In this document: one piece after another, positions 1 to 64,000 of the stretch
How positions within the stretch are numbered: the first letter of the stretch is position 1
Layout of the letters: each line of letters begins with the position of its first letter
Origin: a virus
Direction: 5' to 3' (one strand)
Length of the DNA stretch: 64,000 nt
Virus record (IMG/VR): IMGVR_UViG_3300025120_010946
Coordinates: 1-64,000 of that record
Notes under the pieces: generated by a model
Told to the model about the DNA's origin: nothing
The model's input: only the letters and a program-made list of their open reading frames with translations
The model's database searches: none
Program-made: the position numbers and the translations under genes

Positions 1-318
1 CACTCAGTTGGCGTAGGAACATCGGTTCATTTCTTCCAGCAAAGCAAAATTATTGCTAGTTCACATACTTTTGAATATATCGGTGCCGGTAACACTATTA
101 CAGAGGCAACTCCAAAACGTGGTGGTGTTACTATTCAAGCAAATGAAGTTACTAAAACAAACGGGGGAAACGTCGTTTATACCAGCACTGATCAGTCTGG
201 TAACTTCAGAATAGGTGATGACTTACAAATAAACCAAAACACCGGTACAATTAGTGGTAGAGCATTCTCCAGAAGTTTGTTTACAGAAATGACACCGTTT
301 ATTTTAGCACTGAGTTAA
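1..318 (+). CDS. Virion structural protein, C-terminal part
   Basis: The reading frame is open from the left edge and stops at TAA 316-318, giving the last 105 residues of a larger protein. The sequence is rich in Thr, Ser, Gly and Asn, contains a GNFRIGD segment, and ends in a hydrophobic tail (MTPFILALS). This resembles the C-termini of large cyanophage virion proteins (fibre or baseplate-associated), a family resemblance I recall rather than can prove. It is followed one base later by two small structural-type genes, which supports a virion role. The N-terminus and exact identity lie outside the window. Confidence 0.6.
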   Translation, partial: HSVGVGTSVHFFQQSKIIASSHTFEYIGAGNTITEATPKRGGVTIQANEVTKTNGGNVVYTSTDQSGNFRIGDDLQINQNTGTISGRAFSRSLFTEMTPFILALS

Positions 319-319
319 T

Positions 320-652
320 ATGGCACAATTAGCACTTAATAGATTTCAAACAGTTACTTTAGCACTAACTGATTCAGAGCAGACAATGTACACTGCACCG
401 ACAGGTTATACTGCTATTCTTCTGTATGCACATGTAGCAAATGTTGGTAGTGCCGACGCTACTGTTACAATGAAACATGCAAGATCAGGAACTGATACAG
501 AAATCATAAAAGGAGCGAACGTTCCTACTAATGATGCATTTGTTCCGTTAAGTGGAAAATTAGTTTTAGAAACAAGTGATGCAGTAAAAATTACTGCAAG
601 TGCAAACAGCACACTTAAGTGTATTTTAAGTATCTTAGAGACAGCAACATAA
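320..652 (+). CDS. Small virion-type beta-rich protein
   Basis: A 110-residue protein starting one base after the preceding stop. The composition (many Thr, Ala and Val, no Cys-rich or charged blocks) and alternating hydrophobic pattern suggest a beta-sandwich, as in small decoration or tail-fibre-associated proteins. Motifs such as YTAPTGYTAILLYAHVANVG are typical of phage structural proteins that carry a repeated beta-strand core. No catalytic motif is visible. Its place in the late structural block supports a virion role; the exact part is unknown. Confidence 0.6.
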   Translation: MAQLALNRFQTVTLALTDSEQTMYTAPTGYTAILLYAHVANVGSADATVTMKHARSGTDTEIIKGANVPTNDAFVPLSGKLVLETSDAVKITASANSTLKCILSILETAT

Positions 653-653
653 A

Positions 654-1019
654 ATGCCATACATCGTAGGTGCCTTAACAAAAACAAACTTAGATATGAC
701 GGGAGGTATCGTTCGCTCTGGAGTGACGACAACTGCCACTACAAATGAGACTGCGATTATATCTCTTTCTGCGCCAAAATATCAATCTGTTGAGTTTAAT
801 GTGCAAGCAACTCAATCAAGTAGTTTTAATTCTACTATCGTTAAGGCAATGCATGATGGTTCATCAGCATATGTAACGGAATATGGAACACTTCAAGTTC
901 CATCAGGAATTGCTACTTTCTCTGCTGACTTGAGTGGAGGACAACTAAGACTTTTGGCGTATCCTTCATCTGCCGGTTTAACAACCTTTAGTGTAATCTA
1001 CACTGCATTGAACGCATGA
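654..1019 (+). CDS. Small virion-type beta-rich protein
   Basis: A 121-residue protein, ATG at 654, one base after the previous stop. It is Ser/Thr/Ala-rich with short predicted beta strands and no charged clusters, much like its upstream neighbour, though the two are not obviously paralogous. The stop overlaps the next start by 4 bases (ATGA), so the four small genes from the left edge to 1354 look co-translated. Function unknown; a structural role is inferred from context and composition. Confidence 0.55.
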   Translation: MPYIVGALTKTNLDMTGGIVRSGVTTTATTNETAIISLSAPKYQSVEFNVQATQSSSFNSTIVKAMHDGSSAYVTEYGTLQVPSGIATFSADLSGGQLRLLAYPSSAGLTTFSVIYTALNA

Positions 1020-1354
1020 AAACATTTAAGGAGTTTATTCGAGAAGCAGCACCTACAAACTCTACTGGGAGTGGTGTTGATAATTATATTCCATATCTGT
1101 TTAAGAATGAAGATGATGATGATTTAACTCAAGATTATCAAACACCTGCTGAACCAGGTGAGGCAAAATTTAGATTTTCAAACATATATCCAGTTTTAAA
1201 ACTTTCATTATCCAATAGTCAAGGTGATGGACCTAGTATTGATCAAATGGTTCATGCTTCAAAAGAATATACGCAATTAATGGATAATAATACAATTCAA
1301 AGAATACGTGATAATATAAAAAGATTTCAAACTGAAAGAATTCAAGACAATTAA
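1016..1354 (+). CDS. Candidate capsid-targeted internal protein
   Basis: A 112-residue acidic protein. Its N-terminus MKTFKEFIRE|AAPTN closely matches the T4 internal-protein capsid-targeting peptide (MKTYQEFIAE|A), which directs proteins into the prohead core and is removed by the gp21 protease after an (I/L)-x-E site. Here I8-R9-E10|A11 fits that rule. The residues after the cut (APTNSTGSGVDN) also match the sequence after the inferred gp23 cleavage site in this window (LSE|ATPTNSTGSAVDN). I infer packaging in the head and processing. The mature ~102-residue part has no motif I recognise. Confidence 0.65.
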   Translation: MKTFKEFIREAAPTNSTGSGVDNYIPYLFKNEDDDDLTQDYQTPAEPGEAKFRFSNIYPVLKLSLSNSQGDGPSIDQMVHASKEYTQLMDNNTIQRIRDNIKRFQTERIQDN

Positions 1355-1366
1355 AGAATTGGATTA

Positions 1367-1373
1367 CTAAATA
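1367..1373 (+). promoter_or_regulatory. Late promoter element CTAAATA
   Basis: CTAAATA lies 31 bases before the ATG at 1404, in the short gap after the stop at 1354. T4 late promoters read TATAAATA and cyanophage ones are close to NATAAATA; the same CTAAATA or NATAAATA string recurs before most structural genes in this window. Confidence 0.55.
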
Positions 1374-1403
1374 CATATTGATTATTCTAATCCTAGGTGT
1401 ATT

Positions 1404-1967
1404 ATGAAAACTTTAAAATATCTGGGAATAGGGTTAGGAGCGATAGTTGGTATTGCTCACATTGGTGTTCTAGGGCATTTAATATCGAGAAAAGATCACG
1501 TTCAACCACCTATCATTAATTTTCCTGCAGGTGATTACTCATCATATAAGGTAGAGGCAGGTAAAGAAGGTTACAGTATAGAATATAGAGCAAACGATCC
1601 TGCTATTCTTGAGTCACAAAAATCCTTATCATTAGATAAAACTAAGAGAGGATTATTTGGTGGTGGTAATGAAAGTCGTCGGGAGTGGCGCAAAGATCAA
1701 TACACTATGGATGGCACTAGGAATCTAGGAGGTGCTGTAGACGGCGAGGGAAAGTCTGCAAAAGACATAGAGTGTATCGTGGCGGACGCTGGAGCACGGA
1801 GTCAAGGTGCAATGGCGGGAAGTAGTATTGCTGCTGGAGTTGGTGTTCCTGCTGTGATTGGCATCCCATATGTTGGATGGTTAGCAGCTGGGTGGATGTC
1901 TTTGTTAGGACAGAATGTTGGATCTGAAGCAGGATCTATCGTCAACTCTGCAATTAGTGATTGCTAA
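1404..1967 (+). CDS. Membrane-associated conserved phage protein
   Basis: A 187-residue protein with a hydrophobic N-terminal segment (residues about 5-27, GIGLGAIVGIAHIGVLGHLI) that reads as a signal anchor. A second Gly/Ala-rich hydrophobic stretch near the C-terminus (about 135-180) contains glycine-zipper-like spacing. The middle is polar and charged (KSAKDIECIVAD). It has its own late-type promoter. The two hydrophobic segments suggest a role at the host envelope, either as a virion protein inserted on DNA entry or in lysis; neither is proven. I do not recognise a named family. Confidence 0.55.
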   Translation: MKTLKYLGIGLGAIVGIAHIGVLGHLISRKDHVQPPIINFPAGDYSSYKVEAGKEGYSIEYRANDPAILESQKSLSLDKTKRGLFGGGNESRREWRKDQYTMDGTRNLGGAVDGEGKSAKDIECIVADAGARSQGAMAGSSIAAGVGVPAVIGIPYVGWLAAGWMSLLGQNVGSEAGSIVNSAISDC

Positions 1968-1970
1968 ATA
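1964..1970 (+). promoter_or_regulatory. Late promoter element CTAAATA
   Basis: CTAAATA overlaps the stop codon of the preceding gene (TAA at 1965-1967) and lies 23 bases before the ATG at 1993. It is one of the recurring late-type elements in this window. Confidence 0.5.
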
Positions 1971-1992
1971 ATATTAAGACTATTATTTTCTT

Positions 1993-3387
1993 ATGAAAAA
2001 ATGTCCAGCTGGACAGTATTACTGTTTTACTAGTAAGAAATGTAAAAAAATTCCCATGGGATATCATGTGGGTGGAAGGGGTATGCTTGAACCAGATACC
2101 GATACCAATAAAAAAGGTAATGGTAATGGCAATGGCAATGGTAACGGTGGCAATGGTAATGGTGCCGGTAACGGTGGCAATGGTAATGGTGCCGGTAACG
2201 GTGGTGGCGGTAACGGTGGTGGTATGGGAGAACAAGTAGTCCATGAAGGTGGTAACCTTCGTCAGTGGTTCAAAGGATCCAAATCAAAAGATGGTAAAGG
2301 TGGTTGGGTAAATGTCCGTACTGGCGGAACATGTGCAAGTGATGAACCTGGAGAGGGAACTCCTAAGTGTGTTTCTTCTGCAAAAAGAGCAAGTATGACA
2401 AAAGCAGAAAGAGATTCTGCTGCTAGAAGAAAAACAAAAGCAGATCCTGGACAACAACAAAAAACGGGTGCTGCTAAACCAACTTATGTAAAAACTGATA
2501 GTCCTAGAAAGATGAAGAACGAAGAAATCGAACTCATTCAAGAAAAGGACAAAAAAGGTAAAGGTAGTGGATCAAAAGACGCCTGTTACCACAAAGTAAA
2601 ATCTCGTTACAGTGTTTGGCCTAGTGCATATGCGTCAGGAGCACTAGTCAAATGTCGTAAGGTAGGCGCTGCAAACTGGGGAAACAAGTCTGAAGAACTT
2701 TCCTGGGATGAACTAACAGAGAAGTGCTGGCCTGGATACGAGAAAAAAGGAATGAAGACAATGTTTGGAAAAAGATATCCAAACTGCGTTAAAAAGAAAG
2801 CAACCAGAAAAGAGCAGGTTGAAGAAGCAGTAAGACTCCCCGCTAAAACTGGTAATATTATTGATGTAAATTTTGTCTTTAGAGGAAGAGGCTTCAGTCT
2901 TAAAATGTTCTTCCCTAAAGTAGGAATTCCAAGTAGATCTGATGTAATGGATCAGATCGATAAAGTATATCCTGGCGCAAAACTAACGTATTTCAGAGTC
3001 GCTGACTATGAACCAGGACAACCACTCCTCAGAGTTTCAGAAGAAACAGAAGACAAAAGAGGAGAAACTATTGCAGATTATGCAAATGACGGAAAAATAT
3101 CAGAAGGACAAATTGTGGATTCCGAGGGGGCACTAGGAGAGGGTGCTGCTTGGACTAAAAAGTCTGGTAAGAATAAAGAGGGTGGACTTAACGAAAAAGG
3201 GCGTAAGTCTTATGAAAGAGAAAACCCAGGTTCTGATCTTAAAGCACCATCTAAAAAGAAAGGAAACAAAAGAAGAGCATCATTCTGTGCAAGAATGAAA
3301 GGTATGAAAGCAAAACTAACTTCTGCCAAAACTGCAAGAGATCCAGATAGCAGAATTAACAAAAGTTTGAGAGCTTGGAACTGCTGA
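1993..3387 (+). CDS. Mosaic basic protein with DUF5872/DUF6321-like modules
   Basis: A 464-residue lysine-rich protein made of distinct blocks. An N-terminal Cys motif (CPAGQYYCFTSKKC) is followed by a Gly/Asn linker at about residues 42-77. Next comes a module with KSKDGKGGWVNVRTGGTC and ASMTKAERDSAARR, then a block with CYHKVKSRY...VKCRKVG, a CWPGYEKKGM...YPNCVKK motif, and a small alpha/beta stretch. The C-terminal module has GGLNEKGRKSYERENPGS, FCARMKGMKAKLTSAKTA and SRINKSLRAWNC. From memory these modules correspond to DUF5872- and DUF6321-type families of phages and other viruses, function unknown. The basic charge hints at nucleic-acid binding. It occupies the slot where T4 has small terminase gp16, but I see no gp16 similarity. 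Confidence 0.7.
   Translation: MKKCPAGQYYCFTSKKCKKIPMGYHVGGRGMLEPDTDTNKKGNGNGNGNGNGGNGNGAGNGGNGNGAGNGGGGNGGGMGEQVVHEGGNLRQWFKGSKSKDGKGGWVNVRTGGTCASDEPGEGTPKCVSSAKRASMTKAERDSAARRKTKADPGQQQKTGAAKPTYVKTDSPRKMKNEEIELIQEKDKKGKGSGSKDACYHKVKSRYSVWPSAYASGALVKCRKVGAANWGNKSEELSWDELTEKCWPGYEKKGMKTMFGKRYPNCVKKKATRKEQVEEAVRLPAKTGNIIDVNFVFRGRGFSLKMFFPKVGIPSRSDVMDQIDKVYPGAKLTYFRVADYEPGQPLLRVSEETEDKRGETIADYANDGKISEGQIVDSEGALGEGAAWTKKSGKNKEGGLNEKGRKSYERENPGSDLKAPSKKKGNKRRASFCARMKGMKAKLTSAKTARDPDSRINKSLRAWNC
2140..2204 (+). repeat. 27-bp in-frame tandem repeat (Gly/Asn linker)
   Basis: Two perfect copies of a 27-base unit (2140-2166 and 2167-2193) plus 11 bases of a third encode GNGGNGNGA. They lie in a longer Gly/Asn low-complexity run at about 2116-2223. 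The repeat is in frame, so copy-number change would only alter linker length. Confidence 0.85.
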
Positions 3388-3394
3388 ATAAATT

Positions 3395-5041
3395 ATGCCT
3401 GATAATGTATACCTTGGTAATCCAAATCTAAAAAAAGCAAATACGCCGATTGAATTTACTGAAGAGCAAATCATTGAGTTTGTTCAGTGTCAGGATGATC
3501 CTGTTTATTTTGCCAATAAGTATGTAAAAATTGTTAGTTTGGATGAGGGACTTGTTCCTTTTACACCATATAAATTTCAAGAGAAGTTAATTCATAATTT
3601 TCATGAGAATAGATTTAACATCTGTAAAATGCCGCGACAGACTGGCAAAAGCACTACAGTTGTTTCTTATCTTCTTCATTATGCGATTTTCAATGCCAGT
3701 GTTAATATCGGCATACTTGCTAACAAAGCAGCAACTGCTAGGGAACTTTTAGGAAGATTACAAACTGCGTATGAGAATCTTCCTAAATGGATGCAGCAAG
3801 GTATTATGGTATGGAACAAAGGTTCTTTGGAGTTAGAAAATGGAAGTAAAATATTGGCAGCGTCTACGTCTGCAAGTGCTGTCCGAGGTATGTCATTTAA
3901 CATCCTCTTTCTCGACGAGTTCGCGTTCGTACCAAACCATATTGCTGACTCATTCTTTGCCTCTGTTTATCCTACTATTACTTCTGGTAAAAACACCAAG
4001 GTAATTATTGTTTCTACGCCACATGGTATGAATCACTTCTACCGCATGTGGAGTGATGCAGAGAAGGGTAGAAATGAATATCTACCTACTGACGTTCACT
4101 GGAGTGAAGTACCTGGTAGGGATGAAGCATGGAAAGAACAAACAATTGCAAACACATCTGATCAACAATTTAAAATTGAGTTTGAATGTGAATTCTTAGG
4201 ATCAATCGATACATTGATTGCTGCTAGTAAGTTGAGATCACTAGTATATGATGCTCCTATTATATCAAACGCTGGATTAGATGTATATGAAGAACCCCAA
4301 AAGGATCATGATTATGTTATGACTGTTGATGTAGCTCGTGGAGTTGGTGAAGATTATTCTGCTTTTGTATGTGTAGATATCACTTCTTTTCCACATAAAG
4401 TTGTGGCAAAATATAGAAACAATGATATAAAACCAATGTTATTTCCAAATATAATTTGGGAAGTGGCAAAGAAATATAATAGCGCATTTATTTTGTGTGA
4501 AGTAAATGATATTGGAGATCAAGTAGCATCACTACTTCATTACGATTTAGAATATCAAAATGTTCTTATGTGCTCCATGCGCGGCAGAGCAGGACAAGTT
4601 GTAGGACAAGGATTCTCTGGAAAAAAGACACAGTTAGGTGTCAAGATGTCCAAGACTGTTAAAAAAGTAGGATCTCTCAATCTAAAAGCAATGATTGAAG
4701 AGAACAAATTACTTTTTCATGATTTAGATATTATATCAGAACTAACCACCTTCATATCAAAACATAATTCATTTGAAGCAGAAGATGGATGTAATGATGA
4801 TTTAGCAATGTGCCTTGTAATTTATGCATGGTTGGTTGCACAAGACTATTTTAAAGAACTTACTGATCAAGATATTAGAAAGAGATTATATGAAGAACAA
4901 AAGAATCAGATAGAACAAGACATGGCACCATTTGGATTTTTAAATGATGGTTTGGATGATGATAGTTTTGTTGATGGTGATGGAGATAGATGGACAACAG
5001 CAGAATATGGAGATCGTTCATACATGTGGGAGTATAGATAA
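3395..5041 (+). CDS. 17: Terminase large subunit gp17
   Basis: A 548-residue DNA-packaging motor ATPase and headful nuclease. The ATPase part has the Walker A-like motif MPRQTGKST (residues 79-87) and Walker B LFLDE (D174, E175). The C-terminal RNase H-fold nuclease begins with the acidic strand MTVDVARG (D312) and has a later acidic pair near DLAMCLV. Length and motif spacing fit T4 gp17 and its cyanophage homologues. It docks on the portal gp20 and cuts concatemeric DNA. The gene starts seven bases after the preceding stop and is followed by a small zinc-finger gene with a 1-base overlap. Confidence 0.97.
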   Translation: MPDNVYLGNPNLKKANTPIEFTEEQIIEFVQCQDDPVYFANKYVKIVSLDEGLVPFTPYKFQEKLIHNFHENRFNICKMPRQTGKSTTVVSYLLHYAIFNASVNIGILANKAATARELLGRLQTAYENLPKWMQQGIMVWNKGSLELENGSKILAASTSASAVRGMSFNILFLDEFAFVPNHIADSFFASVYPTITSGKNTKVIIVSTPHGMNHFYRMWSDAEKGRNEYLPTDVHWSEVPGRDEAWKEQTIANTSDQQFKIEFECEFLGSIDTLIAASKLRSLVYDAPIISNAGLDVYEEPQKDHDYVMTVDVARGVGEDYSAFVCVDITSFPHKVVAKYRNNDIKPMLFPNIIWEVAKKYNSAFILCEVNDIGDQVASLLHYDLEYQNVLMCSMRGRAGQVVGQGFSGKKTQLGVKMSKTVKKVGSLNLKAMIEENKLLFHDLDIISELTTFISKHNSFEAEDGCNDDLAMCLVIYAWLVAQDYFKELTDQDIRKRLYEEQKNQIEQDMAPFGFLNDGLDDDSFVDGDGDRWTTAEYGDRSYMWEYR

Positions 5042-5271
5042 TGGATCTTGATGGACAAATTAAACTTGGACATCTGCTCCTTAATGATAGAAAATGTAGA
5101 GTTTGTGGAGAAACAAAAAATCTTATAGAGGGATATTACAGAACTAGAAAGGATAGAGGAGCAGTTGCTTCATCATATTCATATGAATGTAAGGATTGTA
5201 CTATTAAAAGAATAGTGAGTAGTAGAAAGAAACAAACACTATTTGTAGATTATACTTATCCAGATTGGTAG
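5041..5271 (+). CDS. Small zinc-ribbon protein
   Basis: A 76-residue basic protein whose ATG shares its first A with the gp17 stop. Two cysteine pairs, CRVCG (about residues 19-23) and CKDC (about 49-52), are spaced as in a zinc ribbon. The arrangement resembles the zinc-binding half of phage endonuclease VII/HNH proteins, but no HNH catalytic residues are visible. Genes of this type recur between gp17 and gp18 in cyanophages. A packaging or DNA-binding role is possible but unproven. Confidence 0.65.
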   Translation: MDLDGQIKLGHLLLNDRKCRVCGETKNLIEGYYRTRKDRGAVASSYSYECKDCTIKRIVSSRKKQTLFVDYTYPDW

Positions 5272-5308
5272 TTCACGTCTCATTTCCCCGATGAAAATAC
5301 TTTTAATT

Positions 5309-5315
5309 CTAAATA
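5309..5315 (+). promoter_or_regulatory. Late promoter for gp18
   Basis: CTAAATA lies 33 bases upstream of the gp18 ATG, in a 76-base intergenic gap that also holds a purine-rich ribosome-binding site (ACGGAGAAAAAA) just before the start. The position and sequence fit a gp55-dependent late promoter. Confidence 0.65.
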
Positions 5316-5347
5316 TCTAAAGATAAACTGAGACAACGGAGAAAAAA

Positions 5348-7549
5348 ATGGCGACTCCTCAACTATCTCCAGGGATACTTGTAAGGGAGGTTGATCTTAC
5401 CGTAGGAAGAGCTGACAATGTTCTTCAAAATAACGGTGCGATTGCTGGACCTTTTAGTTTAGGTCCTGTTTCTGAAGCAATTGATATCACCACAGAAGAA
5501 GAATTTATTTCAACATTCGGACAACCTATTTCAACCGATAGACACTACGAATATTGGATGACTGCATCATCTTTCCTCTCTTATGGTGGAAGACTTAAAG
5601 TTGTCAGAGTAGACGGTGCTAACCTCAACAACGCAAATGCTGGTGTAGGATTGGCATCCACAGCAGTTAAGATCAAAAACTTTGATGATTATAATGCCAA
5701 TTATCAGTCAGCGACTGATTTTTATTATTCTGCAAAAAATCCCGGAACTTACCTGAATGATCTTAAGGTAGCTACCATCGATGATTTTGGTGATCAAGTC
5801 ATTGGACTTTCAACTAATGATCCTGGACTTTCAAATCTTAAAGTTGGATTTGGTGTTACCATGGCGCTCAGTGGAACTGAGGCTGGTATTGGAACAACTA
5901 AATCTGTTGATGGATTCCTGAAGGGAATTATCACTGGAGTTACCACGGACTCTACAAACGGCGCGAGTAGCATCGTTGTTAAAGTTGTATCCAGAGTTTC
6001 TGGACAAAATACTGAAACTGCAACTTCTTATGCTCAATCTGATCCACTAAGATCTTTCCAACCTGGATCTGCTATTATTCCTGTTAATAACTCAGGAATT
6101 AATACTGGTAAAGGAATTGGGGTATTTGCAGGAGCTGCTGGTACAGTAACTGATTGGTATGACGGACAAACTCTTGGATTGACAAACGCTACAATTTTCT
6201 GGAAAGAAATTGCACCTAAACCCACAACATCTCAGTATGTATCTGATAGAAGTGGTAAAAATGACTCAATGCATGTCGTCGTTGTAGATGACACAGGTAG
6301 TGTGACAGGAATTAAGGGTAATATCCTTGAGAGAAATACATTCATCTCTAAAGCAACTGATACAGTTTCTGCTATTTCATCACCTGAGAGAACTTACTAT
6401 AAAGATTTCCTTTCATTAGGATCTAAGTATCTCTATGCTGGAGGAAATGTTTCTGCTGCACGCGATACTTTCCATCTGACTGAACCTGTTGCTACAGGAT
6501 TCTCTACAGCATTTACTAAGTTTACTACAGCAGAAGGACTTTTTGGACAGTTAGCACAAGACACAACATTCAGTGCTATCGGCAATAAGACTTATACCCT
6601 TACAAATGGTAAGGATTATAGTGGAACAAATAACACAGGAATGTCTGCATCTCTTGGTGATCTGACAGCTGGTTATGAACTTTTTGCTAACAAAGATGAG
6701 ATTGAAGTAAACTTCCTTCTCATGGGTCCTGGATGCTCAACCGAAGCAGAATCACAGGCAAAAGCACAGCAACTTATTTCTGTTGCTCAAGGTAGAAAAG
6801 ACTGTATTGCAGTTATTTCCCCCGATAGAAACAACGTTGTTGATGTTTCATCTACAACAGATCAAACAAACAACATCGTTAGATTCTTCAGTACTTTAAA
6901 TTCCTCTTCATTCGCAGTCTTTGAAAGTGGGTATAAGTACATGTATGATAGATTCAACAATCAATTCCGTTATATCCCAACTAATGGAGACGTTGCTGGA
7001 TTGATGGTTAGAACTGAAATTGATCAGTTCCCATGGTACTCACCTGCTGGACAGCAAAGAGGTGTTCTTAACAATGCAATTAAACTTGCATACAACCCCA
7101 ATAAAGCACAAAGAGATTCTCTCTATGAAGCAAGAGTCAACTCTATTGTAACTTTACCAGGAGTTGGAACTGTTCTTTATGGTGATAAGACTGCATTGAA
7201 CTTTGCTTCTGCGTTTGATAGAATCAACGTTCGCCGTCTGTTCCTTACAGTTGAAAAAGCACTTGAAGGACTTGCTAATGATCAACTCTTTGAGTTCAAT
7301 GATGAGATTACTAGATCTTCCTTCACCAATGCTGTTGAACCTTACCTTCGCGATGTTCAAGCAAAGAGAGGACTTTTTGACTTCCGCGTCATTTGTGACT
7401 CCTCCAATAACACTCCTGAAATCATTGACAATAATGAATTCAGAGCAGATATCTTCCTCAAGCCCACCAAATCAATTAACTATGTTACTTTGACGTTCGT
7501 CGCCACACGAACAGGTGTTGCTTTTGAAGAAGTTACTGGCAGAGTTTGA
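5348..7549 (+). CDS. 18: Tail sheath protein gp18
   Basis: A 733-residue contractile sheath subunit. The N-terminus PQLSPGILVREVDLT is the classic start of T4-type sheath proteins. The C-terminal region (GVGTVLYGDKTA, INVRRLFLTVEKALEG, FEFND) is the most conserved part of the family and forms the inner sheath domain. It is a little longer than T4 gp18 (659 residues), the extra length lying in the variable outer domains. It is followed by tube gp19, the usual order. An own late promoter and a strong ribosome-binding site fit high expression. Confidence 0.97.
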   Translation: MATPQLSPGILVREVDLTVGRADNVLQNNGAIAGPFSLGPVSEAIDITTEEEFISTFGQPISTDRHYEYWMTASSFLSYGGRLKVVRVDGANLNNANAGVGLASTAVKIKNFDDYNANYQSATDFYYSAKNPGTYLNDLKVATIDDFGDQVIGLSTNDPGLSNLKVGFGVTMALSGTEAGIGTTKSVDGFLKGIITGVTTDSTNGASSIVVKVVSRVSGQNTETATSYAQSDPLRSFQPGSAIIPVNNSGINTGKGIGVFAGAAGTVTDWYDGQTLGLTNATIFWKEIAPKPTTSQYVSDRSGKNDSMHVVVVDDTGSVTGIKGNILERNTFISKATDTVSAISSPERTYYKDFLSLGSKYLYAGGNVSAARDTFHLTEPVATGFSTAFTKFTTAEGLFGQLAQDTTFSAIGNKTYTLTNGKDYSGTNNTGMSASLGDLTAGYELFANKDEIEVNFLLMGPGCSTEAESQAKAQQLISVAQGRKDCIAVISPDRNNVVDVSSTTDQTNNIVRFFSTLNSSSFAVFESGYKYMYDRFNNQFRYIPTNGDVAGLMVRTEIDQFPWYSPAGQQRGVLNNAIKLAYNPNKAQRDSLYEARVNSIVTLPGVGTVLYGDKTALNFASAFDRINVRRLFLTVEKALEGLANDQLFEFNDEITRSSFTNAVEPYLRDVQAKRGLFDFRVICDSSNNTPEIIDNNEFRADIFLKPTKSINYVTLTFVATRTGVAFEEVTGRV

Positions 7550-7583
7550 TTTTAAGATACAATAAACACGGAGGACACAACTA

Positions 7584-8243
7584 ATGGCAAACTTAAGAAC
7601 AATCACTAACTTTAAATCCGCCCTCAGAGGGGGCGGTGCTCGTCCTAATCTATTTGAAATTGACATCACCGGATGGCCTGGTGGTGAAAATATGGGTAAC
7701 TTTGGTAATGATGCTAAGGAAGAGTTTCAATTCCTTTGCAAAGCAGCTGCTCTGCCTTCTTCTAACATTACTCCAATTGAGATTCCTTTTAGAGGAAGAA
7801 CTCTCAAGGTTGCTGGTGATAGAACTTTTGATACCTGGACTATTACAATTATCAATGATGAAAACTTCAGACTTAGAACTAAGTTTGAGCAGTGGATGAA
7901 TGGTATCAACAAACTGACTGATGGATCTGGTGCAACTAACCCAGGTTCATATATGGGCAATGCTGTTGTTCATCAACTCGGTAGAGGTGCTAATCAAGGT
8001 AGAAATTCAATCACTAACTCAGGTGGTGGTGACGGAAGTGGTGGACGTGATAACATTCGTCCTCTCAGAACTTATTACTTTAGTGATATTTTCCCAACTG
8101 AAGTTTCCGAAATTGGACTATCTTATGACAGCACTGATACCATTGAAGAGTTCACTGTAACCTTCCAAGTTCAGTACTGGGTTGCTGGTACAAATAGTAC
8201 AAATGGTGGACCTGCTGATCAACGCAATAACGTAACCAGATAA
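7584..8243 (+). CDS. 19: Tail tube protein gp19
   Basis: A 219-residue tail tube subunit lying directly after the sheath gene. The conserved features are the N-terminal ALRGGGARPNLFEI, the central PFRGRTLKVAGDRTFDTWT, and the C-terminal FPTEVSEIGLSYDSTDTIEE followed by a beta strand. A GGAGGA ribosome-binding site sits eight bases before the ATG. T4 gp19 is about 163 residues; the extra length is a Gly/Asn-rich insertion near residues 125-155. A paralogue of this fold lies at 14110-14673. Confidence 0.95.
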   Translation: MANLRTITNFKSALRGGGARPNLFEIDITGWPGGENMGNFGNDAKEEFQFLCKAAALPSSNITPIEIPFRGRTLKVAGDRTFDTWTITIINDENFRLRTKFEQWMNGINKLTDGSGATNPGSYMGNAVVHQLGRGANQGRNSITNSGGGDGSGGRDNIRPLRTYYFSDIFPTEVSEIGLSYDSTDTIEEFTVTFQVQYWVAGTNSTNGGPADQRNNVTR

Positions 8244-8247
8244 ATCA

Positions 8248-8255
8248 GATAAATA
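8248..8255 (+). promoter_or_regulatory. Late promoter for gp20 (GATAAATA)
   Basis: GATAAATA, a match to the NATAAATA late consensus, lies 26 bases before the gp20 ATG in the 38-base gap after gp19. Confidence 0.6.
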
Positions 8256-8281
8256 GTCAAATAAAAGACTACTAATAAATC

Positions 8282-9949
8282 ATGGCTAAGTTATTTGGGT
8301 TCTCGATTGAGGATACCGAAAAAACTCCACCTAACGTTGTTTCCCCCGTTCCTCCTAATAATGAGGACGGGGTAGATCACTATATGACAAGTGGATTTTT
8401 TGGGCAATATGTTGATATTGAAGGAGTCTACAAAACAGAGTTTGATTTAATCAAACGATATCGTGAAATGGCATTACATCCAGAGTGTGATAGTGCTATT
8501 GAAGATGTGGTAAATGAAGCAATTGTAGCAGACACTCATGATACTCCTGTAGAAATTGAACTTTCAAATCTTAATGCTAGTGACGGAATTAAGAAAAAAA
8601 TAAGAGAAGAGTTTAAATATATTTTAGGATTATTGGATTTTGACAAAAAAGCACATGAAATCTATAGGAATTGGTATATTGACGGAAGACTTTACTACCA
8701 CAAAGTCATTGATTTAAAAAATCCTCACGAAGGTATTCAAGAATTACGTTATATTGACGCAATGAAAATGCGTTATATACGTCAGCAGAAGAAAAAACCT
8801 AATGATAGTCGTTTAGGAAATATTAATAGTGGAAATAATAATCCCATGGAATATGAATTCCCTGAGATTGAAGAATATTTCCTTTACAATCCAAAATCTG
8901 GATATCCTTCTCAAACTGCTGGAGCTCAAGGAGGAAATTCTGGTGTTAAATTTTCTAAAGATTCAATCACATATTGTTCATCTGGACTTGTAGATCGTAA
9001 TAAAGGATCAACTCTTTCATATCTTCATAAAGCAATCAAATCACTCAATCAACTTCGCATGATTGAAGATGCGCTTGTAATCTATAGATTGTCTCGCGCA
9101 CCAGAACGTCGTGTTTTCTACATTGACGTTGGTAATCTGCCTAAAGTAAAAGCAGAACAATATTTACGCGATGTTATGAATCGCTATCGCAATAAACTTG
9201 TATATAATGCACAAACAGGTGAGATTCGCGATGACAAAAAATTTATGTCTATGATGGAAGACTTCTGGCTTCCTAGGCGTGAAGGTGGAAGAGGAACTGA
9301 AATCTCCACTCTCCCTGGTGGACAAAACCTTGGTGAGATTACTGACATTGAATATTTTAAAAAGAAACTTTATAAGTCACTTAACGTACCTATTTCCCGT
9401 ATTGAAGGAGATGGTGGATTTAACCTAGGAAGATCTTCTGAAATTTTAAGAGATGAGGTAAAATTCAGCAAATTTGTTGGACGTTTAAGAAAAAGATTCT
9501 CTGGCTTGTTTAATGACATGCTAAAGACTCAACTTTTACTTAAAAATATCATTACTCCTGAAGATTGGGACATAATGAATGAGCACATTCAATATGACTT
9601 TCTTTATGATAATCACTTTGCTGAACTTAAAGATGCAGAGTTAATGAATGAAAGACTCACTCTTGTCGCAACAGCAGAAGCTTATGTTGGTAAGTATTAT
9701 TCTCAAGATTATTTGAGGAGAAAAGTTCTTCGTCAAACTGATCAAGAAATTTTAGAACAAGATCAACTAATTAAATATGAAATTAAATCTGGAATAATTC
9801 CTGATCCTGCAGAAATGCAAATTGATCCTGAAACTGGACAATCAGTACCCGGAAATGCATCAATGGATTTAGGAAAACCAGTAATGGAACCGGAAGTTGA
9901 TGGTTCTTCTACTGAAGCTCCTGAACTACCCAAGGGTGGGGAAATATAA
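8282..9949 (+). CDS. 20: Portal vertex protein gp20
   Basis: A 555-residue portal protein that forms the dodecameric ring through which DNA is packaged and on which the neck is built. Conserved stretches include ECDSAIEDVVNEAIV near residue 65, LRYIDAMKMRYIRQ, RAPERRVFYIDVGNLPK, and GGRGTEISTLPGGQNLGEI; this gene is a standard marker for T4-like cyanophages. The C-terminus is acidic and disordered. It lies between the tube gene and the prohead core genes as in T4. Confidence 0.97.
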   Translation: MAKLFGFSIEDTEKTPPNVVSPVPPNNEDGVDHYMTSGFFGQYVDIEGVYKTEFDLIKRYREMALHPECDSAIEDVVNEAIVADTHDTPVEIELSNLNASDGIKKKIREEFKYILGLLDFDKKAHEIYRNWYIDGRLYYHKVIDLKNPHEGIQELRYIDAMKMRYIRQQKKKPNDSRLGNINSGNNNPMEYEFPEIEEYFLYNPKSGYPSQTAGAQGGNSGVKFSKDSITYCSSGLVDRNKGSTLSYLHKAIKSLNQLRMIEDALVIYRLSRAPERRVFYIDVGNLPKVKAEQYLRDVMNRYRNKLVYNAQTGEIRDDKKFMSMMEDFWLPRREGGRGTEISTLPGGQNLGEITDIEYFKKKLYKSLNVPISRIEGDGGFNLGRSSEILRDEVKFSKFVGRLRKRFSGLFNDMLKTQLLLKNIITPEDWDIMNEHIQYDFLYDNHFAELKDAELMNERLTLVATAEAYVGKYYSQDYLRRKVLRQTDQEILEQDQLIKYEIKSGIIPDPAEMQIDPETGQSVPGNASMDLGKPVMEPEVDGSSTEAPELPKGGEI

Positions 9950-9952
9950 ATA
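9945..9952 (+). promoter_or_regulatory. Late promoter TATAAATA
   Basis: A perfect T4-type late element, TATAAATA, overlaps the last codons of gp20 and lies 28 bases before the ATG at 9981. It would drive the prohead-core gene and its neighbours. Confidence 0.7.
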
Positions 9953-9980
9953 AAACATAGTAAGTAAATTGACTATTCAC

Positions 9981-10214
9981 ATGGATGAACTTATGGATAT
10001 GATGGTATCCGATGAATCTCCTTCGCAAATAAGCGATAAGATTAAGGATATTTTAATGGGAAAAGCTGCCGAAAGGATTGATACATTTCGTCCTATGGTA
10101 GCAAATGGTGTGTTTGGTGAAGATGATATTGAAGTTGAAGATGATGAAGAGGAAACTCTTGAAATCGCCAACGAATTAGAAACCGAAGAAGAAACCGAAG
10201 AGGACTCTGAATAA
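9981..10214 (+). CDS. 67: Prohead core protein, gp67-like
   Basis: A 77-residue protein, taking ATG 9981; an in-frame TTG at 9969 would add four residues. The N-terminal half has short helices (DKIKDILMGKAAERIDTF) and the C-terminal half is almost all Glu/Asp, the layout of T4 gp67. In T4, gp67 is a minor prohead core protein cut to small peptides by gp21. The position between gp20 and gp21 agrees. The assignment rests on size, charge pattern and position rather than strong identity. Confidence 0.65.
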   Translation: MDELMDMMVSDESPSQISDKIKDILMGKAAERIDTFRPMVANGVFGEDDIEVEDDEEETLEIANELETEEETEEDSE

Positions 10215-10777
10215 TGGCACATCGCACAGTTGGTGTCGGACAAAGTATTGCTACAGGTAGCACTAATCAAAAAAGTGCTGCTATTGCAGTAAAATCAAAC
10301 GTTTTAAGAATTACCGCAAGAGGTGGTGATGCTCACGTTGCAATTGGTACTGAACCAGTAGCAGCTGAAACCGATTATCTTATTCCTGCTGGAACAAGTG
10401 AAACTCTGGGAATTACTAAAGCTTCTCAAAGAGTTAGAAGTGTTGAAACGTTAGGCACAAAAACAATTGTCACTTGTCCTGAGGGCACTCAACAACCATT
10501 TGGTGTTGGTGATTGCGTAAGTCTTGAGACAAATCTTGCAGATAGCAACTGGGCGACGATAATTAATCATGTTGGGGTAGATTCTATTGATCAAACAGCA
10601 GATTATGATGGATCTTTTAGTACTAGAGTTACCCTAAGTGCTAATACTGGCACCATTTCTACAGCGTTTTCTGATAATGACGCTACTCTTCGTAGATCGA
10701 TCAAAGTAGGTGCTGTTTCACCTGATAATGCTGGATCTATTTTCGTTCAACAAGTACAAATTACCGGAGTAGCCTGA
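10214..10777 (+). CDS. Virion-type protein between gp67 and gp21
   Basis: A 187-residue protein that overlaps the previous stop (TAATG) and shares a base with gp21. It is rich in Thr, Ser, Ala and Val with no basic blocks, and reads as a beta-rich structural protein with a repeated TITCPEG/SIKVGAVSP-like strand pattern. The slot corresponds to T4 gp68 but I see no similarity to that core protein. It is probably a head-associated or decoration protein; the function is inferred from the operon alone. Confidence 0.55.
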   Translation: MAHRTVGVGQSIATGSTNQKSAAIAVKSNVLRITARGGDAHVAIGTEPVAAETDYLIPAGTSETLGITKASQRVRSVETLGTKTIVTCPEGTQQPFGVGDCVSLETNLADSNWATIINHVGVDSIDQTADYDGSFSTRVTLSANTGTISTAFSDNDATLRRSIKVGAVSPDNAGSIFVQQVQITGVA

Positions 10778-11427
10778 TGAAACTTATCAGAGAAGAAATC
10801 GAATCAGTCGAATTTCTTGTAGAATCAAAGAACGGCAAGAAATCAATGTATATTGAGGGGATTTTCCTTCAAGGAAACATTAAAAACCGTAATGGTAGAA
10901 TGTATCCTATGGAAACTCTTCGTAGAGAAGTTGGTAGATACAATGAAAATAATGTTCAAGCAGGTAGAGCACTTGGTGAACTTGGACATCCTGATGGACC
11001 TACTGTCAATCTAGATCGAGTATCTCATAAAATTGTTTCTCTAAGAGAATCTGGTTCTAACTTTATCGGTAAAGCAAAAATTCTTAGCACTCCTATGGGT
11101 AAAATTGCATCTTCTCTTATAGGAGAAGGTGTAAAGCTTGGTGTTTCTTCTCGTGGAATTGGATCTTTAAAAATGACAAGAGAAGGTGTTAACATAGTCG
11201 GTGACGATTTTATGTTGGCAACTGCTGCTGATATCGTTGCTGATCCTTCTGCACCTGATGCTTTCGTTGAAGGCATTATGGAAGGTAAGGATTGGGTATG
11301 GGATGGTGGTATTCTTCGTGAGAGGTATGCCGATAAAACATATAGAGAAATTAACACTCTAGTCACCCAAAAACAACTCGATGAAAAGAAATTAGATCTT
11401 TTCAACGATTTTCTTAATAATATCTGA
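10777..11427 (+). CDS. 21: Prohead core protease gp21
   Basis: A 216-residue serine protease (herpesvirus assemblin-like, family S78-type) that cleaves scaffold and head proteins after (L/I)-x-E. Catalytic candidates are His71 in GELGHP, Ser124/Ser125 in GVSSRG, and an Asp in ADIVADPSAPDAF. Homology and position between core proteins and scaffold gp22 are clear. Likely substrates in this window are gp22, gp23 (cut at E58|A59), the gp67-like protein, and the proteins at 1016-1354 and 38230-39519. Confidence 0.95.
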   Translation: MKLIREEIESVEFLVESKNGKKSMYIEGIFLQGNIKNRNGRMYPMETLRREVGRYNENNVQAGRALGELGHPDGPTVNLDRVSHKIVSLRESGSNFIGKAKILSTPMGKIASSLIGEGVKLGVSSRGIGSLKMTREGVNIVGDDFMLATAADIVADPSAPDAFVEGIMEGKDWVWDGGILRERYADKTYREINTLVTQKQLDEKKLDLFNDFLNNI

Positions 11428-11451
11428 TATTAAGTATAAAATTTATTAATA

Positions 11452-11459
11452 CATAAATA
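11452..11459 (+). promoter_or_regulatory. Late promoter for gp22/gp23 (CATAAATA)
   Basis: CATAAATA fits the NATAAATA consensus and is followed by an A/T-rich stretch and the gp22 start 39 bases downstream. It likely drives scaffold and major capsid protein, which end at the terminator at 14063-14089. Confidence 0.65.
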
Positions 11460-11498
11460 AATATAGTTTTAAAAAAACGGAAACGGAGCTGTTCAAAA

Positions 11499-12587
11499 AT
11501 GTCTCGTGGTACAAAATTACAAGAAATGGAAGTAGGCAATGTAAAGCAGTCCAAAACTGCTGCTAACGCTAACGCTAAGCCTGGCGATTCTATGCCCACT
11601 CTGTCCGGAGCAACTCCTGGACAGTCTGGTACATATGAAGATCTCGGAGGTCCTACCCCTGAGAACTATAAGCCTGATGATGATTCTGCCAAGTTAAACA
11701 TACCTGGCAAAACCCTCAAGCAAGTTAAGGACGTAGTAAACGCAAAAGCCAAACCTGCCATGGCAGCTCCTGCCGAGGAAGTAGAAACTGACGAACCCAT
11801 TATCGAAGAAGAATCAGTAACTGATGAAGTAGTATCTGAAGAAGAAACTACCGAAACTGTTGCTGAGTATAACGTCGAAGAAGATGTTAATGCTCTTCTC
11901 AGTGGTGAAGAACTCACCGAAGAATTCAAAGAAAAGGCAAAAACCATCTTTGAAGCAGCAATCACTGCTAAGGCTGCTTCCATTGAGGAAGCAATCGAAG
12001 CTAAGTACGCTGCTGCACTTGCTGAAGAAGTTGCCTTAGCAAAAGAATCACTCGCTGAGCGTGTAGATTCTTATCTTGAGTATGTCTCTGACGAGTGGTT
12101 TGAAGAAAACGCACTTGCCATTGAGAACGGACTCAAGACTGAAATGACTGAATCATTCCTTGAAGGAATGAAGGGTCTTTTTGAAGAACATTATGTATCA
12201 ATTCCTGAAGAAAAATATGATGTGCTTAACAGCATGGTAGAAAAACTTGATGATATGGAGACAAAACTCAACGAGCAAATCGAGAAAAATATTGCCCTGA
12301 ATGGCAGACTCAGTGAGTCTGTTGCAGACGGTATTCTTGATGAAGTTTCTGAAGGACTCGCGTCTACTCAGAAGGAGAAGCTCGCCTCACTTTCCCAAAG
12401 TGTAGAGTTTGAAAGTGAACAATCTTATCGTGAAAAGCTAGGAACACTTAAGGAATCTTATTTCCCTAAGAACAATGCTCCTGCTGCTAAAACTGAAACA
12501 CTGTCTGAAGGTGAAACCCATGATCATCAGCAATATACTGATACCATGAGTTCATATCTCAGATCTCTGGGAACTTTTAGCAAATGA
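11499..12587 (+). CDS. 22: Prohead scaffold protein gp22
   Basis: A 362-residue scaffold. The N-terminal third is Pro/Gly-rich, and the rest is highly acidic and helical with long Glu/Ala/Lys heptad-like stretches (about residues 95-330), as expected of a core protein that is assembled and then degraded by gp21. Many L-x-E tripeptides are present as protease sites. The gene lies between gp21 and gp23 as in T4. Codon choice is more GC-rich than in most of the window, as in gp23. Confidence 0.93.
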   Translation: MSRGTKLQEMEVGNVKQSKTAANANAKPGDSMPTLSGATPGQSGTYEDLGGPTPENYKPDDDSAKLNIPGKTLKQVKDVVNAKAKPAMAAPAEEVETDEPIIEEESVTDEVVSEEETTETVAEYNVEEDVNALLSGEELTEEFKEKAKTIFEAAITAKAASIEEAIEAKYAAALAEEVALAKESLAERVDSYLEYVSDEWFEENALAIENGLKTEMTESFLEGMKGLFEEHYVSIPEEKYDVLNSMVEKLDDMETKLNEQIEKNIALNGRLSESVADGILDEVSEGLASTQKEKLASLSQSVEFESEQSYREKLGTLKESYFPKNNAPAAKTETLSEGETHDHQQYTDTMSSYLRSLGTFSK

Positions 12588-12632
12588 ATTTAAAATTAAA
12601 TCAAACAAAAACTTACACTAGGTAAAAAGCAA

Positions 12633-14033
12633 ATGTTCCATTCCGAGCATCTGCAGGAAAAGTGGGCACCCCTTCTTGAGTATGATGGACTTGACTCCAT
12701 CAAGGATCCTCATAGAAAGGCTGTAACTGCCGTCCTGCTTGAAAACCAAGAAAAATTTCTGAAGGAGTCTTCCTCCTTTGAGACTGGTGGATCCCTCCTA
12801 AGTGAGGCTACTCCTACCAACTCAACAGGTAGCGCCGTAGATAACTTCGATCCCGTTCTGATCTCTTTGATCAGACGCTCAATGCCTAACCTGATCGCAT
12901 ATGATCTGGCTGGCGTCCAACCAATGAGTGGACCTACTGGACTCATCTTCGCGATGCGTTCCCGTTATGCCAATCAAACCGGAAACGAAGGATTCTACAA
13001 CGAACCCGATTCCGCATGGAGTGGACAGAACTTCGGTCGTAACCTTACTGGTGGTTTCTCTGATACCGCCGCTGGTATGGGTACTACCGCTCAGGCTGGC
13101 AACAACCCTGCACTCCTGAACCCCACCTCCTCCGCTAACACTAGTGGTGGTGGAACCGACGCTTATAACGTTGGACAAGGCATGACAACTGCCGAGTCTG
13201 AAGCACTCGGAGATGCAGATCAGAACGCCTTCAATCAGATGGCTTTCTCTATTGAGAAAGTTACTGTAACTGCTAAGTCCAGAGCACTGAAAGCAGAATA
13301 CAGCCTTGAGCTTGCTCAAGACTTGAAAGCGATCCATGGACTGAACGCTGAAGCGGAACTCGCCAACATTCTCTCTACTGAGATTCTGGCTGAGATCAAC
13401 CGCGAAGTGATCAGAACCATCTACAAGGTTGCTGAGCAAGGTGCTGTACAAAACGTCGCACAATCCGGTGTATTCGATCTAGACATCGATTCCAACGGAC
13501 GCTGGAGCGTTGAGAAGTTCAAAGGACTTCTGTTCCAAATCGAAAGAGATGCTAACGCGATTGCACAAAGAACTCGTAGAGGAAAGGGCAACACGATCCT
13601 TTGTTCTGCTGACGTTGCTTCTGCACTCACCATGGCTGGTGTACTTGATTACACCCCTGCTCTTAACGCCAACCTCACCGTTGACGACACCGGTAACACC
13701 TTCGCTGGTGTTCTCCAAGGTAAGTATCGTGTATATATCGATCCTTATTCTGCTAACCTTACCTCAGGTAATCAGAGCCCAGGTAACCAGTACTACGTCG
13801 TAGGATACAAGGGATCTTCCCCTTATGACGCTGGACTGTTCTATTGCCCATATGTTCCCCTTCAAATGGTTCGTGCCGTTGGAGAGGACACCTTCCAGCC
13901 TAAAATCGGATTCAAGACTCGTTACGGCATGGTTGCGAATCCCTTCGCTGAAGGCACCCAGGCACAACTCGGCGCTCTTAACATCAACGCCAACCGTTAC
14001 TACAGACGTGTTGCAGTTAAGAACCTCATGTGA
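12633..14033 (+). CDS. 23: Major capsid protein gp23
   Basis: A 466-residue HK97-fold capsid subunit. The N-terminal delta domain ends at the predicted gp21 cut S54-L-L-S-E58|A59-TPTNSTG. Hallmarks of T4-like capsids follow: RRSMPNLIAYDLAGVQPMSGPTG, FNQMAFSIEKVTVTAKSRALKAEYS, FYCPYVPLQMVRA and the C-terminal FKTRYGMVANPF. Codon third positions are visibly richer in G/C than in flanking genes, consistent with very high expression. It is followed by a strong terminator. Confidence 0.98.
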   Translation: MFHSEHLQEKWAPLLEYDGLDSIKDPHRKAVTAVLLENQEKFLKESSSFETGGSLLSEATPTNSTGSAVDNFDPVLISLIRRSMPNLIAYDLAGVQPMSGPTGLIFAMRSRYANQTGNEGFYNEPDSAWSGQNFGRNLTGGFSDTAAGMGTTAQAGNNPALLNPTSSANTSGGGTDAYNVGQGMTTAESEALGDADQNAFNQMAFSIEKVTVTAKSRALKAEYSLELAQDLKAIHGLNAEAELANILSTEILAEINREVIRTIYKVAEQGAVQNVAQSGVFDLDIDSNGRWSVEKFKGLLFQIERDANAIAQRTRRGKGNTILCSADVASALTMAGVLDYTPALNANLTVDDTGNTFAGVLQGKYRVYIDPYSANLTSGNQSPGNQYYVVGYKGSSPYDAGLFYCPYVPLQMVRAVGEDTFQPKIGFKTRYGMVANPFAEGTQAQLGALNINANRYYRRVAVKNLM

Positions 14034-14062
14034 TATAATTTCCTTACGTGTGAAGGAAGTGC

Positions 14063-14089
14063 AAGGGAGTCTTCGGACTCCCTTTTTTT
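14063..14089 (+). terminator. Intrinsic terminator after gp23
   Basis: GGGAGTC-TTCG-GACTCCC forms a perfect 7-bp stem closed by a stable UUCG-type loop, extended by two A-T pairs into a run of seven T. It ends the capsid transcript just before the late element for the next gene. Confidence 0.95.
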
Positions 14090-14091
14090 AT

Positions 14092-14098
14092 CTAAATA
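14092..14098 (+). promoter_or_regulatory. Late promoter element CTAAATA
   Basis: CTAAATA begins three bases after the gp23 terminator and 18 bases before the ATG at 14110, so transcription can restart immediately. Confidence 0.55.
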
Positions 14099-14109
14099 AT
14101 TAGAAAACG

Positions 14110-14673
14110 ATGTCTTACGGCAATCCATTTGAGAATCAGATAAGTAATAGAAATTTTTTATCACCCACTGGTTTTAAGTTTACTCTTAGAAGAGCACCTA
14201 AAGTTGCTTTCTTTGGAAACTCAGCTAACTTACCGGCAATCTCTATGGGGACTGCTATTCAATCAACTTATCTAAAGGATATTGATCGTCCTGGTGATAA
14301 GGTTGATTTTGGTGATTTTAATCTTCGTTTTTTAGTTGATGAAAATTTAGAAAACTACTTAGAAATTTTCAATTGGATAAGAGGACTTGGGTATCCAGAA
14401 AGTTTAAAAGAAATATATGACTTTCAAGGAGGAGTTGAAAACTTTCTCCAACCTCCTAATTCGGATTTAAATTTATTCTCTGACGCAACTCTACAAATTT
14501 TAACTAGTCACGAGAATCCTAATTTTAAAGTGGTATTTCAAGATATGTTCCCTACTGAATTATCTACATTAAACTTTGATGCTACGAATGAGGATATTCA
14601 ATACTTTACAGCAGATGTCACTTTCAAGTATACTATCTACAATATAACTGATATGTCCGGCAAAAAATTATGA
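14110..14673 (+). CDS. Tail-tube-fold protein in the gp3 slot
   Basis: A 187-residue tail protein. Its C-terminal half (VVFQDMFPTELSTLNFDAT, then a strand FTADVTFKYTIYNI) matches the layout of gp19 in this window (YFSDIFPTEVSEIGLSYDST, then FTVTFQVQYWV). The N-terminus has PTGFKFTLRRAPKVAFF. In cyanophages the gene after gp23 and before uvsY/uvsW is often labelled gp3, tail completion and sheath stabiliser. The visible similarity is to tube proteins (gp19/gp54 type), so I call the fold with more confidence than the name. Confidence 0.65.
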   Translation: MSYGNPFENQISNRNFLSPTGFKFTLRRAPKVAFFGNSANLPAISMGTAIQSTYLKDIDRPGDKVDFGDFNLRFLVDENLENYLEIFNWIRGLGYPESLKEIYDFQGGVENFLQPPNSDLNLFSDATLQILTSHENPNFKVVFQDMFPTELSTLNFDATNEDIQYFTADVTFKYTIYNITDMSGKKL

Positions 14674-15107
14674 GTCTTGATCTTGAAACTATTCAAGAGA
14701 TGTGGAAAAAGGATTCTGATATCGATAGGGATAACTTACATGAAGAGTCTTTAAAAATCCCATCTCTACATGCAAAATACTTTGAATTATATAATACTAT
14801 ATTTCTTCTTAGAAAGAAAGCAGAACAACAAAGAAAAAATATAAGACATGAAAGATATGAATATTATTCTGGAAAAGCAGATCCAGATACATATATTCAT
14901 GATCCTTTTCCCAAAAAAGTTAGAGATAAGGACACTATGCAAAAATATCTAGATGCGGATGAGAAACTTTCAGGAGTTTCTTTAAAAATAGATTATTATG
15001 ACACAATGCTTGTTTATATTGAGAGTATATTAAAACAAGTGAGTAATAGAACATATCATATCAAAAACGCGATTGAATTTATGAGGTTTAATTCAGGACT
15101 AGGATAA
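14670..15107 (+). CDS. uvsY: Recombination mediator UvsY
   Basis: A 145-residue protein resembling T4 UvsY (137 residues). Matching features are an N-terminal LETIQEMWKKDSDID, a central YEYYSGKADPD (T4: LDYYSGRGDGD) and a C-terminal helix with IKNAIEFMRF. UvsY loads UvsX recombinase onto gp32-coated single-stranded DNA. The start overlaps the previous stop by 4 bases (ATGA). Its partners UvsW (15334) and UvsX (33050) are both in the window. Confidence 0.88.
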   Translation: MSLDLETIQEMWKKDSDIDRDNLHEESLKIPSLHAKYFELYNTIFLLRKKAEQQRKNIRHERYEYYSGKADPDTYIHDPFPKKVRDKDTMQKYLDADEKLSGVSLKIDYYDTMLVYIESILKQVSNRTYHIKNAIEFMRFNSGLG

Positions 15108-15316
15108 TGGAGGAGGAGTTCGAACCAAGTCAAGAATTTGATTACACAGTTAATCTAACAATAGACGACATTTATTTGTTGCACCACTGTGTTCTAAAAA
15201 GGATTGAAAATTGGGAAGGATCTCCAGCAAGACATCCGATGGAACAACAACATTTATGGATGTTGAGAGACTCTTTGTATAGAATGATATTAGAATATAA
15301 ATTTGAAAATATGTGA
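15107..15316 (+). CDS. Small acidic hypothetical protein
   Basis: A 69-residue protein starting at the last base of the uvsY stop. It is acidic at the N-terminus, then helical with a His/Met/Trp-rich middle (YLLHHCVLKRIENW, MEQQHLWML). It is coupled to uvsY and precedes uvsW. No family is recognised; the context suggests recombination, but nothing in the sequence proves it. Confidence 0.55.
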   Translation: MEEEFEPSQEFDYTVNLTIDDIYLLHHCVLKRIENWEGSPARHPMEQQHLWMLRDSLYRMILEYKFENM

Positions 15317-15322
15317 TAAATA
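15315..15322 (+). promoter_or_regulatory. Late-type element GATAAATA before uvsW
   Basis: GATAAATA overlaps the stop of the small gene at 15107-15316 and lies 12-20 bases before the uvsW start, rather close for a separate leader. It may be a real late promoter or a chance match in A/T-rich DNA. Confidence 0.35.
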
Positions 15323-15333
15323 TTCATAGATGA

Positions 15334-16815
15334 TTGATCATCGTGAATACAACAGATCTTGTTATTTCCAAATCAAACGAAGTATTTTTAAAAATTAACA
15401 CTGAACCTCATATCGAATATGAGCTAAGAGATCATTTTAAATTTGAAGTTCCAAACGCCAAATTTATGCCACAATATCGTGGTAAAAATTGGAATGGAGA
15501 GATTCATTTATATGATATGCGTTCGAAGCAAATCTATGTCGGACTACTAGACAAGATTATTCAATTTTGTGAAAACTACAGATATAGTTACTCTTTTGAA
15601 AATAATAAATTCTACGGACAACCCTTTGAAGTAAATGATGAAATATCATTAGAGGGTGTCAAAGGATTTATGAATTCTATTTGTGCTCATACTCCACGTC
15701 AATATCAAATTGAGGGAGTATACGATGCTTTAAAGCACAATAGAAAGCTATTGATAAGCCCCACTGCGAGCGGCAAATCTCTGATGATTTATTCAATAGT
15801 AAGATATTATTTTGACAAAGGACAAAAAATTCTTCTAGTTGTTCCAACGACATCTCTTGTAGAACAGATGTACAAGGATTTTGATGACTATGGTTGGGAT
15901 GCTGAGTCATATTGTCACAAAATTTATAGTGGTAGGGAAAAGAACAGTGATGCTCCCGTCACTATTACCACATGGCAATCTATCTATAAGTTAGAAAGAA
16001 GTTGGTTTGAAGAATATGAAGTTGTGATCGGAGATGAAGCACATTTATTCAAGTCTAAGTCATTAATCAACATCATGACTAAACTTCATCATGCAAAGTA
16101 TAGATTTGGATTCACTGGTACTTTAGACGGCACTCAGACGCATAAGTGGGTGTTAGAGGGAGTTTTTGGACCTTCATATAAAGTGACAAGAACTGACGAA
16201 TTGATGAGACAAGGACACCTTTCTCAGTTGGATATTCAGTGTCTTGTTCTCAAGCATAAACCAAAATTGTTTGAAACTTATAATGATGAAATTGAATACC
16301 TTATTTCTCATGAGCAAAGAAATAAATTTATTACTAATTTATCACTTGATCTCAAAGGGAATACACTTATCCTTTTTGCAAGAGTTGAGGCTCATGGAGA
16401 GATACTCTACAATCAGATAAATAATAACAAGGGTGACAACCGAAAGGTATTTTTTGTACACGGTGGTATTGGTGCTGAAGAACGAGAATTAGTAAGAGAG
16501 ATTACCGAACGAGAAAACAACGCTATTATCGTTGCATCTTATGGAACTTTTTCTACAGGTATCAATATTAAAAATCTCCATAATGTTATCTTTGCCTCTC
16601 CAAGTAAGTCCAGAATCCGCAATCTTCAAAGTATTGGACGAGTTCTTAGAAAAGGAAAAGGAAAATTAAAAGCAACTCTGTATGATATTGCAGATGACTG
16701 CTCTACAAAAACAAAAAAGAATTATACATTAAACCATCTTATAGAAAGAATAAAAATCTATAACGAAGAAAATTTTAATTATGATATCATAACCATTCAT
16801 CTAAAAAGAACATGA
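15334..16815 (+). CDS. uvsW: UvsW DNA/RNA helicase
   Basis: A 493-residue superfamily 2 helicase. After an N-terminal domain with NAKFMPQYRGKNWNG (T4: RFNPRFRYGNWDGR) come Walker A SPTASGKS (K148), DEAH at 234-237, motif III FGFTGT, and the C-terminal motif VI QSIGRVLRKG. UvsW drives branch migration and removes R-loops, helping the switch from origin- to recombination-dependent replication. The start is TTG 15334 or GTG 15343; no ATG fits. It overlaps the next gene by 4 bases. Confidence 0.94.
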   Translation: MIIVNTTDLVISKSNEVFLKINTEPHIEYELRDHFKFEVPNAKFMPQYRGKNWNGEIHLYDMRSKQIYVGLLDKIIQFCENYRYSYSFENNKFYGQPFEVNDEISLEGVKGFMNSICAHTPRQYQIEGVYDALKHNRKLLISPTASGKSLMIYSIVRYYFDKGQKILLVVPTTSLVEQMYKDFDDYGWDAESYCHKIYSGREKNSDAPVTITTWQSIYKLERSWFEEYEVVIGDEAHLFKSKSLINIMTKLHHAKYRFGFTGTLDGTQTHKWVLEGVFGPSYKVTRTDELMRQGHLSQLDIQCLVLKHKPKLFETYNDEIEYLISHEQRNKFITNLSLDLKGNTLILFARVEAHGEILYNQINNNKGDNRKVFFVHGGIGAEERELVREITERENNAIIVASYGTFSTGINIKNLHNVIFASPSKSRIRNLQSIGRVLRKGKGKLKATLYDIADDCSTKTKKNYTLNHLIERIKIYNEENFNYDIITIHLKRT

Positions 16816-17231
16816 TAGAAGATGATTTTTACGCAACAATAAAATTAAAATCAGGTGAAGAAATATTTTGTAAAGTGGCTGCAGAGGAAGAAGAAGAAAG
16901 AACTATTCTAGTAGTGTCTAATCCTATTGTTATTAAAGAAATAAAAGGAAGAATTGGAATGATTGGATATAAGGTAGAACCTTGGTTAAGAACTAGTAGT
17001 GATGATATGTTCTTTTTAAATTTAAATGATGTATTAACAATGTCTGAGTCAACAGATATTGAGATGATTATGATGCATCAACAATATGTAAGGAAAGCAG
17101 ATAACGATCCTAATTCTGGATCTAGTAATCATAAACTTGATAAAAAGATGGGATATCTTTCTAGTGTAAATGATGCAAGAGAAATACTAGAGAAGTTATA
17201 TAATAGTTCTTCTAGTAAAGATATTAAGTAG
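16812..17231 (+). CDS. Sm-like (LSm) fold protein
   Basis: A 139-residue protein. The N-terminal 80 residues follow the Sm pattern: LKSGEEIFCKV, then VSNPIVIKEI, then a long loop, then DDMFFLNLNDVLTMSE. This is the five-strand layout in which the protein is expected to form a ring. Sm-like proteins of putative cyanophage origin are known from structural work. The C-terminal tail is polar (YVRKADNDPNSGSSNH). Two similar proteins lie at 29651 and 29958. A role in RNA binding is inferred from the fold only. Confidence 0.6.
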   Translation: MIEDDFYATIKLKSGEEIFCKVAAEEEEERTILVVSNPIVIKEIKGRIGMIGYKVEPWLRTSSDDMFFLNLNDVLTMSESTDIEMIMMHQQYVRKADNDPNSGSSNHKLDKKMGYLSSVNDAREILEKLYNSSSSKDIK

Positions 17232-17289
17232 TTAAGCTATAGCTGTCTCTTCAAACCCAACAAAGTTATTCTACACAACTTTTAGATAC

Positions 17290-17318
17290 TTGTCAAGTAT
17301 ATGTTTTAGTGGTATACT
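17290..17318 (+). promoter_or_regulatory. Sigma-70-type promoter for gp55
   Basis: TTGTCA (17290-17295), 17 bp, TATACT (17313-17318), 25 bases before the gp55 ATG in a 112-base gap. The near-consensus boxes and ideal spacing fit transcription by host RNA polymerase early in infection, sensible for a gene whose product then reads late promoters. Confidence 0.8.
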
Positions 17319-17343
17319 TTATACATAATGATGAGATATAGTT

Positions 17344-17889
17344 ATGATACAACCAGGCATGACTAAAAGAAAAAGATCAGAACATTATGTTAATAATAAA
17401 GAGTTTCTTGCTGCTCTGATTGAATATAGAACATTATCCGAAGTTTCATATAGAAAGAAATTTGGAAAGATTCTTTCAGAGCAAGACAAGTCAGAAAGAG
17501 CAAGAAGGTGGGATACTAAACCAACTATTCCAAGGTATATTGGAGAGTGTTTTCTTAAAATTGCAACTCACTTATCATTCAAACCAAATTTTGTGAACTA
17601 CATGTTCAAGGATGATATGGTTTCTGATGGTATTGAAAATTGTGTGCAGTATATTCATAATTTCAATCCTGAGAAGTCTCAGAATCCATTTGCATATTTT
17701 ACACAAATTATTCATTACGCTTTTTTGAGACGGATTCAAAGAGAGAAGCGTCAGTTAGAAATTAAAAACAAGATTCTAGAGAAGTCTGGATACAGCGAGG
17801 TGTTTGACGATAACAATACCCTTGACGGAGACAACTATTCCAACTATAATTCCATCAAGGATGCTGTCCACTCAAAACTTCGGTATTAA
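17344..17889 (+). CDS. 55: Late sigma factor gp55
   Basis: A 181-residue T4-type sigma factor for late promoters. The recognisable middle (EKSQNPFAYFTQIIHYAFLRRIQREKRQ, about residues 105-130) resembles sigma region 2 and is the most conserved part of gp55. It recruits host RNA polymerase to TATAAATA-type sites with the sliding clamp gp45 as activator; gp45 is encoded at 25143. The ATG at 17344 is followed by a second in-frame ATG five codons on. The stop overlaps the gp47 start. Confidence 0.93.
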   Translation: MIQPGMTKRKRSEHYVNNKEFLAALIEYRTLSEVSYRKKFGKILSEQDKSERARRWDTKPTIPRYIGECFLKIATHLSFKPNFVNYMFKDDMVSDGIENCVQYIHNFNPEKSQNPFAYFTQIIHYAFLRRIQREKRQLEIKNKILEKSGYSEVFDDNNTLDGDNYSNYNSIKDAVHSKLRY

Positions 17890-18929
17890 TGAAAATTGCT
17901 ATCATTACTGATCAGCATTTTGGTGCTCGTAAAAACTCTAAACTCTTTCACAACTATTTTCTTAAATTCTACAATGATATTTTCTTCCCCTATCTAGAGG
18001 ATAATGGTATCACTACAATTGTAGATATGGGTGATACATTTGATAATCGCACTGGTATTAACTTTGGTGCCTTAGCATGGGCGAAAGATAATTACTACGA
18101 TAGACTTGAACAAATGGGAATTACCGTTCATACTATCGTTGGTAATCATACTGCATTTTATAAAAATACAAACGAAGTAAATGCTGTAGATCTCCTTTTA
18201 CGTGAATATAACAACGTTCGCATTTATTCTTCTCCTGAAGAAGCAATGTTAGGTGATTTAAAAATTCTTTTTATTCCATGGATCAATGAAGATAATAGTA
18301 AGAGCACTTTCACTGCTATTGAAAATACAAGTTGCAAGTGCGCGATGGGGCACCTTGAACTACGCGGATTTAGAGCTCATCGCGGCTGCGTCATGGAGCA
18401 TGGTTTTGAAAGCAAATTATTTAAGAAGTTCACCAAGGTCTTCTCGGGACACTACCACACTAGATCGGATGATCAGAAAATCTTCTACCTAGGTAATCCG
18501 TATGAGATGTTTTGGAATGATGTGAATGATACTAGAGGTTTTACAATATTTGATACTGAAACTCTAGAGCATACTCATATTGATAATCCATATAGAATGT
18601 TCTATAATATCTTCTATGAAGATAATGACTATCAAACATTTGATGCAAGAGAATATGAGAATAAGATTGTAAAAATTATCGTTAGAAAAAAATCAAACAC
18701 TAAAAAGTTTGAAAAGTTTATTGATAAATTGTACTCTGTCGGTGTTGCTGATCTCAAAACTGTAGAAAATTTTGAGGTGGGAGATCCTGAAGAGTTTGAA
18801 GTATTTGAGTCAGAAGACACTCTGTCTATTTTAGATAGATATATTCAAGAAGCGGAAATAAATCTTGATAAGTCCATTCTTCAAGACATTATGAGAAAAA
18901 CTTACCAGGAGGCATGTGAGTTAATTTAA
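17889..18929 (+). CDS. 47: Recombination nuclease subunit gp47
   Basis: A 346-residue Mre11-like calcineurin-type phosphoesterase. Metal-binding motifs are in order: ITDQHFG (about 6-12), DMGDTFD (about 47-53), VGNHTAF, and SGHYHTRS. With gp46 it forms the Rad50/Mre11-type complex that resects DNA ends for recombination-dependent replication. It starts at the last base of gp55 and is separated from gp46 by one small gene. Confidence 0.96.
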   Translation: MKIAIITDQHFGARKNSKLFHNYFLKFYNDIFFPYLEDNGITTIVDMGDTFDNRTGINFGALAWAKDNYYDRLEQMGITVHTIVGNHTAFYKNTNEVNAVDLLLREYNNVRIYSSPEEAMLGDLKILFIPWINEDNSKSTFTAIENTSCKCAMGHLELRGFRAHRGCVMEHGFESKLFKKFTKVFSGHYHTRSDDQKIFYLGNPYEMFWNDVNDTRGFTIFDTETLEHTHIDNPYRMFYNIFYEDNDYQTFDAREYENKIVKIIVRKKSNTKKFEKFIDKLYSVGVADLKTVENFEVGDPEEFEVFESEDTLSILDRYIQEAEINLDKSILQDIMRKTYQEACELI

Positions 18930-19207
18930 TGTTTATTCTAACTGTAGAGGGGAAGGAAGATCATGGAGCTTACTCTGTTGTAGATGAGTCTGGAGAAAAA
19001 ATTCTCTACTTATTTGAGGAAGAAGATGATGCTTCTCGTTATGCCATGCAGTTAGAAGATGAACATGGATATCCAGATATGAATATTGTTGAAGTAGAAG
19101 ATGATATAATGCTTAAAACATGCCACATTCATGAGTGTGAGTATGCTATAATATCTAAGAACGACATCGTAGTTCCGCCAGAAACCGAAACATATGATTT
19201 TATTTGA
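18929..19207 (+). CDS. DUF3110-like protein
   Basis: A 92-residue acidic protein between gp47 and gp46, overlapping gp47 by one base and gp46 by 14. The pattern SGEKILYLFEEEDDASRYA, then a short strand, then a C-terminal VVPPETETYDF fits DUF3110, a small domain known mainly from cyanobacteria in which a strand and the phrase F-E-x-E-x-D-A-x-R-x-A are conserved. I am fairly but not fully sure of this match. If right, it is a host-derived gene placed inside the recombination operon. Function unknown. Confidence 0.65.
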   Translation: MFILTVEGKEDHGAYSVVDESGEKILYLFEEEDDASRYAMQLEDEHGYPDMNIVEVEDDIMLKTCHIHECEYAIISKNDIVVPPETETYDFI

Positions 19208-20906
19208 GAAGATTCGTTGGAAGAATTTTCTTTCAACGGGTAATCACTTTACTGAAGTTAAACTAAACGAAAACGGTAATACGATGATTATCGGCACTAA
19301 TGGTGCTGGTAAATCAACAATTCTTGATGCTCTTACCTTTTCTCTTTTTGGCAAAGCATTTCGTAAGATTAATAAACCCTTACTACCAAATACGGTTAAT
19401 GAGAAAGATTGCGTTGTAGAAGTTGAGTTTTCTATAGGAAACATTCTATGGAAAGTGGTAAGAGGTATTAAACCCGCCATTTTTCAAATTTATCGTAATG
19501 GTGAACAATTAAATCAAGACGCTGCAGCAAACGATCAGCAGAAGTGGTTTGAGAAAAATGTTCTAAAAATGAACTACAAATCGTTTACGCAGATTGTAAT
19601 TCTTGGTAGTAGCACCTTTGTGCCCTTTATGCAACTCTCTGCAATTAATCGCCGTGAAGTTATTGAAGATTTGCTTGATATCAAGATATTTTCTTCCATG
19701 AATTCTGTGATTAAAGGTAAGATTAGTGTTCTAAAAGACGAAATTAAGACTTTGAATTTAAAAAAAGAGTCTTTGAGTGACAAAGTGGCGATGCAAAGTC
19801 GTTTTATTGAACAATTGGAGTCTCAGGGTAAGGAAAATATCTCTAAAAATAAGGAAAAGGTAACTGAACAAAACAAATTGATTGATCTTTACCTTAAAGA
19901 AGTAGGTTTGACAGAAGAAAAGGTGTTTGGATACCTTAAAGAACAGGAATATGTCACTGGTGCAACAGAAAAACTGCGTAAATTGAGTGGGTTGAAGGGT
20001 AAAATCACTCAAAAAGCAGCAATGCTTACAAAAGAGCATAAGTTCTTCACAGAGAATACGGTTTGTCCTACATGTACACAATCAATCGAAGAGGACTTCA
20101 GAATAAATAAGATTGACGACGCTCAAAATGTAGCAAAAGAGTTGCAATCTGGTTTGAAAGATCTGGATGAGGCAATTAATGAGGAACAGGAGCGAGAGCG
20201 TCAATTTACAACCCTTTCAAAGGAGATTTCTAAACTACAGAATGGCATTTCTCAAAACAATGTTAGGATTACTGGATGTCAGAGACAAATCAGTAATCTG
20301 GAATCGGAAGTTCAAGAGCTTACCGAGCAACTTGCAAACCGAAATACTGAACATGAGAAGCTAGAAACCTTCAAAGACAATTTAAAAACTACATTTGACG
20401 ATTTAGCGTCAAGAAAGGACACAATTAACTACTACGATTTTTCGTATAGTTTGCTTAAGGACGGTGGAGTTAAAACAAAAATCATTAAGAAGTATCTTCC
20501 TCTGATTAATCAGCAGGTGAACCGTTATCTACAGATGATGGACTTTTATATTAACTTTACTCTTGATGAAGAATTTAACGAAACCGTTAAGTCCCCAATA
20601 CATGAGGATTTTTCCTATTCTTCTTTCAGCGAGGGAGAGAAGATGAGAATAGATCTAGCACTTTTGTTCACCTGGAGGGAAGTAGCAAGGATGAAAAACT
20701 CAGTAAACACCAATTTGCTGATAATGGATGAAGTATTTGACAGTTCTCTTGACGGATTTGGTACTGATGAATTTTTGAAAATTATTAGATTTGTTATTAA
20801 GGATGCAAATATTTTTGTTATCTCTCATAAAGAATCTTTATTTGATAAATTTGAAAATTTGATTAAGTTTGAAAAAGTAAAAGGGTTTAGTAGAATAGTT
20901 AGTTAA
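19194..20906 (+). CDS. 46: Recombination nuclease subunit gp46
   Basis: A 570-residue Rad50/SbcC-like ATPase. Walker A is GTNGAGKST (34-42). Long coiled coils flank a zinc hook CPTC (C291, C294). The signature motif YSSFSEGEKMRID and Walker B LLIMDEVFDSSLD follow near the C-terminus, then VISHKES. It pairs with gp47 for end resection. Start ATG 19194 gives the typical N-terminus of the family, F-x-x-I-x-W-K-N-F-L-S-T-G-N. Confidence 0.97.
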   Translation: MILFEKIRWKNFLSTGNHFTEVKLNENGNTMIIGTNGAGKSTILDALTFSLFGKAFRKINKPLLPNTVNEKDCVVEVEFSIGNILWKVVRGIKPAIFQIYRNGEQLNQDAAANDQQKWFEKNVLKMNYKSFTQIVILGSSTFVPFMQLSAINRREVIEDLLDIKIFSSMNSVIKGKISVLKDEIKTLNLKKESLSDKVAMQSRFIEQLESQGKENISKNKEKVTEQNKLIDLYLKEVGLTEEKVFGYLKEQEYVTGATEKLRKLSGLKGKITQKAAMLTKEHKFFTENTVCPTCTQSIEEDFRINKIDDAQNVAKELQSGLKDLDEAINEEQERERQFTTLSKEISKLQNGISQNNVRITGCQRQISNLESEVQELTEQLANRNTEHEKLETFKDNLKTTFDDLASRKDTINYYDFSYSLLKDGGVKTKIIKKYLPLINQQVNRYLQMMDFYINFTLDEEFNETVKSPIHEDFSYSSFSEGEKMRIDLALLFTWREVARMKNSVNTNLLIMDEVFDSSLDGFGTDEFLKIIRFVIKDANIFVISHKESLFDKFENLIKFEKVKGFSRIVS

Positions 20907-20916
20907 GAACTATTGC

Positions 20917-20944
20917 GTGACATCACGAAAAGGTTAAGTATAAC
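20917..20944 (+). promoter_or_regulatory. Possible promoter downstream of gp46
   Basis: GTGACA (20917-20922), 16 bp, TATAAC (20939-20944). The -35 box sits in a short palindrome CGTGA-CA-TCACG (20916-20927), which could be an operator. It would drive the leader and small gene at 21049. The boxes are weaker than the other promoters here. Confidence 0.45.
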
Positions 20945-20973
20945 AAGAACTTCATTAAGTTAGCATACGCTGA

Positions 20974-20980
20974 CTAAATA
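20974..20980 (+). promoter_or_regulatory. Late-type element CTAAATA
   Basis: CTAAATA lies just before the hairpin leader of the small gene at 21049. It overlaps the left arm of that hairpin, so it may be a promoter, part of the RNA structure, or both. Confidence 0.4.
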
Positions 20981-21029
20981 ATAACAGAATTGGAGAGAAC
21001 CATGCTCTAAGTCTCCTTCGTTATTATTT
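20976..21029 (+). promoter_or_regulatory. Leader hairpin around a two-codon minigene
   Basis: AAATAATAAC (20976-20985) pairs perfectly with GTTATTATTT (21020-21029). Inside it GGAGA (20992-20996) pairs with TCTCC (21012-21016). Between them is ATG-CTC-TAA (21002-21010) with its own Shine-Dalgarno GGAGAG. TCTCC could instead pair with the identical GGAGA at 21039-21043, the ribosome-binding site of the next gene. This allows a translation-controlled switch, which is inference. Confidence 0.5.
21002..21010 (+). CDS. Two-codon minigene (Met-Leu-stop)
   Basis: ATG CTC TAA is preceded by TTGGAGAGAACC. The same TTGGAGAGnAnC-ATGC arrangement starts the next gene at 21049 (15 of 18 bases alike), suggesting a duplicated translation start. 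Such minimal ORFs are known to cause peptidyl-tRNA drop-off, for example the bar minigenes of phage lambda. Whether it is translated is unknown; it could also be a decayed copy. Confidence 0.3.
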   Translation: ML

Positions 21030-21048
21030 TATTGTATTGGAGAGTATC

Positions 21049-21231
21049 ATGCATAACATCATCTCACATAATCAACTAGCCGGTTGGAAACAGAGTGTGA
21101 ACCACTTACAAACAACTATCTCATCAGTAAACAATCAGAGTGATGCTCTGAACGACTATTACAACTGCCTGATTGAGTGTGATGAACGTCAACACATCTG
21201 TAAAAAAATCTGCAAATCAGTACTAGAGTAA
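21049..21231 (+). CDS. Small twin-CX3C protein
   Basis: A 60-residue protein starting at ATG 21049 with GGAGAG six bases upstream. An upstream in-frame TTG at 21037 is less likely because it would swallow that ribosome-binding site. The C-terminal half has two CX3C motifs (CLIEC and CKKIC, six residues apart) in predicted helices, a layout that can form a disulfide-stapled or metal-bound helical hairpin. The N-terminal half is Asn/Ser/His-rich. Not recognised as a named family. Confidence 0.6.
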   Translation: MHNIISHNQLAGWKQSVNHLQTTISSVNNQSDALNDYYNCLIECDERQHICKKICKSVLE

Positions 21232-21275
21232 ACCAAAGCAAAGAAAACGGGACACTAGGAGAACTGTCACTCAGC

Positions 21276-21297
21276 AACCCTCGCTTCGGCGGGGGTT
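21276..21297 (+). terminator. Strong hairpin, possible terminator
   Basis: AACCCTCGC-TTCG-GCGGGGGTT forms a 9-bp stem (one G-T pair) with a UUCG-type loop. It is followed only by TAGTATTATA rather than a T run, so it may be a weak terminator, a processing signal or an mRNA-stabilising hairpin ahead of the gene at 21329. Confidence 0.55.
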
Positions 21298-21328
21298 TAG
21301 TATTATAGATGCATCAGCAGGGAAACCT

Positions 21329-23404
21329 ATGACAGTCAAGCATGAAATCAAATCACAACTTGCAAAACTCCTTGCAACAGAAGATCTGGTGGTAGAGCAC
21401 AGAAGGGTTTCCACTGCTCAGTTTGACGTTCATGATCGTGTTTTGACTCTTCCGATGTGGGACAAAGCAAGTAATATTGTATATGATCTTTTGGTGGGAC
21501 ATGAAGTAGGACACGCACTTTTTACTCCTGATGAGAATTGGTTAGAAAAGAAAAAAATTCCACCTCAGTTTGTGAATGTTGTGGAAGATGCTCGTATCGA
21601 AAAGTTGATGAAACGTAAGTATGCTGGACTATTAAAAACTTTCTACCATGGCTATAAGGAATTACAAGAAGAAGACTTTTTCTCTATATCTGACAGCAAT
21701 ATTTCTGATCTCAATCTTGCTGATCGTGCAAATTTATACTTTAAGATTGGTAATTTTATAGATTTTTCTTTCACCGATGAAGAGAAAGAAATTATTCTCA
21801 TGATTCAAAATTGTGAGACTTTTGATGAAGCATTGGATGCTGCTGAAGTATTATATAAACATTGTAAACAATCTAATAAACCTGAAAATAATAATCTTGA
21901 TGCTCCTCAATCCCAGCAGGAATCAAAAGAAGAACAAGAAGATCAAAGTGAAGAATCTAAACCCGAAGGGATGATTGAAGATTTCTCTCAAGGGGAAAGT
22001 GATGTGAGAAGTGAACCTGAGGTTCAAACTGCTGATTCTCTTTCAGAAAATATAAAGGGGTTAGTAGAAGAATATGGATCTGAAAATGTATATGTTGAGG
22101 TTCCTAATGTAAACCTTGATAGCGTCATCGCTTCAAATGTGGTTGTTCATGAATACATTGACTCCAAATTTGATTATCAAGAAAAACTTGGTTCTGATAT
22201 GGGATGTGATATTTTTGAGAAAGTTGATAGTGAATATTTTCAATTCAAACGCTCTGCACAGAAAGAAGTAAGTTATCTTGTAAAAGAGTTTGAATGTAAG
22301 AAAGCAGCAGACTCTTATGCCCGTGCCACCACAGCACGCACTGGTATTCTTGATTGCACTAAACTTCATACTTACAAATATAATGAGGATCTCTTTCGTA
22401 AGGTAACCACACTTGCGGACGGCAAAAATCATGGATTAGTGTTTATGCTTGATTGGAGTGGTTCTATGCAACATACTCTCTTAGACACTTGCAAACAGAT
22501 GTTTAATCTTCTGTGGTTTTGTAAGAAAGTTGGTATTCCTTTTGAAGTATATGCATTTACAAATGAGTGGTTCATTCCTGAGGACGGTAATCCTGCAAAT
22601 ATTGTTCCTCATTACGAAAAGAAAGAAAATCAACTTGTCGTTAATGATGATTTTAATTTGATGAACATTCTTACTAGTAAGACTTCAGTAAGAGAACTAG
22701 AGAAGCAGATGCTCAACGTATGGCGTCACGCAGTTTATTTTGACAAACCCTATCAAATGTATTATCAAATTGGTAGGAAGATGTCTCTCTCTGGTACACC
22801 TCTTAATGAGGCTCTGGTTTGTCTTCATCAAATTCTTCCTAAGTTTCAGAGAGATAATAAACTACAGAAAGTTCAATGTATTGTTTTGACGGATGGAGAG
22901 GCATGTCCTCTTGGATATCACAGGTATATCAAACGTTACTGGGAAAATAATACAGAGTTTTTAGGAATTGGACGTTTTGATCCTTACAAATCTACTCTTC
23001 GTGATAGAAAAACCGGTAACACGTATAAGTTTGATGGTGGATATTCTGTTTTTGTTGACGTTATGATAAAAAATCTTAAAGACAATTTTCCAAATGTTAA
23101 TTTTATTGGCATTCGTTTGCTTGCTCCAAGAGACGCTAATTCATTCTTGAAACTTTATTATGAGGGTATGCCTGAACTGTCTAAACTACAATCTGAATGG
23201 AGAAAGGAAAGAAGTTTTGTTATCCGCAACTCTGGATATGACGCATACTTTGGACTTTCTTGTAATGCTCTATCTCAAGACGTTGAGTTTGATGTTGATG
23301 AGGGTGCTACTAAGGCAAAGATAAAATCTGCATTTGCCAAAAGTCTCAAGATTAAGAAACTAAATAAAAAAGTTCTGGGAGAATTTATCTCCCTTGTGGC
23401 ATGA
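21329..23404 (+). CDS. HEXXH metallopeptidase-like protein with VWA domain (CobT-like)
   Basis: A 691-residue protein. The N-terminal part has a zinc-peptidase-like motif HEVGH (58-62) followed by NVVEDARIE (83-91), a likely third-ligand region. A Glu/Gln/Ser-rich acidic linker spans about 185-240. A von Willebrand A domain follows with the MIDAS motif DWSGS (375-379), plus the later VLTDGEACP strand. Cyanophage homologues are usually labelled peptidase or CobT-like. In cellular systems such VWA proteins work with a MoxR/CobS-type AAA+ ATPase, and that partner is the next large gene. A cobalamin role is not indicated. Confidence 0.8.
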   Translation: MTVKHEIKSQLAKLLATEDLVVEHRRVSTAQFDVHDRVLTLPMWDKASNIVYDLLVGHEVGHALFTPDENWLEKKKIPPQFVNVVEDARIEKLMKRKYAGLLKTFYHGYKELQEEDFFSISDSNISDLNLADRANLYFKIGNFIDFSFTDEEKEIILMIQNCETFDEALDAAEVLYKHCKQSNKPENNNLDAPQSQQESKEEQEDQSEESKPEGMIEDFSQGESDVRSEPEVQTADSLSENIKGLVEEYGSENVYVEVPNVNLDSVIASNVVVHEYIDSKFDYQEKLGSDMGCDIFEKVDSEYFQFKRSAQKEVSYLVKEFECKKAADSYARATTARTGILDCTKLHTYKYNEDLFRKVTTLADGKNHGLVFMLDWSGSMQHTLLDTCKQMFNLLWFCKKVGIPFEVYAFTNEWFIPEDGNPANIVPHYEKKENQLVVNDDFNLMNILTSKTSVRELEKQMLNVWRHAVYFDKPYQMYYQIGRKMSLSGTPLNEALVCLHQILPKFQRDNKLQKVQCIVLTDGEACPLGYHRYIKRYWENNTEFLGIGRFDPYKSTLRDRKTGNTYKFDGGYSVFVDVMIKNLKDNFPNVNFIGIRLLAPRDANSFLKLYYEGMPELSKLQSEWRKERSFVIRNSGYDAYFGLSCNALSQDVEFDVDEGATKAKIKSAFAKSLKIKKLNKKVLGEFISLVA

Positions 23405-23538
23405 ACTGGAAAGAAATAGCACTACAGAGCGAAACTGATCCAAAGATTCGTAAAGTTCTTTTAGAAGGACCTAAAAAACTCACAGATGCATGGTTGCTAG
23501 GTGCAATGATGTTTAAGTATGGACGGTATGCTAAGTGA
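23401..23538 (+). CDS. Small hypothetical protein
   Basis: A 45-residue ORF whose ATG overlaps the stop of the VWA gene by 4 bases (ATGA), so it is probably co-translated. It is basic and helical (KIRKVLLEGPKK, WLLGAMMFKYGRYAK). Its place between the VWA and AAA+ partners suggests a small accessory of that pair. No family is recognised. Confidence 0.45.
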   Translation: MNWKEIALQSETDPKIRKVLLEGPKKLTDAWLLGAMMFKYGRYAK

Positions 23539-23570
23539 ACACTGGGGTGGTTTTGCCTCTCCTTTTTGTG

Positions 23571-23576
23571 TATAAT
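23571..23576 (+). promoter_or_regulatory. -10-like box upstream of cobS
   Basis: TATAAT lies 24 bases before the cobS ATG, after a CTTTTTGTG stretch. No good -35 box is found at 15-18 bp. Similar CTTnTTG-TATAAT strings occur at 29041-29052 and 48594-48605, so this could be an activator-dependent class. Confidence 0.4.
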
Positions 23577-23599
23577 ATGAAAGTAAACAACAAAGGAAC

Positions 23600-24676
23600 A
23601 TGGGACTATCCAAGCAAACCATTATTAACTGTCTTCATGAATCCTATGGTGAATCAGTAACGTCTGCTGAAATCAAAGCATTTTGTCAGATGAATGATTT
23701 TAATTATCAAACCATTACCAACAAACTGACTGATTGTAAAGTCGGACGTGGTAAATGGAATTTAGAAGTAACTAAAGAAACTGTAGAAGAATTGGAAGTG
23801 ACTTATAATTCTCCTACAGCTTTACCAGCAGTTGAGCAAAATCTTGTCCCTGAGAAAGATGATACCTTCGTCAAGTTTGGTAACTTTGGTGATATTAAAA
23901 AAATTATTAAGTCCCGTGTATTTTATCCGACATTTATTACTGGATTGTCGGGAAACGGTAAAACGTTTTCTGTTGAACAAGCATGTTCTCAAATCGAAAG
24001 AGAACTCATCCGTGTAAATATTACAATCGAAACAGACGAAGATGATCTCATTGGTGGTTTCCGCCTTATTAATGGCGAAACCGTTTGGCATAACGGACCC
24101 GTTATTGAAGCCCTGCAACGGGGTGCTGTGCTGCTCCTTGACGAAATCGATCTTGCCTCAAACAAAATCCTTTGTCTCCAATCTATTCTCGAAGGAAAGG
24201 GGGTTTTCCTCAAGAAGATTGGCAAATGGGTTTCACCAGCAGAGGGTTTCCAAATATTTGCCACAGCAAATACCAAAGGTAAAGGTTCAGATGATGGACG
24301 ATTCATTGGTACTAATGTGCTCAACGAAGCATTCCTTGAAAGGTTCCCTGTAACCTTTGAACAAGAATACCCACCAACTACTATTGAAACTAAAATATTA
24401 GAAAAGTTTTGTGCTGATGTTGATTTTTGTAAGCGTCTGACGGACTGGGCTGACATCATTCGTAAAACATTCTATGATGGTGGTATTGAAGAAATTATCA
24501 GCACCCGCCGACTTGTCCATATCATGAAGGCATATAGCATTTTTGGCGATAAGGGAAAAGCAATTCAAGTTTGCATCAATCGTTTCGATGATGAAACTAA
24601 GCAAGCATTTTTAGAATTGTACGACAAGGTTGATGCTGATTTTGAAATGCCCATTGACGAAACAACTATCTCTTGA
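23600..24676 (+). CDS. cobS: CobS-like MoxR-type AAA+ ATPase
   Basis: A 358-residue ATPase. The N-terminal ~95 residues look like a winged-helix or linker region. The AAA+ core then has Walker A GLSGNGKT (115-122), a pre-sensor region WHNGPVIEALQRG, Walker B VLLLDE (D181, E182), sensor 1 IFATANTKGKG, and LERFPVTFEQEYP. cobS is a signature gene of T4-like cyanophages, named after the cobaltochelatase subunit; no other cobalamin gene is seen here. An AAAGGAAC ribosome-binding site precedes the ATG. It likely remodels a target together with the VWA protein. Confidence 0.92.
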   Translation: MGLSKQTIINCLHESYGESVTSAEIKAFCQMNDFNYQTITNKLTDCKVGRGKWNLEVTKETVEELEVTYNSPTALPAVEQNLVPEKDDTFVKFGNFGDIKKIIKSRVFYPTFITGLSGNGKTFSVEQACSQIERELIRVNITIETDEDDLIGGFRLINGETVWHNGPVIEALQRGAVLLLDEIDLASNKILCLQSILEGKGVFLKKIGKWVSPAEGFQIFATANTKGKGSDDGRFIGTNVLNEAFLERFPVTFEQEYPPTTIETKILEKFCADVDFCKRLTDWADIIRKTFYDGGIEEIISTRRLVHIMKAYSIFGDKGKAIQVCINRFDDETKQAFLELYDKVDADFEMPIDETTIS

Positions 24677-24682
24677 TATACT
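24654..24682 (+). promoter_or_regulatory. Sigma-70-type promoter for the gp45-regA operon
   Basis: TTGACG (24654-24659), 17 bp, TATACT (24677-24682), inside the end of cobS. The expected start point falls on or next to the ATG at 24688, so the transcript may be nearly leaderless. Confidence 0.75.
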
Positions 24683-24687
24683 AAAGT

Positions 24688-25143
24688 ATGACTTCTTGGA
24701 GTTTCCTACACGACGTTATGTCTGAAAATAAATATGATGAAAATATTATTCTAACGAGTAGTATTAGTGAAGCAAGTGAATCTGATTACATTGATTTTTG
24801 GGGAGGTGATGATGATTTAATTTCACTTACAATTCCTGATCTTCCAACTCCCAATGGTAGAAGGAAGTACAGTGAAGATGAAATTATCAAAGAATTACAA
24901 GAGTACATTGGTAGAACATATCAACAGCATTATTCTGCTGGTGATGATAAGATTCAGACTCTTGATCTTATCGAAGCTTGTGGTGATGGTGAGGCATTCT
25001 GTCGCAGCAACATCCTCAAGTATGCGTCACGATATGATAAGAAGGGCACTGCCCGCCGTGACATTATGAAGATTCTGCATTATGCTGTCCTTCTAATGCA
25101 TTTCAATGACAAAAATGCAAAACGTGAAACTTACCCTCAGTGA
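24688..25143 (+). CDS. DUF3310-domain protein
   Basis: A 151-residue protein. The C-terminal part (about residues 75-140) has HYSAGDDKIQTLDLIEACGDG, then SNILKYASRYDKKGTARRD, then ILHYAVLLM. This is the layout of DUF3310, a small domain common in phages and often near nucleotide-metabolism genes. The acidic N-terminal region carries no motif. Start ATG 24688 is used; an alternative ATG at 24718 would fit a normal leader from the promoter just upstream. The stop overlaps the gp45 start. Confidence 0.75.
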   Translation: MTSWSFLHDVMSENKYDENIILTSSISEASESDYIDFWGGDDDLISLTIPDLPTPNGRRKYSEDEIIKELQEYIGRTYQQHYSAGDDKIQTLDLIEACGDGEAFCRSNILKYASRYDKKGTARRDIMKILHYAVLLMHFNDKNAKRETYPQ

Positions 25144-25826
25144 TGAAAATTCGCAACCCTATGAAACTTTCTGATTCTACTCTTTCTCTTCTTAAAAACT
25201 TTTCTTCGATCAACCAATCAATTCTTTTTAAAGAGGGTAGTAAACTTCGCACTATTAGTGTGATGAAGAACATTCTTGCTGAAGCAACTATTAGTGAGGA
25301 ATTTTCTAAAGATTTTGGTATCTATGATCTCAACCAATTCCTTAATGGTATGAGTCTCCATAAAAAACCTGAACTTGATTTTGCTAATGATGGATATGTT
25401 GTGATCAGAGAAGGACGTTCTCGCTCCAAATATTTCTTTGCTGATCCTTCTGTCATTGTTACTCCTCCCGATAAAGAAATTTCTCTCCCTAGTGAAGATG
25501 TATGTTTCGAATTATCTACTCTAGTTCTTGAGAAACTTTTGAAAGCAGCTGCTGTTTATCAACTGCCAGATATCTCCGCTGTTGGTGAGAACGGTGTAGT
25601 AAAACTTGTTGTTCGTGACAAGAAGAATGATACTTCTAACGCTCATGAAGAAGTTGTTGGAGAAACTAATGCAGTATTTAATTTTAACTTCAAAGTAGAG
25701 AACATCAAGATTCTTCCTGGAACTTATGATGTAGTTGTATCTCAAAAACTTCTTGCTCGGTTCAATAGTAAGAATCATGATCTAATCTATTATATTGCTT
25801 TAGAACCTGATTCGACTTTTGAATGA
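25143..25826 (+). CDS. 45: Sliding clamp gp45
   Basis: A 227-residue clamp from ATG 25143, which overlaps the previous stop; GTG 25140 is also possible. Features are an N-terminal MKLSDSTLSLLKNFSSIN, a middle IYDLNQFLNGM and the C-terminal IKILPGTYDVVVS region, matching T4 gp45 (228 residues) throughout. It is the processivity factor for gp43 and the mobile activator of gp55-driven late transcription. It is coupled to the next gene by a 4-base overlap. Confidence 0.95.
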   Translation: MKIRNPMKLSDSTLSLLKNFSSINQSILFKEGSKLRTISVMKNILAEATISEEFSKDFGIYDLNQFLNGMSLHKKPELDFANDGYVVIREGRSRSKYFFADPSVIVTPPDKEISLPSEDVCFELSTLVLEKLLKAAAVYQLPDISAVGENGVVKLVVRDKKNDTSNAHEEVVGETNAVFNFNFKVENIKILPGTYDVVVSQKLLARFNSKNHDLIYYIALEPDSTFE

Positions 25827-26350
25827 ATATCTTTGTGACTTCTCCCAGTCCTTGGGAGTCTGCCAGGGTTTTGCCTGACAAACACATTGTCAAGATGCCC
25901 TTGGAGACATGTCAGATGCTTGCTATTGTATGCTCTGACAAATGGGGACATAACTTCGGCACTCTTCCTAGAGCAGACGGTACTCCCTATGCTACTGAGA
26001 AGGGTGCTTTTCGTAATCACCCATGTACTATCTGGGCGAATGAGTTTGTAACTAACTGGCAATGGTTGCTTGCTCATGGACTTGCTATGTGTGATGAGTA
26101 CACTGCTCGCTATGGTAAGGTTCACACCTGCCAGAAAACTCTCTTAGCAGCAAAGGAGATACTTCCTACTGCAGATCCTCAAGGACGTAGTGGAAAAGAC
26201 ACAACACCCTTTGTATTTGCTGGACCTGATGAGTTTAAGTTGGATACTTCAATATCCATCTTTGACAAATATAAGATGTATATTGCATCTAAACCATGGG
26301 TATGCGATAATTACCTTCGGTTGCCACACCGCAAACCTGACTGGATTTGA
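25823..26350 (+). CDS. Putative pyrimidine-dimer glycosylase-like protein
   Basis: A 175-residue protein between gp45 and gp44. Conserved features are LPDKHIVKMPLETCQMLA (about 17-34), FRNHPCTIWA (about 63-72), a Trp-rich helix WQWLLAHGLAMCDEYTARYGK, and a C-terminal MPDEYK-like region. Phage proteins of this pattern are often annotated as pyrimidine-dimer DNA glycosylases (DenV-related Pyr_excise), which would suit a virus exposed to sunlight. T4 DenV itself is not clearly similar, so the activity is uncertain. It overlaps both neighbours in an ATGA-like manner. Confidence 0.6.
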   Translation: MNIFVTSPSPWESARVLPDKHIVKMPLETCQMLAIVCSDKWGHNFGTLPRADGTPYATEKGAFRNHPCTIWANEFVTNWQWLLAHGLAMCDEYTARYGKVHTCQKTLLAAKEILPTADPQGRSGKDTTPFVFAGPDEFKLDTSISIFDKYKMYIASKPWVCDNYLRLPHRKPDWI

Positions 26351-26352
26351 TT

Positions 26353-27297
26353 ATGCGTGATGAATTTCTGTGGGTAGAGAAATATCGCCCACGTAAAATT
26401 GAAGAATGTATTTTACCACCAAGTATTAAAAAGACTTTTCAAGACTTCCTAGATAAAGGAGAAGTTCCTAATCTTCTACTCTCAGGTCCTGCAGGATGTG
26501 GGAAAACCACAGTTGCTAAAGCATTGTGTAACGAACTAGGAGTAGATTTTTATGTCATCAATGGATCCGATGAGGGACGGTTCTTGGATACTGTCCGAAA
26601 CAATGCGAAGAATTTCGCTTCGACCGTCTCGCTTTCGTCAACTGCAAAACACAAAGTCATCATCATTGATGAAGCAGATAACACAACCAATGATGTACAA
26701 CTCCTCCTACGGGCGTTTATTGAGGAGTTTAGTAGTAACTGCAGATTTATCTTTACCTGCAATTATAAAAACAAAATTCTTGAGCCCCTCCACTCGCGAT
26801 GCGCCGTTGTCGAATTTTCCATTAAGGGAAAAGAGCGACAGGCAATTGCAGCCTCATTCTTCAAACGTATCCAACAAATCTTGGATACAGAAGGTGTTAA
26901 ATATGATAACAAGGTCCTGGTAGAACTTATTAACAAACACTTCCCAGATTGGAGACGTGTTCTTAATGAATGTCAAAGATATTCTTCAGGAGGATCTATT
27001 GATGCTGGAATACTTGCGACGTTCTCAGATGTTAAAGTCAATAATCTTATTCAGAACCTCAAATCAAAGAACTTTGCAGAAGTTCGGAAGTGGGTGGTGG
27101 ATAACCTGGATAATGATTCTGGTGTACTTATGCGTCGTATTTACGATGCTCTTTATACATCCCTGGCAAACTCTAGTGTTCCTGCTGCTGTGCTTATTCT
27201 TGCTAAGTATCAATACCAAATGGCATTTGTAGCGGATCAAGAAATAAACATGCTCGCATGTTTAACTGAGATTATGGTAGAATGTGAGTTTAAATGA
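26353..27297 (+). CDS. 44: Clamp loader large subunit gp44
   Basis: A 314-residue AAA+ ATPase that opens and loads gp45. It begins WVEKYRPRKIEECILP. Walker A is GPAGCGKT (45-52), Walker B IIIDEAD (103-109), sensor 1 FTCNYK, and the clamp-loader SRC motif follows (HSRCAVVEF). ATG 26353 is chosen over an in-frame TTG at 26347. It lacks its usual direct neighbour gp62: a DNA methylase gene stands between. Confidence 0.96.
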   Translation: MRDEFLWVEKYRPRKIEECILPPSIKKTFQDFLDKGEVPNLLLSGPAGCGKTTVAKALCNELGVDFYVINGSDEGRFLDTVRNNAKNFASTVSLSSTAKHKVIIIDEADNTTNDVQLLLRAFIEEFSSNCRFIFTCNYKNKILEPLHSRCAVVEFSIKGKERQAIAASFFKRIQQILDTEGVKYDNKVLVELINKHFPDWRRVLNECQRYSSGGSIDAGILATFSDVKVNNLIQNLKSKNFAEVRKWVVDNLDNDSGVLMRRIYDALYTSLANSSVPAAVLILAKYQYQMAFVADQEINMLACLTEIMVECEFK

Positions 27298-28145
27298 AGT
27301 CTTTTAAAACACCATTGAGATATCCTGGTGGCAAGTCTCGTGCTTGCACAAAGATGGATGTTTACATCCCAGATCTTCGCGATTATAAAGAGTATCGGGA
27401 ACCTTTTCTTGGTGGTGGTAGTGTTGCAATTCACATTACTAAAAAGTATCCACATCTTGACGTGTGGGTAAACGATCTGTATGAACCTCTCTATAACTTT
27501 TGGAGAGTTCTCCAAGATGATGGATATAATCTATATAAGAAACTTCAGGAACTTAAATCTAGATATCCTGATCCTATTTCTGCAAAAGGTCTTTTCCTTG
27601 AATCAAAAGAGTATCTAAATGATGAATCCAATAATGACGCTTTATGGCGTGCTGTCAGTTTTTATACTGTCAATAAGTGTTCTTTTTCTGGTCTCACCGA
27701 GTCATCCTCCTTCAGCAAACAAGCAAGTGACTCAAACTTCTCAATGCGAGGAATTGAAAAACTACAAGGATACACAAAGATAATTGAGAACTGGAAGATC
27801 ACCAATCTTAGTTATAAACAAATACTTTGTGATGATAAATCAACTTTCATCTACTTAGATCCTCCTTATGAGATTGGAAGTAATCTTTATGGCAAACGAG
27901 GTAGTATGCATAAAGGATTTGATCATGATCAATTTGCCAATGACTGTGATCGTTCTGTTAGTAATCAACTGATATCCTACAATTCATCTCAACTTATCAA
28001 AGAAAGATTTGATGGGTGGCAAACTGGTGAATTTGATTTAACATATACTATGCGATCTGTTGGTGAGTATATGCGTGAACAAAAAGATCGTAAGGAACTT
28101 TTACTTTTTAATTATGGAATTAAAGGATTGGCTGAACTCAATTAA
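27294..28145 (+). CDS. dam: D12-class DNA adenine methyltransferase
   Basis: A 283-residue N6-adenine methylase. The SAM-binding motif RYPGGKS (9-15), FLGGGSVA (38-45), and catalytic DPPY (189-192) are all present, with family-typical helical insertions. Such enzymes usually methylate GATC. The gene sits between gp44 and gp62, with ATGA overlap to gp44, and the gp62 start lies inside its 3' end. That integration into the clamp-loader operon suggests old, stable capture. The role may be protection from host nucleases or marking of replicated DNA. Confidence 0.93.
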   Translation: MKSFKTPLRYPGGKSRACTKMDVYIPDLRDYKEYREPFLGGGSVAIHITKKYPHLDVWVNDLYEPLYNFWRVLQDDGYNLYKKLQELKSRYPDPISAKGLFLESKEYLNDESNNDALWRAVSFYTVNKCSFSGLTESSSFSKQASDSNFSMRGIEKLQGYTKIIENWKITNLSYKQILCDDKSTFIYLDPPYEIGSNLYGKRGSMHKGFDHDQFANDCDRSVSNQLISYNSSQLIKERFDGWQTGEFDLTYTMRSVGEYMREQKDRKELLLFNYGIKGLAELN

Positions 28146-28482
28146 TTTTACGAAGGAAGATTTATCTGAGGAAGTTAAATCCTACCCTCCTTACATTATC
28201 AATCGTTGTTTATCTGGACATCTAGATTGTGTGTTGTTTGCTAATGAGATGAATAAGCATCATCACCTAGATAAAGATATGCAATATAAATTTTATCTAA
28301 ATAGTCTGAGGAAAAAGAAGAGATTTTCTCCCTGGCTCCGTAAGGATAAAGTCACGGATCTCGAAAGTGTCAAACAATACTATGGTTATAGTAATGAAAA
28401 GGCATCTCAAGCTCTGAAAATCCTGACGAATGAACAGATTAATTTTATTAAACAACGACTTGACATTGGAGGAGCAAAATGA
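28114..28482 (+). CDS. 62: Clamp loader small subunit gp62
   Basis: A 122-residue protein starting at ATG 28114 (MELKDWLNSINF), inside the last 32 bases of dam. The segment KKKRFSPWLRKDKVTDLESVKQ resembles T4 gp62 around RGKRYGKWAKL. It is shorter than T4 gp62 (187 residues), as is usual in cyanophages. It joins four gp44 subunits in the clamp loader. It overlaps regA by 4 bases. Confidence 0.85.
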   Translation: MELKDWLNSINFTKEDLSEEVKSYPPYIINRCLSGHLDCVLFANEMNKHHHLDKDMQYKFYLNSLRKKKRFSPWLRKDKVTDLESVKQYYGYSNEKASQALKILTNEQINFIKQRLDIGGAK

Positions 28483-28919
28483 GTAATACTGTGGAACCTC
28501 AGTATCACTGGACTCAAGATCAGATGATCGAAGTTTTACTTAATGAACCAGATGATTTCTTAAAAGTTAGAGAGACTTTGACAAGAATAGGAGTTGCTTC
28601 TAGGAAAGAGAAGAAACTTTATCAGTCTTGCCATATTCTTCATAAACAGGGCAAGTATTATATTGTTCACTTTAAGGAATTATTTGCACTTGATGGTAAG
28701 CACGCGAATCTTTCTATTAACGACGTTCAACGCCGCAATCGTATTGTACGTTTACTTTCTGACTGGGGATTGATTTCTATTGTAGATGAGGAAACGGTTC
28801 TTGATATCGCACCGTTGAATCAAATCAAAGTTCTTTCTTATAAGGATAAGGGAGATTGGGTGCTTGAACAGAAGTATAATATTGGAAAAAAGGGAAAGGA
28901 AAGTGCCCAGCAGCAGTAA
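28479..28919 (+). CDS. regA: Translational repressor RegA
   Basis: A 146-residue mRNA-binding repressor of early phage genes. The core (MIEVLLNEPDDFLKVRETLTRIG, KLYQSCHILHKQGKYYIVHFKELFALDG, LLSDWGLISIV) matches T4 RegA closely. It has a ~12-residue N-terminal extension and a short basic C-terminal tail. It lies last in the gp45-44-62 operon as in T4, and is followed by a terminator. Confidence 0.96.
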   Translation: MSNTVEPQYHWTQDQMIEVLLNEPDDFLKVRETLTRIGVASRKEKKLYQSCHILHKQGKYYIVHFKELFALDGKHANLSINDVQRRNRIVRLLSDWGLISIVDEETVLDIAPLNQIKVLSYKDKGDWVLEQKYNIGKKGKESAQQQ

Positions 28920-28995
28920 GAAATATCCGAAATCAACATTTGGTTTTGGCAATGATGGCTTACCGACTGTCAGTATTGGGCAAATATTTGAGTAA
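28903..28995 (+). CDS. Possible 30-residue ORF after regA
   Basis: GTG 28903 with AAAGGAAA upstream opens a 30-codon frame inside the end of regA that reads to TAA 28993-28995. The predicted peptide (KKYPKSTFGFGNDGLPTVSI) has a protein-like composition and ends just before the terminator. Similarity would be needed to prove it; it may be chance. Confidence 0.3.
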   Translation: MPSSSKKYPKSTFGFGNDGLPTVSIGQIFE

Positions 28996-29010
28996 AACCG
29001 AATAAAAATG

Positions 29011-29036
29011 AGCGGGTTTCAACACCCGCTTTTTTT
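29011..29036 (+). terminator. Intrinsic terminator after regA
   Basis: AGCGGGT-TTCAAC-ACCCGCT gives a perfect 7-bp stem running into seven T. It ends the gp45-to-regA transcript before hsp20. Confidence 0.93.
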
Positions 29037-29046
29037 GTGCTTCTTG

Positions 29047-29052
29047 TATAAT
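29047..29052 (+). promoter_or_regulatory. -10 box before hsp20
   Basis: TATAAT lies 60 bases before the hsp20 start, right after the regA terminator, where a new promoter is expected. No clear -35 is seen at 15-18 bp because that position falls in the terminator stem. Confidence 0.5.
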
Positions 29053-29111
29053 TAGTAGTGGATGCCGTAAGGGTCCTCACAACACACTCTCGCTTAAGAA
29101 GGAGAAGTTAA

Positions 29112-29543
29112 ATGACTAACTTGATGAAGTTTAATGCTGCTGACTTAGATCAGCTGATGGATAAAATCACCCGCAATTCTATCGGGATTGATGACTATCT
29201 AAACAACGTCTTTCATGCCCAAACACAAGGTAACTATCCCCCATATAATGTTGTACAATTAAACAACACAGAGACTAAACTTGAGATTGCTCTGGCTGGA
29301 TTTTCAAAAGATGAAATCAAAGTTTATACAGAGTATGGTAAACTCACAGTCAAAGGGGAGAGAGAGGCAACCACCGAGGAGGGACAATACCTTCATAAAG
29401 GACTTGCCCATAGGAACTTTGAACGATCCTGGACGCTTGCTGAGGGCACGGAGGTGACTGATGTGACTTTTGAAAACGGACTTCTCGCTGTTGTTGTGAA
29501 GAAGATTGTTCCTGAACACCATGCTCGTAAGGACTATCTCTAA
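29112..29543 (+). CDS. hsp20: Small heat-shock protein Hsp20
   Basis: A 143-residue alpha-crystallin-type chaperone. The core domain runs from about residue 45: NNTETKLEIALAGFSKDEI, YGKLTVKGER, FERSWTLAEGTEV, then FENGLLAVVVKKI with the ENGLL motif typical of the family. hsp20 is a hallmark of T4-like cyanophages, nearly always near gp43. It has its own promoter region, a GGAG ribosome-binding site and its own terminator, a single-gene unit. It may help fold abundant virion proteins. Confidence 0.96.
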   Translation: MTNLMKFNAADLDQLMDKITRNSIGIDDYLNNVFHAQTQGNYPPYNVVQLNNTETKLEIALAGFSKDEIKVYTEYGKLTVKGEREATTEEGQYLHKGLAHRNFERSWTLAEGTEVTDVTFENGLLAVVVKKIVPEHHARKDYL

Positions 29544-29577
29544 ATAGAAGCGGCTACCTAAAAATATCGTCGCCGTT

Positions 29578-29618
29578 GGGGGGCAACTGGCAAAATCCAG
29601 TTGACGCCCCCCTTTTTT
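29578..29618 (+). terminator. Terminator after hsp20
   Basis: GGGGGGC (29578-29584) pairs with GCCCCCC (29606-29612), and AACTGG (29585-29590) with CCAGTT (29597-29602), with a 3-base bulge, followed by six T. The right arm contains the -35 box of the next promoter. Confidence 0.9.
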
Positions 29619-29629
29619 ATTGCTAGAAT
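29601..29629 (+). promoter_or_regulatory. Sigma-70-type promoter for the gp43 operon
   Basis: TTGACG (29601-29606), 17 bp, TAGAAT (29624-29629), 21 bases before ATG 29651. The -35 lies inside the hsp20 terminator and the T run fills part of the spacer, so the two signals share DNA. Confidence 0.75.
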
Positions 29630-29650
29630 GATGGAAGGTATGAACTAAAG

Positions 29651-30016
29651 ATGACTGTAAAACTTTTGCTGTTAAAGTCTGGTGAAGACGTTATTGCTGA
29701 TGTCAGTGAGATGGCAGTCGGTGAAGACGCGGATAGAAAAGTCCTTGGATATTTTCTGGATAAACCCTGTGTTGTTAAAATCTTAAACACAGAACGACAA
29801 GAGGAAGGAAATAAAAAAGCAGCATTTAATGTTTCGCTTTATCCTTGGTGTCCTCTAGCTGCAGATAACGTTATCCCTCTTACTGTAGAATGGGTGGTAA
29901 CGATAGTCGAACCTAAAGAAAAACTCAAAGAAATGTATTTGGAGGATGTAGTTGGAAATGAGCAACAAACTAGTGAAAGTGATTCTACTGACGAACAACG
30001 AGAAACTGATCAGTGA
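29651..30016 (+). CDS. Sm-like (LSm) fold protein
   Basis: A 121-residue acidic protein. The core VKLLLLKSGEDVIADVSEM, then FLDKPCVVKI, then a loop and VSLYPWCPLAADNVIPLTVEWVVTIVEP follows the Sm strand pattern seen also at 16812 and 29958. The last 30 residues are a Glu/Ser/Thr tail. It is the first gene of the gp43 operon. An RNA-binding ring is plausible by fold; no function is shown. Confidence 0.6.
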   Translation: MTVKLLLLKSGEDVIADVSEMAVGEDADRKVLGYFLDKPCVVKILNTERQEEGNKKAAFNVSLYPWCPLAADNVIPLTVEWVVTIVEPKEKLKEMYLEDVVGNEQQTSESDSTDEQRETDQ

Positions 30017-30218
30017 GATTGAAGAAGTAGGTGCTGATGTTGGTGAACCCGATTGTAAGTTAATTAATCCTATGGAAATATGTGAGGGTAACATGCTCTC
30101 TCCATGGATGATAGATCACACCATGGAAGACTCATTTATGATTAGTTCGGATAAGATTATTACACTTGCTAATCCTATGCCAACATTACTTGAAAAATAC
30201 TTAGAACAGACTAAATGA
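29958..30218 (+). CDS. Sm-like (LSm) fold protein
   Basis: An 86-residue protein from ATG 29958, overlapping the previous gene by 59 bases in another frame. It has the same layout in compact form: VKVILLTNNEKLISEIEEV, CKLINPMEI, LSPWMIDHTMEDSFMISSDKIITL. It lacks the acidic tail of its neighbour and is coupled to gp43 by ATGA. The two adjacent copies may form mixed rings. Confidence 0.55.
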   Translation: MSNKLVKVILLTNNEKLISEIEEVGADVGEPDCKLINPMEICEGNMLSPWMIDHTMEDSFMISSDKIITLANPMPTLLEKYLEQTK

Positions 30219-32713
30219 AATTTTACACCAACGTTCAGTTGATCGGTAATCAGTTTTTGGTTCGTGGAGTTGAAGACGGAAAAAGATTTGAGATCAGAGA
30301 CAGTGAGTTTCGTCCCACTCTTTTTGTCAATAGTAAAAGGGGAACCAAGTACAAAACGCTGAATGGTGAAAGTGTAGAACCAATTCAACCTGGTGCTGTT
30401 AGAGATTGTCGCGATTTCTATAAAAAATATCAAGATGTTGAAGGATTTTCAATCTTTGGAAATGATAGATACATCTATCAATACATTTCGGAAAAATATC
30501 CTGAGAATGAAATCAAGTTTGATATTAGTAAAATAAAACTAATCACAATTGATATTGAGACTGCATCGGAGAATGGATTTCCTGATGTTGAATCCTGCCA
30601 GGAAGAAATCCTTGCGATCACAATTCAAGATTACACCACGAAGAAGATTGTTACGTGGGGTGCAAAACCTTTTGTTAATAAACAAAAGAATGTAACCTAT
30701 CATCATTGTCCAACTGAACATCAACTTCTTTCTTCTTTTATTAATTATTGGATGATTGATGTTCCTGATGTTGTGACTGGATGGAATATTCAACTTTATG
30801 ATATACCTTATATTTGTAAACGACTTAATCGGGTGCTTGGTGAAAAACTGATGAAGCGTTTTTCGCCCTGGGGACTTGTGAGTGAGGGTGAAACTTATAT
30901 TCAAGGGCGCAAGCATACTACATTTGATGTGGGTGGTGTATGTCAACTGGATTATCTTGACTTATATAAGAAGTTTACATATAAAGCACAAGAATCATAT
31001 CGTCTTGATTATATTGCTTTTGTGGAACTCGGGCAAAAGAAACTTGATCACTCTGAGTATGAAACTTTCAAAGATTTTTATACTCATGGGTGGCAGAAAT
31101 ATATTGAATATAACATTGTTGACGTAGAACTCGTTGATAGGTTGGAAGATAAGATGAAACTTATCGAACTTGCTTTGACAATGGCTTATGATGCTAAAGT
31201 CAACTATAACGATGTGTTCTATCAAGTTCGAATGTGGGATAACATCATTTATAACTACTTAAAGAAACGTGATATAGTTATTCCACCAAAGAGAAATACT
31301 GATAAAAACGAAAAGTACGCAGGTGCTTATGTTAAGGAACCGATTCCGGGAAAGTATGATTGGGTTGTGTCTTTCGATCTCAACTCTCTCTATCCTCATC
31401 TTATTATGCAGTACAACATCTCTCCAGAGACGCTTCTGGATGAGAGACATCCCACAGCTTCAGTTGATAGAATTCTTAAAGAAGAAATAAATTTTGAACT
31501 CTATAAGGACAATGCGATTTGTGCCAACGGTGCAATGTATCGTAAAGATGTCCGTGGGTTTTTGCCTGAGTTGATGGAGAAGATGTATGGGGATCGAGTT
31601 GTCTTTAAAAAGAAAATGCTCGCGGCAAGACAACAATATGAAAAAACCCCCACCATAAAACTTGAGAAAGAGATTGCCAGATGTAATAACATTCAAATGG
31701 CTAAAAAGATCTCTCTTAACTCTGCTTATGGTGCTATTGGTAATCAATACTTTAGATATTATAAACTAGCAAACGCAGAAGCAATCACGTTGTCTGGACA
31801 AGTTTCAATCCGTTGGATTGAGCAAAAGATGAACAAATATCTAAATAATCTGTTAAAAACAGAAGACGACGATTATGTCATCGCATCAGATACAGATTCC
31901 ATCTATCTTAATATGGGACCTGTTGTTGATAAATTTCTTGCTAATAGCTCTAGCGACAAAGCAAAGATTGTGGAGTTACTTGATATGGTTTGTAGTGACA
32001 AATTGGAACCGTATATTGACAAGTGTTATTCGGATTTGGCGACGTATGTATCGGCATACGATCAAAAAATGCAAATGAAGCGTGAGAATATTGCTGATCG
32101 TGGTATTTGGACTGCGAAGAAGCGATACATTCTAAACGTGTGGGATAGTGAGGGTGTCCGATATGAAGAACCTAAACTAAAAGTGATGGGTATTGAATCT
32201 GTTAAATCATCAACTCCAGCTCCTTGTCGTAAAATGTTGAAGGATGCTTTTAAAATTTTGATGACTGGGACTGAAGATGAGATGATTAAATTCATTGATG
32301 ACAGTCGTGATCAATTTAAGAAACTTCCTCCTGAAGATGTTTCTTTTCCACGCTCTGTCTCTGATGTTGTGAAATATAGATCACACTCTACTATCTACAG
32401 CAAAGGAACTCCTATTCATGCTAGGGGAGCACTTCTTTATAATCACTACATCAAAGAGAATAAACTAGATTCCAAATATTCTTTAATTCAAAATGGAGAA
32501 AAGATTAAGTTCTGTTATTTGAAAAAACCAAATCACATTCATGAAAATGTAATATCTTTCATTCAATACTTTCCTAAGGAATTAAATCTTGACAAGTACG
32601 TTGACTATGACTTACAATTTGAGAAATCATTCCTTGAACCACTGAAATCCATCCTAGATTCTATTGGATGGAATGTAGAAAAAACTGTAAACCTTGAACT
32701 TTTCTTTGGATAA
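30215..32713 (+). CDS. 43: DNA polymerase gp43
   Basis: An 832-residue family B replicative polymerase. The 3'-5' exonuclease domain has TIDIETAS (D113, E115) and a later YNIVDVELVDRLED. The polymerase domain has motif A FDLNSLYPHLIMQ, motif B KISLNSAYGAIGNQYFRYY and motif C DTDS (559-562). It is shorter than T4 gp43 (898), as in other cyanophages, and is a single uninterrupted ORF with no split or intron. It acts with gp45, gp44/62 and gp41/61. Confidence 0.98.
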   Translation: MKFYTNVQLIGNQFLVRGVEDGKRFEIRDSEFRPTLFVNSKRGTKYKTLNGESVEPIQPGAVRDCRDFYKKYQDVEGFSIFGNDRYIYQYISEKYPENEIKFDISKIKLITIDIETASENGFPDVESCQEEILAITIQDYTTKKIVTWGAKPFVNKQKNVTYHHCPTEHQLLSSFINYWMIDVPDVVTGWNIQLYDIPYICKRLNRVLGEKLMKRFSPWGLVSEGETYIQGRKHTTFDVGGVCQLDYLDLYKKFTYKAQESYRLDYIAFVELGQKKLDHSEYETFKDFYTHGWQKYIEYNIVDVELVDRLEDKMKLIELALTMAYDAKVNYNDVFYQVRMWDNIIYNYLKKRDIVIPPKRNTDKNEKYAGAYVKEPIPGKYDWVVSFDLNSLYPHLIMQYNISPETLLDERHPTASVDRILKEEINFELYKDNAICANGAMYRKDVRGFLPELMEKMYGDRVVFKKKMLAARQQYEKTPTIKLEKEIARCNNIQMAKKISLNSAYGAIGNQYFRYYKLANAEAITLSGQVSIRWIEQKMNKYLNNLLKTEDDDYVIASDTDSIYLNMGPVVDKFLANSSSDKAKIVELLDMVCSDKLEPYIDKCYSDLATYVSAYDQKMQMKRENIADRGIWTAKKRYILNVWDSEGVRYEEPKLKVMGIESVKSSTPAPCRKMLKDAFKILMTGTEDEMIKFIDDSRDQFKKLPPEDVSFPRSVSDVVKYRSHSTIYSKGTPIHARGALLYNHYIKENKLDSKYSLIQNGEKIKFCYLKKPNHIHENVISFIQYFPKELNLDKYVDYDLQFEKSFLEPLKSILDSIGWNVEKTVNLELFFG

Positions 32714-32883
32714 TGGACTTGCCTATTAGCGACAACGAACTTGCCACTATTATTAGTGCATTGAGATTAGGTGGCGATACGTCTCTTTATCAAAAATTGA
32801 ATAAGATCAAGGAGGTTAGGGATGCAAATCCTGGAGGACCTTACAAGAAAATACTTAGAGAACAACACGGGATGGTGATTTGA
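32713..32883 (+). CDS. Small hypothetical protein
   Basis: A 56-residue ORF whose ATG shares a base with the gp43 stop. N-terminal SDNELATIISALRLGGD and a basic C-terminal part read as a small helical protein. It is directly followed by another tiny ORF, forming a bridge from gp43 to uvsX. Function unknown. Confidence 0.5.
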   Translation: MDLPISDNELATIISALRLGGDTSLYQKLNKIKEVRDANPGGPYKKILREQHGMVI

Positions 32884-33036
32884 ATGATTAATGAAAACGT
32901 ATCATCAATAGATAGAATTGCTGATGCACTTGAACGAATTGCAACAGTTTTAGAAACTGGTGCTCACATCAACATTGATCATGCACATGTTGATGAAATA
33001 CATGGTGAGGTTATTACTCACCCTAAAAATTTTTAG
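32884..33036 (+). CDS. Small His-rich hypothetical protein
   Basis: A 50-residue ORF starting directly after the previous stop. A leading helix (IDRIADALERIATVLETG) is followed by a His-rich tail (HINIDHAHVDEIH), a possible metal-binding site. Its place in the replication operon before uvsX and clean adjacency support it being real. Confidence 0.5.
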   Translation: MINENVSSIDRIADALERIATVLETGAHINIDHAHVDEIHGEVITHPKNF

Positions 33037-33049
33037 TTTTTAATTTATT

Positions 33050-34051
33050 ATGGATTTCCTTAAAGAGATTGTAAAAGAGATTGGAGATGAGTACACCCAA
33101 CTGGCAGCAGACATCGACGAAACCGAAACTTACGTGGACACGGGTTCGTACATCTTTAACGGACTTTGTTCAGGTAGCATATTTGGTGGTGTATCTGGGA
33201 ATAAGATTACTGCCATTGCTGGCGAGTCTTCTACTGGCAAGACTTTCTTTAGTCTCGCTGTGGTTAAGAATTTTCTGGATAGTAATCCTGACGGTTACTG
33301 TTTGTACTTTGACACTGAAGCAGCAGTTAATAAGTCTCTTCTCACAAGTAGAGGGATTGATTTACAACGTTTCGTTGTAGTGAATGTAGTTACTGTTGAA
33401 CAATTCAGACAGAAAGCACTACAAGCTGTTGATATCTACCTTAAAACATCAGAGGAAGATAGGAAACCCTGTATGTTTGTGCTAGACTCTTTGGGTATGT
33501 TATCTACAGAGAAAGAGATTCGTGATGCTCTTGATGACAAACAGGTTCGTGATATGACTAAATCACAGTTGGTTAAAGGAGCTTTCAGAATGTTAACCCT
33601 GAAGTTGGGACAGGCTAAAATTCCAATGATTGTTACTAACCACACTTACGATGTTATTGGATCTTATGTACCTACGAAAGAAATGGGTGGAGGTAGTGGA
33701 CTCAAGTATGCTGCATCTACAATCATCTATCTCAGTAAAAAGAAAGAAAAGGATGGAACGGAAGTCGTTGGAAATCTTATCAAGGCTAAGACTGCTAAGT
33801 CGCGTTTAAGTAAAGAAAATAAAGATGTTACTGTTCGTCTTTTCTATGATGAGCGTGGACTTGATAAGTATTATGGTTTGCTGGAACTTGGAGAACTCGG
33901 TGGACTTTGGAAGAATGTGGCTGGACGCTATGAAATGGATGGCAAGAAAGTCTATGCTAAGGCAATTTACAAAGATCCAGAACAATATTTTACCCCAGAG
34001 ATAATGGAAAAACTGGATCAAATTGCTAGTGAAGAATTCAGTTATGGATAA
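33050..34051 (+). CDS. uvsX: UvsX recombinase
   Basis: A 333-residue RecA-family recombinase. Walker A is GESSTGKT (58-65), Walker B is around FVLDSLGM, and a C-terminal part holds TNHTYDVIGSYVPTKEMGGGSGL, the L2-like region of T4 UvsX. It catalyses strand invasion for recombination-dependent replication, loaded by UvsY (14670). Its end overlaps the gp41 start by 8 bases. Confidence 0.96.
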   Translation: MDFLKEIVKEIGDEYTQLAADIDETETYVDTGSYIFNGLCSGSIFGGVSGNKITAIAGESSTGKTFFSLAVVKNFLDSNPDGYCLYFDTEAAVNKSLLTSRGIDLQRFVVVNVVTVEQFRQKALQAVDIYLKTSEEDRKPCMFVLDSLGMLSTEKEIRDALDDKQVRDMTKSQLVKGAFRMLTLKLGQAKIPMIVTNHTYDVIGSYVPTKEMGGGSGLKYAASTIIYLSKKKEKDGTEVVGNLIKAKTAKSRLSKENKDVTVRLFYDERGLDKYYGLLELGELGGLWKNVAGRYEMDGKKVYAKAIYKDPEQYFTPEIMEKLDQIASEEFSYG

Positions 34052-35417
34052 TGTTGAATTTTTAGTTCTTAGAAACTTACTTCATAATGAGGAATATGTC
34101 CGTAAGGTAATTCCGTTTATAAAATCAGATTACTTTGAGAATCGTAGTCAAAAGGTTGTATACGAAGAGATTCTTAAGTTTGTAGAGCAATACAATAAAC
34201 CAGTTACCAAAGAAATTCTTTGTATCGAAACAGAGAAGCGTCAGGATATCACTGATAGTGATTTTAAAGAAATTACCCAACTCATTTCTTCATTAGAAGA
34301 AGCACCTACAGAGTTTGAATGGTTAATATCTACTACTGAAAAGTGGTGTCGCGATCGTGCTATCTATTTGGCACTGATGGAATCTATTTACATTGCTGAT
34401 GGTAATGATGAAAAGAAAAATAGAGATGCCATTCCAACTATTTTATCAGATGCTTTAGCAGTATCATTTGACAGCCATGTAGGACATGATTACCTTGAAG
34501 ATTATGAGGCAAGATATGAATCTTATCATAGGAAGGAAGATAAGATCCCGTTTGATCTTGACTATTTTAATAAAATTACGAAGGGTGGTTTGCCGAATAA
34601 AACACTTAACATTGCTCTCGCTGGCACTGGTGTCGGCAAAAGTTTGTTTATGTGCCATATGGCAGCTTCCTCACTCTTGGGAGGGAAAAACGTATTATAC
34701 ATCACGCTTGAAATGGCTGAGGAGAAAATTGCGGAGCGAATTGATGCTAACCTTCTTAATGTTAACATCCAGGAGATAACTGATCTACCTAAACAGATGT
34801 TTGAAAGCAAGGTAACAAAACTTGCTGAGAAGACTCAAGGCACTCTTATAATTAAAGAGTATCCAACTGCTAGTGCTCATGCTGGACATTTCCGTGGACT
34901 TCTTAATGAACTCGCTATTAAGAAATCATTTCGTCCTGACATTATTTTCATTGATTACCTTAATATATGTGCTTCCAGCAGGTATCGCGGAAACAGCAAT
35001 GTCAATTCATATTCATATATTAAAGCGATTGCTGAAGAGCTTAGAGGACTCGCTGTCGAAGCGAAAGTACCTATCGTATCTGCCACCCAGACTACCCGTT
35101 CTGGTTATGGCAGCTCTGATGTGGAGCTTACTGATACTAGTGAGTCCTTTGGCTTGCCTGCTACTGCTGATCTTATGTTTGCCCTTATTTCAACTGAAGA
35201 ACTCGAATCCTTGGGACAGATTATGGTGAAGCAATTGAAGAATCGATATAATGATGCAAATGTCAATAAGAGATTTATGGTTGGTATTGATCGTTCTAAG
35301 ATGCGTCTTTACGATTGTGAACAGTCGGCGCAGAATGATGTGGTTGACAGTGGGCAAGAAGAAGAGTATAATTATGATGAAAAACCTAAAAAATCATTTG
35401 AGGGATTTAAGTTTTGA
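34044..35417 (+). CDS. 41: Replicative helicase gp41
   Basis: A 457-residue DnaB-type hexameric helicase, taking ATG 34044 within the end of uvsX (an in-frame TTG 34023 is less likely). Walker A is AGTGVGKS (193-200), Walker B lies in IIFIDYLNI, and RecA-fold motifs ATQTTRSGYGSSDVELTDTS and KNRYNDANVNKRF follow. It moves 5'-3' on the lagging strand with primase gp61. The C-terminal tail is acidic then basic (YDEKPKKSFEGFKF). Confidence 0.96.
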   Translation: MDNVEFLVLRNLLHNEEYVRKVIPFIKSDYFENRSQKVVYEEILKFVEQYNKPVTKEILCIETEKRQDITDSDFKEITQLISSLEEAPTEFEWLISTTEKWCRDRAIYLALMESIYIADGNDEKKNRDAIPTILSDALAVSFDSHVGHDYLEDYEARYESYHRKEDKIPFDLDYFNKITKGGLPNKTLNIALAGTGVGKSLFMCHMAASSLLGGKNVLYITLEMAEEKIAERIDANLLNVNIQEITDLPKQMFESKVTKLAEKTQGTLIIKEYPTASAHAGHFRGLLNELAIKKSFRPDIIFIDYLNICASSRYRGNSNVNSYSYIKAIAEELRGLAVEAKVPIVSATQTTRSGYGSSDVELTDTSESFGLPATADLMFALISTEELESLGQIMVKQLKNRYNDANVNKRFMVGIDRSKMRLYDCEQSAQNDVVDSGQEEEYNYDEKPKKSFEGFKF

Positions 35418-35785
35418 ACGGTTACTATTCGGTATTTAATCCCAGAGGTGAAAAAATTGCTGATTGTGGTAGTCAAAAAGATGCTGTCAATCTTCTCAAT
35501 ATGAGAAACAATAGATGGGAAGGACATTACTATATGTTTAATCCCCTTCCCGGTGATATAGTAGATATGAGTCCTTCTAAATCTTTTCCAACAAATAGTA
35601 TTGTAGTAGCCGATGGTTATAGCAGTAAAGATATCGTCGTTAATATGGACGGCGGTGTTGGTGGTAGTTGGAAAGAAGTTTCTGATGAAGAATTTGACGT
35701 GATGTTTCCTGATCAAAAACTATCAACCCAACAATCTCTCCCTGAAAATCAACAACAACCATTCACCCCCGAATATCAAGGATAA
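35414..35785 (+). CDS. Hypothetical protein after gp41
   Basis: A 123-residue ORF from TTG 35414 overlapping the gp41 stop (TTGA). The N-terminus NGYYSVFNPRGEKIADCGSQ reads like a small beta domain. A long polar, Gln/Pro-rich tail ends the protein. The next ATG would remove 28 residues, so the coupled TTG is preferred. No family is recognised. Confidence 0.5.
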   Translation: MNGYYSVFNPRGEKIADCGSQKDAVNLLNMRNNRWEGHYYMFNPLPGDIVDMSPSKSFPTNSIVVADGYSSKDIVVNMDGGVGGSWKEVSDEEFDVMFPDQKLSTQQSLPENQQQPFTPEYQG

Positions 35786-36270
35786 TGGATAGACTCCAAC
35801 TTAAAATTGAAGCAAACTCACCTTATAATGATGGGTGGACTAAAGAATTTTATCGCGAACAATTAAAAAAGAAAACTATGAACAATTACACTGAATTTGT
35901 TAAGCAAACTACCAGTGCTCCAAGTCTTGATTATGCAGTCATGGCAAATCGATTGGCAGAACTTGAAGCGAATGGAGTTAATACTACTCAACTCTTAACT
36001 GCTGCTCTTGGGTTATCTGCAGAAGCAGGTGAGTTTACTGAAGTTGTAAAGAAGATTGTTTTTCAGGGTAAACCTTATAGTGAAGATAATGTCTTTCATA
36101 TGAAACGTGAACTGGGTGATATCTGTTGGTATCTTGCTCAAGCATTCATGGCATTGGACACCAACTTTGATGAGATTCTTGATATGAATATTGAGAAACT
36201 CTCTGCTAGATATCCTGAGGGAACTTTTGATGCGTATTATTCTGAAAACCGTAAGGAAGGTGATGTCTGA
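35785..36270 (+). CDS. mazG: MazG-like nucleotide pyrophosphohydrolase
   Basis: A 161-residue protein. The MazG-type core (about 65-145) has ALGLSAEAGEFTEVVKK with the E-x-x-E/E-x-x-x-K helix, then HMKRELGDICWYLAQ with the E-L-G-D motif, then the KLSARYPEGTF tail found in phage MazG-like proteins. The first ~45 residues are an extra polar segment. Cyanophage MazG has been proposed to hydrolyse ppGpp or damaged NTPs; later biochemical work favoured dNTP substrates. It sits in the replication operon, next to gp41. Confidence 0.85.
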   Translation: MDRLQLKIEANSPYNDGWTKEFYREQLKKKTMNNYTEFVKQTTSAPSLDYAVMANRLAELEANGVNTTQLLTAALGLSAEAGEFTEVVKKIVFQGKPYSEDNVFHMKRELGDICWYLAQAFMALDTNFDEILDMNIEKLSARYPEGTFDAYYSENRKEGDV

Positions 36271-36389
36271 TGGATAGTGCAGTTCATGCATGGAATACTA
36301 TGAGTTACGGAGAAGGATTTCTTTTCTCCGTTTGGTTATTGGGAATGTATTTTATTAAACTAAAAATGGATCAGAGGTTTGGAAGATGA
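36270..36389 (+). CDS. Micro membrane protein
   Basis: A 39-residue ORF whose ATG overlaps the mazG stop (TGATG) and whose stop overlaps the next ATG. It holds one hydrophobic segment, EGFLFSVWLLGMYFIKL, and a short basic end, so it is probably a single-pass membrane peptide. Its overlaps on both sides support translation. Confidence 0.45.
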   Translation: MDSAVHAWNTMSYGEGFLFSVWLLGMYFIKLKMDQRFGR

Positions 36390-36580
36390 ATATTAAATTA
36401 GGACTGCGTGAAGCAGCAGCACTCAGGCAGTCTTTGTATCTTCAAACTAAAGATGACTCTTTCGAATTTCCTTCTGAACGTGTCAGAGAATTGAGAGGAA
36501 TAATTTTAAAACTTGACTCTGAAATTGAAGTAGAACTTGAAAAACAACAGGACACTAAAGATGAAACTACTAACACTTGA
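36386..36580 (+). CDS. Small helical hypothetical protein
   Basis: A 64-residue charged protein starting with a 4-base overlap to the micro membrane gene. It has Leu/Glu/Arg heptad-like spacing through about residues 5-52 (LREAAALRQSL, VRELRGIILKLDSEIEVELE), suggesting a coiled coil. Function unknown. Confidence 0.5.
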   Translation: MNIKLGLREAAALRQSLYLQTKDDSFEFPSERVRELRGIILKLDSEIEVELEKQQDTKDETTNT

Positions 36581-36785
36581 GGATTATCAAAAGGCTGGAG
36601 AAACGTTCTGGCCTAAGTATTGGTACGTATCTAAAGAACTTGGTGAAAATGCAAAACCAGAACAAGTTCTTAAAGTTATGGAAGCAGTCGGTGGACTTGC
36701 GTTAAAACTTGCTCTAGAGCAAAAAGAAAAAGAAGGTCCATTCGGATTTAATAAAAAGAAGGAAGATGATTCAGACAGCAACTGA
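36561..36785 (+). CDS. Small hypothetical protein
   Basis: A 74-residue protein, taking ATG 36561 (MKLLTLEDYQKAGETFWPK) over an upstream in-frame ATG at 36537 because AGGACA lies upstream at ribosome-binding distance and the N-terminus reads better. It overlaps the previous gene by 20 bases and the next by 20. It has a helical middle and a charged KKKEDDSDSN tail. Confidence 0.5.
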   Translation: MKLLTLEDYQKAGETFWPKYWYVSKELGENAKPEQVLKVMEAVGGLALKLALEQKEKEGPFGFNKKKEDDSDSN

Positions 36786-37017
36786 CAGAATAGAAGTACC
36801 AGAAGGTGCTAACTTGATTGATGATGTTTTTTATGTTTGGAAAACTAGGTATGGATTGTATTCGTCAATGACTAAGCAAGGTCGTCATATGATGACTGGT
36901 GCTACCGAAGATGGTGTTACTGTATTGACACGTTGGCACCTTAAGTGTGAGCAAGATGGTACGTTAGAACAATATACTAGAGTTGTTGGTGATTCTTTTG
37001 TTGGAGTAAAACTCTAA
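36766..37017 (+). CDS. Small hypothetical protein
   Basis: An 83-residue protein overlapping its neighbour by 20 bases. It has beta-like segments (FYVWKTRYGLYSSM, VTVLTRWHLKCEQDG) and no motif I recognise. It is the last gene of the gp43-to-mazG run; its stop lies in a late-type CTAAATA that opens the next block. Confidence 0.5.
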   Translation: MIQTATDRIEVPEGANLIDDVFYVWKTRYGLYSSMTKQGRHMMTGATEDGVTVLTRWHLKCEQDGTLEQYTRVVGDSFVGVKL

Positions 37018-37020
37018 ATA
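37014..37020 (+). promoter_or_regulatory. Late promoter element CTAAATA
   Basis: CTAAATA overlaps the preceding stop and lies 9 bases before the ATG at 37030, marking the switch from replication genes to the second late block. The short spacing means the leader would be very short. Confidence 0.45.
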
Positions 37021-37029
37021 GTTAAAAAA

Positions 37030-38208
37030 ATGGCTACTGGTGTAAAGGAAGGTAGTATAATCGAAGGGATCATGGCGATGTATATTGCCATGATCTTTGC
37101 TGACCCTGATGATGGGGAGAACATGCAAAAAGTAAAATCAAATATAAGTAAACTTAGAAAAGAAACAGTATTGTTGGAGAACATTAAACCAAGAATTGGT
37201 ATCAAAAGATTGTTCCCCCAAGATGATCCATTGGGATATGAAATTGCCCCTGGTAATAGTAATCTCAATCCTAACATGTCTAATGGGCAACCATATTTTA
37301 TTCAGCAGAGAGGTGATAATCCTGCCGATTACATTCAAGTTGGATTGGAAGTTTATCTCAAACCTGCAGAAGTTTATCCTGGATTTGGTGATGAATATTC
37401 TAAGTATGTTGAAGAAAAAAGAGATTATGGAAAATTAGCAAAAAAAGTAGATAATCTAATTGCGTCTAGAGGATCTATTCTTTTTAGAAGACTAATCATC
37501 GCAAAGAAAAAATTTCTTTTAAATAAAGAAACTGATGTCATAAGGTATAATGTTTTAGCTGACGGAGTAACCGGAGAGCAAGCAGATGGTAATGTCAAAG
37601 CGGATATCATTGTAACTATTTTTGCTAATGGGCGAGAATTAATTAAAGATCAAATCAATATCTCTGTCAAGAGCGACTCATCAACTGTTGCCAACCTTGG
37701 AGTCATTAAAGGTTTGGAAGCAATGTATTCAGTCATTTCTCCCAGAGGAAAAACAGCAGTAAAAGCAAATACATTATTGGCAAATATTAAGGCTGCCAAA
37801 AGAGATGCGAAACTTCAATATGTTTCTGCATTATTTGAATTACTTTCTGATAATTTAGTTAATAGTGATGATCCAAAATTTACTGATAGAGCTTTTAATT
37901 TTATAGAGGAAGCGATCTTTGGAGATGATATGGCACAGGTTGTTGATGTAAAATCCTCTGGTGGTAAAGTAAAAGAAATGCAACCAGGACAATTTGCAGC
38001 GTATAGAAAATATGGAGATAAAGGGAAACCAATTAAATTGGTTGCAAAGAAAATGGCAGGTGATATTAGAATAATGCCAAAAGGAGAATCTAATAGTAAT
38101 AATTTTATTTTTAAATTTAGATTTAAGAAAAGAAACTATAAAGATGGATCGGGACAATATGTAGATAAAATTATGATTGAGACAGGCAAACTCACTTACG
38201 CTAAATAA
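37030..38208 (+). CDS. Hypothetical protein, possible PD-(D/E)XK-like nuclease
   Basis: A 392-residue protein with a hydrophobic N-terminal helix (GIMAMYIAMIFADP) and a basic C-terminal part (FKFRFKKRNYKDG). A central stretch, ADIIVTIFANG then INISVKSDSS (D192, S212-V-K214), has the strand-strand layout of PD-(D/E)XK nucleases, with Ser replacing the usual Glu. That is suggestive, not proof. It lies just before the capsid-targeted nucleotidyltransferase gene and starts near a late element, so it may be a virion or internal protein. Not otherwise recognised. Confidence 0.5.
   Translation: MATGVKEGSIIEGIMAMYIAMIFADPDDGENMQKVKSNISKLRKETVLLENIKPRIGIKRLFPQDDPLGYEIAPGNSNLNPNMSNGQPYFIQQRGDNPADYIQVGLEVYLKPAEVYPGFGDEYSKYVEEKRDYGKLAKKVDNLIASRGSILFRRLIIAKKKFLLNKETDVIRYNVLADGVTGEQADGNVKADIIVTIFANGRELIKDQINISVKSDSSTVANLGVIKGLEAMYSVISPRGKTAVKANTLLANIKAAKRDAKLQYVSALFELLSDNLVNSDDPKFTDRAFNFIEEAIFGDDMAQVVDVKSSGGKVKEMQPGQFAAYRKYGDKGKPIKLVAKKMAGDIRIMPKGESNSNNFIFKFRFKKRNYKDGSGQYVDKIMIETGKLTYAK
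38201..38207 (+). promoter_or_regulatory. Late promoter element CTAAATA
   Basis: CTAAATA overlaps the stop of the preceding gene and lies 22 bases before the ATG at 38230. Confidence 0.5.
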
Positions 38209-38229
38209 GATATAGGAAATCATATATAA

Positions 38230-39519
38230 ATGAAAAGTTTCTTCCAGTTCCTTAGTGAAGCGGAATCACAAGCTGCAACACAGGCGAGAAAACTTGGACT
38301 AAAGGGCGACGGACATGGCGGTTGGTTAAATCGTTCTGGGGAGTTTGTTGCTAAAACAGAAGATGGTAAATTAAAATTCTTTAATAAAAATCAGAAACCA
38401 GGTAAAGATCCAGATCAAACTCCAAATACAAAGAAAGTAACTCCGGTTCTCAAGACAAAAACAATGTCTGTGAACAAAGAACCACAAAGTAAAAAGAAAG
38501 GTGGTGAAGAGGAGACTGGTGGTGAAAAAAAGGCAAATAGTGATACCCTCACTCTTGCTTTTGGTAGATTTAATCCTCCTACCGTAGGGCATGAAAAATT
38601 ATTTCAGATGGCTAAGAGAACATCTGAGGGTGGAGATTTAAAAATTTACCCATCTAGGACACAAGACGCGAAGAAAAATCCTCTTGATGCTGACATGAAA
38701 GTTTCTTATATGAAAAAAATGTTCCCTGACTTTGAAGAGAACATTATTAATGATGACGAGATGCGATCTATTTTTAATGTACTTCAAACTGCTGATGGTG
38801 AATATAAAAATGTAAATATCATTGTTGGATCTGATCGTCAATCAGAGTTTGAAAGTCTTGCTACAAAGTATAATGGTGAGTTGTATAATTTTGATAACAT
38901 CCGTGTTGTTTCTGCTGGAGCAAGAGACTCTGACGCTGATGGTGTGGAGGGAATGTCTGCATCAAAGATGAGAAAAGCAGTAATTGATGATGACTATGAA
39001 GAATTTAAAAAAGGAGTTCCTAAGTCAGTTGCTGATGCTGATACACAATCACTATATGATGCAGTTCGTTCAGGAATGAAAATTAAGAAACAAAAAGTCA
39101 CTGCTGAAATGTGGGAGATTGCTCCTAAGTATGATCAAAGGGGATTAAGAGAACAATATGTAAATGGATTTATTTACAAAATGGGTGACATTGTTGAAAA
39201 TCTTAATACCGGATTGATTGGTAAGATTATTCGTAGAGGGACAAATCATCTTATTTGTGTGACTGAGCAAGAATATATGTTTAAATCTTGGATTCGTGAT
39301 GTAATGGAATACACTGAGAAGTCTATGAATAGAAGAATGAGATTGCCTGGAAAACCCAACACCCTTATTGGAACTGGTGGATATTACAAAACTGCTGTTG
39401 CAGCAACTCCAGGATCTCAAGAGGGAGCAAAAAATGTTGCTCCTGGTGGGAAAGTATATAACGGATATTCTAATTCTCTTAAGTTCATAAATAAGTACAA
39501 AGCTAAAAGTAGTAGATAG
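38230..39519 (+). CDS. Capsid-targeted nucleotidyltransferase-like protein
   Basis: A 429-residue protein in three parts. Residues 1-10 (MKSFFQFLSE|A) match the T4 internal-protein targeting peptide and end in an L-S-E|A gp21 site. Then follows KLGLKGDGHGGWLNRSGEFVA and a basic linker. The nucleotidyltransferase core begins AFGRFNPPTVGHEKL (111-125, T118-V-G-H121) and ends SASKMRKAV, the ISSTxxR-like motif of NMN/pantetheine-phosphate adenylyltransferases. A C-terminal 130-residue region is unassigned. I infer packaging into the head and delivery to the host with the DNA. The substrate is unknown. Confidence 0.75.
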   Translation: MKSFFQFLSEAESQAATQARKLGLKGDGHGGWLNRSGEFVAKTEDGKLKFFNKNQKPGKDPDQTPNTKKVTPVLKTKTMSVNKEPQSKKKGGEEETGGEKKANSDTLTLAFGRFNPPTVGHEKLFQMAKRTSEGGDLKIYPSRTQDAKKNPLDADMKVSYMKKMFPDFEENIINDDEMRSIFNVLQTADGEYKNVNIIVGSDRQSEFESLATKYNGELYNFDNIRVVSAGARDSDADGVEGMSASKMRKAVIDDDYEEFKKGVPKSVADADTQSLYDAVRSGMKIKKQKVTAEMWEIAPKYDQRGLREQYVNGFIYKMGDIVENLNTGLIGKIIRRGTNHLICVTEQEYMFKSWIRDVMEYTEKSMNRRMRLPGKPNTLIGTGGYYKTAVAATPGSQEGAKNVAPGGKVYNGYSNSLKFINKYKAKSSR

Positions 39520-39521
39520 CC

Positions 39522-41030
39522 ATGCCTAATGGAATCGGTAAGAACCCCCTTGATGATATTTCAAAGGTATACTTACAAACTGTGCGTGAATCTTACAAAG
39601 TAGAACCACCTCAGGAGAAGTTAAAAACTGATCGTGATATGTTCAATATCCCTAAGGATGAACAGAAAGCTGCTAAAGAACGTTTGTTAGCGAAGGCTGC
39701 TGCTAAACGTGAAAAGATGAAAGTGGAAGCACTTGATCCTGTAGGTAAAGAAGATGGTGATGTTGATAATGATGGAGACAAAGATAAATCAGATAATTAT
39801 TTGTTAAAACGTCGTAAGGCAATTGCCAAAGCGATGAAAACTCGTAAGGAAGAGATTGAAGTTGAAGAGGGTTTCAAGGAACTCTCAAGAGATAAGAGAA
39901 ACAAGATGTTCCGTAAGGCAGGTAACCTGTCACGTACAGCACTACAAGGTGGTGATGAAGGAACTGAGGCAGGCAAAAAATCTGGTAAGATTGTCAAGGC
40001 ACTGAACAAGGATGCTGAAAAGAATAATAGAAATGATGTGAAGAATGAGGAAGTTGAGCAGGTAGATGAGAATCGTCGTGCTGCCGCCGCTGCTGGTGGA
40101 TATAAGGATGACTCCAAGAAACAGACTGATCCTTCTAAGGATGGGTTCACTGGTATCTCTGGTAGCATCAAAGATATTATGAGACAAAATAAAGAGATTG
40201 AAAAAAGAAATAAAATGAAGAAGGAAAGTTACTCCAGTTGGAGGAATGATCTTCGTGAAATAATGGATGATGAAGAAAGTGGTAAAAAAATTAAAGAGAA
40301 GAAAGTAAAAAATAAAGTAATCATCAACCCTAAACTTGGAGAAGCAATACAAGAAATTGGTGGCACTCTGATTGAGTCAATCAAAGAAGAAGATTTTGAT
40401 GATATTGTTGAAAGTGTTTATCTTGAATTAATTGGTGAAGGATATTCAAATGATGATGTTGAAGAGGCGATTGAGTTTGCTCTAACTGAACAACTTAATG
40501 AAGTAAGTGATAGTTACTATGATTCTGCTGTAAAAACATCTAAAGATGCAGATGCTAAGAATAAAAGAGCGGAAATGATGAAGAGAGTTAAAGGACGCCT
40601 TAAATTTATGAAGAGAAGGGCTGGAGAAGTTGCTGGTAATGTTAAAAAGAAAGCTGCCACCGCAGCAGTTGATGTTGCCTTCGCTGCCGATGCAGCAAAG
40701 GACAAGGTAAAGAGTGCTGCCTCTACTGCTAAGAAGAGAGTTGCTGATGCACCCAAAGTTGCTAAAGCAGGTATCAAGAGTAGAATTAAAAAAGCAGCAT
40801 TGGGCGTTGCAAAACGCATGGGTGAAGAGACTGAAGATTCCTTGAAAGATCGTCGCATGGAACGTGGTGGTGTTGACGGCAACAACCGTTACAAGAGTGC
40901 TACTAAAAATGTTGCTATGGGTGGTGGAAAGAAAAAACCCTATGATGGTATGTCTGCACTTGAGAAAGTAAAGGCAAGCATCCGTGCCAAGCATGGACAG
41001 GGTGCTATCATGGATACCAAGAAGAAGTAA
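39522..41030 (+). CDS. Lys/Glu-rich virion-type protein with Asp-rich loop
   Basis: A 502-residue, very charged protein, mostly helical. Residues about 79-93 hold DGDVDNDGDKDKSDN, a calcium-loop-like (dockerin/EF-hand-type) motif followed by YLLKRRKAIAKAMKTRKEE; both recur in cyanophage virion proteins. The C-terminal third is Lys/Ala-rich (KKKAATAAVDVAFAADAAKDK), resembling DNA-condensing proteins. Several L-x-E sites are possible gp21 targets. It follows the capsid-targeted gene by two bases, so an internal head protein is a fair inference. Not recognised as a named family. Confidence 0.55.
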   Translation: MPNGIGKNPLDDISKVYLQTVRESYKVEPPQEKLKTDRDMFNIPKDEQKAAKERLLAKAAAKREKMKVEALDPVGKEDGDVDNDGDKDKSDNYLLKRRKAIAKAMKTRKEEIEVEEGFKELSRDKRNKMFRKAGNLSRTALQGGDEGTEAGKKSGKIVKALNKDAEKNNRNDVKNEEVEQVDENRRAAAAAGGYKDDSKKQTDPSKDGFTGISGSIKDIMRQNKEIEKRNKMKKESYSSWRNDLREIMDDEESGKKIKEKKVKNKVIINPKLGEAIQEIGGTLIESIKEEDFDDIVESVYLELIGEGYSNDDVEEAIEFALTEQLNEVSDSYYDSAVKTSKDADAKNKRAEMMKRVKGRLKFMKRRAGEVAGNVKKKAATAAVDVAFAADAAKDKVKSAASTAKKRVADAPKVAKAGIKSRIKKAALGVAKRMGEETEDSLKDRRMERGGVDGNNRYKSATKNVAMGGGKKKPYDGMSALEKVKASIRAKHGQGAIMDTKKK

Positions 41031-41230
41031 TGCCTGCCGTATCAAAGGCACAGCAAAGGTTTATGGGTATGGTTTATGCCACCAAGAAAGGTGACATGAC
41101 TAACCCTTCTCCTGAGGTTGCCCAAGCAGCAGCATCCATGAAGAAGAGTGATGCGAAAGACTTTGCATCAACTAAGCATAAAGGACTTCCTAAAAAGAAA
41201 TCTCTTAAGGAGTTTTTAGAGAATATATAG
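41030..41230 (+). CDS. DUF3008-type small basic protein
   Basis: A 66-residue protein opening MPAVSKAQQRFMGMVYATKKG, then SPEVAQAAASMKKSDAKDFASTKHKGLPKK. This is the full layout of DUF3008, a short basic family common in phages and some bacteria. The C-terminus SLKEFLENI resembles the core of the capsid-targeting peptides in this window. It shares a base with the preceding stop. Possibly nucleic-acid binding or virion-packaged; the function is not known. Confidence 0.75.
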   Translation: MPAVSKAQQRFMGMVYATKKGDMTNPSPEVAQAAASMKKSDAKDFASTKHKGLPKKKSLKEFLENI

Positions 41231-41251
41231 TATTAGTAATTGAGATTTACC

Positions 41252-41452
41252 ATGCTTGCATTTTTACTTCCCTTGGCATCAAAAATTATTACTGATGCTA
41301 TTAATAAAATTCCTGAGAATGAAGAACTCGGTGAGAAAATGGTTGAGATCTGTCTTGTTATTCTTGCTAAGGCAGTTAAGTTAACCAAGACTGATATGGA
41401 TGATCAACTCTTAGAAGTTGTAACAAAGGCGATTAAATCGAGAGAAGAATAA
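41252..41452 (+). CDS. Small amphipathic/membrane-associated protein
   Basis: A 66-residue protein from ATG 41252 (TTG 41240 would add four residues). A hydrophobic N-terminal segment, MLAFLLPLASKIITDAI, and a second one, MVEICLVILAKAVKL, are separated and followed by charged residues. That pattern fits a small membrane-bound or amphipathic helical protein; a holin-like role is one possibility without further support. Just before the late promoter at 41455. Confidence 0.5.
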   Translation: MLAFLLPLASKIITDAINKIPENEELGEKMVEICLVILAKAVKLTKTDMDDQLLEVVTKAIKSREE

Positions 41453-41454
41453 AT

Positions 41455-41462
41455 TATAAATA
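41455..41462 (+). promoter_or_regulatory. Late promoter TATAAATA
   Basis: A perfect TATAAATA starting three bases after the preceding stop and 33 bases before the ATG at 41496, at the same distance as the gp18 late element. Confidence 0.7.
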
Positions 41463-41495
41463 TCTTATAGCAAATAAATTATCGGCAGTTAAGAC

Positions 41496-42557
41496 ATGGC
41501 ACTCTGGGGCAATAAAGACAATATCACTGCAACAGGTAGAGTTACCTTGGATTATCAAACCGGTATTGTCACCGGTTCTAACTTAGAAGATCAAGGTAAT
41601 GGTACAAAGTTTGGTGAGACAGGTGAAGTTCAAGAAGGAGACATTATCCGTTTCGGTGTAATCGATAAACCTGGCGTTTATATGGGAGATGCTGTTGTTG
41701 TCTCTGTTGCCGGTACTACATCTCTCACTATTGGTTCCACTATGGGACTTGATGGTGTTGCTATTGGAAGAACCACATTCCAGGTTTCTCAGGCACCTAA
41801 ATCCACCGTTCTTGATCGTTCCTTTAGTGAGGACGATAATATCAATGATGGCGCACCAACGCTTGTTAACGAAATTATTAAAACAGCAAACTCTGCAACA
41901 GCAACCACAGGTGTAGGCGCATCTATTCTTGATGTTAAAACTACTCTCTTATCAACTGGTGGTGTTAAGGTTGGCGACTTCATCGTAAATGATGGAAATA
42001 ACATCAAAATCATTGGTGTAGGAACTGCTACCTTCCACGCTAACTTTAATAGTGGCATCGGTTCTGATAGAATTTTCGTTAATGGTACAGTTCCTGGTTT
42101 AGATACTGACAGTCTTATTCATAATTCTAATGGTAATCAACTCCTTGGTGTAACTGGTGTTGGTGCAACGTTCTTTACCATCGATCCTGTGTTAACGGCT
42201 GGCATTGCCACCAATGGCACTCTCCTTTTGGACTCCTTTGTTGATCAAGTATTTGCGTTTGATCATCACTTCGCTATTGGGCTTGAAAGTAATATCACTG
42301 CTGCTATTAGCGCAGGTGATGCTATCCAAGTTAAGAGACAAAAAGGTGGATACTCTAGAAATGTCTATGGTGTAGGCAAAACTGGAGTAGAAGACGCTGC
42401 TGGAGGTGTATATGAAACTAGTGCTGGATGGGTTGGTATTACAACCTACATAGACACTGAGGGTAACCTTAGAGTTAAGAGTGAAGTTCTGGTTGCCATG
42501 TCTGGCATCTCTACCGGTAACGTTCCTTCTTATCCCAATATTGAAAACGCTAACTGA
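41496..42557 (+). CDS. Virion structural protein
   Basis: A 353-residue protein. The N-terminus MALWGNKDNITATGRVTLDYQTG is a recurring start of cyanophage virion proteins. It is Gly/Thr/Asn/Ile-rich with regular beta-strand pattern and a repeated V-G-A-T/S-F-type phrase (GVGTATFHANF, GVGATFFTIDP). No catalytic motif is seen. A perfect late promoter precedes it. Likely a tail, baseplate or decoration component; the exact position in the virion is not known. Confidence 0.7.
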   Translation: MALWGNKDNITATGRVTLDYQTGIVTGSNLEDQGNGTKFGETGEVQEGDIIRFGVIDKPGVYMGDAVVVSVAGTTSLTIGSTMGLDGVAIGRTTFQVSQAPKSTVLDRSFSEDDNINDGAPTLVNEIIKTANSATATTGVGASILDVKTTLLSTGGVKVGDFIVNDGNNIKIIGVGTATFHANFNSGIGSDRIFVNGTVPGLDTDSLIHNSNGNQLLGVTGVGATFFTIDPVLTAGIATNGTLLLDSFVDQVFAFDHHFAIGLESNITAAISAGDAIQVKRQKGGYSRNVYGVGKTGVEDAAGGVYETSAGWVGITTYIDTEGNLRVKSEVLVAMSGISTGNVPSYPNIENAN

Positions 42558-42566
42558 TAGGATGTA

Positions 42567-42953
42567 ATGTTATTTAATGAGTTGAATTCGGAGAATTTTC
42601 TCCTCTTTGCAATTAAAAATTATGAAAATCCTCAGGCTGTAACAAGAGAAGATTTTGATAAAGATTTGAATCACTTTAAATATATTAAACGGTTGCTTAA
42701 ACGATATAAGTCAACTGGTGAATTAAAGACACATCTTCTCTTAAATCATTTTATTGTTCTTTACAATATTTTTGGTGAAGCAACAACTCCTATGTTATTT
42801 TATAAAATTGATGAGCAGGAACTTTGGGGTTGTCTTAAAACATTTGTATTGTTTTTAGATAAATTACCAGATTATCCACAAACCTATATTCATGATTTGA
42901 ATATAGATGAAAATTGTATGGAAAAACTTATTTTCTTTCACAATGAACAGTAA
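42567..42953 (+). CDS. Conserved phage hypothetical protein
   Basis: A 128-residue mostly helical protein with LFNELNSENFLLFAIKNYENPQ, then FKYIKRLLKRYKSTGELKTHLLLNHFIVLYNIFGE, and PMLFYKIDEQELWGCLKTFVLFL. The pattern recurs in T4-like marine phages next to structural genes as far as I recall, function unknown. It overlaps the next gene by 11 bases. Confidence 0.55.
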   Translation: MLFNELNSENFLLFAIKNYENPQAVTREDFDKDLNHFKYIKRLLKRYKSTGELKTHLLLNHFIVLYNIFGEATTPMLFYKIDEQELWGCLKTFVLFLDKLPDYPQTYIHDLNIDENCMEKLIFFHNEQ

Positions 42954-43155
42954 ATCAGTAGATAAATTTTTATATCTTTTTAGAGAGATGATGGGTGCTG
43001 GTGCCTCTGGAGGTGCTCCTACTAATAATGTTGGTGATGGTAAGATCGCTGGTACTGCAGAGGCAGGCGATGATCCTCCTGTAAATTTGAAAAAGAAAAA
43101 AAGAAAACCTACTCCTGTAGGAAGATACGGTACACGTAGAACGTGGCGTAGATAA
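42943..43155 (+). CDS. Small basic protein with APTN motif
   Basis: A 70-residue protein from ATG 42943; a further in-frame ATG at 42907 lies inside the previous gene and gives a poorer start. It contains SGGAPTNNVGDGKIAGTAEAG, then DDPPVNLKKKKRKPTPVGRYG and ends RRTWRR. The APTN-x-G phrase resembles the residues after the gp21 cut in gp23 and the protein at 1016-1354. The basic tail suggests DNA contact. Likely a minor head protein, by inference. Confidence 0.55.
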   Translation: MNSKSVDKFLYLFREMMGAGASGGAPTNNVGDGKIAGTAEAGDDPPVNLKKKKRKPTPVGRYGTRRTWRR

Positions 43156-43556
43156 TGGAAGAAGAAGTAAAGGTTGCTGTCTTAGAAACGAGGTTGGAAA
43201 ACTTTGAAACTCTAGTTTCAAGGTTAGACTCTGCAATTGAAAAAATTGCTGAGGTAAATAATAATGTGTCTAGGATGTTAGCCGTCCATGAACAAAGAAT
43301 TTCTAAGCAAGAAGAAATCGACGAAGTATTGTTTGATAAAATCGACAAACTCCGTGATAAAATGGACAGCGATCATGACATCGTTACTCAACGATTATCA
43401 TTACTGGAACGGAAACTTTGGATTGGCATCGGAGCACTGGGAGCAATTCTAGTTCTAACAAATCCACAAGCAATCAAAACTCTTAAACCCTTGTTATCCT
43501 CCACCAATAGTGCTATAGTGGCACCAGCAGTTACTTTTGTGAATGGATCATATTGA
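43155..43556 (+). CDS. Coiled-coil membrane-anchored protein
   Basis: A 133-residue protein. Residues about 5-85 form a coiled coil (LETRLENFETLVSRLDSAIEKIAEV, DEVLFDKIDKLRDKM). One hydrophobic segment follows near 90-108 (LWIGIGALGAILVLTNP), with a short C-terminal tail. This resembles XhlA-like phage proteins, some of which take part in lysis with a holin. The 3' end holds the promoter for primase. Named role uncertain. Confidence 0.6.
   Translation: MEEEVKVAVLETRLENFETLVSRLDSAIEKIAEVNNNVSRMLAVHEQRISKQEEIDEVLFDKIDKLRDKMDSDHDIVTQRLSLLERKLWIGIGALGAILVLTNPQAIKTLKPLLSSTNSAIVAPAVTFVNGSY
43491..43519 (+). promoter_or_regulatory. Sigma-70-type promoter for gp61-nrdAB
   Basis: TTGTTA (43491-43496), 17 bp, TATAGT (43514-43519), within the end of the coiled-coil gene and 23 bases before the gp61 ATG. 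It fits early expression of primase and ribonucleotide reductase inside an otherwise late region. Confidence 0.65.
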
Positions 43557-44511
43557 TTCTAAGTATGTTGGATTTATATCCGCACGCTTAGAAAAATTCA
43601 AAAGAGTAAAACCAAATCTTTACAACTTTCGTTGCCCTGTTTGTGGTGACTCAAAGAAGCATAAGAATAAAGCACGGGGTTATATTTACTCAGTAAAGGT
43701 TAACACTAACTTTAAGTGCCATAATTGTGGTGCTTCAATGTCTTTTAACAACTTTCTGAAACATGTTGATCCTGTTATTCATAAACAATATTCATTAGAG
43801 AAGTTTAAAGAAGGACATACTGGCAAAAACTTTGTTGTTGACGAACCAGTATTTAAATTTGAAACACCTAAATTCAAGAAGAAGATAAATTTACCAAAGG
43901 CATCGGAGAATCCCAGTGCAGACGGATATCTTACTGCTAGAAAACTCAACTCAAATGATTTTTACTATGCAGAAAACTTTAAGAAATTTGTAAATACACT
44001 TAAACAAACTTTTAATAGTGTAAAGCATGATGAAGAGAGGATAATAATTCCACTTTATTATGAAAAGAACTTAATTGGATTGCAGGGGAGATCTCTAGGA
44101 TTAAGCACGGTTAAATATATCACGGTAATGATTAATGATGACGCACCAAAAATCTACGGACTCGATAACATCAGAAAGGATGCTCCAGTCTATATCACAG
44201 AAGGACCTTTTGACAGCACGTTCATTCGCAACTCGATTGCTATGTGCGGAGCTGATGCTGATGTTGATCGTTGGGGGATTAGCAACTGTGTTTGGATTTA
44301 TGATAATGAACCAAGGAACAATGAAATCGTCAGGCGGATTGGACGCACAATCGATAATGGCGACTCCGTAGTTATCTTTCCATCATACATTCAAGAAAAA
44401 GATATAAATGATATGGTGATCGCTGGACATGATGTTCAAAAGATCGTAGAATGTAACACCTATAGTGGTTTAGAAGCTAAACTTAAATTCAACACTTGGA
44501 AGAAAATATGA
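43543..44511 (+). CDS. 61: DNA primase gp61
   Basis: A 322-residue primase. The N-terminal zinc ribbon has C31-P-V-C34 and C59-H-N-C62. The TOPRIM region has VYITEGPFDSTF and CVWIYDNEPRN, with the metal-binding E and D residues. It synthesises lagging-strand primers in complex with gp41 (34044). It overlaps the previous gene by 14 bases and nrdA by 4. Confidence 0.94.
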   Translation: MDHIDSKYVGFISARLEKFKRVKPNLYNFRCPVCGDSKKHKNKARGYIYSVKVNTNFKCHNCGASMSFNNFLKHVDPVIHKQYSLEKFKEGHTGKNFVVDEPVFKFETPKFKKKINLPKASENPSADGYLTARKLNSNDFYYAENFKKFVNTLKQTFNSVKHDEERIIIPLYYEKNLIGLQGRSLGLSTVKYITVMINDDAPKIYGLDNIRKDAPVYITEGPFDSTFIRNSIAMCGADADVDRWGISNCVWIYDNEPRNNEIVRRIGRTIDNGDSVVIFPSYIQEKDINDMVIAGHDVQKIVECNTYSGLEAKLKFNTWKKI

Positions 44512-46805
44512 GCAACGGCATCAAGGTTAAAAAAAGAGACGGTAGAATTGAATCTCTTGATTTGGATAAAATGCATCTCATGGTAGAAGAGGCATGTCAA
44601 AGTCTTGCTGGAGTATCTGCAAGTCAAGTGGAGATGCAATCTGGTATTCAATTTTATGATGGTGTTACCACTGATGAAATTCAAGAAATTTTGATTAGAT
44701 CCGCAAGTGATTTGATTGATCTTGATCATCCAAACTATCAGTTTGTTGCTGCTAGGTTACTCCTGTTTGCTGTTAGAAAGCAATTGTATGGAAAGATGAG
44801 ACAACTTCCTCATCTTGAAAAGCATATTGTGGATTGTACTTCCAAAGATGTTTATGACAAAGAGATTTTTGTTAAATATTCAAAGGAAGAAATAGATAAA
44901 GCAAATTCCTTTATCGATCACCATCGAGATTTTATGTTCACTTACGCAGGATTGCGTCAAGTTGTAGATAAGTATCTTGTTCAAGATCGTAGTGGTGGTG
45001 GAGTTTATGAAACTCCCCAGTTCATGTATATTATGATTGCTCTAACTATTTTTGCAGAATATCCAAAAGACACCAGAATGTCTTACGTCAAGAGGTATTA
45101 TGACGCAATCTCCAAACACAAAATCAACATTCCCACACCTATCATGGCAGGAGTGCGAACTCCACTTCGACAATTTGCTAGCTGTGTTCTTGTTGATGTT
45201 GATGACACCCTCGATAGCATCTTTACTTCTGATATGGCTATCGGCAGATACGTTGCACAAAGGGCGGGAATCGGTATCAACGCAGGTCGCATCCGTGGAA
45301 TCAACGCTAAAATCAGAGGTGGAGAAGTTCAGCACACAGGTGTTGTACCATTCCTCAAAAAATTTGAAAGCACTGTCAGATGTTGCACTCAAAATGGCAT
45401 CCGAGGTGGATCAGCAACTGTCCACTTCCCAATCTGGCACCAAGAAATAGAAGACATTCTTGTTCTTAAGAATAATAAAGGCACAGAAGACAATCGAGTG
45501 AGGAAACTTGACTACTCAATCCAACTTTCAAAACTTTTTTACGAACGTTTCATTGCAGATGGGGAGATTAGCTTATTCTCACCGCACGACGTACCAGGTT
45601 TGTATGATGCTTTTGGTACTGATACATTTGACGATCTCTATGTACGCTATGAATCAGATGAGTTTACTCCAAAGAAAACTATCGGAGCACAGGAACTAAT
45701 TTTAGATCTACTGAAAGAGAGGGCAGAGACTGGACGTATTTACATCATGAATATTGATCACTGTAACTCACATTCTTCCTTTAAAGATAAGATTGAGATG
45801 TCTAATCTTTGTCAAGAGATCACTTTACCTACCCATCCCCTTAATCATATTGATGATGAGTATGGTGAAATCGCACTTTGTATTCTCTCAGCTATCAATG
45901 TTGGGAAAGTAAAGTCTGATGAAGAACTTGAAAATCTTTGTGATCTTGCTGTACGTGGACTTGAAGAACTAATTGACTATCAGAAGTACCCTGTGAGGGC
46001 GGCAGAGATCGCTACAAGGGCACGTAGATCTCTTGGTATTGGTTTTATTGGTTTAGCACATTACCTTGCTAAACTGGGGTATGTATATGACTCTCAGGAG
46101 GCGTGGGATGCTGTTCATGGACTTTCTGAAGCGTTTCAATATTATCTTTTGAAGTCCTCCAATAAACTTGCTGAGGAAAAAGGACACTGTGAATATTTTG
46201 GACGTACAAAGTATGCTGACGGTATTCTTCCTATTGATACATATAAGAAAGATGTAGATGAAATTTCTTCTGAAAAGTTGGTTCATGATTGGGAGACTCT
46301 TCGCGCATCTATTTCCACCCACGGACTACGGCATTCAACATTGTCTGCTCAAATGCCATCAGAGAGCAGTTCCGTTGTGTCAAACGCAACAAATGGAATC
46401 GAGCCACCTAGAGACTATTTGTCCATTAAAAAAAGCAAAAAGGGACCGCTTAAACAGGTGGTTCCGTCCTACGGATCTTTAAAGAATAATTACACACTTC
46501 TGTGGGAAATGCCCAATAATCGTGGGTATATTAATATTGTTGCTGTAATGCAAAAATTCTTCGATCAAGCAATCAGCGGCAATTGGAGTTATAACCCCGA
46601 GAATTATCCTGACAACGAAGTACCAGTGTCCGTCATGGCACAAGACTTTTTGACTACATATAAGTACGGTTGGAAAACCTCTTACTACCAGAACACGAAC
46701 GATCTTAAGTCTGATGAAGTAGAGGATGACAAAGAAAAACTGAATACTATGTTATCAGAACTAGAGAATGCTGATGAAGGTGAATGTGAATCCTGCGCGG
46801 TTTGA
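44508..46805 (+). CDS. nrdA: Ribonucleotide reductase large subunit NrdA
   Basis: A 765-residue class Ia alpha subunit, from ATG 44508 with AAGAAA upstream; an in-frame TTG 44496 is less likely. The N-terminal ATP cone region begins VKKRDGRIESLDLDK. Active-site features are ASCVLVDVDD (redox Cys), NLCQEI (N, catalytic Cys, Glu), CILSAINVG (second redox Cys) and PSESSSVVSNATNG. The C-terminal swivel cysteines are CESC. It makes dNTPs for replication. The last bases overlap the oxygenase gene, and no intron or split is seen. Confidence 0.97.
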   Translation: MSNGIKVKKRDGRIESLDLDKMHLMVEEACQSLAGVSASQVEMQSGIQFYDGVTTDEIQEILIRSASDLIDLDHPNYQFVAARLLLFAVRKQLYGKMRQLPHLEKHIVDCTSKDVYDKEIFVKYSKEEIDKANSFIDHHRDFMFTYAGLRQVVDKYLVQDRSGGGVYETPQFMYIMIALTIFAEYPKDTRMSYVKRYYDAISKHKINIPTPIMAGVRTPLRQFASCVLVDVDDTLDSIFTSDMAIGRYVAQRAGIGINAGRIRGINAKIRGGEVQHTGVVPFLKKFESTVRCCTQNGIRGGSATVHFPIWHQEIEDILVLKNNKGTEDNRVRKLDYSIQLSKLFYERFIADGEISLFSPHDVPGLYDAFGTDTFDDLYVRYESDEFTPKKTIGAQELILDLLKERAETGRIYIMNIDHCNSHSSFKDKIEMSNLCQEITLPTHPLNHIDDEYGEIALCILSAINVGKVKSDEELENLCDLAVRGLEELIDYQKYPVRAAEIATRARRSLGIGFIGLAHYLAKLGYVYDSQEAWDAVHGLSEAFQYYLLKSSNKLAEEKGHCEYFGRTKYADGILPIDTYKKDVDEISSEKLVHDWETLRASISTHGLRHSTLSAQMPSESSSVVSNATNGIEPPRDYLSIKKSKKGPLKQVVPSYGSLKNNYTLLWEMPNNRGYINIVAVMQKFFDQAISGNWSYNPENYPDNEVPVSVMAQDFLTTYKYGWKTSYYQNTNDLKSDEVEDDKEKLNTMLSELENADEGECESCAV

Positions 46806-47394
46806 TAAACTAAATATTCGTCAGTATAGTTCGGGATTAATTGATGAAGAGATTAATGATCTAATTAAATTAAGTGAAAATGCAAAGGGAGATCCATTTA
46901 GACCTGGTTTTCAGTGTTCTATCTTTGGTGATCCTGATGATACGCACTTTCCTTTATTTTTAGGAGACTTTGATAAACCTGTTGTAAAAAAATTAGAACA
47001 ATCTTTTGTTAATGCCTGTCAAAATTATTTAAATTTGAAGGGGAATTATGAAGCAAGGGGATGGATTTCTGTCAGTTGGACTGATTTTGAAATCGATTTG
47101 CAAAATCAAGGTAGAACAACTAAAGTCGGTCCTTTCTGGCACAATCATACTTATGACAGAGGTAGGTATGATTATTATCGGTTGTCTGGTGTACTATACT
47201 TAACCCTTCCTGAGGGTTCAACAACAACCAGATTTTCTAATCAACCCGATATTAAAAAGAAAGATTTTTTTGATCTGCCCTATATCATAAATGAGTGGTT
47301 TATCTACCACGCCATGTTACCCCATTTACCGGGGGATCCTGGGAAGACAAATAAAAAAAGAATATGTGTAGCAGCAGACTATTGGATTAAGTAG
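46768..47394 (+). CDS. 2OG-Fe(II) oxygenase-like protein
   Basis: A 208-residue protein between nrdA and nrdB, starting 38 bases inside nrdA (ATG 46768 or 46774). The double-stranded beta-helix pattern is visible: FWHNHTYDRGRYD (candidate metal His), LSGVLYLTLPEGSTTTRF, then WFIYHAMLPHLPG (distal His) and KKRICVAADYW with the 2-oxoglutarate-binding Arg. Related oxygenases are frequent in cyanophages. The substrate is unknown; nucleotide or protein hydroxylation are options. Its overlap with nrdA suggests coupled translation. Confidence 0.75.
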   Translation: MLMKVNVNPARFDKLNIRQYSSGLIDEEINDLIKLSENAKGDPFRPGFQCSIFGDPDDTHFPLFLGDFDKPVVKKLEQSFVNACQNYLNLKGNYEARGWISVSWTDFEIDLQNQGRTTKVGPFWHNHTYDRGRYDYYRLSGVLYLTLPEGSTTTRFSNQPDIKKKDFFDLPYIINEWFIYHAMLPHLPGDPGKTNKKRICVAADYWIK

Positions 47395-47401
47395 GAAACT
47401 A

Positions 47402-48568
47402 ATGGATTTTAAACTCAACGAAAAGAAAGTTGAAGGCATGACTGTCTTTAACACCGAACAAGTAAATACCAAAAAGCAACCAATGTTTTTTGGTAAACCA
47501 TTGGGTGTTCAGAGATATGATTCATACAAATATCCTATATTTGATAAACTTACTACACAACAATTAGGATACTTTTGGCGTCCTGAGGAGGTGTCTTTAC
47601 AAAAGGATCGTGGTGACTATCAGACTCTTCGCCCAGAGCAGAAGCACATCTATACTTCTAATCTGAAGTATCAGATCATGCTTGACTCTATTCAAGGTCG
47701 TGGACCTGGAATGGCATTCATTCCTTACTGTTCCTTACCTGAACTAGAAGCATGTATGGAGGTATGGGGATTCATGGAAATGATCCATAGTCGCTCCTAC
47801 ACATACATCATTAAGAACATCTATGCAGATCCTTCAGAGGTATTTGATAAGATTGTTACTGATCCTCGCATCCTAGAACGTGCTAGCAGCGTTACAGAGG
47901 CATATGATGATTTCATCAATAGTGCTCAGACATGGGGTAATGGCAACATGTGGAGGGAAGACTTTAGAACTTCTCCATCCTCACAATGGGAAATTAAAGA
48001 TGTGAAACGCAAACTTTACAGAGCAGTTGCTAATGTCAACATACTGGAAGGTATTCGTTTTTATGTTTCTTTTGCTTGTAGTTTCGCCTTCGGTGAGCTC
48101 AAACTTATGGAGGGATCCGCTAAGATCATCTCCCTTATTGCAAGAGACGAGAACCAACACCTTGCCATCACCCAAAACATTTTGAACAAATGGAAACAGG
48201 GTGATGATCCTGAAATGAAACAGATCATGAAGGAAGAAAAGGAGTGGACATACAAAGCCTTTGATCGTGCTGTTAATGAAGAGAAAAGATGGGCAGATTA
48301 CTTGTTCAAAGATGGATCAATGATTGGATTGAATGATAAACTTCTTCAGCAGTATGTTGAGTGGATCGCTAATCGTCGTCTTGTGGCTGTAGGTTTGGAG
48401 CGTCAGTATGACATCCCAGCCAGTAACAACCCTCTGCCATGGACACAGCATTGGATCTCCTCTAAGGGACTTCAGGTGGCACCACAGGAGACTGAGGTGG
48501 AGTCCTATGTGGTTGGTGGAATCAAGCAAGATGTGAAAAAGGACACATTCAGTGGATTCCAACTCTGA
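47402..48568 (+). CDS. nrdB: Ribonucleotide reductase small subunit NrdB
   Basis: A 388-residue class Ia beta subunit. It has EMIHSRSYTYIIKNIY with the radical tyrosine Y133 and the iron ligands E and H before it, EGIRFYVSFACSFAF, and DENQHLAITQNIL with the D-E-x-x-H ligands. The C-terminal tail that docks on NrdA is present. It is separated from nrdA by the oxygenase gene. It is a single frame with no intron despite a GIY-YIG gene nearby. Confidence 0.97.
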   Translation: MDFKLNEKKVEGMTVFNTEQVNTKKQPMFFGKPLGVQRYDSYKYPIFDKLTTQQLGYFWRPEEVSLQKDRGDYQTLRPEQKHIYTSNLKYQIMLDSIQGRGPGMAFIPYCSLPELEACMEVWGFMEMIHSRSYTYIIKNIYADPSEVFDKIVTDPRILERASSVTEAYDDFINSAQTWGNGNMWREDFRTSPSSQWEIKDVKRKLYRAVANVNILEGIRFYVSFACSFAFGELKLMEGSAKIISLIARDENQHLAITQNILNKWKQGDDPEMKQIMKEEKEWTYKAFDRAVNEEKRWADYLFKDGSMIGLNDKLLQQYVEWIANRRLVAVGLERQYDIPASNNPLPWTQHWISSKGLQVAPQETEVESYVVGGIKQDVKKDTFSGFQL

Positions 48569-48606
48569 TGTGTGCTTAAATAGGGGAAACGACTTTTTGT
48601 ATAATT

Positions 48607-48768
48607 ATGCCTAAGAATGAATTGAAAAAGGAAGAGTTGAAAAATCGTGTACTTCAATTAAAAAATGATGTATACGAAGAACCTGCTACTATATGGCAGG
48701 GGGATCGAGATATGGCACATAAATATCTCGATAAGGTATTAAACATTATTGATGAGTATCGATATTGA
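48607..48768 (+). CDS. Small conserved hypothetical protein
   Basis: A 53-residue ORF: NELKKEELKNRVLQLKNDV, then a Tyr/Glu/Pro segment, then HKYLDKVLNIIDEYRY. The two helices with regular Leu/Val spacing suggest a small helical hairpin. I recall near-identical small proteins in other cyanophages. It overlaps the start of the GIY-YIG gene by 17 bases. Confidence 0.55.
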   Translation: MPKNELKKEELKNRVLQLKNDVYEEPATIWQGDRDMAHKYLDKVLNIIDEYRY

Positions 48769-49204
48769 TTATGAGAATCCATGGATCTATTTGGGTGTTC
48801 CCTTTGATGGTAGCCTTATTCGGGACAACTACGGTTTTGTTTATAACATTACCAATCTCACAAACCAACGACAATACATTGGGAGAAAGTATTTTTGGCA
48901 GCACAGAACGCCCAAAGGAAAGAAACGAAAAGTAAAATCCGAATCTGATTGGAAAAAATACTATGGCTCTTGTCCAGAACTTAAAGAAGACATTGAACGG
49001 ATTGGTAGACAAAATTTTAGTCGCAACATCCTTACATTACATAAAACATCTGGCAAAACTAACTACGAAGAAACAAGACAACTTTTTATCAACGGAGTCC
49101 TTACCGAATCCCTTGACAACGGAACCCCAAAGTTCTACAATAGTAACATCCTCAGCAGATACTTTAGAAAAAATTACTATGGATCCAGTGATGCAAGCTC
49201 GTGA
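48752..49204 (+). CDS. GIY-YIG endonuclease-like protein
   Basis: A 150-residue protein from ATG 48752; in-frame TTG 48749 would add one residue. The GIY-YIG core starts YGFVYNITN (27-35) and YIGRKYF (42-48), 10 residues apart as in the family, then a Lys-rich loop (KGKKRKVKS), YYGSCPELKEDIERIG with the Glu/Arg helix, and NYEETRQLFING with the metal-site Glu. Such genes are often homing endonucleases; this one sits beside nrdB, a frequent homing target, but no intron is present. It could also act in DNA repair or packaging. Confidence 0.8.
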   Translation: MSIDIDYENPWIYLGVPFDGSLIRDNYGFVYNITNLTNQRQYIGRKYFWQHRTPKGKKRKVKSESDWKKYYGSCPELKEDIERIGRQNFSRNILTLHKTSGKTNYEETRQLFINGVLTESLDNGTPKFYNSNILSRYFRKNYYGSSDASS

Positions 49205-49370
49205 TTGGGCAATCAAACGTATTGATAACATGTCCGATGTTGATAATGCAGGGCAAGTCTATGACAAACTTGCTTTGATAGATGAATGGTATGAATGGTT
49301 CGATCTTGACAAAATGGATGGAATGGATTACCTTGTACTTGAAGATCAAACAGAAGAATCTGAAATTTGA
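49179..49370 (+). CDS. Small acidic hypothetical protein
   Basis: A 63-residue ORF from ATG 49179, overlapping the end of the GIY-YIG gene by 26 bases in another frame. It has QARDWAIKRIDNM, then an Asp/Trp-rich part (LIDEWYEWFDLDKMDG) and an acidic tail. It ends just before the first tRNA. Function unknown. Confidence 0.45.
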   Translation: MDPVMQARDWAIKRIDNMSDVDNAGQVYDKLALIDEWYEWFDLDKMDGMDYLVLEDQTEESEI

Positions 49371-49380
49371 CTTTATTTTT

Positions 49381-49454
49381 GTTTCAGTAGCTCAGTGGAA
49401 TAGAGCAACTGCCTTCTAAGCAGTCGGTCGTAGGTTCGAATCCTACCTGAGACG
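49381..49454 (+). tRNA. tRNA-Arg(TCT)
   Basis: 74 bases. The acceptor arm GTTTCAG pairs with CTGAGAC, the anticodon stem is ACTGC/GCAGT, the loop CTTCTAA has anticodon TCT, and the T-loop is GGTTCGAATCC. It reads AGA/AGG, frequent in this AT-rich genome. CCA is not encoded. Confidence 0.95.
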
Positions 49455-49551
49455 CTAACGGAATTGGCAAACTACTTCCGTGCTCACATCTCCGAGAGAA
49501 AAAAGAATCGGAATAAACCCGTGTGGGAAAGGGTGGGATCCCCTTGGTGCC

Positions 49552-49585
49552 CCGTTGTTGACTGATCACCAACAACGGTATTTTT
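49552..49585 (+). terminator. Hairpin before tRNA-Gly
   Basis: CCGTTGTTG pairs perfectly with CAACAACGG around a 9-base loop, followed by TATTTTT and then the first base of tRNA-Gly. It reads as a terminator or an RNA-processing hairpin between two tRNAs. Confidence 0.6.
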
Positions 49586-49657
49586 GCGGGATTAGTTCAG
49601 TGGTAGAACGTCAGCCTTCCAAGCTGAATGTCGTCGGTTCGAATCCGATATCCCGCT
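49586..49657 (+). tRNA. tRNA-Gly(TCC)
   Basis: 72 bases. GCGGGAT pairs with ATCCCGC, anticodon stem TCAGC/GCTGA, loop CTTCCAA with anticodon TCC, T-loop GGTTCGAATCC. It reads GGA/GGG. Confidence 0.95.
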
Positions 49658-49673
49658 TCCCTCCAAATGTATT

Positions 49674-49868
49674 ATGTCTGAACATGATTTTGGAGGACTT
49701 GAAAGTCATCCTGTCAACATACTAAGATTGATTAGTGAATTGGAAGGATCATCCCAAATGTGTAAATATATGGGGTTTCAAGATGATATGGATACTCTCA
49801 ATGAAATGAAGAAGAGATATTATAAACTCTACTTCAAAACAAAAAAAGAGTATGATAATCCTCTATAG
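49674..49868 (+). CDS. Small hypothetical protein between tRNAs
   Basis: A 64-residue charged protein, ATG 49674, from 16 bases after tRNA-Gly. It is helical with ILRLISELEGSSQMCKYMGF and MKKRYYKLYFKTKKEY. Its TAG stop (49866-49868) lies inside the acceptor/D region of the tRNA-Asn gene, a 10-base overlap. Function unknown. Confidence 0.5.
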   Translation: MSEHDFGGLESHPVNILRLISELEGSSQMCKYMGFQDDMDTLNEMKKRYYKLYFKTKKEYDNPL

Positions 49869-49931
49869 CTCAGTTGGTAGAGCAGGTGACTGTTAATCAC
49901 CCTGTCCCTGGTTCGAGTCCAGGTGGAGGAG
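49859..49931 (+). tRNA. tRNA-Asn(GTT)
   Basis: 73 bases. TCCTCTA pairs with TGGAGGA, anticodon stem GGTGA/TCACC, loop CTGTTAA with anticodon GTT, T-loop GGTTCGAGTCC. It reads AAC/AAT. Confidence 0.95.
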
Positions 49932-49956
49932 TTCCAATTACTCTGCAACATTGATT

Positions 49957-50406
49957 ATGGAAGAAAATCTATGGTATTGTACATACCACAGATCAAAAAA
50001 TTATCGATGGGGCAGTGGTAATTGGTGTATTACTGAAGATTTAGAAAAAATTCATTATCTTTTTTTAGAAGATATTCTTCATCTTTTAACGAAAGAAAGA
50101 TTGAAACCCGTTTTATTAAAGTCTATTGGATGGAGAGATAAACATGTTTTTCCAGAACCTTGGGTAACAGAAAGGTATGACTTATGTGATATGCGATGCC
50201 CTGGCATTATTACAAATGGACCCAACCCTTACGATAATAAATATCGAATGGTTGATGGCAGACATAGAATACATAAACTGTTAACTAACGGAATAAAAAA
50301 AAGTAATTATTATGTTATTGAATGGGATGAACTAAAAGATTTCTTTTTAGAAAGTAATGATAGTGTAGTTATTGAGAGATTAGATCGATATATGATGCTT
50401 CCGTAG
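49957..50406 (+). CDS. ParB-like domain protein
   Basis: A 149-residue protein from ATG 49957, between two tRNA genes. The C-terminal stretch YRMVDGRHRIHKLLTNGI has the D-G-x-H-R motif of ParB/sulfiredoxin-like domains, followed by YYVIEWDELKDFF. The N-terminal half has a Trp/Tyr-rich part and a helix DILHLLTKERLKPV. Some such domains are nucleases, kinases or NTPases; the activity here is unknown. Confidence 0.6.
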   Translation: MEENLWYCTYHRSKNYRWGSGNWCITEDLEKIHYLFLEDILHLLTKERLKPVLLKSIGWRDKHVFPEPWVTERYDLCDMRCPGIITNGPNPYDNKYRMVDGRHRIHKLLTNGIKKSNYYVIEWDELKDFFLESNDSVVIERLDRYMMLP

Positions 50407-50419
50407 ATTAGGAAGAACC

Positions 50420-50491
50420 GGGCGAATAGCTCAGAGGTAGAGCACCTCCTTTACACGGAGATTGTCGGGGGTTCGATCCCCTCTTCGCCCA
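50420..50491 (+). tRNA. tRNA-Val(TAC)
   Basis: 72 bases. GGGCGAA pairs with TTCGCCC, anticodon arm CCTCC/GGAGA with a C-A mismatch at its outer pair, loop TTTACAC with anticodon TAC, T-loop GGTTCGATCC. It reads GTA and wobble codons. Confidence 0.93.
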
Positions 50492-50513
50492 TGTCGAATT
50501 CAATGTATGTCAA

Positions 50514-50762
50514 ATGATTATCGTAAGATGCAAAGAATGTAACAAAGAAATTGTCAGTAGCAACAAGACACAAGTCTGTAGTTGTTCTAACATGATGAGT
50601 GTTAAGGGAGATAAAGTTTCTGCAAGAGACTTATCTAAAATCTTAATGATTGACAATGATTCTTTACAAAAAAATAAGTCAGTGTTATCAAATCAGGACT
50701 TAGCCTTTCAAGAAGAACGTAAAAAGAGAAAAGTACGTAAATTGGACTTTGATGTTCGTTAA
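50514..50762 (+). CDS. Small zinc-ribbon-like protein
   Basis: An 82-residue protein. The first 27 residues have RCKECNKEI and VCSCSNMM, a C-x2-C plus C-x-C pattern that could bind zinc. The rest is helical and ends in a basic block (ERKKRKVRKLDFDVR), suggesting nucleic-acid contact. The start ATG 50514 lies 22 bases after tRNA-Val. No named family is assigned with confidence. Confidence 0.6.
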   Translation: MIIVRCKECNKEIVSSNKTQVCSCSNMMSVKGDKVSARDLSKILMIDNDSLQKNKSVLSNQDLAFQEERKKRKVRKLDFDVR

Positions 50763-50791
50763 ATATTAATGTAGGCATTCTTTCTACCATC

Positions 50792-50947
50792 ATGCATCCA
50801 GACGAAACTGCCAATTGGGCAATCATCAAAGAGACTTTTGAGGAAAACGGCACAACAGACAACTACTATTATAAGCGAGCTTGTGCTATAGTAGGAGGGC
50901 AACCAGATCCAATGAAATATCTTCCAAATGTCTCACAGGATGGATGA
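50792..50947 (+). CDS. Small hypothetical protein
   Basis: A 51-residue ORF (HPDETANWAIIKETFEENGT, then YYYKRACAIVGGQPDP) ending 20 bases into the next gene. It sits in the tRNA region among small coupled ORFs. Composition is protein-like; function unknown. Confidence 0.45.
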   Translation: MHPDETANWAIIKETFEENGTTDNYYYKRACAIVGGQPDPMKYLPNVSQDG

Positions 50948-51110
50948 AATCATACCTGAGCACTATGTAACTGAAAAGCAGTGCCAGGAAATGATTGACA
51001 AAGCAATTGACAAACACAATAAAACTGCTACAATTATAAGTGCCATCCTAGGTGGAATCCTTTTGGCATTTTATTCCCATGGAGTTCTTTCTTTAGTTGG
51101 AAGAGTTTAA
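50928..51110 (+). CDS. Small single-pass membrane protein
   Basis: A 60-residue protein (ATG 50928; alternative ATG 50940). A soluble helix (EKQCQEMIDKAIDKHNK) precedes one transmembrane segment, TATIISAILGGILLAFYSHG. Its TAA ends one base before tRNA-Ile. The topology suggests an inner-membrane protein; a lysis role is possible but unsupported. Confidence 0.55.
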   Translation: MSHRMDEIIPEHYVTEKQCQEMIDKAIDKHNKTATIISAILGGILLAFYSHGVLSLVGRV

Positions 51111-51182
51111 GGGACTGTCGCATATTGGTTAATGCGCTCTGCTTATAACGGAGTCAACTGGGTTCAATTCCCAGCAGTCCTA
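51111..51182 (+). tRNA. tRNA-Ile(TAT)
   Basis: 72 bases starting directly after the preceding stop. GGGACTG pairs with CAGTCCT (outer G-T), anticodon stem CTCTG/CGGAG, loop CTTATAA with anticodon TAT, T-loop GGTTCAATTCC. Anticodon TAT reads ATA, a codon many bacteria read instead with a lysidine-modified CAT tRNA. Confidence 0.9.
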
Positions 51183-51185
51183 CCA

Positions 51186-51258
51186 GGGGGCTTAGCAATC
51201 TGGTGAATGCAGCAAACTCATAATTTGCCTAAGGCGAGTTCGATCCTCGCAGCCCCTA
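51186..51258 (+). tRNA. tRNA-Met(CAT)
   Basis: 73 bases. GGGGGCT pairs with AGCCCCT (outer G-T), anticodon stem GCAAA/TTTGC, loop CTCATAA with anticodon CAT, T-loop AGTTCGATCCT. It lacks initiator features (no C-A acceptor mismatch, no three G-C pairs in the anticodon stem), so elongator Met, or Ile if the C is modified to lysidine. Its last base is immediately followed by a promoter -35. Confidence 0.88.
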
Positions 51259-51287
51259 TTGACAAACATACATAAGTCAGTTATAAT
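51259..51287 (+). promoter_or_regulatory. Perfect consensus sigma-70 promoter
   Basis: TTGACA (51259-51264), 17 bp, TATAAT (51282-51287): an exact consensus promoter starting on the base after tRNA-Met and 22 bases before the ATG at 51310. It should be very strong with host RNA polymerase from the start of infection. Confidence 0.9.
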
Positions 51288-51309
51288 TGAATCGTCAACA
51301 CACAAGACA

Positions 51310-51525
51310 ATGACACTGACTAGCAAATTCAAGAAGGACGTACAGACTCTCCGCAGTGCAGCAAATGGAGAAATCTTTCTCGATGTAAAGAATCCAAAAC
51401 TTTTCAAAAAAGTTCGAAAGTTTTATGAAAGTATTGGTGTTGTTTTTTCGGGTGATGCACTCGATGATTATGATATCTTGATGGAACAAATCTCTGTCGA
51501 TCTTGAATCTGTAGAGGTAGTGTAA
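51310..51525 (+). CDS. Small early hypothetical protein
   Basis: A 71-residue protein downstream of the perfect promoter, so likely highly expressed at once on infection. A basic N-terminal half (LTSKFKKDVQTLRSAANG, KNPKLFKKVRKFYESIG) is followed by an acidic C-terminal half (DALDDYDILMEQISVDLE). Small early proteins of phages often target host machinery; here that is only inference from the promoter. It overlaps the next start by one base. Confidence 0.6.
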   Translation: MTLTSKFKKDVQTLRSAANGEIFLDVKNPKLFKKVRKFYESIGVVFSGDALDDYDILMEQISVDLESVEVV

Positions 51526-51680
51526 TGGCATGGACTGAGCAAGAAACAGCAGAATATTTCTATCGCGAAACACTGGTTGACGCTGGTGTTCCTCTTGATA
51601 AAATTGAACCACTAGATGGATCTTCTGAATCCCTAATCAAAAAAATCAATGCCTACTTCCAAGATCAAAGTTCTTTTTGA
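51525..51680 (+). CDS. Small hypothetical protein
   Basis: A 51-residue acidic ORF sharing a base with the previous stop: EQETAEYFYRETLVDAGV and a C-terminal SLIKKINAYFQDQ. It overlaps the next gene by 32 bases. Overlapping starts in this run favour real, coupled genes. Confidence 0.45.
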   Translation: MAWTEQETAEYFYRETLVDAGVPLDKIEPLDGSSESLIKKINAYFQDQSSF

Positions 51681-51891
51681 ACGTGCTGCTTTCCGTTTTA
51701 TTGAAAAAGGTATTCTAGAAAATGGAATGCCAGACTATCGCTTGCAGGAACAAGACTACTACAATCGAAAATGGTTTGATGTTTACCTGTTCGACAACCA
51801 GGCACAATGCCTTCTAGCAATGGAAGATGCAGAGTATCCTAAGTGGTTGACAGGTAAACCTTGTTACGTCAAAGACGTTGTATCTAAATAG
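51649..51891 (+). CDS. Small hypothetical protein
   Basis: An 80-residue protein. A strand-helix pattern (IKVLFERAAFRFIEKG) precedes an aromatic-rich middle (YYNRKWFDVYLFDN) and CLLAMEDAEYPKWL. It overlaps the gene before. The end contains a late-type element for the following gene. Not recognised. Confidence 0.5.
   Translation: MPTSKIKVLFERAAFRFIEKGILENGMPDYRLQEQDYYNRKWFDVYLFDNQAQCLLAMEDAEYPKWLTGKPCYVKDVVSK
51884..51890 (+). promoter_or_regulatory. Late-type element CTAAATA
   Basis: CTAAATA overlaps the stop of the preceding gene and lies 24 bases before the ATG at 51915, the same layout as at 1964 and 38201. Confidence 0.45.
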
Positions 51892-51914
51892 TCATATAGA
51901 ATTCTTTACCAACT

Positions 51915-52139
51915 ATGTCAACAAAAGGAACGGCAGCAAAATCTGTAAGTGGTGCAGCGATGTCAAAATATGATGTCGAAGTGGAAGCAAGACTCCAGGC
52001 ACTTGAATCACATACACATGATAAAAGTGATAATGGTGGAGGTGGAGTAGATCCTGAGAAATTTGCTGCACTTGAAGCAAGATTTCAAAAACTTGTAGAA
52101 AAAGTTTCCTACAAACTTGGCGGTGACTACTACGTCTGA
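51915..52139 (+). CDS. Small coiled-coil protein
   Basis: A 74-residue protein with a short coiled coil (KYDVEVEARLQALESHTHD), a Gly-rich hinge (NGGGGVD), and a second helix (EKFAALEARFQKLVEKVSY). The paired A-x-L-E-A-R-x-Q-x-L phrases look like an internal repeat. A late-type element precedes it, so a minor virion protein is possible. The 3' end holds the promoter of the sugar cluster. Confidence 0.5.
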   Translation: MSTKGTAAKSVSGAAMSKYDVEVEARLQALESHTHDKSDNGGGGVDPEKFAALEARFQKLVEKVSYKLGGDYYV

Positions 52140-52145
52140 TATAAT
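52117..52145 (+). promoter_or_regulatory. Sigma-70-type promoter for the sugar cluster
   Basis: TTGGCG (52117-52122), 17 bp, TATAAT (52140-52145), 22 bases before ATG 52168. With the tight coupling of the next genes it could drive the whole cluster early. Confidence 0.75.
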
Positions 52146-52167
52146 TACTAAGTAAAAACTATTCATC

Positions 52168-53256
52168 ATGTCTGAATATAAGAAAACAGCACTGGTTCTG
52201 GGTGCTGGTGGTTTCATTGGAAGTCATATGGTAAAACGACTCCGCGAAGAAGGGTACTGGGTTCGTGGAGTCGATCTTAAGCAACCAGAATTTTCATCAA
52301 CTAGGGCAAATGAGTTTGTGCAAGGTGACTTGCGTGATGTAGAATTTGTTCGTCGTGTCATTCAATTCAAAGGATATCAGGGGAACTTCTATAACTCTGT
52401 TCCGTATCAATATATCCAACCTTTTAACGAGATCTATCAGTTTGCTGCTGATATGGGAGGTGCAGGTTACATCTTTAGTGGTGATCACGATGCTGATGTC
52501 ATGCATAACTCCTGCTCTGTTAATCTAAATGTGCTTGAAGAAGTTCGTAAACTGAATGAGACTTTTAATGGTGAAGTAAAAGAGTGGACAGAAGCAAATA
52601 GACCTCTTTGGTTGCAACCAACCAAGATCTTCTACAGTTCTTCTGCTTGCATGTACCCCGAACATAATCAACTAGATCCTGATAACCCAGACTGTCGTGA
52701 AGAATCAGCATACCCCGCAGCACCAGACTCCGAATACGGATGGGAGAAACTCTTTAGTGAGCGTCTCTACTTTGCTTACAACAGGAACTATGGTATTCCT
52801 GTTCGTGTCGCTCGTTACCATAACATCTTTGGACCCGAGGGAACCTGGGACGGTGGAAAGGAGAAAGCTCCAGCTGCAATCTGCCGTAAAGTCGCTGAAT
52901 TATCACCACTCGGCGGATCCATCGAAGTGTGGGGAGATGGCTTACAGACTCGTTCCTTCCTGTTCATTAATGAATGCATTGAAGCAACTCGACGACTGAT
53001 GGATAGTGACTTCATGGGTCCTGTTAATATTGGTTCTGAAGAGATGGTTACCATCAATCAACTTGTAGATACTGCTGCTCGCGTTGCGGGTAAAAAAGTT
53101 ACTAAAGATCATATTGATGGACCTCTTGGTGTTCGTGGAAGAAACTCAAATAACGATTTGATTCGTGAGAAACTTGGATGGGATTACTCTCAGACACTTG
53201 AAGAAGGAATTCGTTTGACTTATAATTGGATTGCTAAGCAGGTGTCCTCACGATGA
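52168..53256 (+). CDS. GDP-mannose 3,5-epimerase
   Basis: A 362-residue extended SDR enzyme that would turn GDP-D-mannose into GDP-L-galactose or GDP-L-gulose. The NAD site is GAGGFIGS. Catalytic residues line up with Arabidopsis GME at a constant offset of +16: S159 and C161 (SSACMYPEH), Y190-G-W-E-K194, and K233 (GGKEKAPAAICRK), corresponding to S143, C145, Y174/K178 and K217. Other matches are HNIFGPEGTW, WGDGLQTRSF, VNIGSEEMVTINQL and GVRGRNSNN. In plants it serves ascorbate and cell-wall synthesis; here it heads a glycosylation cluster. Confidence 0.93.
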   Translation: MSEYKKTALVLGAGGFIGSHMVKRLREEGYWVRGVDLKQPEFSSTRANEFVQGDLRDVEFVRRVIQFKGYQGNFYNSVPYQYIQPFNEIYQFAADMGGAGYIFSGDHDADVMHNSCSVNLNVLEEVRKLNETFNGEVKEWTEANRPLWLQPTKIFYSSSACMYPEHNQLDPDNPDCREESAYPAAPDSEYGWEKLFSERLYFAYNRNYGIPVRVARYHNIFGPEGTWDGGKEKAPAAICRKVAELSPLGGSIEVWGDGLQTRSFLFINECIEATRRLMDSDFMGPVNIGSEEMVTINQLVDTAARVAGKKVTKDHIDGPLGVRGRNSNNDLIREKLGWDYSQTLEEGIRLTYNWIAKQVSSR

Positions 53257-54107
53257 TTATTACAGTATTGGGTTCAAGTGGACAGATAGGTGCTTATCTT
53301 TCGAGTCATCTTCGTGATAAGGGACATGAAGTCATTGAGATTGATAAAGAGTTGGGATCTAGCCATAACTTGACTGTCATTCCAAATGAGTTTGTTGAGT
53401 TGCAAATTAAACGCTCTGACTTTGTATTCGTCTTAGCGTTTGATGTTGGTGGATCTAGATACCTAAAGAAGTATCAGCATACGTTTGATTTTGTTAATAA
53501 CAATACTCGTATGATGGCAAACGTATTTACGATGCTTGAGAAGCATCATAAACGTTTTGTCTTTGCTTCTTCTCAAATGAGTAACATGAGTTACTCTCCT
53601 TACGGTGTTCTTAAGAGAGTTGGTGAACTCTATACCTCAACATTGAAAGGACTTACAGTTAAGTTCTGGAATGTTTACGGTATTGAGAAAGACATGGACA
53701 AAGCACATGTCATTACTGATTTCATCCGTAAAGGATTTGAAGAAACTAAATTTGAGATGTTGACTGATGGCACTGAAGAACGTCAGTTTCTCTATGCTGA
53801 GGACTGTTGTGAGGCACTAGAAACAATCATGGATAACTATACGGACTTCAAACCAGAAGATCCTCTCCATATTACGTCATTTAATTCTAGTACTGTTAGA
53901 GAAATCGCTAACATTATTCAAGGATGCTTTGGATTGATTGGAAATCATGACGTAGTCATTAAGTCTGGACTTGCTAAAGATAGTGTTCAGATGGATAAGA
54001 GAAACTCACCAGACACTTATATTCTTGACTGGTGGATTCCTAAAACCACTATTGATGTGGGTATCAGAAAAGTATTTAATGAAATGAAAAAGAACTATGG
54101 CTACTAA
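53253..54107 (+). CDS. NAD-dependent sugar epimerase/dehydratase
   Basis: A 284-residue SDR protein with the Rossmann motif GSSGQIGAYL (8-17), the SSQMSNMSYSPYGVLK region with the Y-x-x-x-K pair, and WNVYGIEKDMDKAHV as the substrate-binding part. It overlaps the GME gene by 4 bases and the next by 11. It probably acts on a nucleotide sugar after GME, but the reaction (epimerisation, reduction or dehydration) cannot be read from sequence. Confidence 0.82.
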   Translation: MIITVLGSSGQIGAYLSSHLRDKGHEVIEIDKELGSSHNLTVIPNEFVELQIKRSDFVFVLAFDVGGSRYLKKYQHTFDFVNNNTRMMANVFTMLEKHHKRFVFASSQMSNMSYSPYGVLKRVGELYTSTLKGLTVKFWNVYGIEKDMDKAHVITDFIRKGFEETKFEMLTDGTEERQFLYAEDCCEALETIMDNYTDFKPEDPLHITSFNSSTVREIANIIQGCFGLIGNHDVVIKSGLAKDSVQMDKRNSPDTYILDWWIPKTTIDVGIRKVFNEMKKNYGY

Positions 54108-54894
54108 TCTTTCCGAAATTAGAAACTTTATTAATGAACCTCATTGTGATCTTGGTGTCAATGCCTGGGCTCTTGCAGAATTGGTAAAGACATTTAAGAA
54201 TGCAAGATTTTTGGATCTTGGTGTGCGTCTTGGCGCATCATCAGCGATTATGTCTATCGATGCAAATGAAAACAATAATCAAGTATGTGGTTGTGACTTG
54301 ATGTTTGATGGTTTTCAACGTAATGGTGCTCGTTTCGTTGAAGAAAATTATATTTGCTATCAAGCAGATAGTGTAACTCTTGGTAAAAACTGGGACGAAG
54401 ATCCTTTTGATATCATCTTTGTTGATACAATTCATACTCGTGAGCAAGTCCTTGCCGAAATGTATTATTGGATCAATCACATTAAAGAAGGTGGATATTT
54501 TATTTTCCATGATTCTCATTGGATAGGTTCGGGTGGTGAAGATAACCCGGTACAAGAAGATACTTATGGTGATACCATTGGTGGTAAATTATGGAAGCGT
54601 CCTGACGTAGCAGTTACAGATTTCTTTGGACTGTCTAGTAGCGTTCGTGAATTGGGTGACTACGAGGATGAAAATATCAAAATAGATCATTATAAACCAA
54701 GTCATGGTATGACTTTTGTTCAAATTAAAAATCTTGATTCCATCAATGAATTTAAGAAAAATGTTGATTGGAAACAAGTTTTTGAGATTCGTAATTGGTT
54801 GAATGATCTTCACTTTAATCCAGAGAATCCTAACTTTGTTGATTGGCAACAAGACATTACCAACATTGAAAATGAATTAGTTCTTAATCCATGA
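54097..54894 (+). CDS. Class I SAM-dependent methyltransferase
   Basis: A 265-residue protein. Motif I is FLDLGVRLGASSAIM, motif II CGCDLMFDGFQR, and post-motif DIIFVDTIHTREQVLAEMYYWINHIKEGGYFIFHDSHW is typical of the Methyltransf_24-like group of sugar O-methyltransferases in capsule and O-antigen clusters. It starts inside the previous gene. It likely methylates a sugar residue of the glycan. Confidence 0.8.
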   Translation: MATNLSEIRNFINEPHCDLGVNAWALAELVKTFKNARFLDLGVRLGASSAIMSIDANENNNQVCGCDLMFDGFQRNGARFVEENYICYQADSVTLGKNWDEDPFDIIFVDTIHTREQVLAEMYYWINHIKEGGYFIFHDSHWIGSGGEDNPVQEDTYGDTIGGKLWKRPDVAVTDFFGLSSSVRELGDYEDENIKIDHYKPSHGMTFVQIKNLDSINEFKKNVDWKQVFEIRNWLNDLHFNPENPNFVDWQQDITNIENELVLNP

Positions 54895-55721
54895 CATTTG
54901 AAGTATCACATTGGAGTGGCAGGTTAGGTAATAACATCCAACAGGTTGCTAACTGCTTAATGGCTGCTGAAGGTTATAAGTCTGTCTTTAGACAGAAACT
55001 TGATCATGATATTATCAGCAATTTTAAAGTTGATTTTCAAGAAATGTCTCACACTTCGCAGTGGGCAGGAAAGGGAAGGTATTATTCATGGGAACCTTTG
55101 ATTCATTGTGAGAAAGGTATTCATGAAGGCAGTAATGAAACGGGTGTAGAGGTAGATTTTATTTACAAAAACATGCGTCGTATTTGTAAAAATCATATCG
55201 CACCAAATCTAAAACTTCCTGAAAAAGAAGTGATAGGTGAAGATACTATTGTCATGCATTTAAGGAGTGGTGATAATTATCATCGTATCTTTGATCCACC
55301 GACTAACTATGTTCCCAATCCTCTAATTTTTTATTTAAATTTAATTGAGAGTTTTGATAAGTGTATCCTCATTACAGAACCTGATGATAAGAACCCAATC
55401 GTTCATGAGTTAAAAAAAATTGATAAGGTTCAGATTCAATCTTCCTCTGTTGCTGAGGACTTTGCAACATTGATGAGTGCAAAAAATCTTGCACTTTCTG
55501 GTGTTGGTACATTTGCAATAGCAGCATCTTTATGTTCCAGTAAGATAGAAAATCTATTCACTACAGATTTGCTGTTGACTGAACACCTAAATTATACTAT
55601 GCTATTCAACACAGATGTTGAAGTTCATGTTATGGAACTGGGTGAGGATTATATTCCAGTCATTCCGTGCAGTTGGGCGAACACTGAAGAGCAAAGACAG
55701 TTTATTCTAGATTATAGATGA
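54891..55721 (+). CDS. GT11-like (fucosyl)transferase
   Basis: A 276-residue protein with the GT11 signature: an N-terminal SGRLGNNIQQVANCLMAAE and the donor-binding MHLRSGD (H-x-R-x-G-D) near the middle, then LITEPDDKNPI and ALSGVGTFAIAASLC as the late motif. Family members transfer L-fucose, or sometimes L-galactose, from the GDP-sugar. A GDP-L-galactose source is encoded four genes upstream at 52168, so L-galactose transfer is possible. ATGA overlaps exist on both sides. Confidence 0.75.
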   Translation: MTFEVSHWSGRLGNNIQQVANCLMAAEGYKSVFRQKLDHDIISNFKVDFQEMSHTSQWAGKGRYYSWEPLIHCEKGIHEGSNETGVEVDFIYKNMRRICKNHIAPNLKLPEKEVIGEDTIVMHLRSGDNYHRIFDPPTNYVPNPLIFYLNLIESFDKCILITEPDDKNPIVHELKKIDKVQIQSSSVAEDFATLMSAKNLALSGVGTFAIAASLCSSKIENLFTTDLLLTEHLNYTMLFNTDVEVHVMELGEDYIPVIPCSWANTEEQRQFILDYR

Positions 55722-56707
55722 AAATCTTCGTTACAGGTTGTGCTGGTTTGCTTGGAGCAAACTATGCTCGACACCTCCTTGCCTCTGGGCATGAAGTAAT
55801 AGGTATTGATGATCTCTCTGGAGGGTACAAAGCGTTTGTGCCTAAAGGGGAGAAATTTAGTTTCGTAAAATTAAACCTAGAAAAAAGAAAAAAAGTTGTT
55901 GAACTTTTTAAAGAACATCAACCTGATGTTCTCATTCATTTTGCGGCGTATGCAGCTGAAGGACTATCTCCTTTTATTCGTAATTTTAATTATCGTAATA
56001 ACCTTATTGTTTCCGCTAATCTAATCAATGAGTGTATCACCTACGGAACGAAAGTCATATTTACTTCTAGTATGGCAGTCTATGGTGATCAAGAACCACC
56101 CTTTACCGAAGATAAACGTCCACAACCTATTGATCCATATGGTGTGGCAAAATATGCGGTAGAGTGTGATTTAAAACTCGCTCATGAACAGTTTGGACTT
56201 CGATATAATATTGTTCGTCCTCATAATGTTTTGGGAGTATATCAAAACATCTGGGATAGATATCGCAATGTGATTGGAATCTTTATTCGTAAAGCACTTA
56301 ACGGACAACCCATTCTTGTATATGGTGATGGAGAACAAACTCGTGCGTTTTCTGATATCAAATATTACATGGAACCATTTGATAAACTTCTGACGGATTT
56401 TGATGGTGAGACATTCAATATTGGTGCTGATAAATATTTTTCTCTTAATGAAGTCGCACTAACAGTTCAGACTGTCGCTTTCAAATATGGTTATGATGTT
56501 CCTATTGAGTATGGAGAACCACGCCATGAAGCTAAACATGCTTTCTGTGATCACACAAAAGCAAAATCAATGTTGAACTTTAAAGATCAAACAAATCTTG
56601 CAGAGTTAATTGAGAGTATGTTCATTTGGGCAATGAAGCAACCAAATCGTAAAGTTAAGAGTATGGAATACGAAGTCACAAAAGACATTTATGATTATTG
56701 GAAATGA
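55718..56707 (+). CDS. UDP-glucose 4-epimerase-like (GalE-type) SDR
   Basis: A 329-residue extended SDR with GCAGLLGANYARHL (NAD site, residues 7-20), IHFAAYAAEG, SSMAVYGDQEPP, PYGVAKYAVE (Y-x-x-x-K), and RPHNVLGVYQNIWDRYRNVIGIF, the GalE-like substrate region. The C-terminus has YGDGEQTRAFSDI. It likely interconverts C4 epimers of an NDP-sugar for the downstream transferases. It overlaps both neighbours by 4 bases. Confidence 0.88.
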   Translation: MKIFVTGCAGLLGANYARHLLASGHEVIGIDDLSGGYKAFVPKGEKFSFVKLNLEKRKKVVELFKEHQPDVLIHFAAYAAEGLSPFIRNFNYRNNLIVSANLINECITYGTKVIFTSSMAVYGDQEPPFTEDKRPQPIDPYGVAKYAVECDLKLAHEQFGLRYNIVRPHNVLGVYQNIWDRYRNVIGIFIRKALNGQPILVYGDGEQTRAFSDIKYYMEPFDKLLTDFDGETFNIGADKYFSLNEVALTVQTVAFKYGYDVPIEYGEPRHEAKHAFCDHTKAKSMLNFKDQTNLAELIESMFIWAMKQPNRKVKSMEYEVTKDIYDYWK

Positions 56708-57399
56708 CTGATTTAGAAGTACTAGAGGGGCAGTATCCCACAGGATCTGAAAGGTATTTTGCCGATAAACATGATCGATTAAAGTATAAATTTTCTGGAT
56801 CTGAGGATGTTATTGAAAACCATTCTCAATCAATGCAAGACATGTTTGTTCTTTCTGTATTAGATGGAAAGACGAATGGAGTTTATGTAGAGGTTGGAGC
56901 AGATCGCCCAAGAGTAATCAATAACACTTGGTTACTTGAATCAATGTATGATTGGATGGGTGTTTCTTTTGAGATTGATCCAATTAAAGTTGATTACTTT
57001 AATACTATTAGGAGAAACAAATGCATATGTGCCGATGCTACAGAATTTGACTATAAGTTTTTATTTGAAGAGAGGAACTACCCAAAACAAATTGATTATT
57101 TGCAATTAGATTGTGATCCTCCTGAGGTTACTCTTGCATGTTTAAAAAAGTTACCTCTTGACGACTACAGATTTTCTATAATTACCTTTGAGACAGATCT
57201 ATATGCTGGTGGACATGCAGTTCAGAAAGAGCAATGGGAAATTCTATGTAGTTTGGGATATAAAAGAATTGCAAAAAATGTAAATAATGAAGGTAATCCA
57301 TATGAAGATTGGTGGATTGATCCTTTAATCATATCTGAAGATAGATGTGTACCTTTTATGATTGATGATGTGGAATTTAGTAAAATTGTTTTAAACTGA
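56704..57399 (+). CDS. FkbM-like methyltransferase
   Basis: A 231-residue protein from ATG 56704 overlapping the previous stop. It has SQSMQDMFVLSVLDGKTNGVYVEVGA (motif I), a motif FEIDPIKVDYF, and IDYLQLDCDPPEVTLACLKKL as the FkbM-type core. The C-terminus has EDWWIDP. It would methylate a sugar or polyketide hydroxyl; sugar is likely in this cluster. A second FkbM protein follows directly. Confidence 0.75.
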   Translation: MTDLEVLEGQYPTGSERYFADKHDRLKYKFSGSEDVIENHSQSMQDMFVLSVLDGKTNGVYVEVGADRPRVINNTWLLESMYDWMGVSFEIDPIKVDYFNTIRRNKCICADATEFDYKFLFEERNYPKQIDYLQLDCDPPEVTLACLKKLPLDDYRFSIITFETDLYAGGHAVQKEQWEILCSLGYKRIAKNVNNEGNPYEDWWIDPLIISEDRCVPFMIDDVEFSKIVLN

Positions 57400-58001
57400 T
57401 GTTATTAGACTTTAATCGACTCAAGCAAGAACACAACGTAAACATCACGGGTGTTATCCATGTTGGTGGACATATTGGTGATGAACTTGAAGAATATCGT
57501 GGTGTAGAAAACTTAATTATTTTTGAACCACAAAAGCATTGCTATGATCAACTTGTAGAAAAAGCAGAGCGTATTGGTTTACCTGGTAAGTTTGTAAATT
57601 GTGCTCTAGGAAATTTCATTGGTGAAGCTGAAATTACCTCTGATCCAACTGGACTTACTGGATCACTATTAGAACCTGGATTAGTTGTAGACTATCCTGA
57701 CATTGTGTTTAGTGAGAAGTTTATGGTTGATGTTTCTAAAATGGATGAAGAAATTCCTTCAGATCATCCGTATAACTTCCTGAATATGGACGTTCAGGGG
57801 TATGAATTAGAGGTTCTGAAGGGCGGAACTACCACACTTGAGAAGATCGAGTATGTTATGACTGAGGTTAATCGTGCTGAGGTTTATAAAAAGTGTGCTA
57901 TGATTGAAGAACTCACCGAATTCTTGGCACAATACAACCTTGTAAAAGTTGCCGAAGCATGGCATGGCGACTGGGGTGATGCATTTTACATTAAGGGATG
58001 A
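57399..58001 (+). CDS. FkbM family methyltransferase
   Basis: A 200-residue protein. The FkbM hallmarks are VIHVGGHIGDELEEY (SAM site), IFEPQKHCYDQL, NCALGN, and FLNMDVQGYELEVLKGG, followed by MTEVNRAEVYKKC. It is compact and complete. It is coupled to the preceding FkbM-like gene by a 1-base overlap and to the next by 4 bases. A sugar O-methyltransferase by context. Confidence 0.88.
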   Translation: MLLDFNRLKQEHNVNITGVIHVGGHIGDELEEYRGVENLIIFEPQKHCYDQLVEKAERIGLPGKFVNCALGNFIGEAEITSDPTGLTGSLLEPGLVVDYPDIVFSEKFMVDVSKMDEEIPSDHPYNFLNMDVQGYELEVLKGGTTTLEKIEYVMTEVNRAEVYKKCAMIEELTEFLAQYNLVKVAEAWHGDWGDAFYIKG

Positions 58002-58861
58002 ACATGAAAGTTTTTGATTCGTTTATTTTTTTCAACGAACTTGAGTTGCTTGAGATGCGTCTCAACATCTTAGGAGACGTTGTAGACAAGTTTGTTCTTA
58101 CAGAATCTCCTTATACTGTCAGTGGTAATGAAAAACCATTGTATTATGAGGAGAATAAAGATAAATTTGCTAAGTGGAGTGATAAGATTGTTCACAATAT
58201 TACAGAAGAAATTCCAAATGACTTCTCTAATATGATGGAGAAGAGTAAGTTTCATATTGGTTATGGTGAACTTGATCCATATGGACAACGTTTTATTGAT
58301 CTTCCTATCCGTTTCCAACGTGCTGTCTATAATCGTAATGCTAGTTGTTTTGGCATTGAGAAAGCTGGTGCTGAAGATGGTGACATCGTGATGACTAGTG
58401 ATGCTGATGAAATTATCAACCCACTTGTTCTTGAGGATCTATTCTGGTTTGATCCTAGTAAACATTACACAACTATTTGCAATGCTTATTACTTTAAACT
58501 AAACTTCTTATATCAATGTGACTGGATGGGAACGAGACTTTGTACTTGGAAACACCTGAAAGGAACCACTATTGATCAGCATCGGCAAGATCATGCTAAT
58601 GCTTATAAGATTACTAATGGTGGTTGGCACTTCAGTTTCTTAGGAAACGCTGAAAACTTTAAACTGAAACTTGCTTCCTATGAACACACAGAGAACAATA
58701 TCGCATCTAACACTGACAACGCAGAAGAAAAGATAGAACAAGGACTCGATCCTATCGGTAGAGGAATGACATATGAAGCAGTCCCTATCGACGACAGTTA
58801 TCCAGAATATATTCAAAATAACCAGGAAAAGTACGCAGAATTTATTAAACCATGGAACTAA
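57998..58861 (+). CDS. GT17 family glycosyltransferase
   Basis: A 287-residue protein. The start MKVFDSFIFFNELELLEMRLN, then FVLTESPYTVSGNEKPLYYEEN, then QRAVYNRN and DIVMTSDADEI (metal-binding D-x-D) are the full GT17 layout. GT17 includes eukaryotic beta-1,4-mannosylglycoprotein N-acetylglucosaminyltransferase III and many bacterial and viral relatives of unknown acceptor. ATG 57998 or 58004 is the start. It likely adds a sugar to the phage-made glycan. Confidence 0.9.
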   Translation: MNMKVFDSFIFFNELELLEMRLNILGDVVDKFVLTESPYTVSGNEKPLYYEENKDKFAKWSDKIVHNITEEIPNDFSNMMEKSKFHIGYGELDPYGQRFIDLPIRFQRAVYNRNASCFGIEKAGAEDGDIVMTSDADEIINPLVLEDLFWFDPSKHYTTICNAYYFKLNFLYQCDWMGTRLCTWKHLKGTTIDQHRQDHANAYKITNGGWHFSFLGNAENFKLKLASYEHTENNIASNTDNAEEKIEQGLDPIGRGMTYEAVPIDDSYPEYIQNNQEKYAEFIKPWN

Positions 58862-59778
58862 TTGAAGGTGTAGCACTGTCTAGACTTTGTGATTACTCAT
58901 TTGGTGATCAAGCTGGACAGTGGAGCAACATTCACACACACTTTATGAAGGATGCAAATTTTATAAACGTTGAGTTTGCTTCCAAAGTATTTGAAATAAA
59001 GAAAAGTAGAGATTATATGACTCTCTTTATTGATAATATTCGTTTATATAAAAGAGATATAGTTGAAGTAAAGGAGAGTGATAAATCAGTTGTAAATGCC
59101 ATGATGGAGAATAGTGATCTCCTTAAATTATGTGGCGAATTTCCAGAAATGAACTTTATCATCTTTACAAATTTGGAGGACACTCCTCTTGATGAGTATG
59201 TCTTTGATTCTATACCTGATAATGTTCTACGTATCTGTGCTGCTAATTCCATGGTATGGGGAGACAAAGTAATTCCGGCTCCCTATGGAGTTCAGAGACT
59301 CATGTCTTACAATGATGATAGGATTCAGGTTCTTAAGTCATACATGACTAAAGAAAAAATGCCTACAGCGTTTAGATTGTTGTATGTTGGTATTAATGAA
59401 AACTCTCATGAAGAGAGAACTGGATTAACTAAAAAGTTTCTTGATAACCCATGGGCAACTGTGGAGACGGAGAGAGTTAATTTTGAAACTTATCTTGATA
59501 GGATGTGGCGGTGTAAGTTTGTCTTATGTCCTAGAGGAAACGCTATTGATTGTCATAGAAACTGGGAAACAGTTTACATGGGTAGAGTTCCTGTGATGAA
59601 GAGGAATCCTTATCTTGAAGAATTATATGCACCATATCAAGTTCTTTGGGTAAATGATTACTCTGAAGTGACTGAACAACTTTTATTGGACAACAATCAA
59701 CTTTTTCTTGACGCTCAAAATGTTGATCTTAGTTCTCTTGATCTTAATAATTTTTTTGAAAAATGGAAAAAACCTTAG
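58852..59778 (+). CDS. Exostosin-like (GT47-type) glycosyltransferase
   Basis: A 308-residue protein. The C-terminal part FVLCPRGNAIDCHRNWETVYMGRVPVMKR has the conserved pattern of exostosin-like transferases (CPRG, R-x-W-E, G-x-x-P-V). The N-terminal half, with NIHTHFMKDANFINVEF and an acceptor-type domain, is poorly conserved. It overlaps its neighbours by 10 and 16 bases. The donor is probably a nucleotide sugar made upstream; specificity is unknown. Confidence 0.72.
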   Translation: MELIEGVALSRLCDYSFGDQAGQWSNIHTHFMKDANFINVEFASKVFEIKKSRDYMTLFIDNIRLYKRDIVEVKESDKSVVNAMMENSDLLKLCGEFPEMNFIIFTNLEDTPLDEYVFDSIPDNVLRICAANSMVWGDKVIPAPYGVQRLMSYNDDRIQVLKSYMTKEKMPTAFRLLYVGINENSHEERTGLTKKFLDNPWATVETERVNFETYLDRMWRCKFVLCPRGNAIDCHRNWETVYMGRVPVMKRNPYLEELYAPYQVLWVNDYSEVTEQLLLDNNQLFLDAQNVDLSSLDLNNFFEKWKKP

Positions 59779-60458
59779 TAGTATCAAATCACAATTCTGA
59801 CTTAGAGTGGTTAAACACCACTTACGATTATGGGTTTTCTCCTGACAACACCATCATCTATGATAGAAGCGATGAGGTAAAGGACTGGAGTCACCTGGGT
59901 AAAAACATTAGATCACCTAATGTTGGTGAGAATATCTACGACATTATGCGTTATATTGTAGAGCATTATGAAAATCTCCCTGATGTCTGCATCTTTATCA
60001 AGGGTAATATGTTTCAGCGTCCTGAAGATAGGGGTGGTGCTGAGTATTATACAACTCATGATAGATTCTATCGTGCCCTAAGTGCAGAGTATTTTCTTCC
60101 TATTGAACGCTTCCATGATTCCACTGTCTTAGTTTGTAATGGTGGTGGATTTATTCAACCAACATGGGAGGCTGTTAGCAATCAGACAGTTTACACTAGA
60201 CATTTTGCGACATTCCCTCAAATGTTGAATAAACTGTTTATAGATCCACCAAATTTTCCTTATAATAGGTTCGCACCTGGGGGAAATTATGTTGTTCCCA
60301 GAGCAAATATTCTTAAATTTAGTAAAGAGTTCTATGAAAAACTGCAGTTCTATGTCTCATACGAACCACCTGAGGAGTTTCAAAGCACTTCTGGGGAGTC
60401 ATATTTGATTGAGAGACTTCTTTATATGATGTGGACAGAGGATTTGCAAGAATGTTAA
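59763..60458 (+). CDS. DUF3431-like glycan-associated protein
   Basis: A 231-residue protein opening VVSNHNSDLEWL, then IIYDRSDEV, then PNVGENIYDIMRYIVEHYENLPDVCIFIKGN and ERLLYMMWT near the end. This is the layout of DUF3431, a family often found in glycan biosynthesis loci and probably a glycosyltransferase relative. It starts inside the previous gene and its end overlaps the next start by 7 bases. Activity unproven. Confidence 0.7.
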   Translation: MEKTLVVSNHNSDLEWLNTTYDYGFSPDNTIIYDRSDEVKDWSHLGKNIRSPNVGENIYDIMRYIVEHYENLPDVCIFIKGNMFQRPEDRGGAEYYTTHDRFYRALSAEYFLPIERFHDSTVLVCNGGGFIQPTWEAVSNQTVYTRHFATFPQMLNKLFIDPPNFPYNRFAPGGNYVVPRANILKFSKEFYEKLQFYVSYEPPEEFQSTSGESYLIERLLYMMWTEDLQEC

Positions 60459-61246
60459 GCGTCTATGGTGCAGGATATATTGGTGGTAGATATTGCCAGA
60501 TGTATCCAAAAGATACGCATGTTATTCCTAGAGAGCAAAGATCTCCTGTATCTAAAGAGATTTTATATTTGATTTCTACGATTGACAATAGTAATATCCA
60601 TGACAATATTACATTAGACGTAGAAACAAATCTCCGTATTTTTTGTGAAGTGCTTGATCATTGTCGTAGTGATGATATCTGTATCAATTTTATTTCTTCT
60701 TGGTTCGTTTACGGGGATTGTGATCTTCCTGCAAAAGAAGATTCGATTTGTAACCCAAAAGGTTTCTATTCAATTACTAAAAAGTGTGCTGAGGATTTGC
60801 TGATTGACTTTTGTAGAACATATAAAGTAAAGTATAGAATAATGCGAATGCCCAATGTCGTTGGTGGAATTGATCCAAAGGCATCTCCAAAGAAAAATGC
60901 AATTCATTATTTAATTGAAGAACTTAAAAAGAATAATAACATCACTTTATATAATAATGGTGAAATTATTAAAGATATTATGCATGTTGATGATGTATGT
61001 AGAGGTATCAATAGAGTTATTAATGAAGGGGAATATAATACCATCTACAATATTGGAAGTGGACAGCAGACAACTCTTGGTGATATAATTAGAATAGCAA
61101 AGCATTTCTTAAATTCAGAATCTAAAATTCTGACAAAGAAAGCAATTACTCAAGATATGTTTCTTGACTCCTCAAAATTGAGGAAACTTGGATTTCAACC
61201 ACAAATATCTCAAACTGAAATTATCAGAGAACTATGTACCAACTGA
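60452..61246 (+). CDS. NAD-dependent epimerase/dehydratase
   Basis: A 264-residue SDR protein from ATG 60452 (MLSVYGAGYIGGRYC), preferred over an in-frame upstream TTG. The NAD motif GAGYIGG comes first, then FISSWFVYGDCDLP with the catalytic Ser region and YSITKKCAED with Y-x-x-x-K. Later parts are MPNVVGG and HVDDVCRGINRVI. It lies just before the 3-dehydrase gene and may act on the same sugar, for example as a 4-ketoreductase or epimerase. Confidence 0.8.
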   Translation: MLSVYGAGYIGGRYCQMYPKDTHVIPREQRSPVSKEILYLISTIDNSNIHDNITLDVETNLRIFCEVLDHCRSDDICINFISSWFVYGDCDLPAKEDSICNPKGFYSITKKCAEDLLIDFCRTYKVKYRIMRMPNVVGGIDPKASPKKNAIHYLIEELKKNNNITLYNNGEIIKDIMHVDDVCRGINRVINEGEYNTIYNIGSGQQTTLGDIIRIAKHFLNSESKILTKKAITQDMFLDSSKLRKLGFQPQISQTEIIRELCTN

Positions 61247-62529
61247 TTGATACCTTTATTGAGTCAGCAAAGGAGATGGATGAGGATATCTTTCCTTTTA
61301 TGGCTAATAAAAATTGGGAAGAAGGTAAACCCGTTTACTATTCTGGACCTTACTGGGATGATGATGAGGCGAGAGAATTAATTTATGCTGTTATGAAGGG
61401 TAAGTGGTTATCCTCTGGTGAAAAAGTAAACAAGTTTGAACACGAATTCTCAAAGAAATTTGGTTATAAACAATCAGTGATGGTGAACTCTGGTAGTTCT
61501 GCTAATCTTGTAATGATTGCTGCACTGAAAAAATATTTTAATTGGGCAGACGGTGACGAAGTTATTGTATGTGCTTGTGGGTTTGCAACAACTGTTGCAC
61601 CCATTGTACAAGCAGGACTTAAACCTGTGTTTGTTGATATTGATTGGCATGATCTTAACTGGAATCTTAAAGAGGTTGAGGCAAAGATTGGTGATAGGAC
61701 TGTAGCTGTAATCTCATCACCAGTTTTAGGTAACCCTTATGATATGAATAAACTTTATGATATCTTAGACAAATATAAAATTGAACTTATTGCAGATAAT
61801 TGTGATAGTCTAGGTAGTAAGTATGACGGCAAATATCTTACTGAACGTGCTGTAGCTGCATCGTGTTCTTTTTATCCTGCCCATCATATTTGCACTATTG
61901 AAGGTGGTATGGTTTCCTCTGATAACAAGGCAATCATTGATCTGGCACGTAGTTTTGCGTGGTGGGGGCGAGGTTGTTATTGTGTAGGACAACAGAATCT
62001 TTTATCAAATGGTGTATGTGGACGACGATTTGATAAGTGGTTAGAAAATTATCCAGATATTGTAGATCATAAGTATGTCTTTGGGAATATGGGTTATAAT
62101 CTAAAACCTCTTGATCTTCAGGGAGCAGTTGGTTCGGTTCAACTCTTAAAGTTTGAAGATATCCATAATAAACGCCGCAATAATAAATGGAAAATTCATC
62201 AAATTCTAGAAAAAATCCCTGGAATTCGTGTCATAAATGAAAAATCAATTGCAGAGACAAGTTGGTTTGGTGTGCCTATTCTGTGTAATAATAAAAAATT
62301 AAAGCACTCTCTTGTCAAACATTTTGAAAATAATAAAATTCAAACTAGAAACTATTTTGCTGGAAATATTTTACTTCATCCTGGATATTCACATCTTGAT
62401 GACGCGAATAAATATCCAAACGCGAACCAAGTGTTGGACTTAGTGTTCTTCCTTGGATGTTCGCCTACAATCACCAATAAGATGATTGATTATATCAGCA
62501 AAGTGGCATCTGAATATGTTAGCAACTGA
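61234..62529 (+). CDS. E1-type (RfbH/DdhC-like) NDP-hexulose 3-dehydrase
   Basis: A 431-residue protein of the DegT/DnrJ aminotransferase fold. Where aminotransferases have the PLP lysine, this one has CSFYPAHHICTIEGG with His217/His218, as in the E1 dehydrase and ColD. Four cysteines, C190, C248, C250 and C262, follow C-x57-C-x-C-x11-C; the E1 enzyme has C-x57-C-x-C-x7-C binding a 2Fe-2S cluster. Other matches are SGSSANLVMIAALKK and NLKPLDLQGAVGSVQL. E1 removes the 3-OH of CDP-4-keto-6-deoxyglucose on the way to 3,6-dideoxyhexoses. No reductase partner is in view; the host may supply it. Confidence 0.88.
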   Translation: MYQLIDTFIESAKEMDEDIFPFMANKNWEEGKPVYYSGPYWDDDEARELIYAVMKGKWLSSGEKVNKFEHEFSKKFGYKQSVMVNSGSSANLVMIAALKKYFNWADGDEVIVCACGFATTVAPIVQAGLKPVFVDIDWHDLNWNLKEVEAKIGDRTVAVISSPVLGNPYDMNKLYDILDKYKIELIADNCDSLGSKYDGKYLTERAVAASCSFYPAHHICTIEGGMVSSDNKAIIDLARSFAWWGRGCYCVGQQNLLSNGVCGRRFDKWLENYPDIVDHKYVFGNMGYNLKPLDLQGAVGSVQLLKFEDIHNKRRNNKWKIHQILEKIPGIRVINEKSIAETSWFGVPILCNNKKLKHSLVKHFENNKIQTRNYFAGNILLHPGYSHLDDANKYPNANQVLDLVFFLGCSPTITNKMIDYISKVASEYVSN

Positions 62530-63406
62530 ATTTTTGCATGGACAAGGACTTGGAAATCAACTATTTGCATATGTAACAACTAGAGTTTTAGCCCGTAGAC
62601 TGGGTTATGATTTTGGTATTAAAGGACTTCAGAGTGCAGGAGACTCTAGGGTTAATCAAAAAGGTTTTTATTTTATGAACCTTGATTATGGTAAAGAGGT
62701 TCCTGATAATCTTGTTAGATATAGTGAATACAGACACGCATTACATACTGACAAATGGTTGCATACTGATATCCGTTTAACTGATAGGGGTTTATTATCT
62801 ATTCCTAACAATCATATAATCTATGGTAATTTTCAATCTGAAGATTACTTCTATGATGAGATTAATTTGGTTAAGGAGTGGTTAAAAGTTCGTGTCATGT
62901 ACGAACATAGTGATACAAATGGAAAGAACATCTGTGTTCTGAATTTTCGTGGTGGAGATATGATTGGCAATGCTGGTGCATATGTCCCTAGATCATATTG
63001 GATAAATGCAATGGAGCATATGTCACAATATAATCCAAATATGGAATATTGTATTGTAACTGATGATGTTGAGGCTGCTAGAAATATGCTTCCCGATATT
63101 CCAGCATATCATGTTGATGTGGCATGGGATTATGTTGCTGTTAAGAATGCAAGGAATGTTATTTGCACCACATCCACTTTCTCCTGTTTTCCTCTTTGGA
63201 CATCAAAGAATCTAGAGATGTGTATCGCACCTAAGTACTGGTTCCATCACAACCTTTCAAAAGGTTGGTGGAGTTTGGGATGTAGCATTTATAGTTATCC
63301 AACATTTTATATGGATCGAGAAGGAAAACTCTTTACACCAGACGAATGTAGGGTAGAATGGGATGAGTACAAAAAGAAATCAAACATTTACGATGGTGAT
63401 CTATGA
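62516..63406 (+). CDS. GT11-like glycosyltransferase
   Basis: A 296-residue protein from ATG 62516, inside the end of the dehydrase gene. The GT11 pattern is clear: GQGLGNQLFAYVTTRVLARRLG at the N-terminus, LNFRGGDMIGNAGAYVPRSYW in the middle (the H-x-R-x-G-D site as N-F-R-G-G-D), then YCIVTDDVEAA and a late CTTSTFSCFPLWTSK. It is a second GT11 protein in the cluster (the first is at 54891), only distantly similar. It likely transfers a deoxy- or L-sugar from a GDP donor. Confidence 0.85.
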   Translation: MLATEFLHGQGLGNQLFAYVTTRVLARRLGYDFGIKGLQSAGDSRVNQKGFYFMNLDYGKEVPDNLVRYSEYRHALHTDKWLHTDIRLTDRGLLSIPNNHIIYGNFQSEDYFYDEINLVKEWLKVRVMYEHSDTNGKNICVLNFRGGDMIGNAGAYVPRSYWINAMEHMSQYNPNMEYCIVTDDVEAARNMLPDIPAYHVDVAWDYVAVKNARNVICTTSTFSCFPLWTSKNLEMCIAPKYWFHHNLSKGWWSLGCSIYSYPTFYMDREGKLFTPDECRVEWDEYKKKSNIYDGDL

Positions 63407-64000
63407 TGCCAAAAATTAATCTACATGATGTTACTCTGATATCTGTAGACACCACAGATGATCTATCAGGCACTCTTAATGGTGTCTTTACTAGTATGTC
63501 TGGCATTAATTATGGTGCCGTCAAACTTATTACTACACAAGAACAAATTGATAAAAATCCAGATCTTGTGAAAGAAGGTGTCACGATGGAAACTTCTGTT
63601 CGTGATATTAAAAACTATAATGATTACAACTATTATGTAATCTATCATCTACATGAACATGTTGATACATCACATTGTCTGTTAGTTCAACCGGATGGTT
63701 TTGTATTATTCGCAGACAAATGGGATGATACTTGGCTTGAATATGATTACATTGGTGCTCCATGGGCATACGTAGAGGATGCATACATTGATCCTTTTGG
63801 CAATCATCATAGAGTTGGTAATGGAGGATTTTCTATGCGTAGTAAAAAATTCCTTGAAGTTCCTACAAAGGTAGAAGTGCCTTGGGAAACAAACAATAGT
63901 GACTTTTACTGGATGCCTGAAGGTATTGTGAACTATCATGAGGATGGTAATGTCTGTGTTCACAACAGACATATCTTTCAAGAACAAGGTATGAAATATG
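63403..64000 (+). CDS. DUF5672-like glycosyltransferase, 5' part
   Basis: The frame opens at ATG 63403 (ATG 63406 also possible, overlapping the previous stop) and runs off the right edge after 199 codons. HCLLVQPDGFVLFADKWDD, YDYIGAPWAY, and GNGGFSMRSKKFLE are the marks of the DUF5672 family, found in glycan clusters and probably a glycosyltransferase with a D-G metal site. The cluster continues beyond the window. Confidence 0.75.
   Translation, partial: MMPKINLHDVTLISVDTTDDLSGTLNGVFTSMSGINYGAVKLITTQEQIDKNPDLVKEGVTMETSVRDIKNYNDYNYYVIYHLHEHVDTSHCLLVQPDGFVLFADKWDDTWLEYDYIGAPWAYVEDAYIDPFGNHHRVGNGGFSMRSKKFLEVPTKVEVPWETNNSDFYWMPEGIVNYHEDGNVCVHNRHIFQEQGMKY

What the first reader, a model, noticed from the sequence alone, without database searches (positions are those of the whole stretch)
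38230..39519. A nucleotidyltransferase with a T4-type capsid-targeting peptide
The N-terminus MKSFFQFLSE|A parallels T4 internal proteins (MKTYQEFIAE|A), with the gp21 site exactly after residue 10. The body carries FGRFNPPTVGH and SASKMRKAV, the two motifs of NMN/CoA-type adenylyltransferases. If packaged, the phage injects an enzyme that could act on host nucleotides or NAD before any phage gene is expressed.
Basis: partly seen in the sequence, partly recalled or inferred. Interest (0 to 1): 0.75.

Follow-up and report, generated by a model that had tools for sequence, protein, structure and literature searches.

The report
Virion-targeted nucleotidyltransferase of marine cyanophages
This marine T4-like phage tags a nucleotide-handling enzyme with the same ten-residue address label that phage T4 uses to load proteins into its head, so the enzyme is very probably packed in the virus particle and injected into the host with the DNA, although what the enzyme acts on is still unknown.

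Summary
ORF 38230..39519 begins MKSFFQFLSE|A; T4 IPII and IPIII begin MKTYQEFIAE|A. The same N-terminal pattern is in 250 of 257 related loci (201 distinct proteins). It keeps the IPIII positions shown by mutagenesis to matter (4, 7, 8, 10), even where the next ~90 residues are deleted. In about 53 kb of T4 the pattern finds only ipII and ipIII. In about 52 kb of cyanophage S-CREM2 it finds four genes, all detected in virions by published mass spectrometry: this enzyme, a SAM lyase, a kinase and a small protein.

The family (T4-GC190/PHROG_395, 'cytidyltransferase') is already known. Four T4-like cyanophage copies reported in virions (S-SM1, S-SCSM1, S-CREM2, S-SZBM1) carry the tag. Tag-less copies in S-PM2 and CBB were not reported in virions. 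Some authors could not exclude contamination; the tag supplies a packaging mechanism that no paper in the library links to cyanophages.

The body is a nucleotidylyltransferase-superfamily domain with conserved catalytic motifs (AlphaFold2 pLDDT 87; Foldseek E about 1e-5 to both PPAT and NMNAT). It fails curated NMNAT cut-offs and is mostly TxGH, not HxGH. 'Acts on NAD' is plausible but unproven. Packaging and processing in this phage remain inferred.

The parts
38230..39519 (+). CTS-tagged nucleotidylyltransferase, 429 aa (T4-GC190 / PHROG_395 'cytidyltransferase')
   Evidence: ORF; PHROG_395 E=9.5e-99; 59% identical to the S-SCSM1 virion protein ORF91
38230..38259 (+). Predicted capsid-targeting propeptide MKSFFQFLSE; predicted gp21 cut between 38259 and 38260 (E10|A11)
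   Evidence: Matches T4 IPII/IPIII; M1, F7, E10 invariant in 12 diverse phages; pattern in 250 of 257 loci
38263..38382 (+). Small N-terminal module (residues 12-51, ..KLGLKGDGHGGW..); absent in S-CREM2, S-H34 and S-CRM01 homologs; a similar stretch lies in a CTS-tagged kinase and a Cas9-like virion protein
   Evidence: phrog_3561 match to residues 2-62
38398..38535 (+). Low-confidence, variable linker (residues 57-102)
   Evidence: pLDDT < 50
38542..39084 (+). Nucleotidylyltransferase alpha/beta core (residues 105-285)
   Evidence: AlphaFold2 pLDDT about 85-95 over most of it; Foldseek to PPAT, NadM and NadD, E 3.6e-6 to 2.3e-5
38560..38592 (+). Motif FGRFNPPTVGH ((H/T)xGH signature)
   Evidence: F, G, R, N, P and the final H invariant in 63 diverse homologs
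38956..38973 (+). Motif SASKMR (second catalytic signature, SxSxxR)
   Evidence: first S and R invariant in 63 diverse homologs
39136..39309 (+). C-terminal small beta module (residues 303-360), a separate ORF in the Syn1 / S-RSM4 / S-PM2 lineages
   Evidence: model; phrog_4808; split ORFs
10777..11427 (+). gp21-type prohead protease that would remove the propeptide
   Evidence: N-terminus closely matches S-SCSM1 ORF40, annotated prohead protease
12633..14033 (+). Major capsid protein gp23; predicted cut GGSLLSE58|ATPTNS, the same [LI]xE|A type as in the NTase
   Evidence: T4 gp23 has GSFLTE|A
1016..1354 (+). Second CTS-tagged ORF in the genome (MKTFKEFIRE|A), 112 aa, between the structural genes and terL
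   Evidence: homologs in S-SM2 and S-SKS1; CTS ORFs near terL in S-SCSM1 and S-SZBM1
39522..41030 (+). Neighbour; homolog of S-SCSM1 virion protein ORF92
   Evidence: 48.6% over 218 aa; virion label
41030..41230 (+). Neighbour (DUF3008); homolog of S-SCSM1 virion protein ORF93
   Evidence: 84%; Pfam
41496..42557 (+). Neighbour; homolog of S-SCSM1 virion protein ORF95 (annotated as tail fiber)
   Evidence: 52-59% in two pieces

Best explanation
The gene encodes a nucleotidylyltransferase that is loaded into the phage head by a T4-type N-terminal capsid-targeting sequence. Proposed steps. (1) Residues 1-10 (MKSFFQFLSE) bind the prohead core through F4 and F7. (2) The gp21-type protease cuts after E10, as it does in gp23, leaving an enzyme starting at A11 inside the mature head. 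(3) The enzyme enters the cell with the DNA at infection. (4) In the cell it transfers a nucleotidyl group, most likely AMP from ATP, to a small phosphorylated substrate, with NMN/NaMN (making NAD or NaAD) the leading candidate, giving the phage early control of a cofactor pool. Step 1 rests on sequence plus T4 genetics; the packaging outcome is shown for homologs by published mass spectrometry, not for this phage. Steps 2 and 3 are inferred from T4. For step 4, fold and catalytic motifs are shown; substrate and purpose are inferred.
For: Pattern identity with T4 IPII/IPIII, and a control scan of about 53 kb of T4 that hits only ipII and ipIII. Published IPIII mutagenesis: the first 10 residues suffice, 4 and 7 target, 8 and 10 process (PMC9026906). 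250 of 257 loci and 201 distinct proteins keep the pattern: K2 199/201, pos 4 F/L/Y, F7, pos 8 mostly L/I, E10, A11 184/201, while 3, 5, 6 and 9 vary. Across 12 diverse phages M1, F7 and E10 are invariant, no column in residues 12-107 is, and three homologs lack residues ~12-100 yet keep the tag. Virion-detected homologs carry it: S-SCSM1 MKSFLQFLKE|A, S-SM1 MKKFSAFLNE|A, S-CREM2 MKNFSSFLTE|A, S-SZBM1 MRFRQFIIE|A. In the scanned S-CREM2 DNA, 4 of 4 tagged genes are virion proteins, p = 8.4e-5. Tag-less S-PM2 and CBB copies were not reported in virions. The same phage's gp23 site is SLLSE|A. Fold and catalytic motifs.
Against: No proteomics of this uncultured phage; no N-terminal peptide known to me for any homolog. 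The tagged S-CREM1 copy does not appear among the 14 proteins of that shallow proteome. CsCl-purified virions can carry contaminants, as the authors say. Substrate unresolved: NMNAT equivalog scores are far below cut-off, PPAT and NMNAT folds match about equally, and the first histidine is T in most members. A tag-less lineage (Syn1, S-RSM4 and others) keeps the enzyme, so virion delivery is not essential to its function everywhere.
Confidence: 0.72

Rival explanations
1. Packaged, but the relevant activity is not NMN/NAD chemistry: the enzyme adenylylates or cytidylylates another acceptor (phosphopantetheine, a sugar- or lipid-phosphate, RNA or a host protein).
For: PPAT is the single best Foldseek match (1o6b, E=3.6e-6); TxGH is typical of PPAT (own knowledge) and dominant here; TIGR01510 coaD hits 16 of 63 members weakly; public annotations disagree (cytidyltransferase, NMNAT, NadR-like).
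Against: NMNAT-type models hit more members (TIGR00482 53, TIGR01526 48 of 63); the SASKMR arginine is NMNAT-like (own knowledge), and some members have HxGH.
Confidence: 0.4
2. Packaged mainly for a structural or assembly role (scaffold-core component like IPIII); enzyme activity is incidental or acts inside the prohead.
For: T4 IPIII affects head assembly (PMC9026906); the protein carries extra modules and sits in a block of genes whose S-SCSM1 homologs are virion proteins.
Against: Catalytic residues are strictly conserved, and the same tag sits on a SAM lyase and a kinase, which fits delivery of activities better than architecture.
Confidence: 0.12
3. Not a virion protein: an auxiliary metabolic enzyme made in infected cells; virion peptides are contamination and the N-terminus is coincidental or serves another end.
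For: Authors allow contamination; tag-less homologs exist; the S-CREM1 and S-PM2 proteomes did not report it.
Against: Tag pattern with position-specific conservation, T4 control, 4/4 tag-virion match in S-CREM2, four separate virion detections of tagged copies.
Confidence: 0.1

Closest known systems
Bacteriophage T4 internal proteins IPI/IPII/IPIII with their capsid-targeting sequence
   Same: 10-residue N-terminal propeptide with aromatic/hydrophobic residues at 4 and 7, [LI]xE ending at 10, A at 11; gp21-type protease and gp23 site of the same kind in the same genome
   Different: Cargo is a 429-aa multi-domain enzyme, not a small basic protein; cleavage and injection not shown here
T4 Alt ADP-ribosyltransferase
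   Same: An enzyme carried in the head, processed by gp21 and injected, using nicotinamide-nucleotide chemistry if the NMNAT reading is right
   Different: Unrelated enzyme and a different (7-residue) propeptide
Cyanophage T4-GC190 / PHROG_395 'cytidyltransferase' (S-SM1, S-SCSM1 'NMNAT', S-CREM2, S-SZBM1)
   Same: Homologous (S-SCSM1 59% over the whole protein, S-SM1 about 42%), same tag, detected in virions
   Different: The tag and its meaning were not described in the papers found; some lineages (S-PM2, Syn1, S-RSM4) lack it
NMN/NaMN adenylyltransferases (NadM, NadD, NadR) and phosphopantetheine adenylyltransferase (CoaD)
   Same: Same alpha/beta fold, (H/T)xGH and SxSxxR motifs
   Different: 11-17% identity in structural alignments, far below equivalog cut-offs, mixed motif features
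RaK2/CBB-type jumbo-phage cytidyltransferase (178-179 aa)
   Same: Same catalytic core
   Different: No capsid-targeting sequence, no C-terminal beta module; CBB_73 is not in the published CBB virion table

Membership tests
T4-type CTS-bearing internal head protein | N-terminal propeptide with targeting residues 4 and 7 and processing residues 8 and 10 | tested here: met
   positions from PMC9026906
T4-type CTS-bearing internal head protein | gp21-type prohead protease and matching gp23 cut site in the same genome | tested here: met
   10777..11427 and SLLSE|A in 12633..14033
T4-type CTS-bearing internal head protein | Present in the mature virion | tested here: inconclusive
   Literature: four tagged homologs detected, one tagged homolog not among 14 proteins, two tag-less ones not reported; this phage itself untested
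T4-type CTS-bearing internal head protein | Propeptide removed by gp21 | not testable with these tools
   Needs N-terminal proteomics
T4-type CTS-bearing internal head protein | Injected into the host with DNA | not testable with these tools
   Inferred from T4 only
PHROG_395 / T4-GC190 | Sequence homology to the family | tested here: met
   E=9.5e-99; P-SSM2 and S-SM1 records label the homologs T4-GC190
Nucleotidylyltransferase superfamily (PF01467) | (H/T)xGH and SxSxxR motifs, alpha/beta fold | tested here: met
Nucleotidylyltransferase superfamily (PF01467) | Pfam gathering score (21 bits) | tested here: not met
   15.7 bits for this protein; four homologs reach 21.2-30.4
NMN adenylyltransferase (equivalog) | Curated cut-off of TIGR00482, TIGR01526 or PRK01153 | tested here: not met
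   19.5 vs 112.45, 17.9 vs 341.15, 15.1 vs 127 bits
NMN adenylyltransferase (equivalog) | NMN/NaMN adenylylation | not testable with these tools
   Needs enzyme assay
Phosphopantetheine adenylyltransferase (CoaD) | TIGR01510 equivalog score and basic residue of the second motif | tested here: not met
   no TIGR01510 hit for this protein and only weak hits in 16 of 63 members; R in place of the usual K (the K from own knowledge)

The most novel reading that the evidence does not exclude
Marine T4-like phages use a short, mobile capsid-targeting tag as a general loading code. The same 10-residue address is put on unrelated enzymes (this nucleotidylyltransferase, a SAM lyase, an APH-like kinase, perhaps a Cas9-like protein), so that a swappable set of effectors is injected with the DNA to disarm host defences (restriction through SAM loss, NAD depletion) before any phage gene is read.
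Probability: 0.4. Interest if true: 0.82.

Novelty: new variant of a known kind. Interest (0 to 1): 0.62.

Why it matters
Several cyanophage papers found this enzyme in virions but could not say whether it was carried or a contaminant. The tag gives a packaging mechanism and a single-residue prediction (mature N-terminus at A11), and it makes a sequence rule for finding other injected enzymes in several hundred known phage genomes and in metagenomes. Lineages without the tag give a natural control. If the activity is NMN adenylylation, it would be an NAD-acting enzyme delivered with the DNA, relevant to NAD-depleting phage defences.

Tried and rejected
PDB sequence searches gave nothing usable (the A1 and A3 profiles gave noise-level hits, among them FAM155A and haemagglutinin HA2, with archaeal NMNAT 1f9a only at E=0.34). 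PADLOC: no hit. The first full-length AlphaFold2 model was weak overall (pLDDT 67) and was replaced by the catalytic part (87). The Polyvalent Proteins paper (PMC5512222) does not mention cyanophages or cytidylyltransferases. Namat of NARP1 was considered as a functional parallel and rejected as a homolog: it is Nampt-like (PMC12774641). Scans with the S-CREM2 and S-CRM01 homologs returned one locus each. The idea that the N-terminus is merely the start of the following domain was rejected, because it is kept where that domain is absent. The glycerol-3-phosphate cytidylyltransferase idea of the S-SZBM1 paper has no support in the model hits listed here.

Full report
WHAT IS THERE. The window is part of a 78,130-base virus record with T4-type structural and replication genes; the nearest named relative of the protein is in Synechococcus phage Bellamy, 64.7% identical over the whole length. 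ORF 38230..39519 is a clean 429-codon gene.

THE TAG. I read T4 ipII and ipIII from the T4 record: both begin MKTYQEFIAE|A. A review of the T4 work reports that the first 10 residues of IPIII suffice for packaging, that residues 4 and 7 matter for targeting, and 8 and 10 for processing (PMC9026906). In the family studied here those are the conserved positions. Of 257 loci with a family member 250 match the pattern; among 201 distinct proteins K2 is kept in 199, position 4 is F/L/Y, 7 is F, 8 is mostly L or I, 10 is E and 11 is A in 184, whereas 3, 5, 6 and 9 vary. Caution: the pattern used for selection fixes classes at 4, 7, 8 and 10, and the loci are related, so the counts are not independent. 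Of the seven exceptions two are cut by contig ends, one has the tag one residue further in (MTKSLSQFLTEA), one is diverged (MKNFFQFVQN), and three are distant homologs (a methylophage and two jumbo phages). In an alignment of 12 diverse phages M1, F7 and E10 are invariant although no column between residues 12 and 107 is, and S-CREM2, S-H34 and S-CRM01 have lost residues ~12-100 and still keep the tag. A scan of about 53 kb of T4 with the looser pattern hits ipII and ipIII only; ipI has a longer, different propeptide.

THE PROTEASE AND ITS OTHER SITE. The same genome has a gp21-type protease (10777..11427) and a gp23 whose predicted cut is GGSLLSE|A, as T4 gp23 has GSFLTE|A. FLSE|A of the NTase is the same kind of site. 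Cleavage itself was not tested.

VIRION EVIDENCE FROM RELATIVES. S-SM1: a putative citidylyltransferase (T4-GC190) was detected in purified virions and was among the proteins not detected in S-PM2 (PMC3037559). S-SCSM1: ORF91 (NMNAT) detected (PMC9602691). S-CREM2: ORF154 detected, 3 peptides (PMC10665884). S-SZBM1: ORF140, the only enzyme detected, 2 peptides (PMC9146016). All four carry the tag: MKKFSAFLNE|A, MKSFLQFLKE|A, MKNFSSFLTE|A and the one-residue-shorter MRFRQFIIE|A. Two homologs without the tag were not reported in virions: S-PM2 p139, which has an unrelated N-terminus, and CBB_73, which is not in the part of the CBB virion table that I could read and is named nowhere in that paper's main text. 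Against this, the tagged S-CREM1 copy does not appear among its 14 detected proteins, so detection is not perfect; with seven phages the comparison is suggestive only. The authors of the S-SCSM1 and S-CREM2 studies explicitly left open carriage versus contamination.

AN INDEPENDENT TEST. I scanned the part of S-CREM2 that I had fetched (bases 1-42,000 and 120,000-130,000; 100 annotated genes, 11 of them virion proteins by mass spectrometry). The pattern hits four genes, and all four are virion proteins: a SAM lyase/hydrolase (MKDFDSFLEE), gp13 (MKDLHSFLTE), an APH/ChoK-like kinase (VKRFDAFLTE) and the NTase; chance 8.4e-5. The kinase of S-CRM01, cited in PMC10665884 as a virion protein, starts MISFDQFLSE. 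In S-SCSM1 the pattern hits two annotated gene starts, the NTase (virion) and a small ORF next to terL (not detected).

THE ENZYME. PHROG_395 'cytidyltransferase' E=9.5e-99; Pfam CTP_transf_like is sub-threshold for this protein but above threshold for several homologs. An AlphaFold2 model of residues 103-362 from 63 homologs has mean pLDDT 87; Foldseek finds PPAT (3.6e-6), NadM (1.2e-5), NadD (2.3e-5) and archaeal NMNAT (6.5e-5). F, G, R, N, P and the last H of the first motif, GxDR, and S and R of the second are invariant. Most members have TxGH and a minority HxGH. NMNAT equivalog models are the commonest specific hits but all far below cut-off. So it is very probably an active nucleotidylyltransferase; its substrate is open. 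A C-terminal beta module (303-360) is part of the protein here and a separate ORF in Syn1, S-RSM4, ACG-2014h and S-PM2.

NEIGHBOURHOOD. Downstream neighbours 39522, 41030 and 41496 match S-SCSM1 ORFs 92, 93 and 95, all labelled virion proteins. The gene therefore sits in a block of virion-protein genes between mazG and the primase gene.

TAG-LESS LINEAGE. Syn1, S-RSM4 and ACG-2014h encode a 187-203-residue NTase that starts at the catalytic motif; close homologs of the S-RSM4 form occur in about 50 records (only these three N-termini were read). The enzyme thus exists with and without the address label, which supports the label being a functional add-on and offers a natural control.

WHAT IS KNOWN AND WHAT IS NEW. 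Known: the family, its core status in cyanophages, its virion detection and the NAD guess. Not found in the library searched: any link between cyanophages and capsid-targeting sequences; the only paper with both terms is the T4 review. That search covers open-licence papers only. New here: the tag on this family, its position-specific conservation, its coincidence with virion proteins including a SAM lyase and a kinase, and the tag-less lineage.

VERDICT. Packaging by a T4-type tag is well supported by inference and homologs (about 0.85); nucleotidylyltransferase activity is likely (about 0.85); NMN/NaMN as substrate is a leading but unproven guess (about 0.45).

Noticed in passing
window 1016..1354 (+): A 112-aa ORF starts with a CTS-like MKTFKEFIRE|A, and its next residues APTNSTGSGVDNYIP nearly copy the mature N-terminus of this phage's own gp23 (ATPTNSTGSAVDNFDP). 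It may mimic or compete with gp23 in the prohead. Homologs only in S-SM2, S-SKS1 and a few marine virus records.
   Followed up: partly
L102:3840-5081 (-), L102:10582-12846 (-), L102:7707-10313 (-) (S-CREM2): Virion-detected SAM lyase and APH-like kinase carry the same tag at residue 1; the virion-detected 'Cas9-like' protein has RFASFMAE|A at residues 18-25, followed by the KAERLGLVSDGHGS module also seen in the NTase.
   Followed up: partly
window 39522..41030: The neighbouring protein starts MPNGIGKNPLDDISKVYLQTVRE; Bellamy 171 and S-SCSM1 virion protein ORF92 share 'DISKVYxxxV' near the N-terminus. It could be a second kind of head-targeting signal.
   Followed up: no
L091:2341-3585 (Melnitz-2), L267:796-1989 (Syn1), L274:9481-10671 (S-SZBM1): DUF6267 proteins (T4-GC71, with KWDGAP as in covalent ligase-type nucleotidyltransferases) sit next to the NTase in several phages, and phrog_455 spans both; in Melnitz-2 the DUF6267 protein may itself start MINFSKYITE|D, a tag-like N-terminus. 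Absent beside the gene in this window.
   Followed up: partly
L097 (S-SCSM1 44215, +), L273 (S-SZBM1 122628 and 123125, -): Small tag-bearing ORFs near terL (MKTFKQFMSE, MKSFKSFLSE, MKTFKQYITE) occur in other cyanophages at about the place of window 1016..1354.
   Followed up: no
L268:2540-2794, L268:3368-3709, L269:2609-2821, L269:3585-3818: In the tag-less lineage small proteins start MKDFKKLREEA, MKTFKQFREEC and MKSFNQFREDC: tag-like but with R at position 8, perhaps targeted yet not processed.
   Followed up: no
window 37030..38208: 392-aa upstream protein without Pfam or PHROG match; only a weak PADLOC HEC-03A hit (E=0.023).
   Followed up: no
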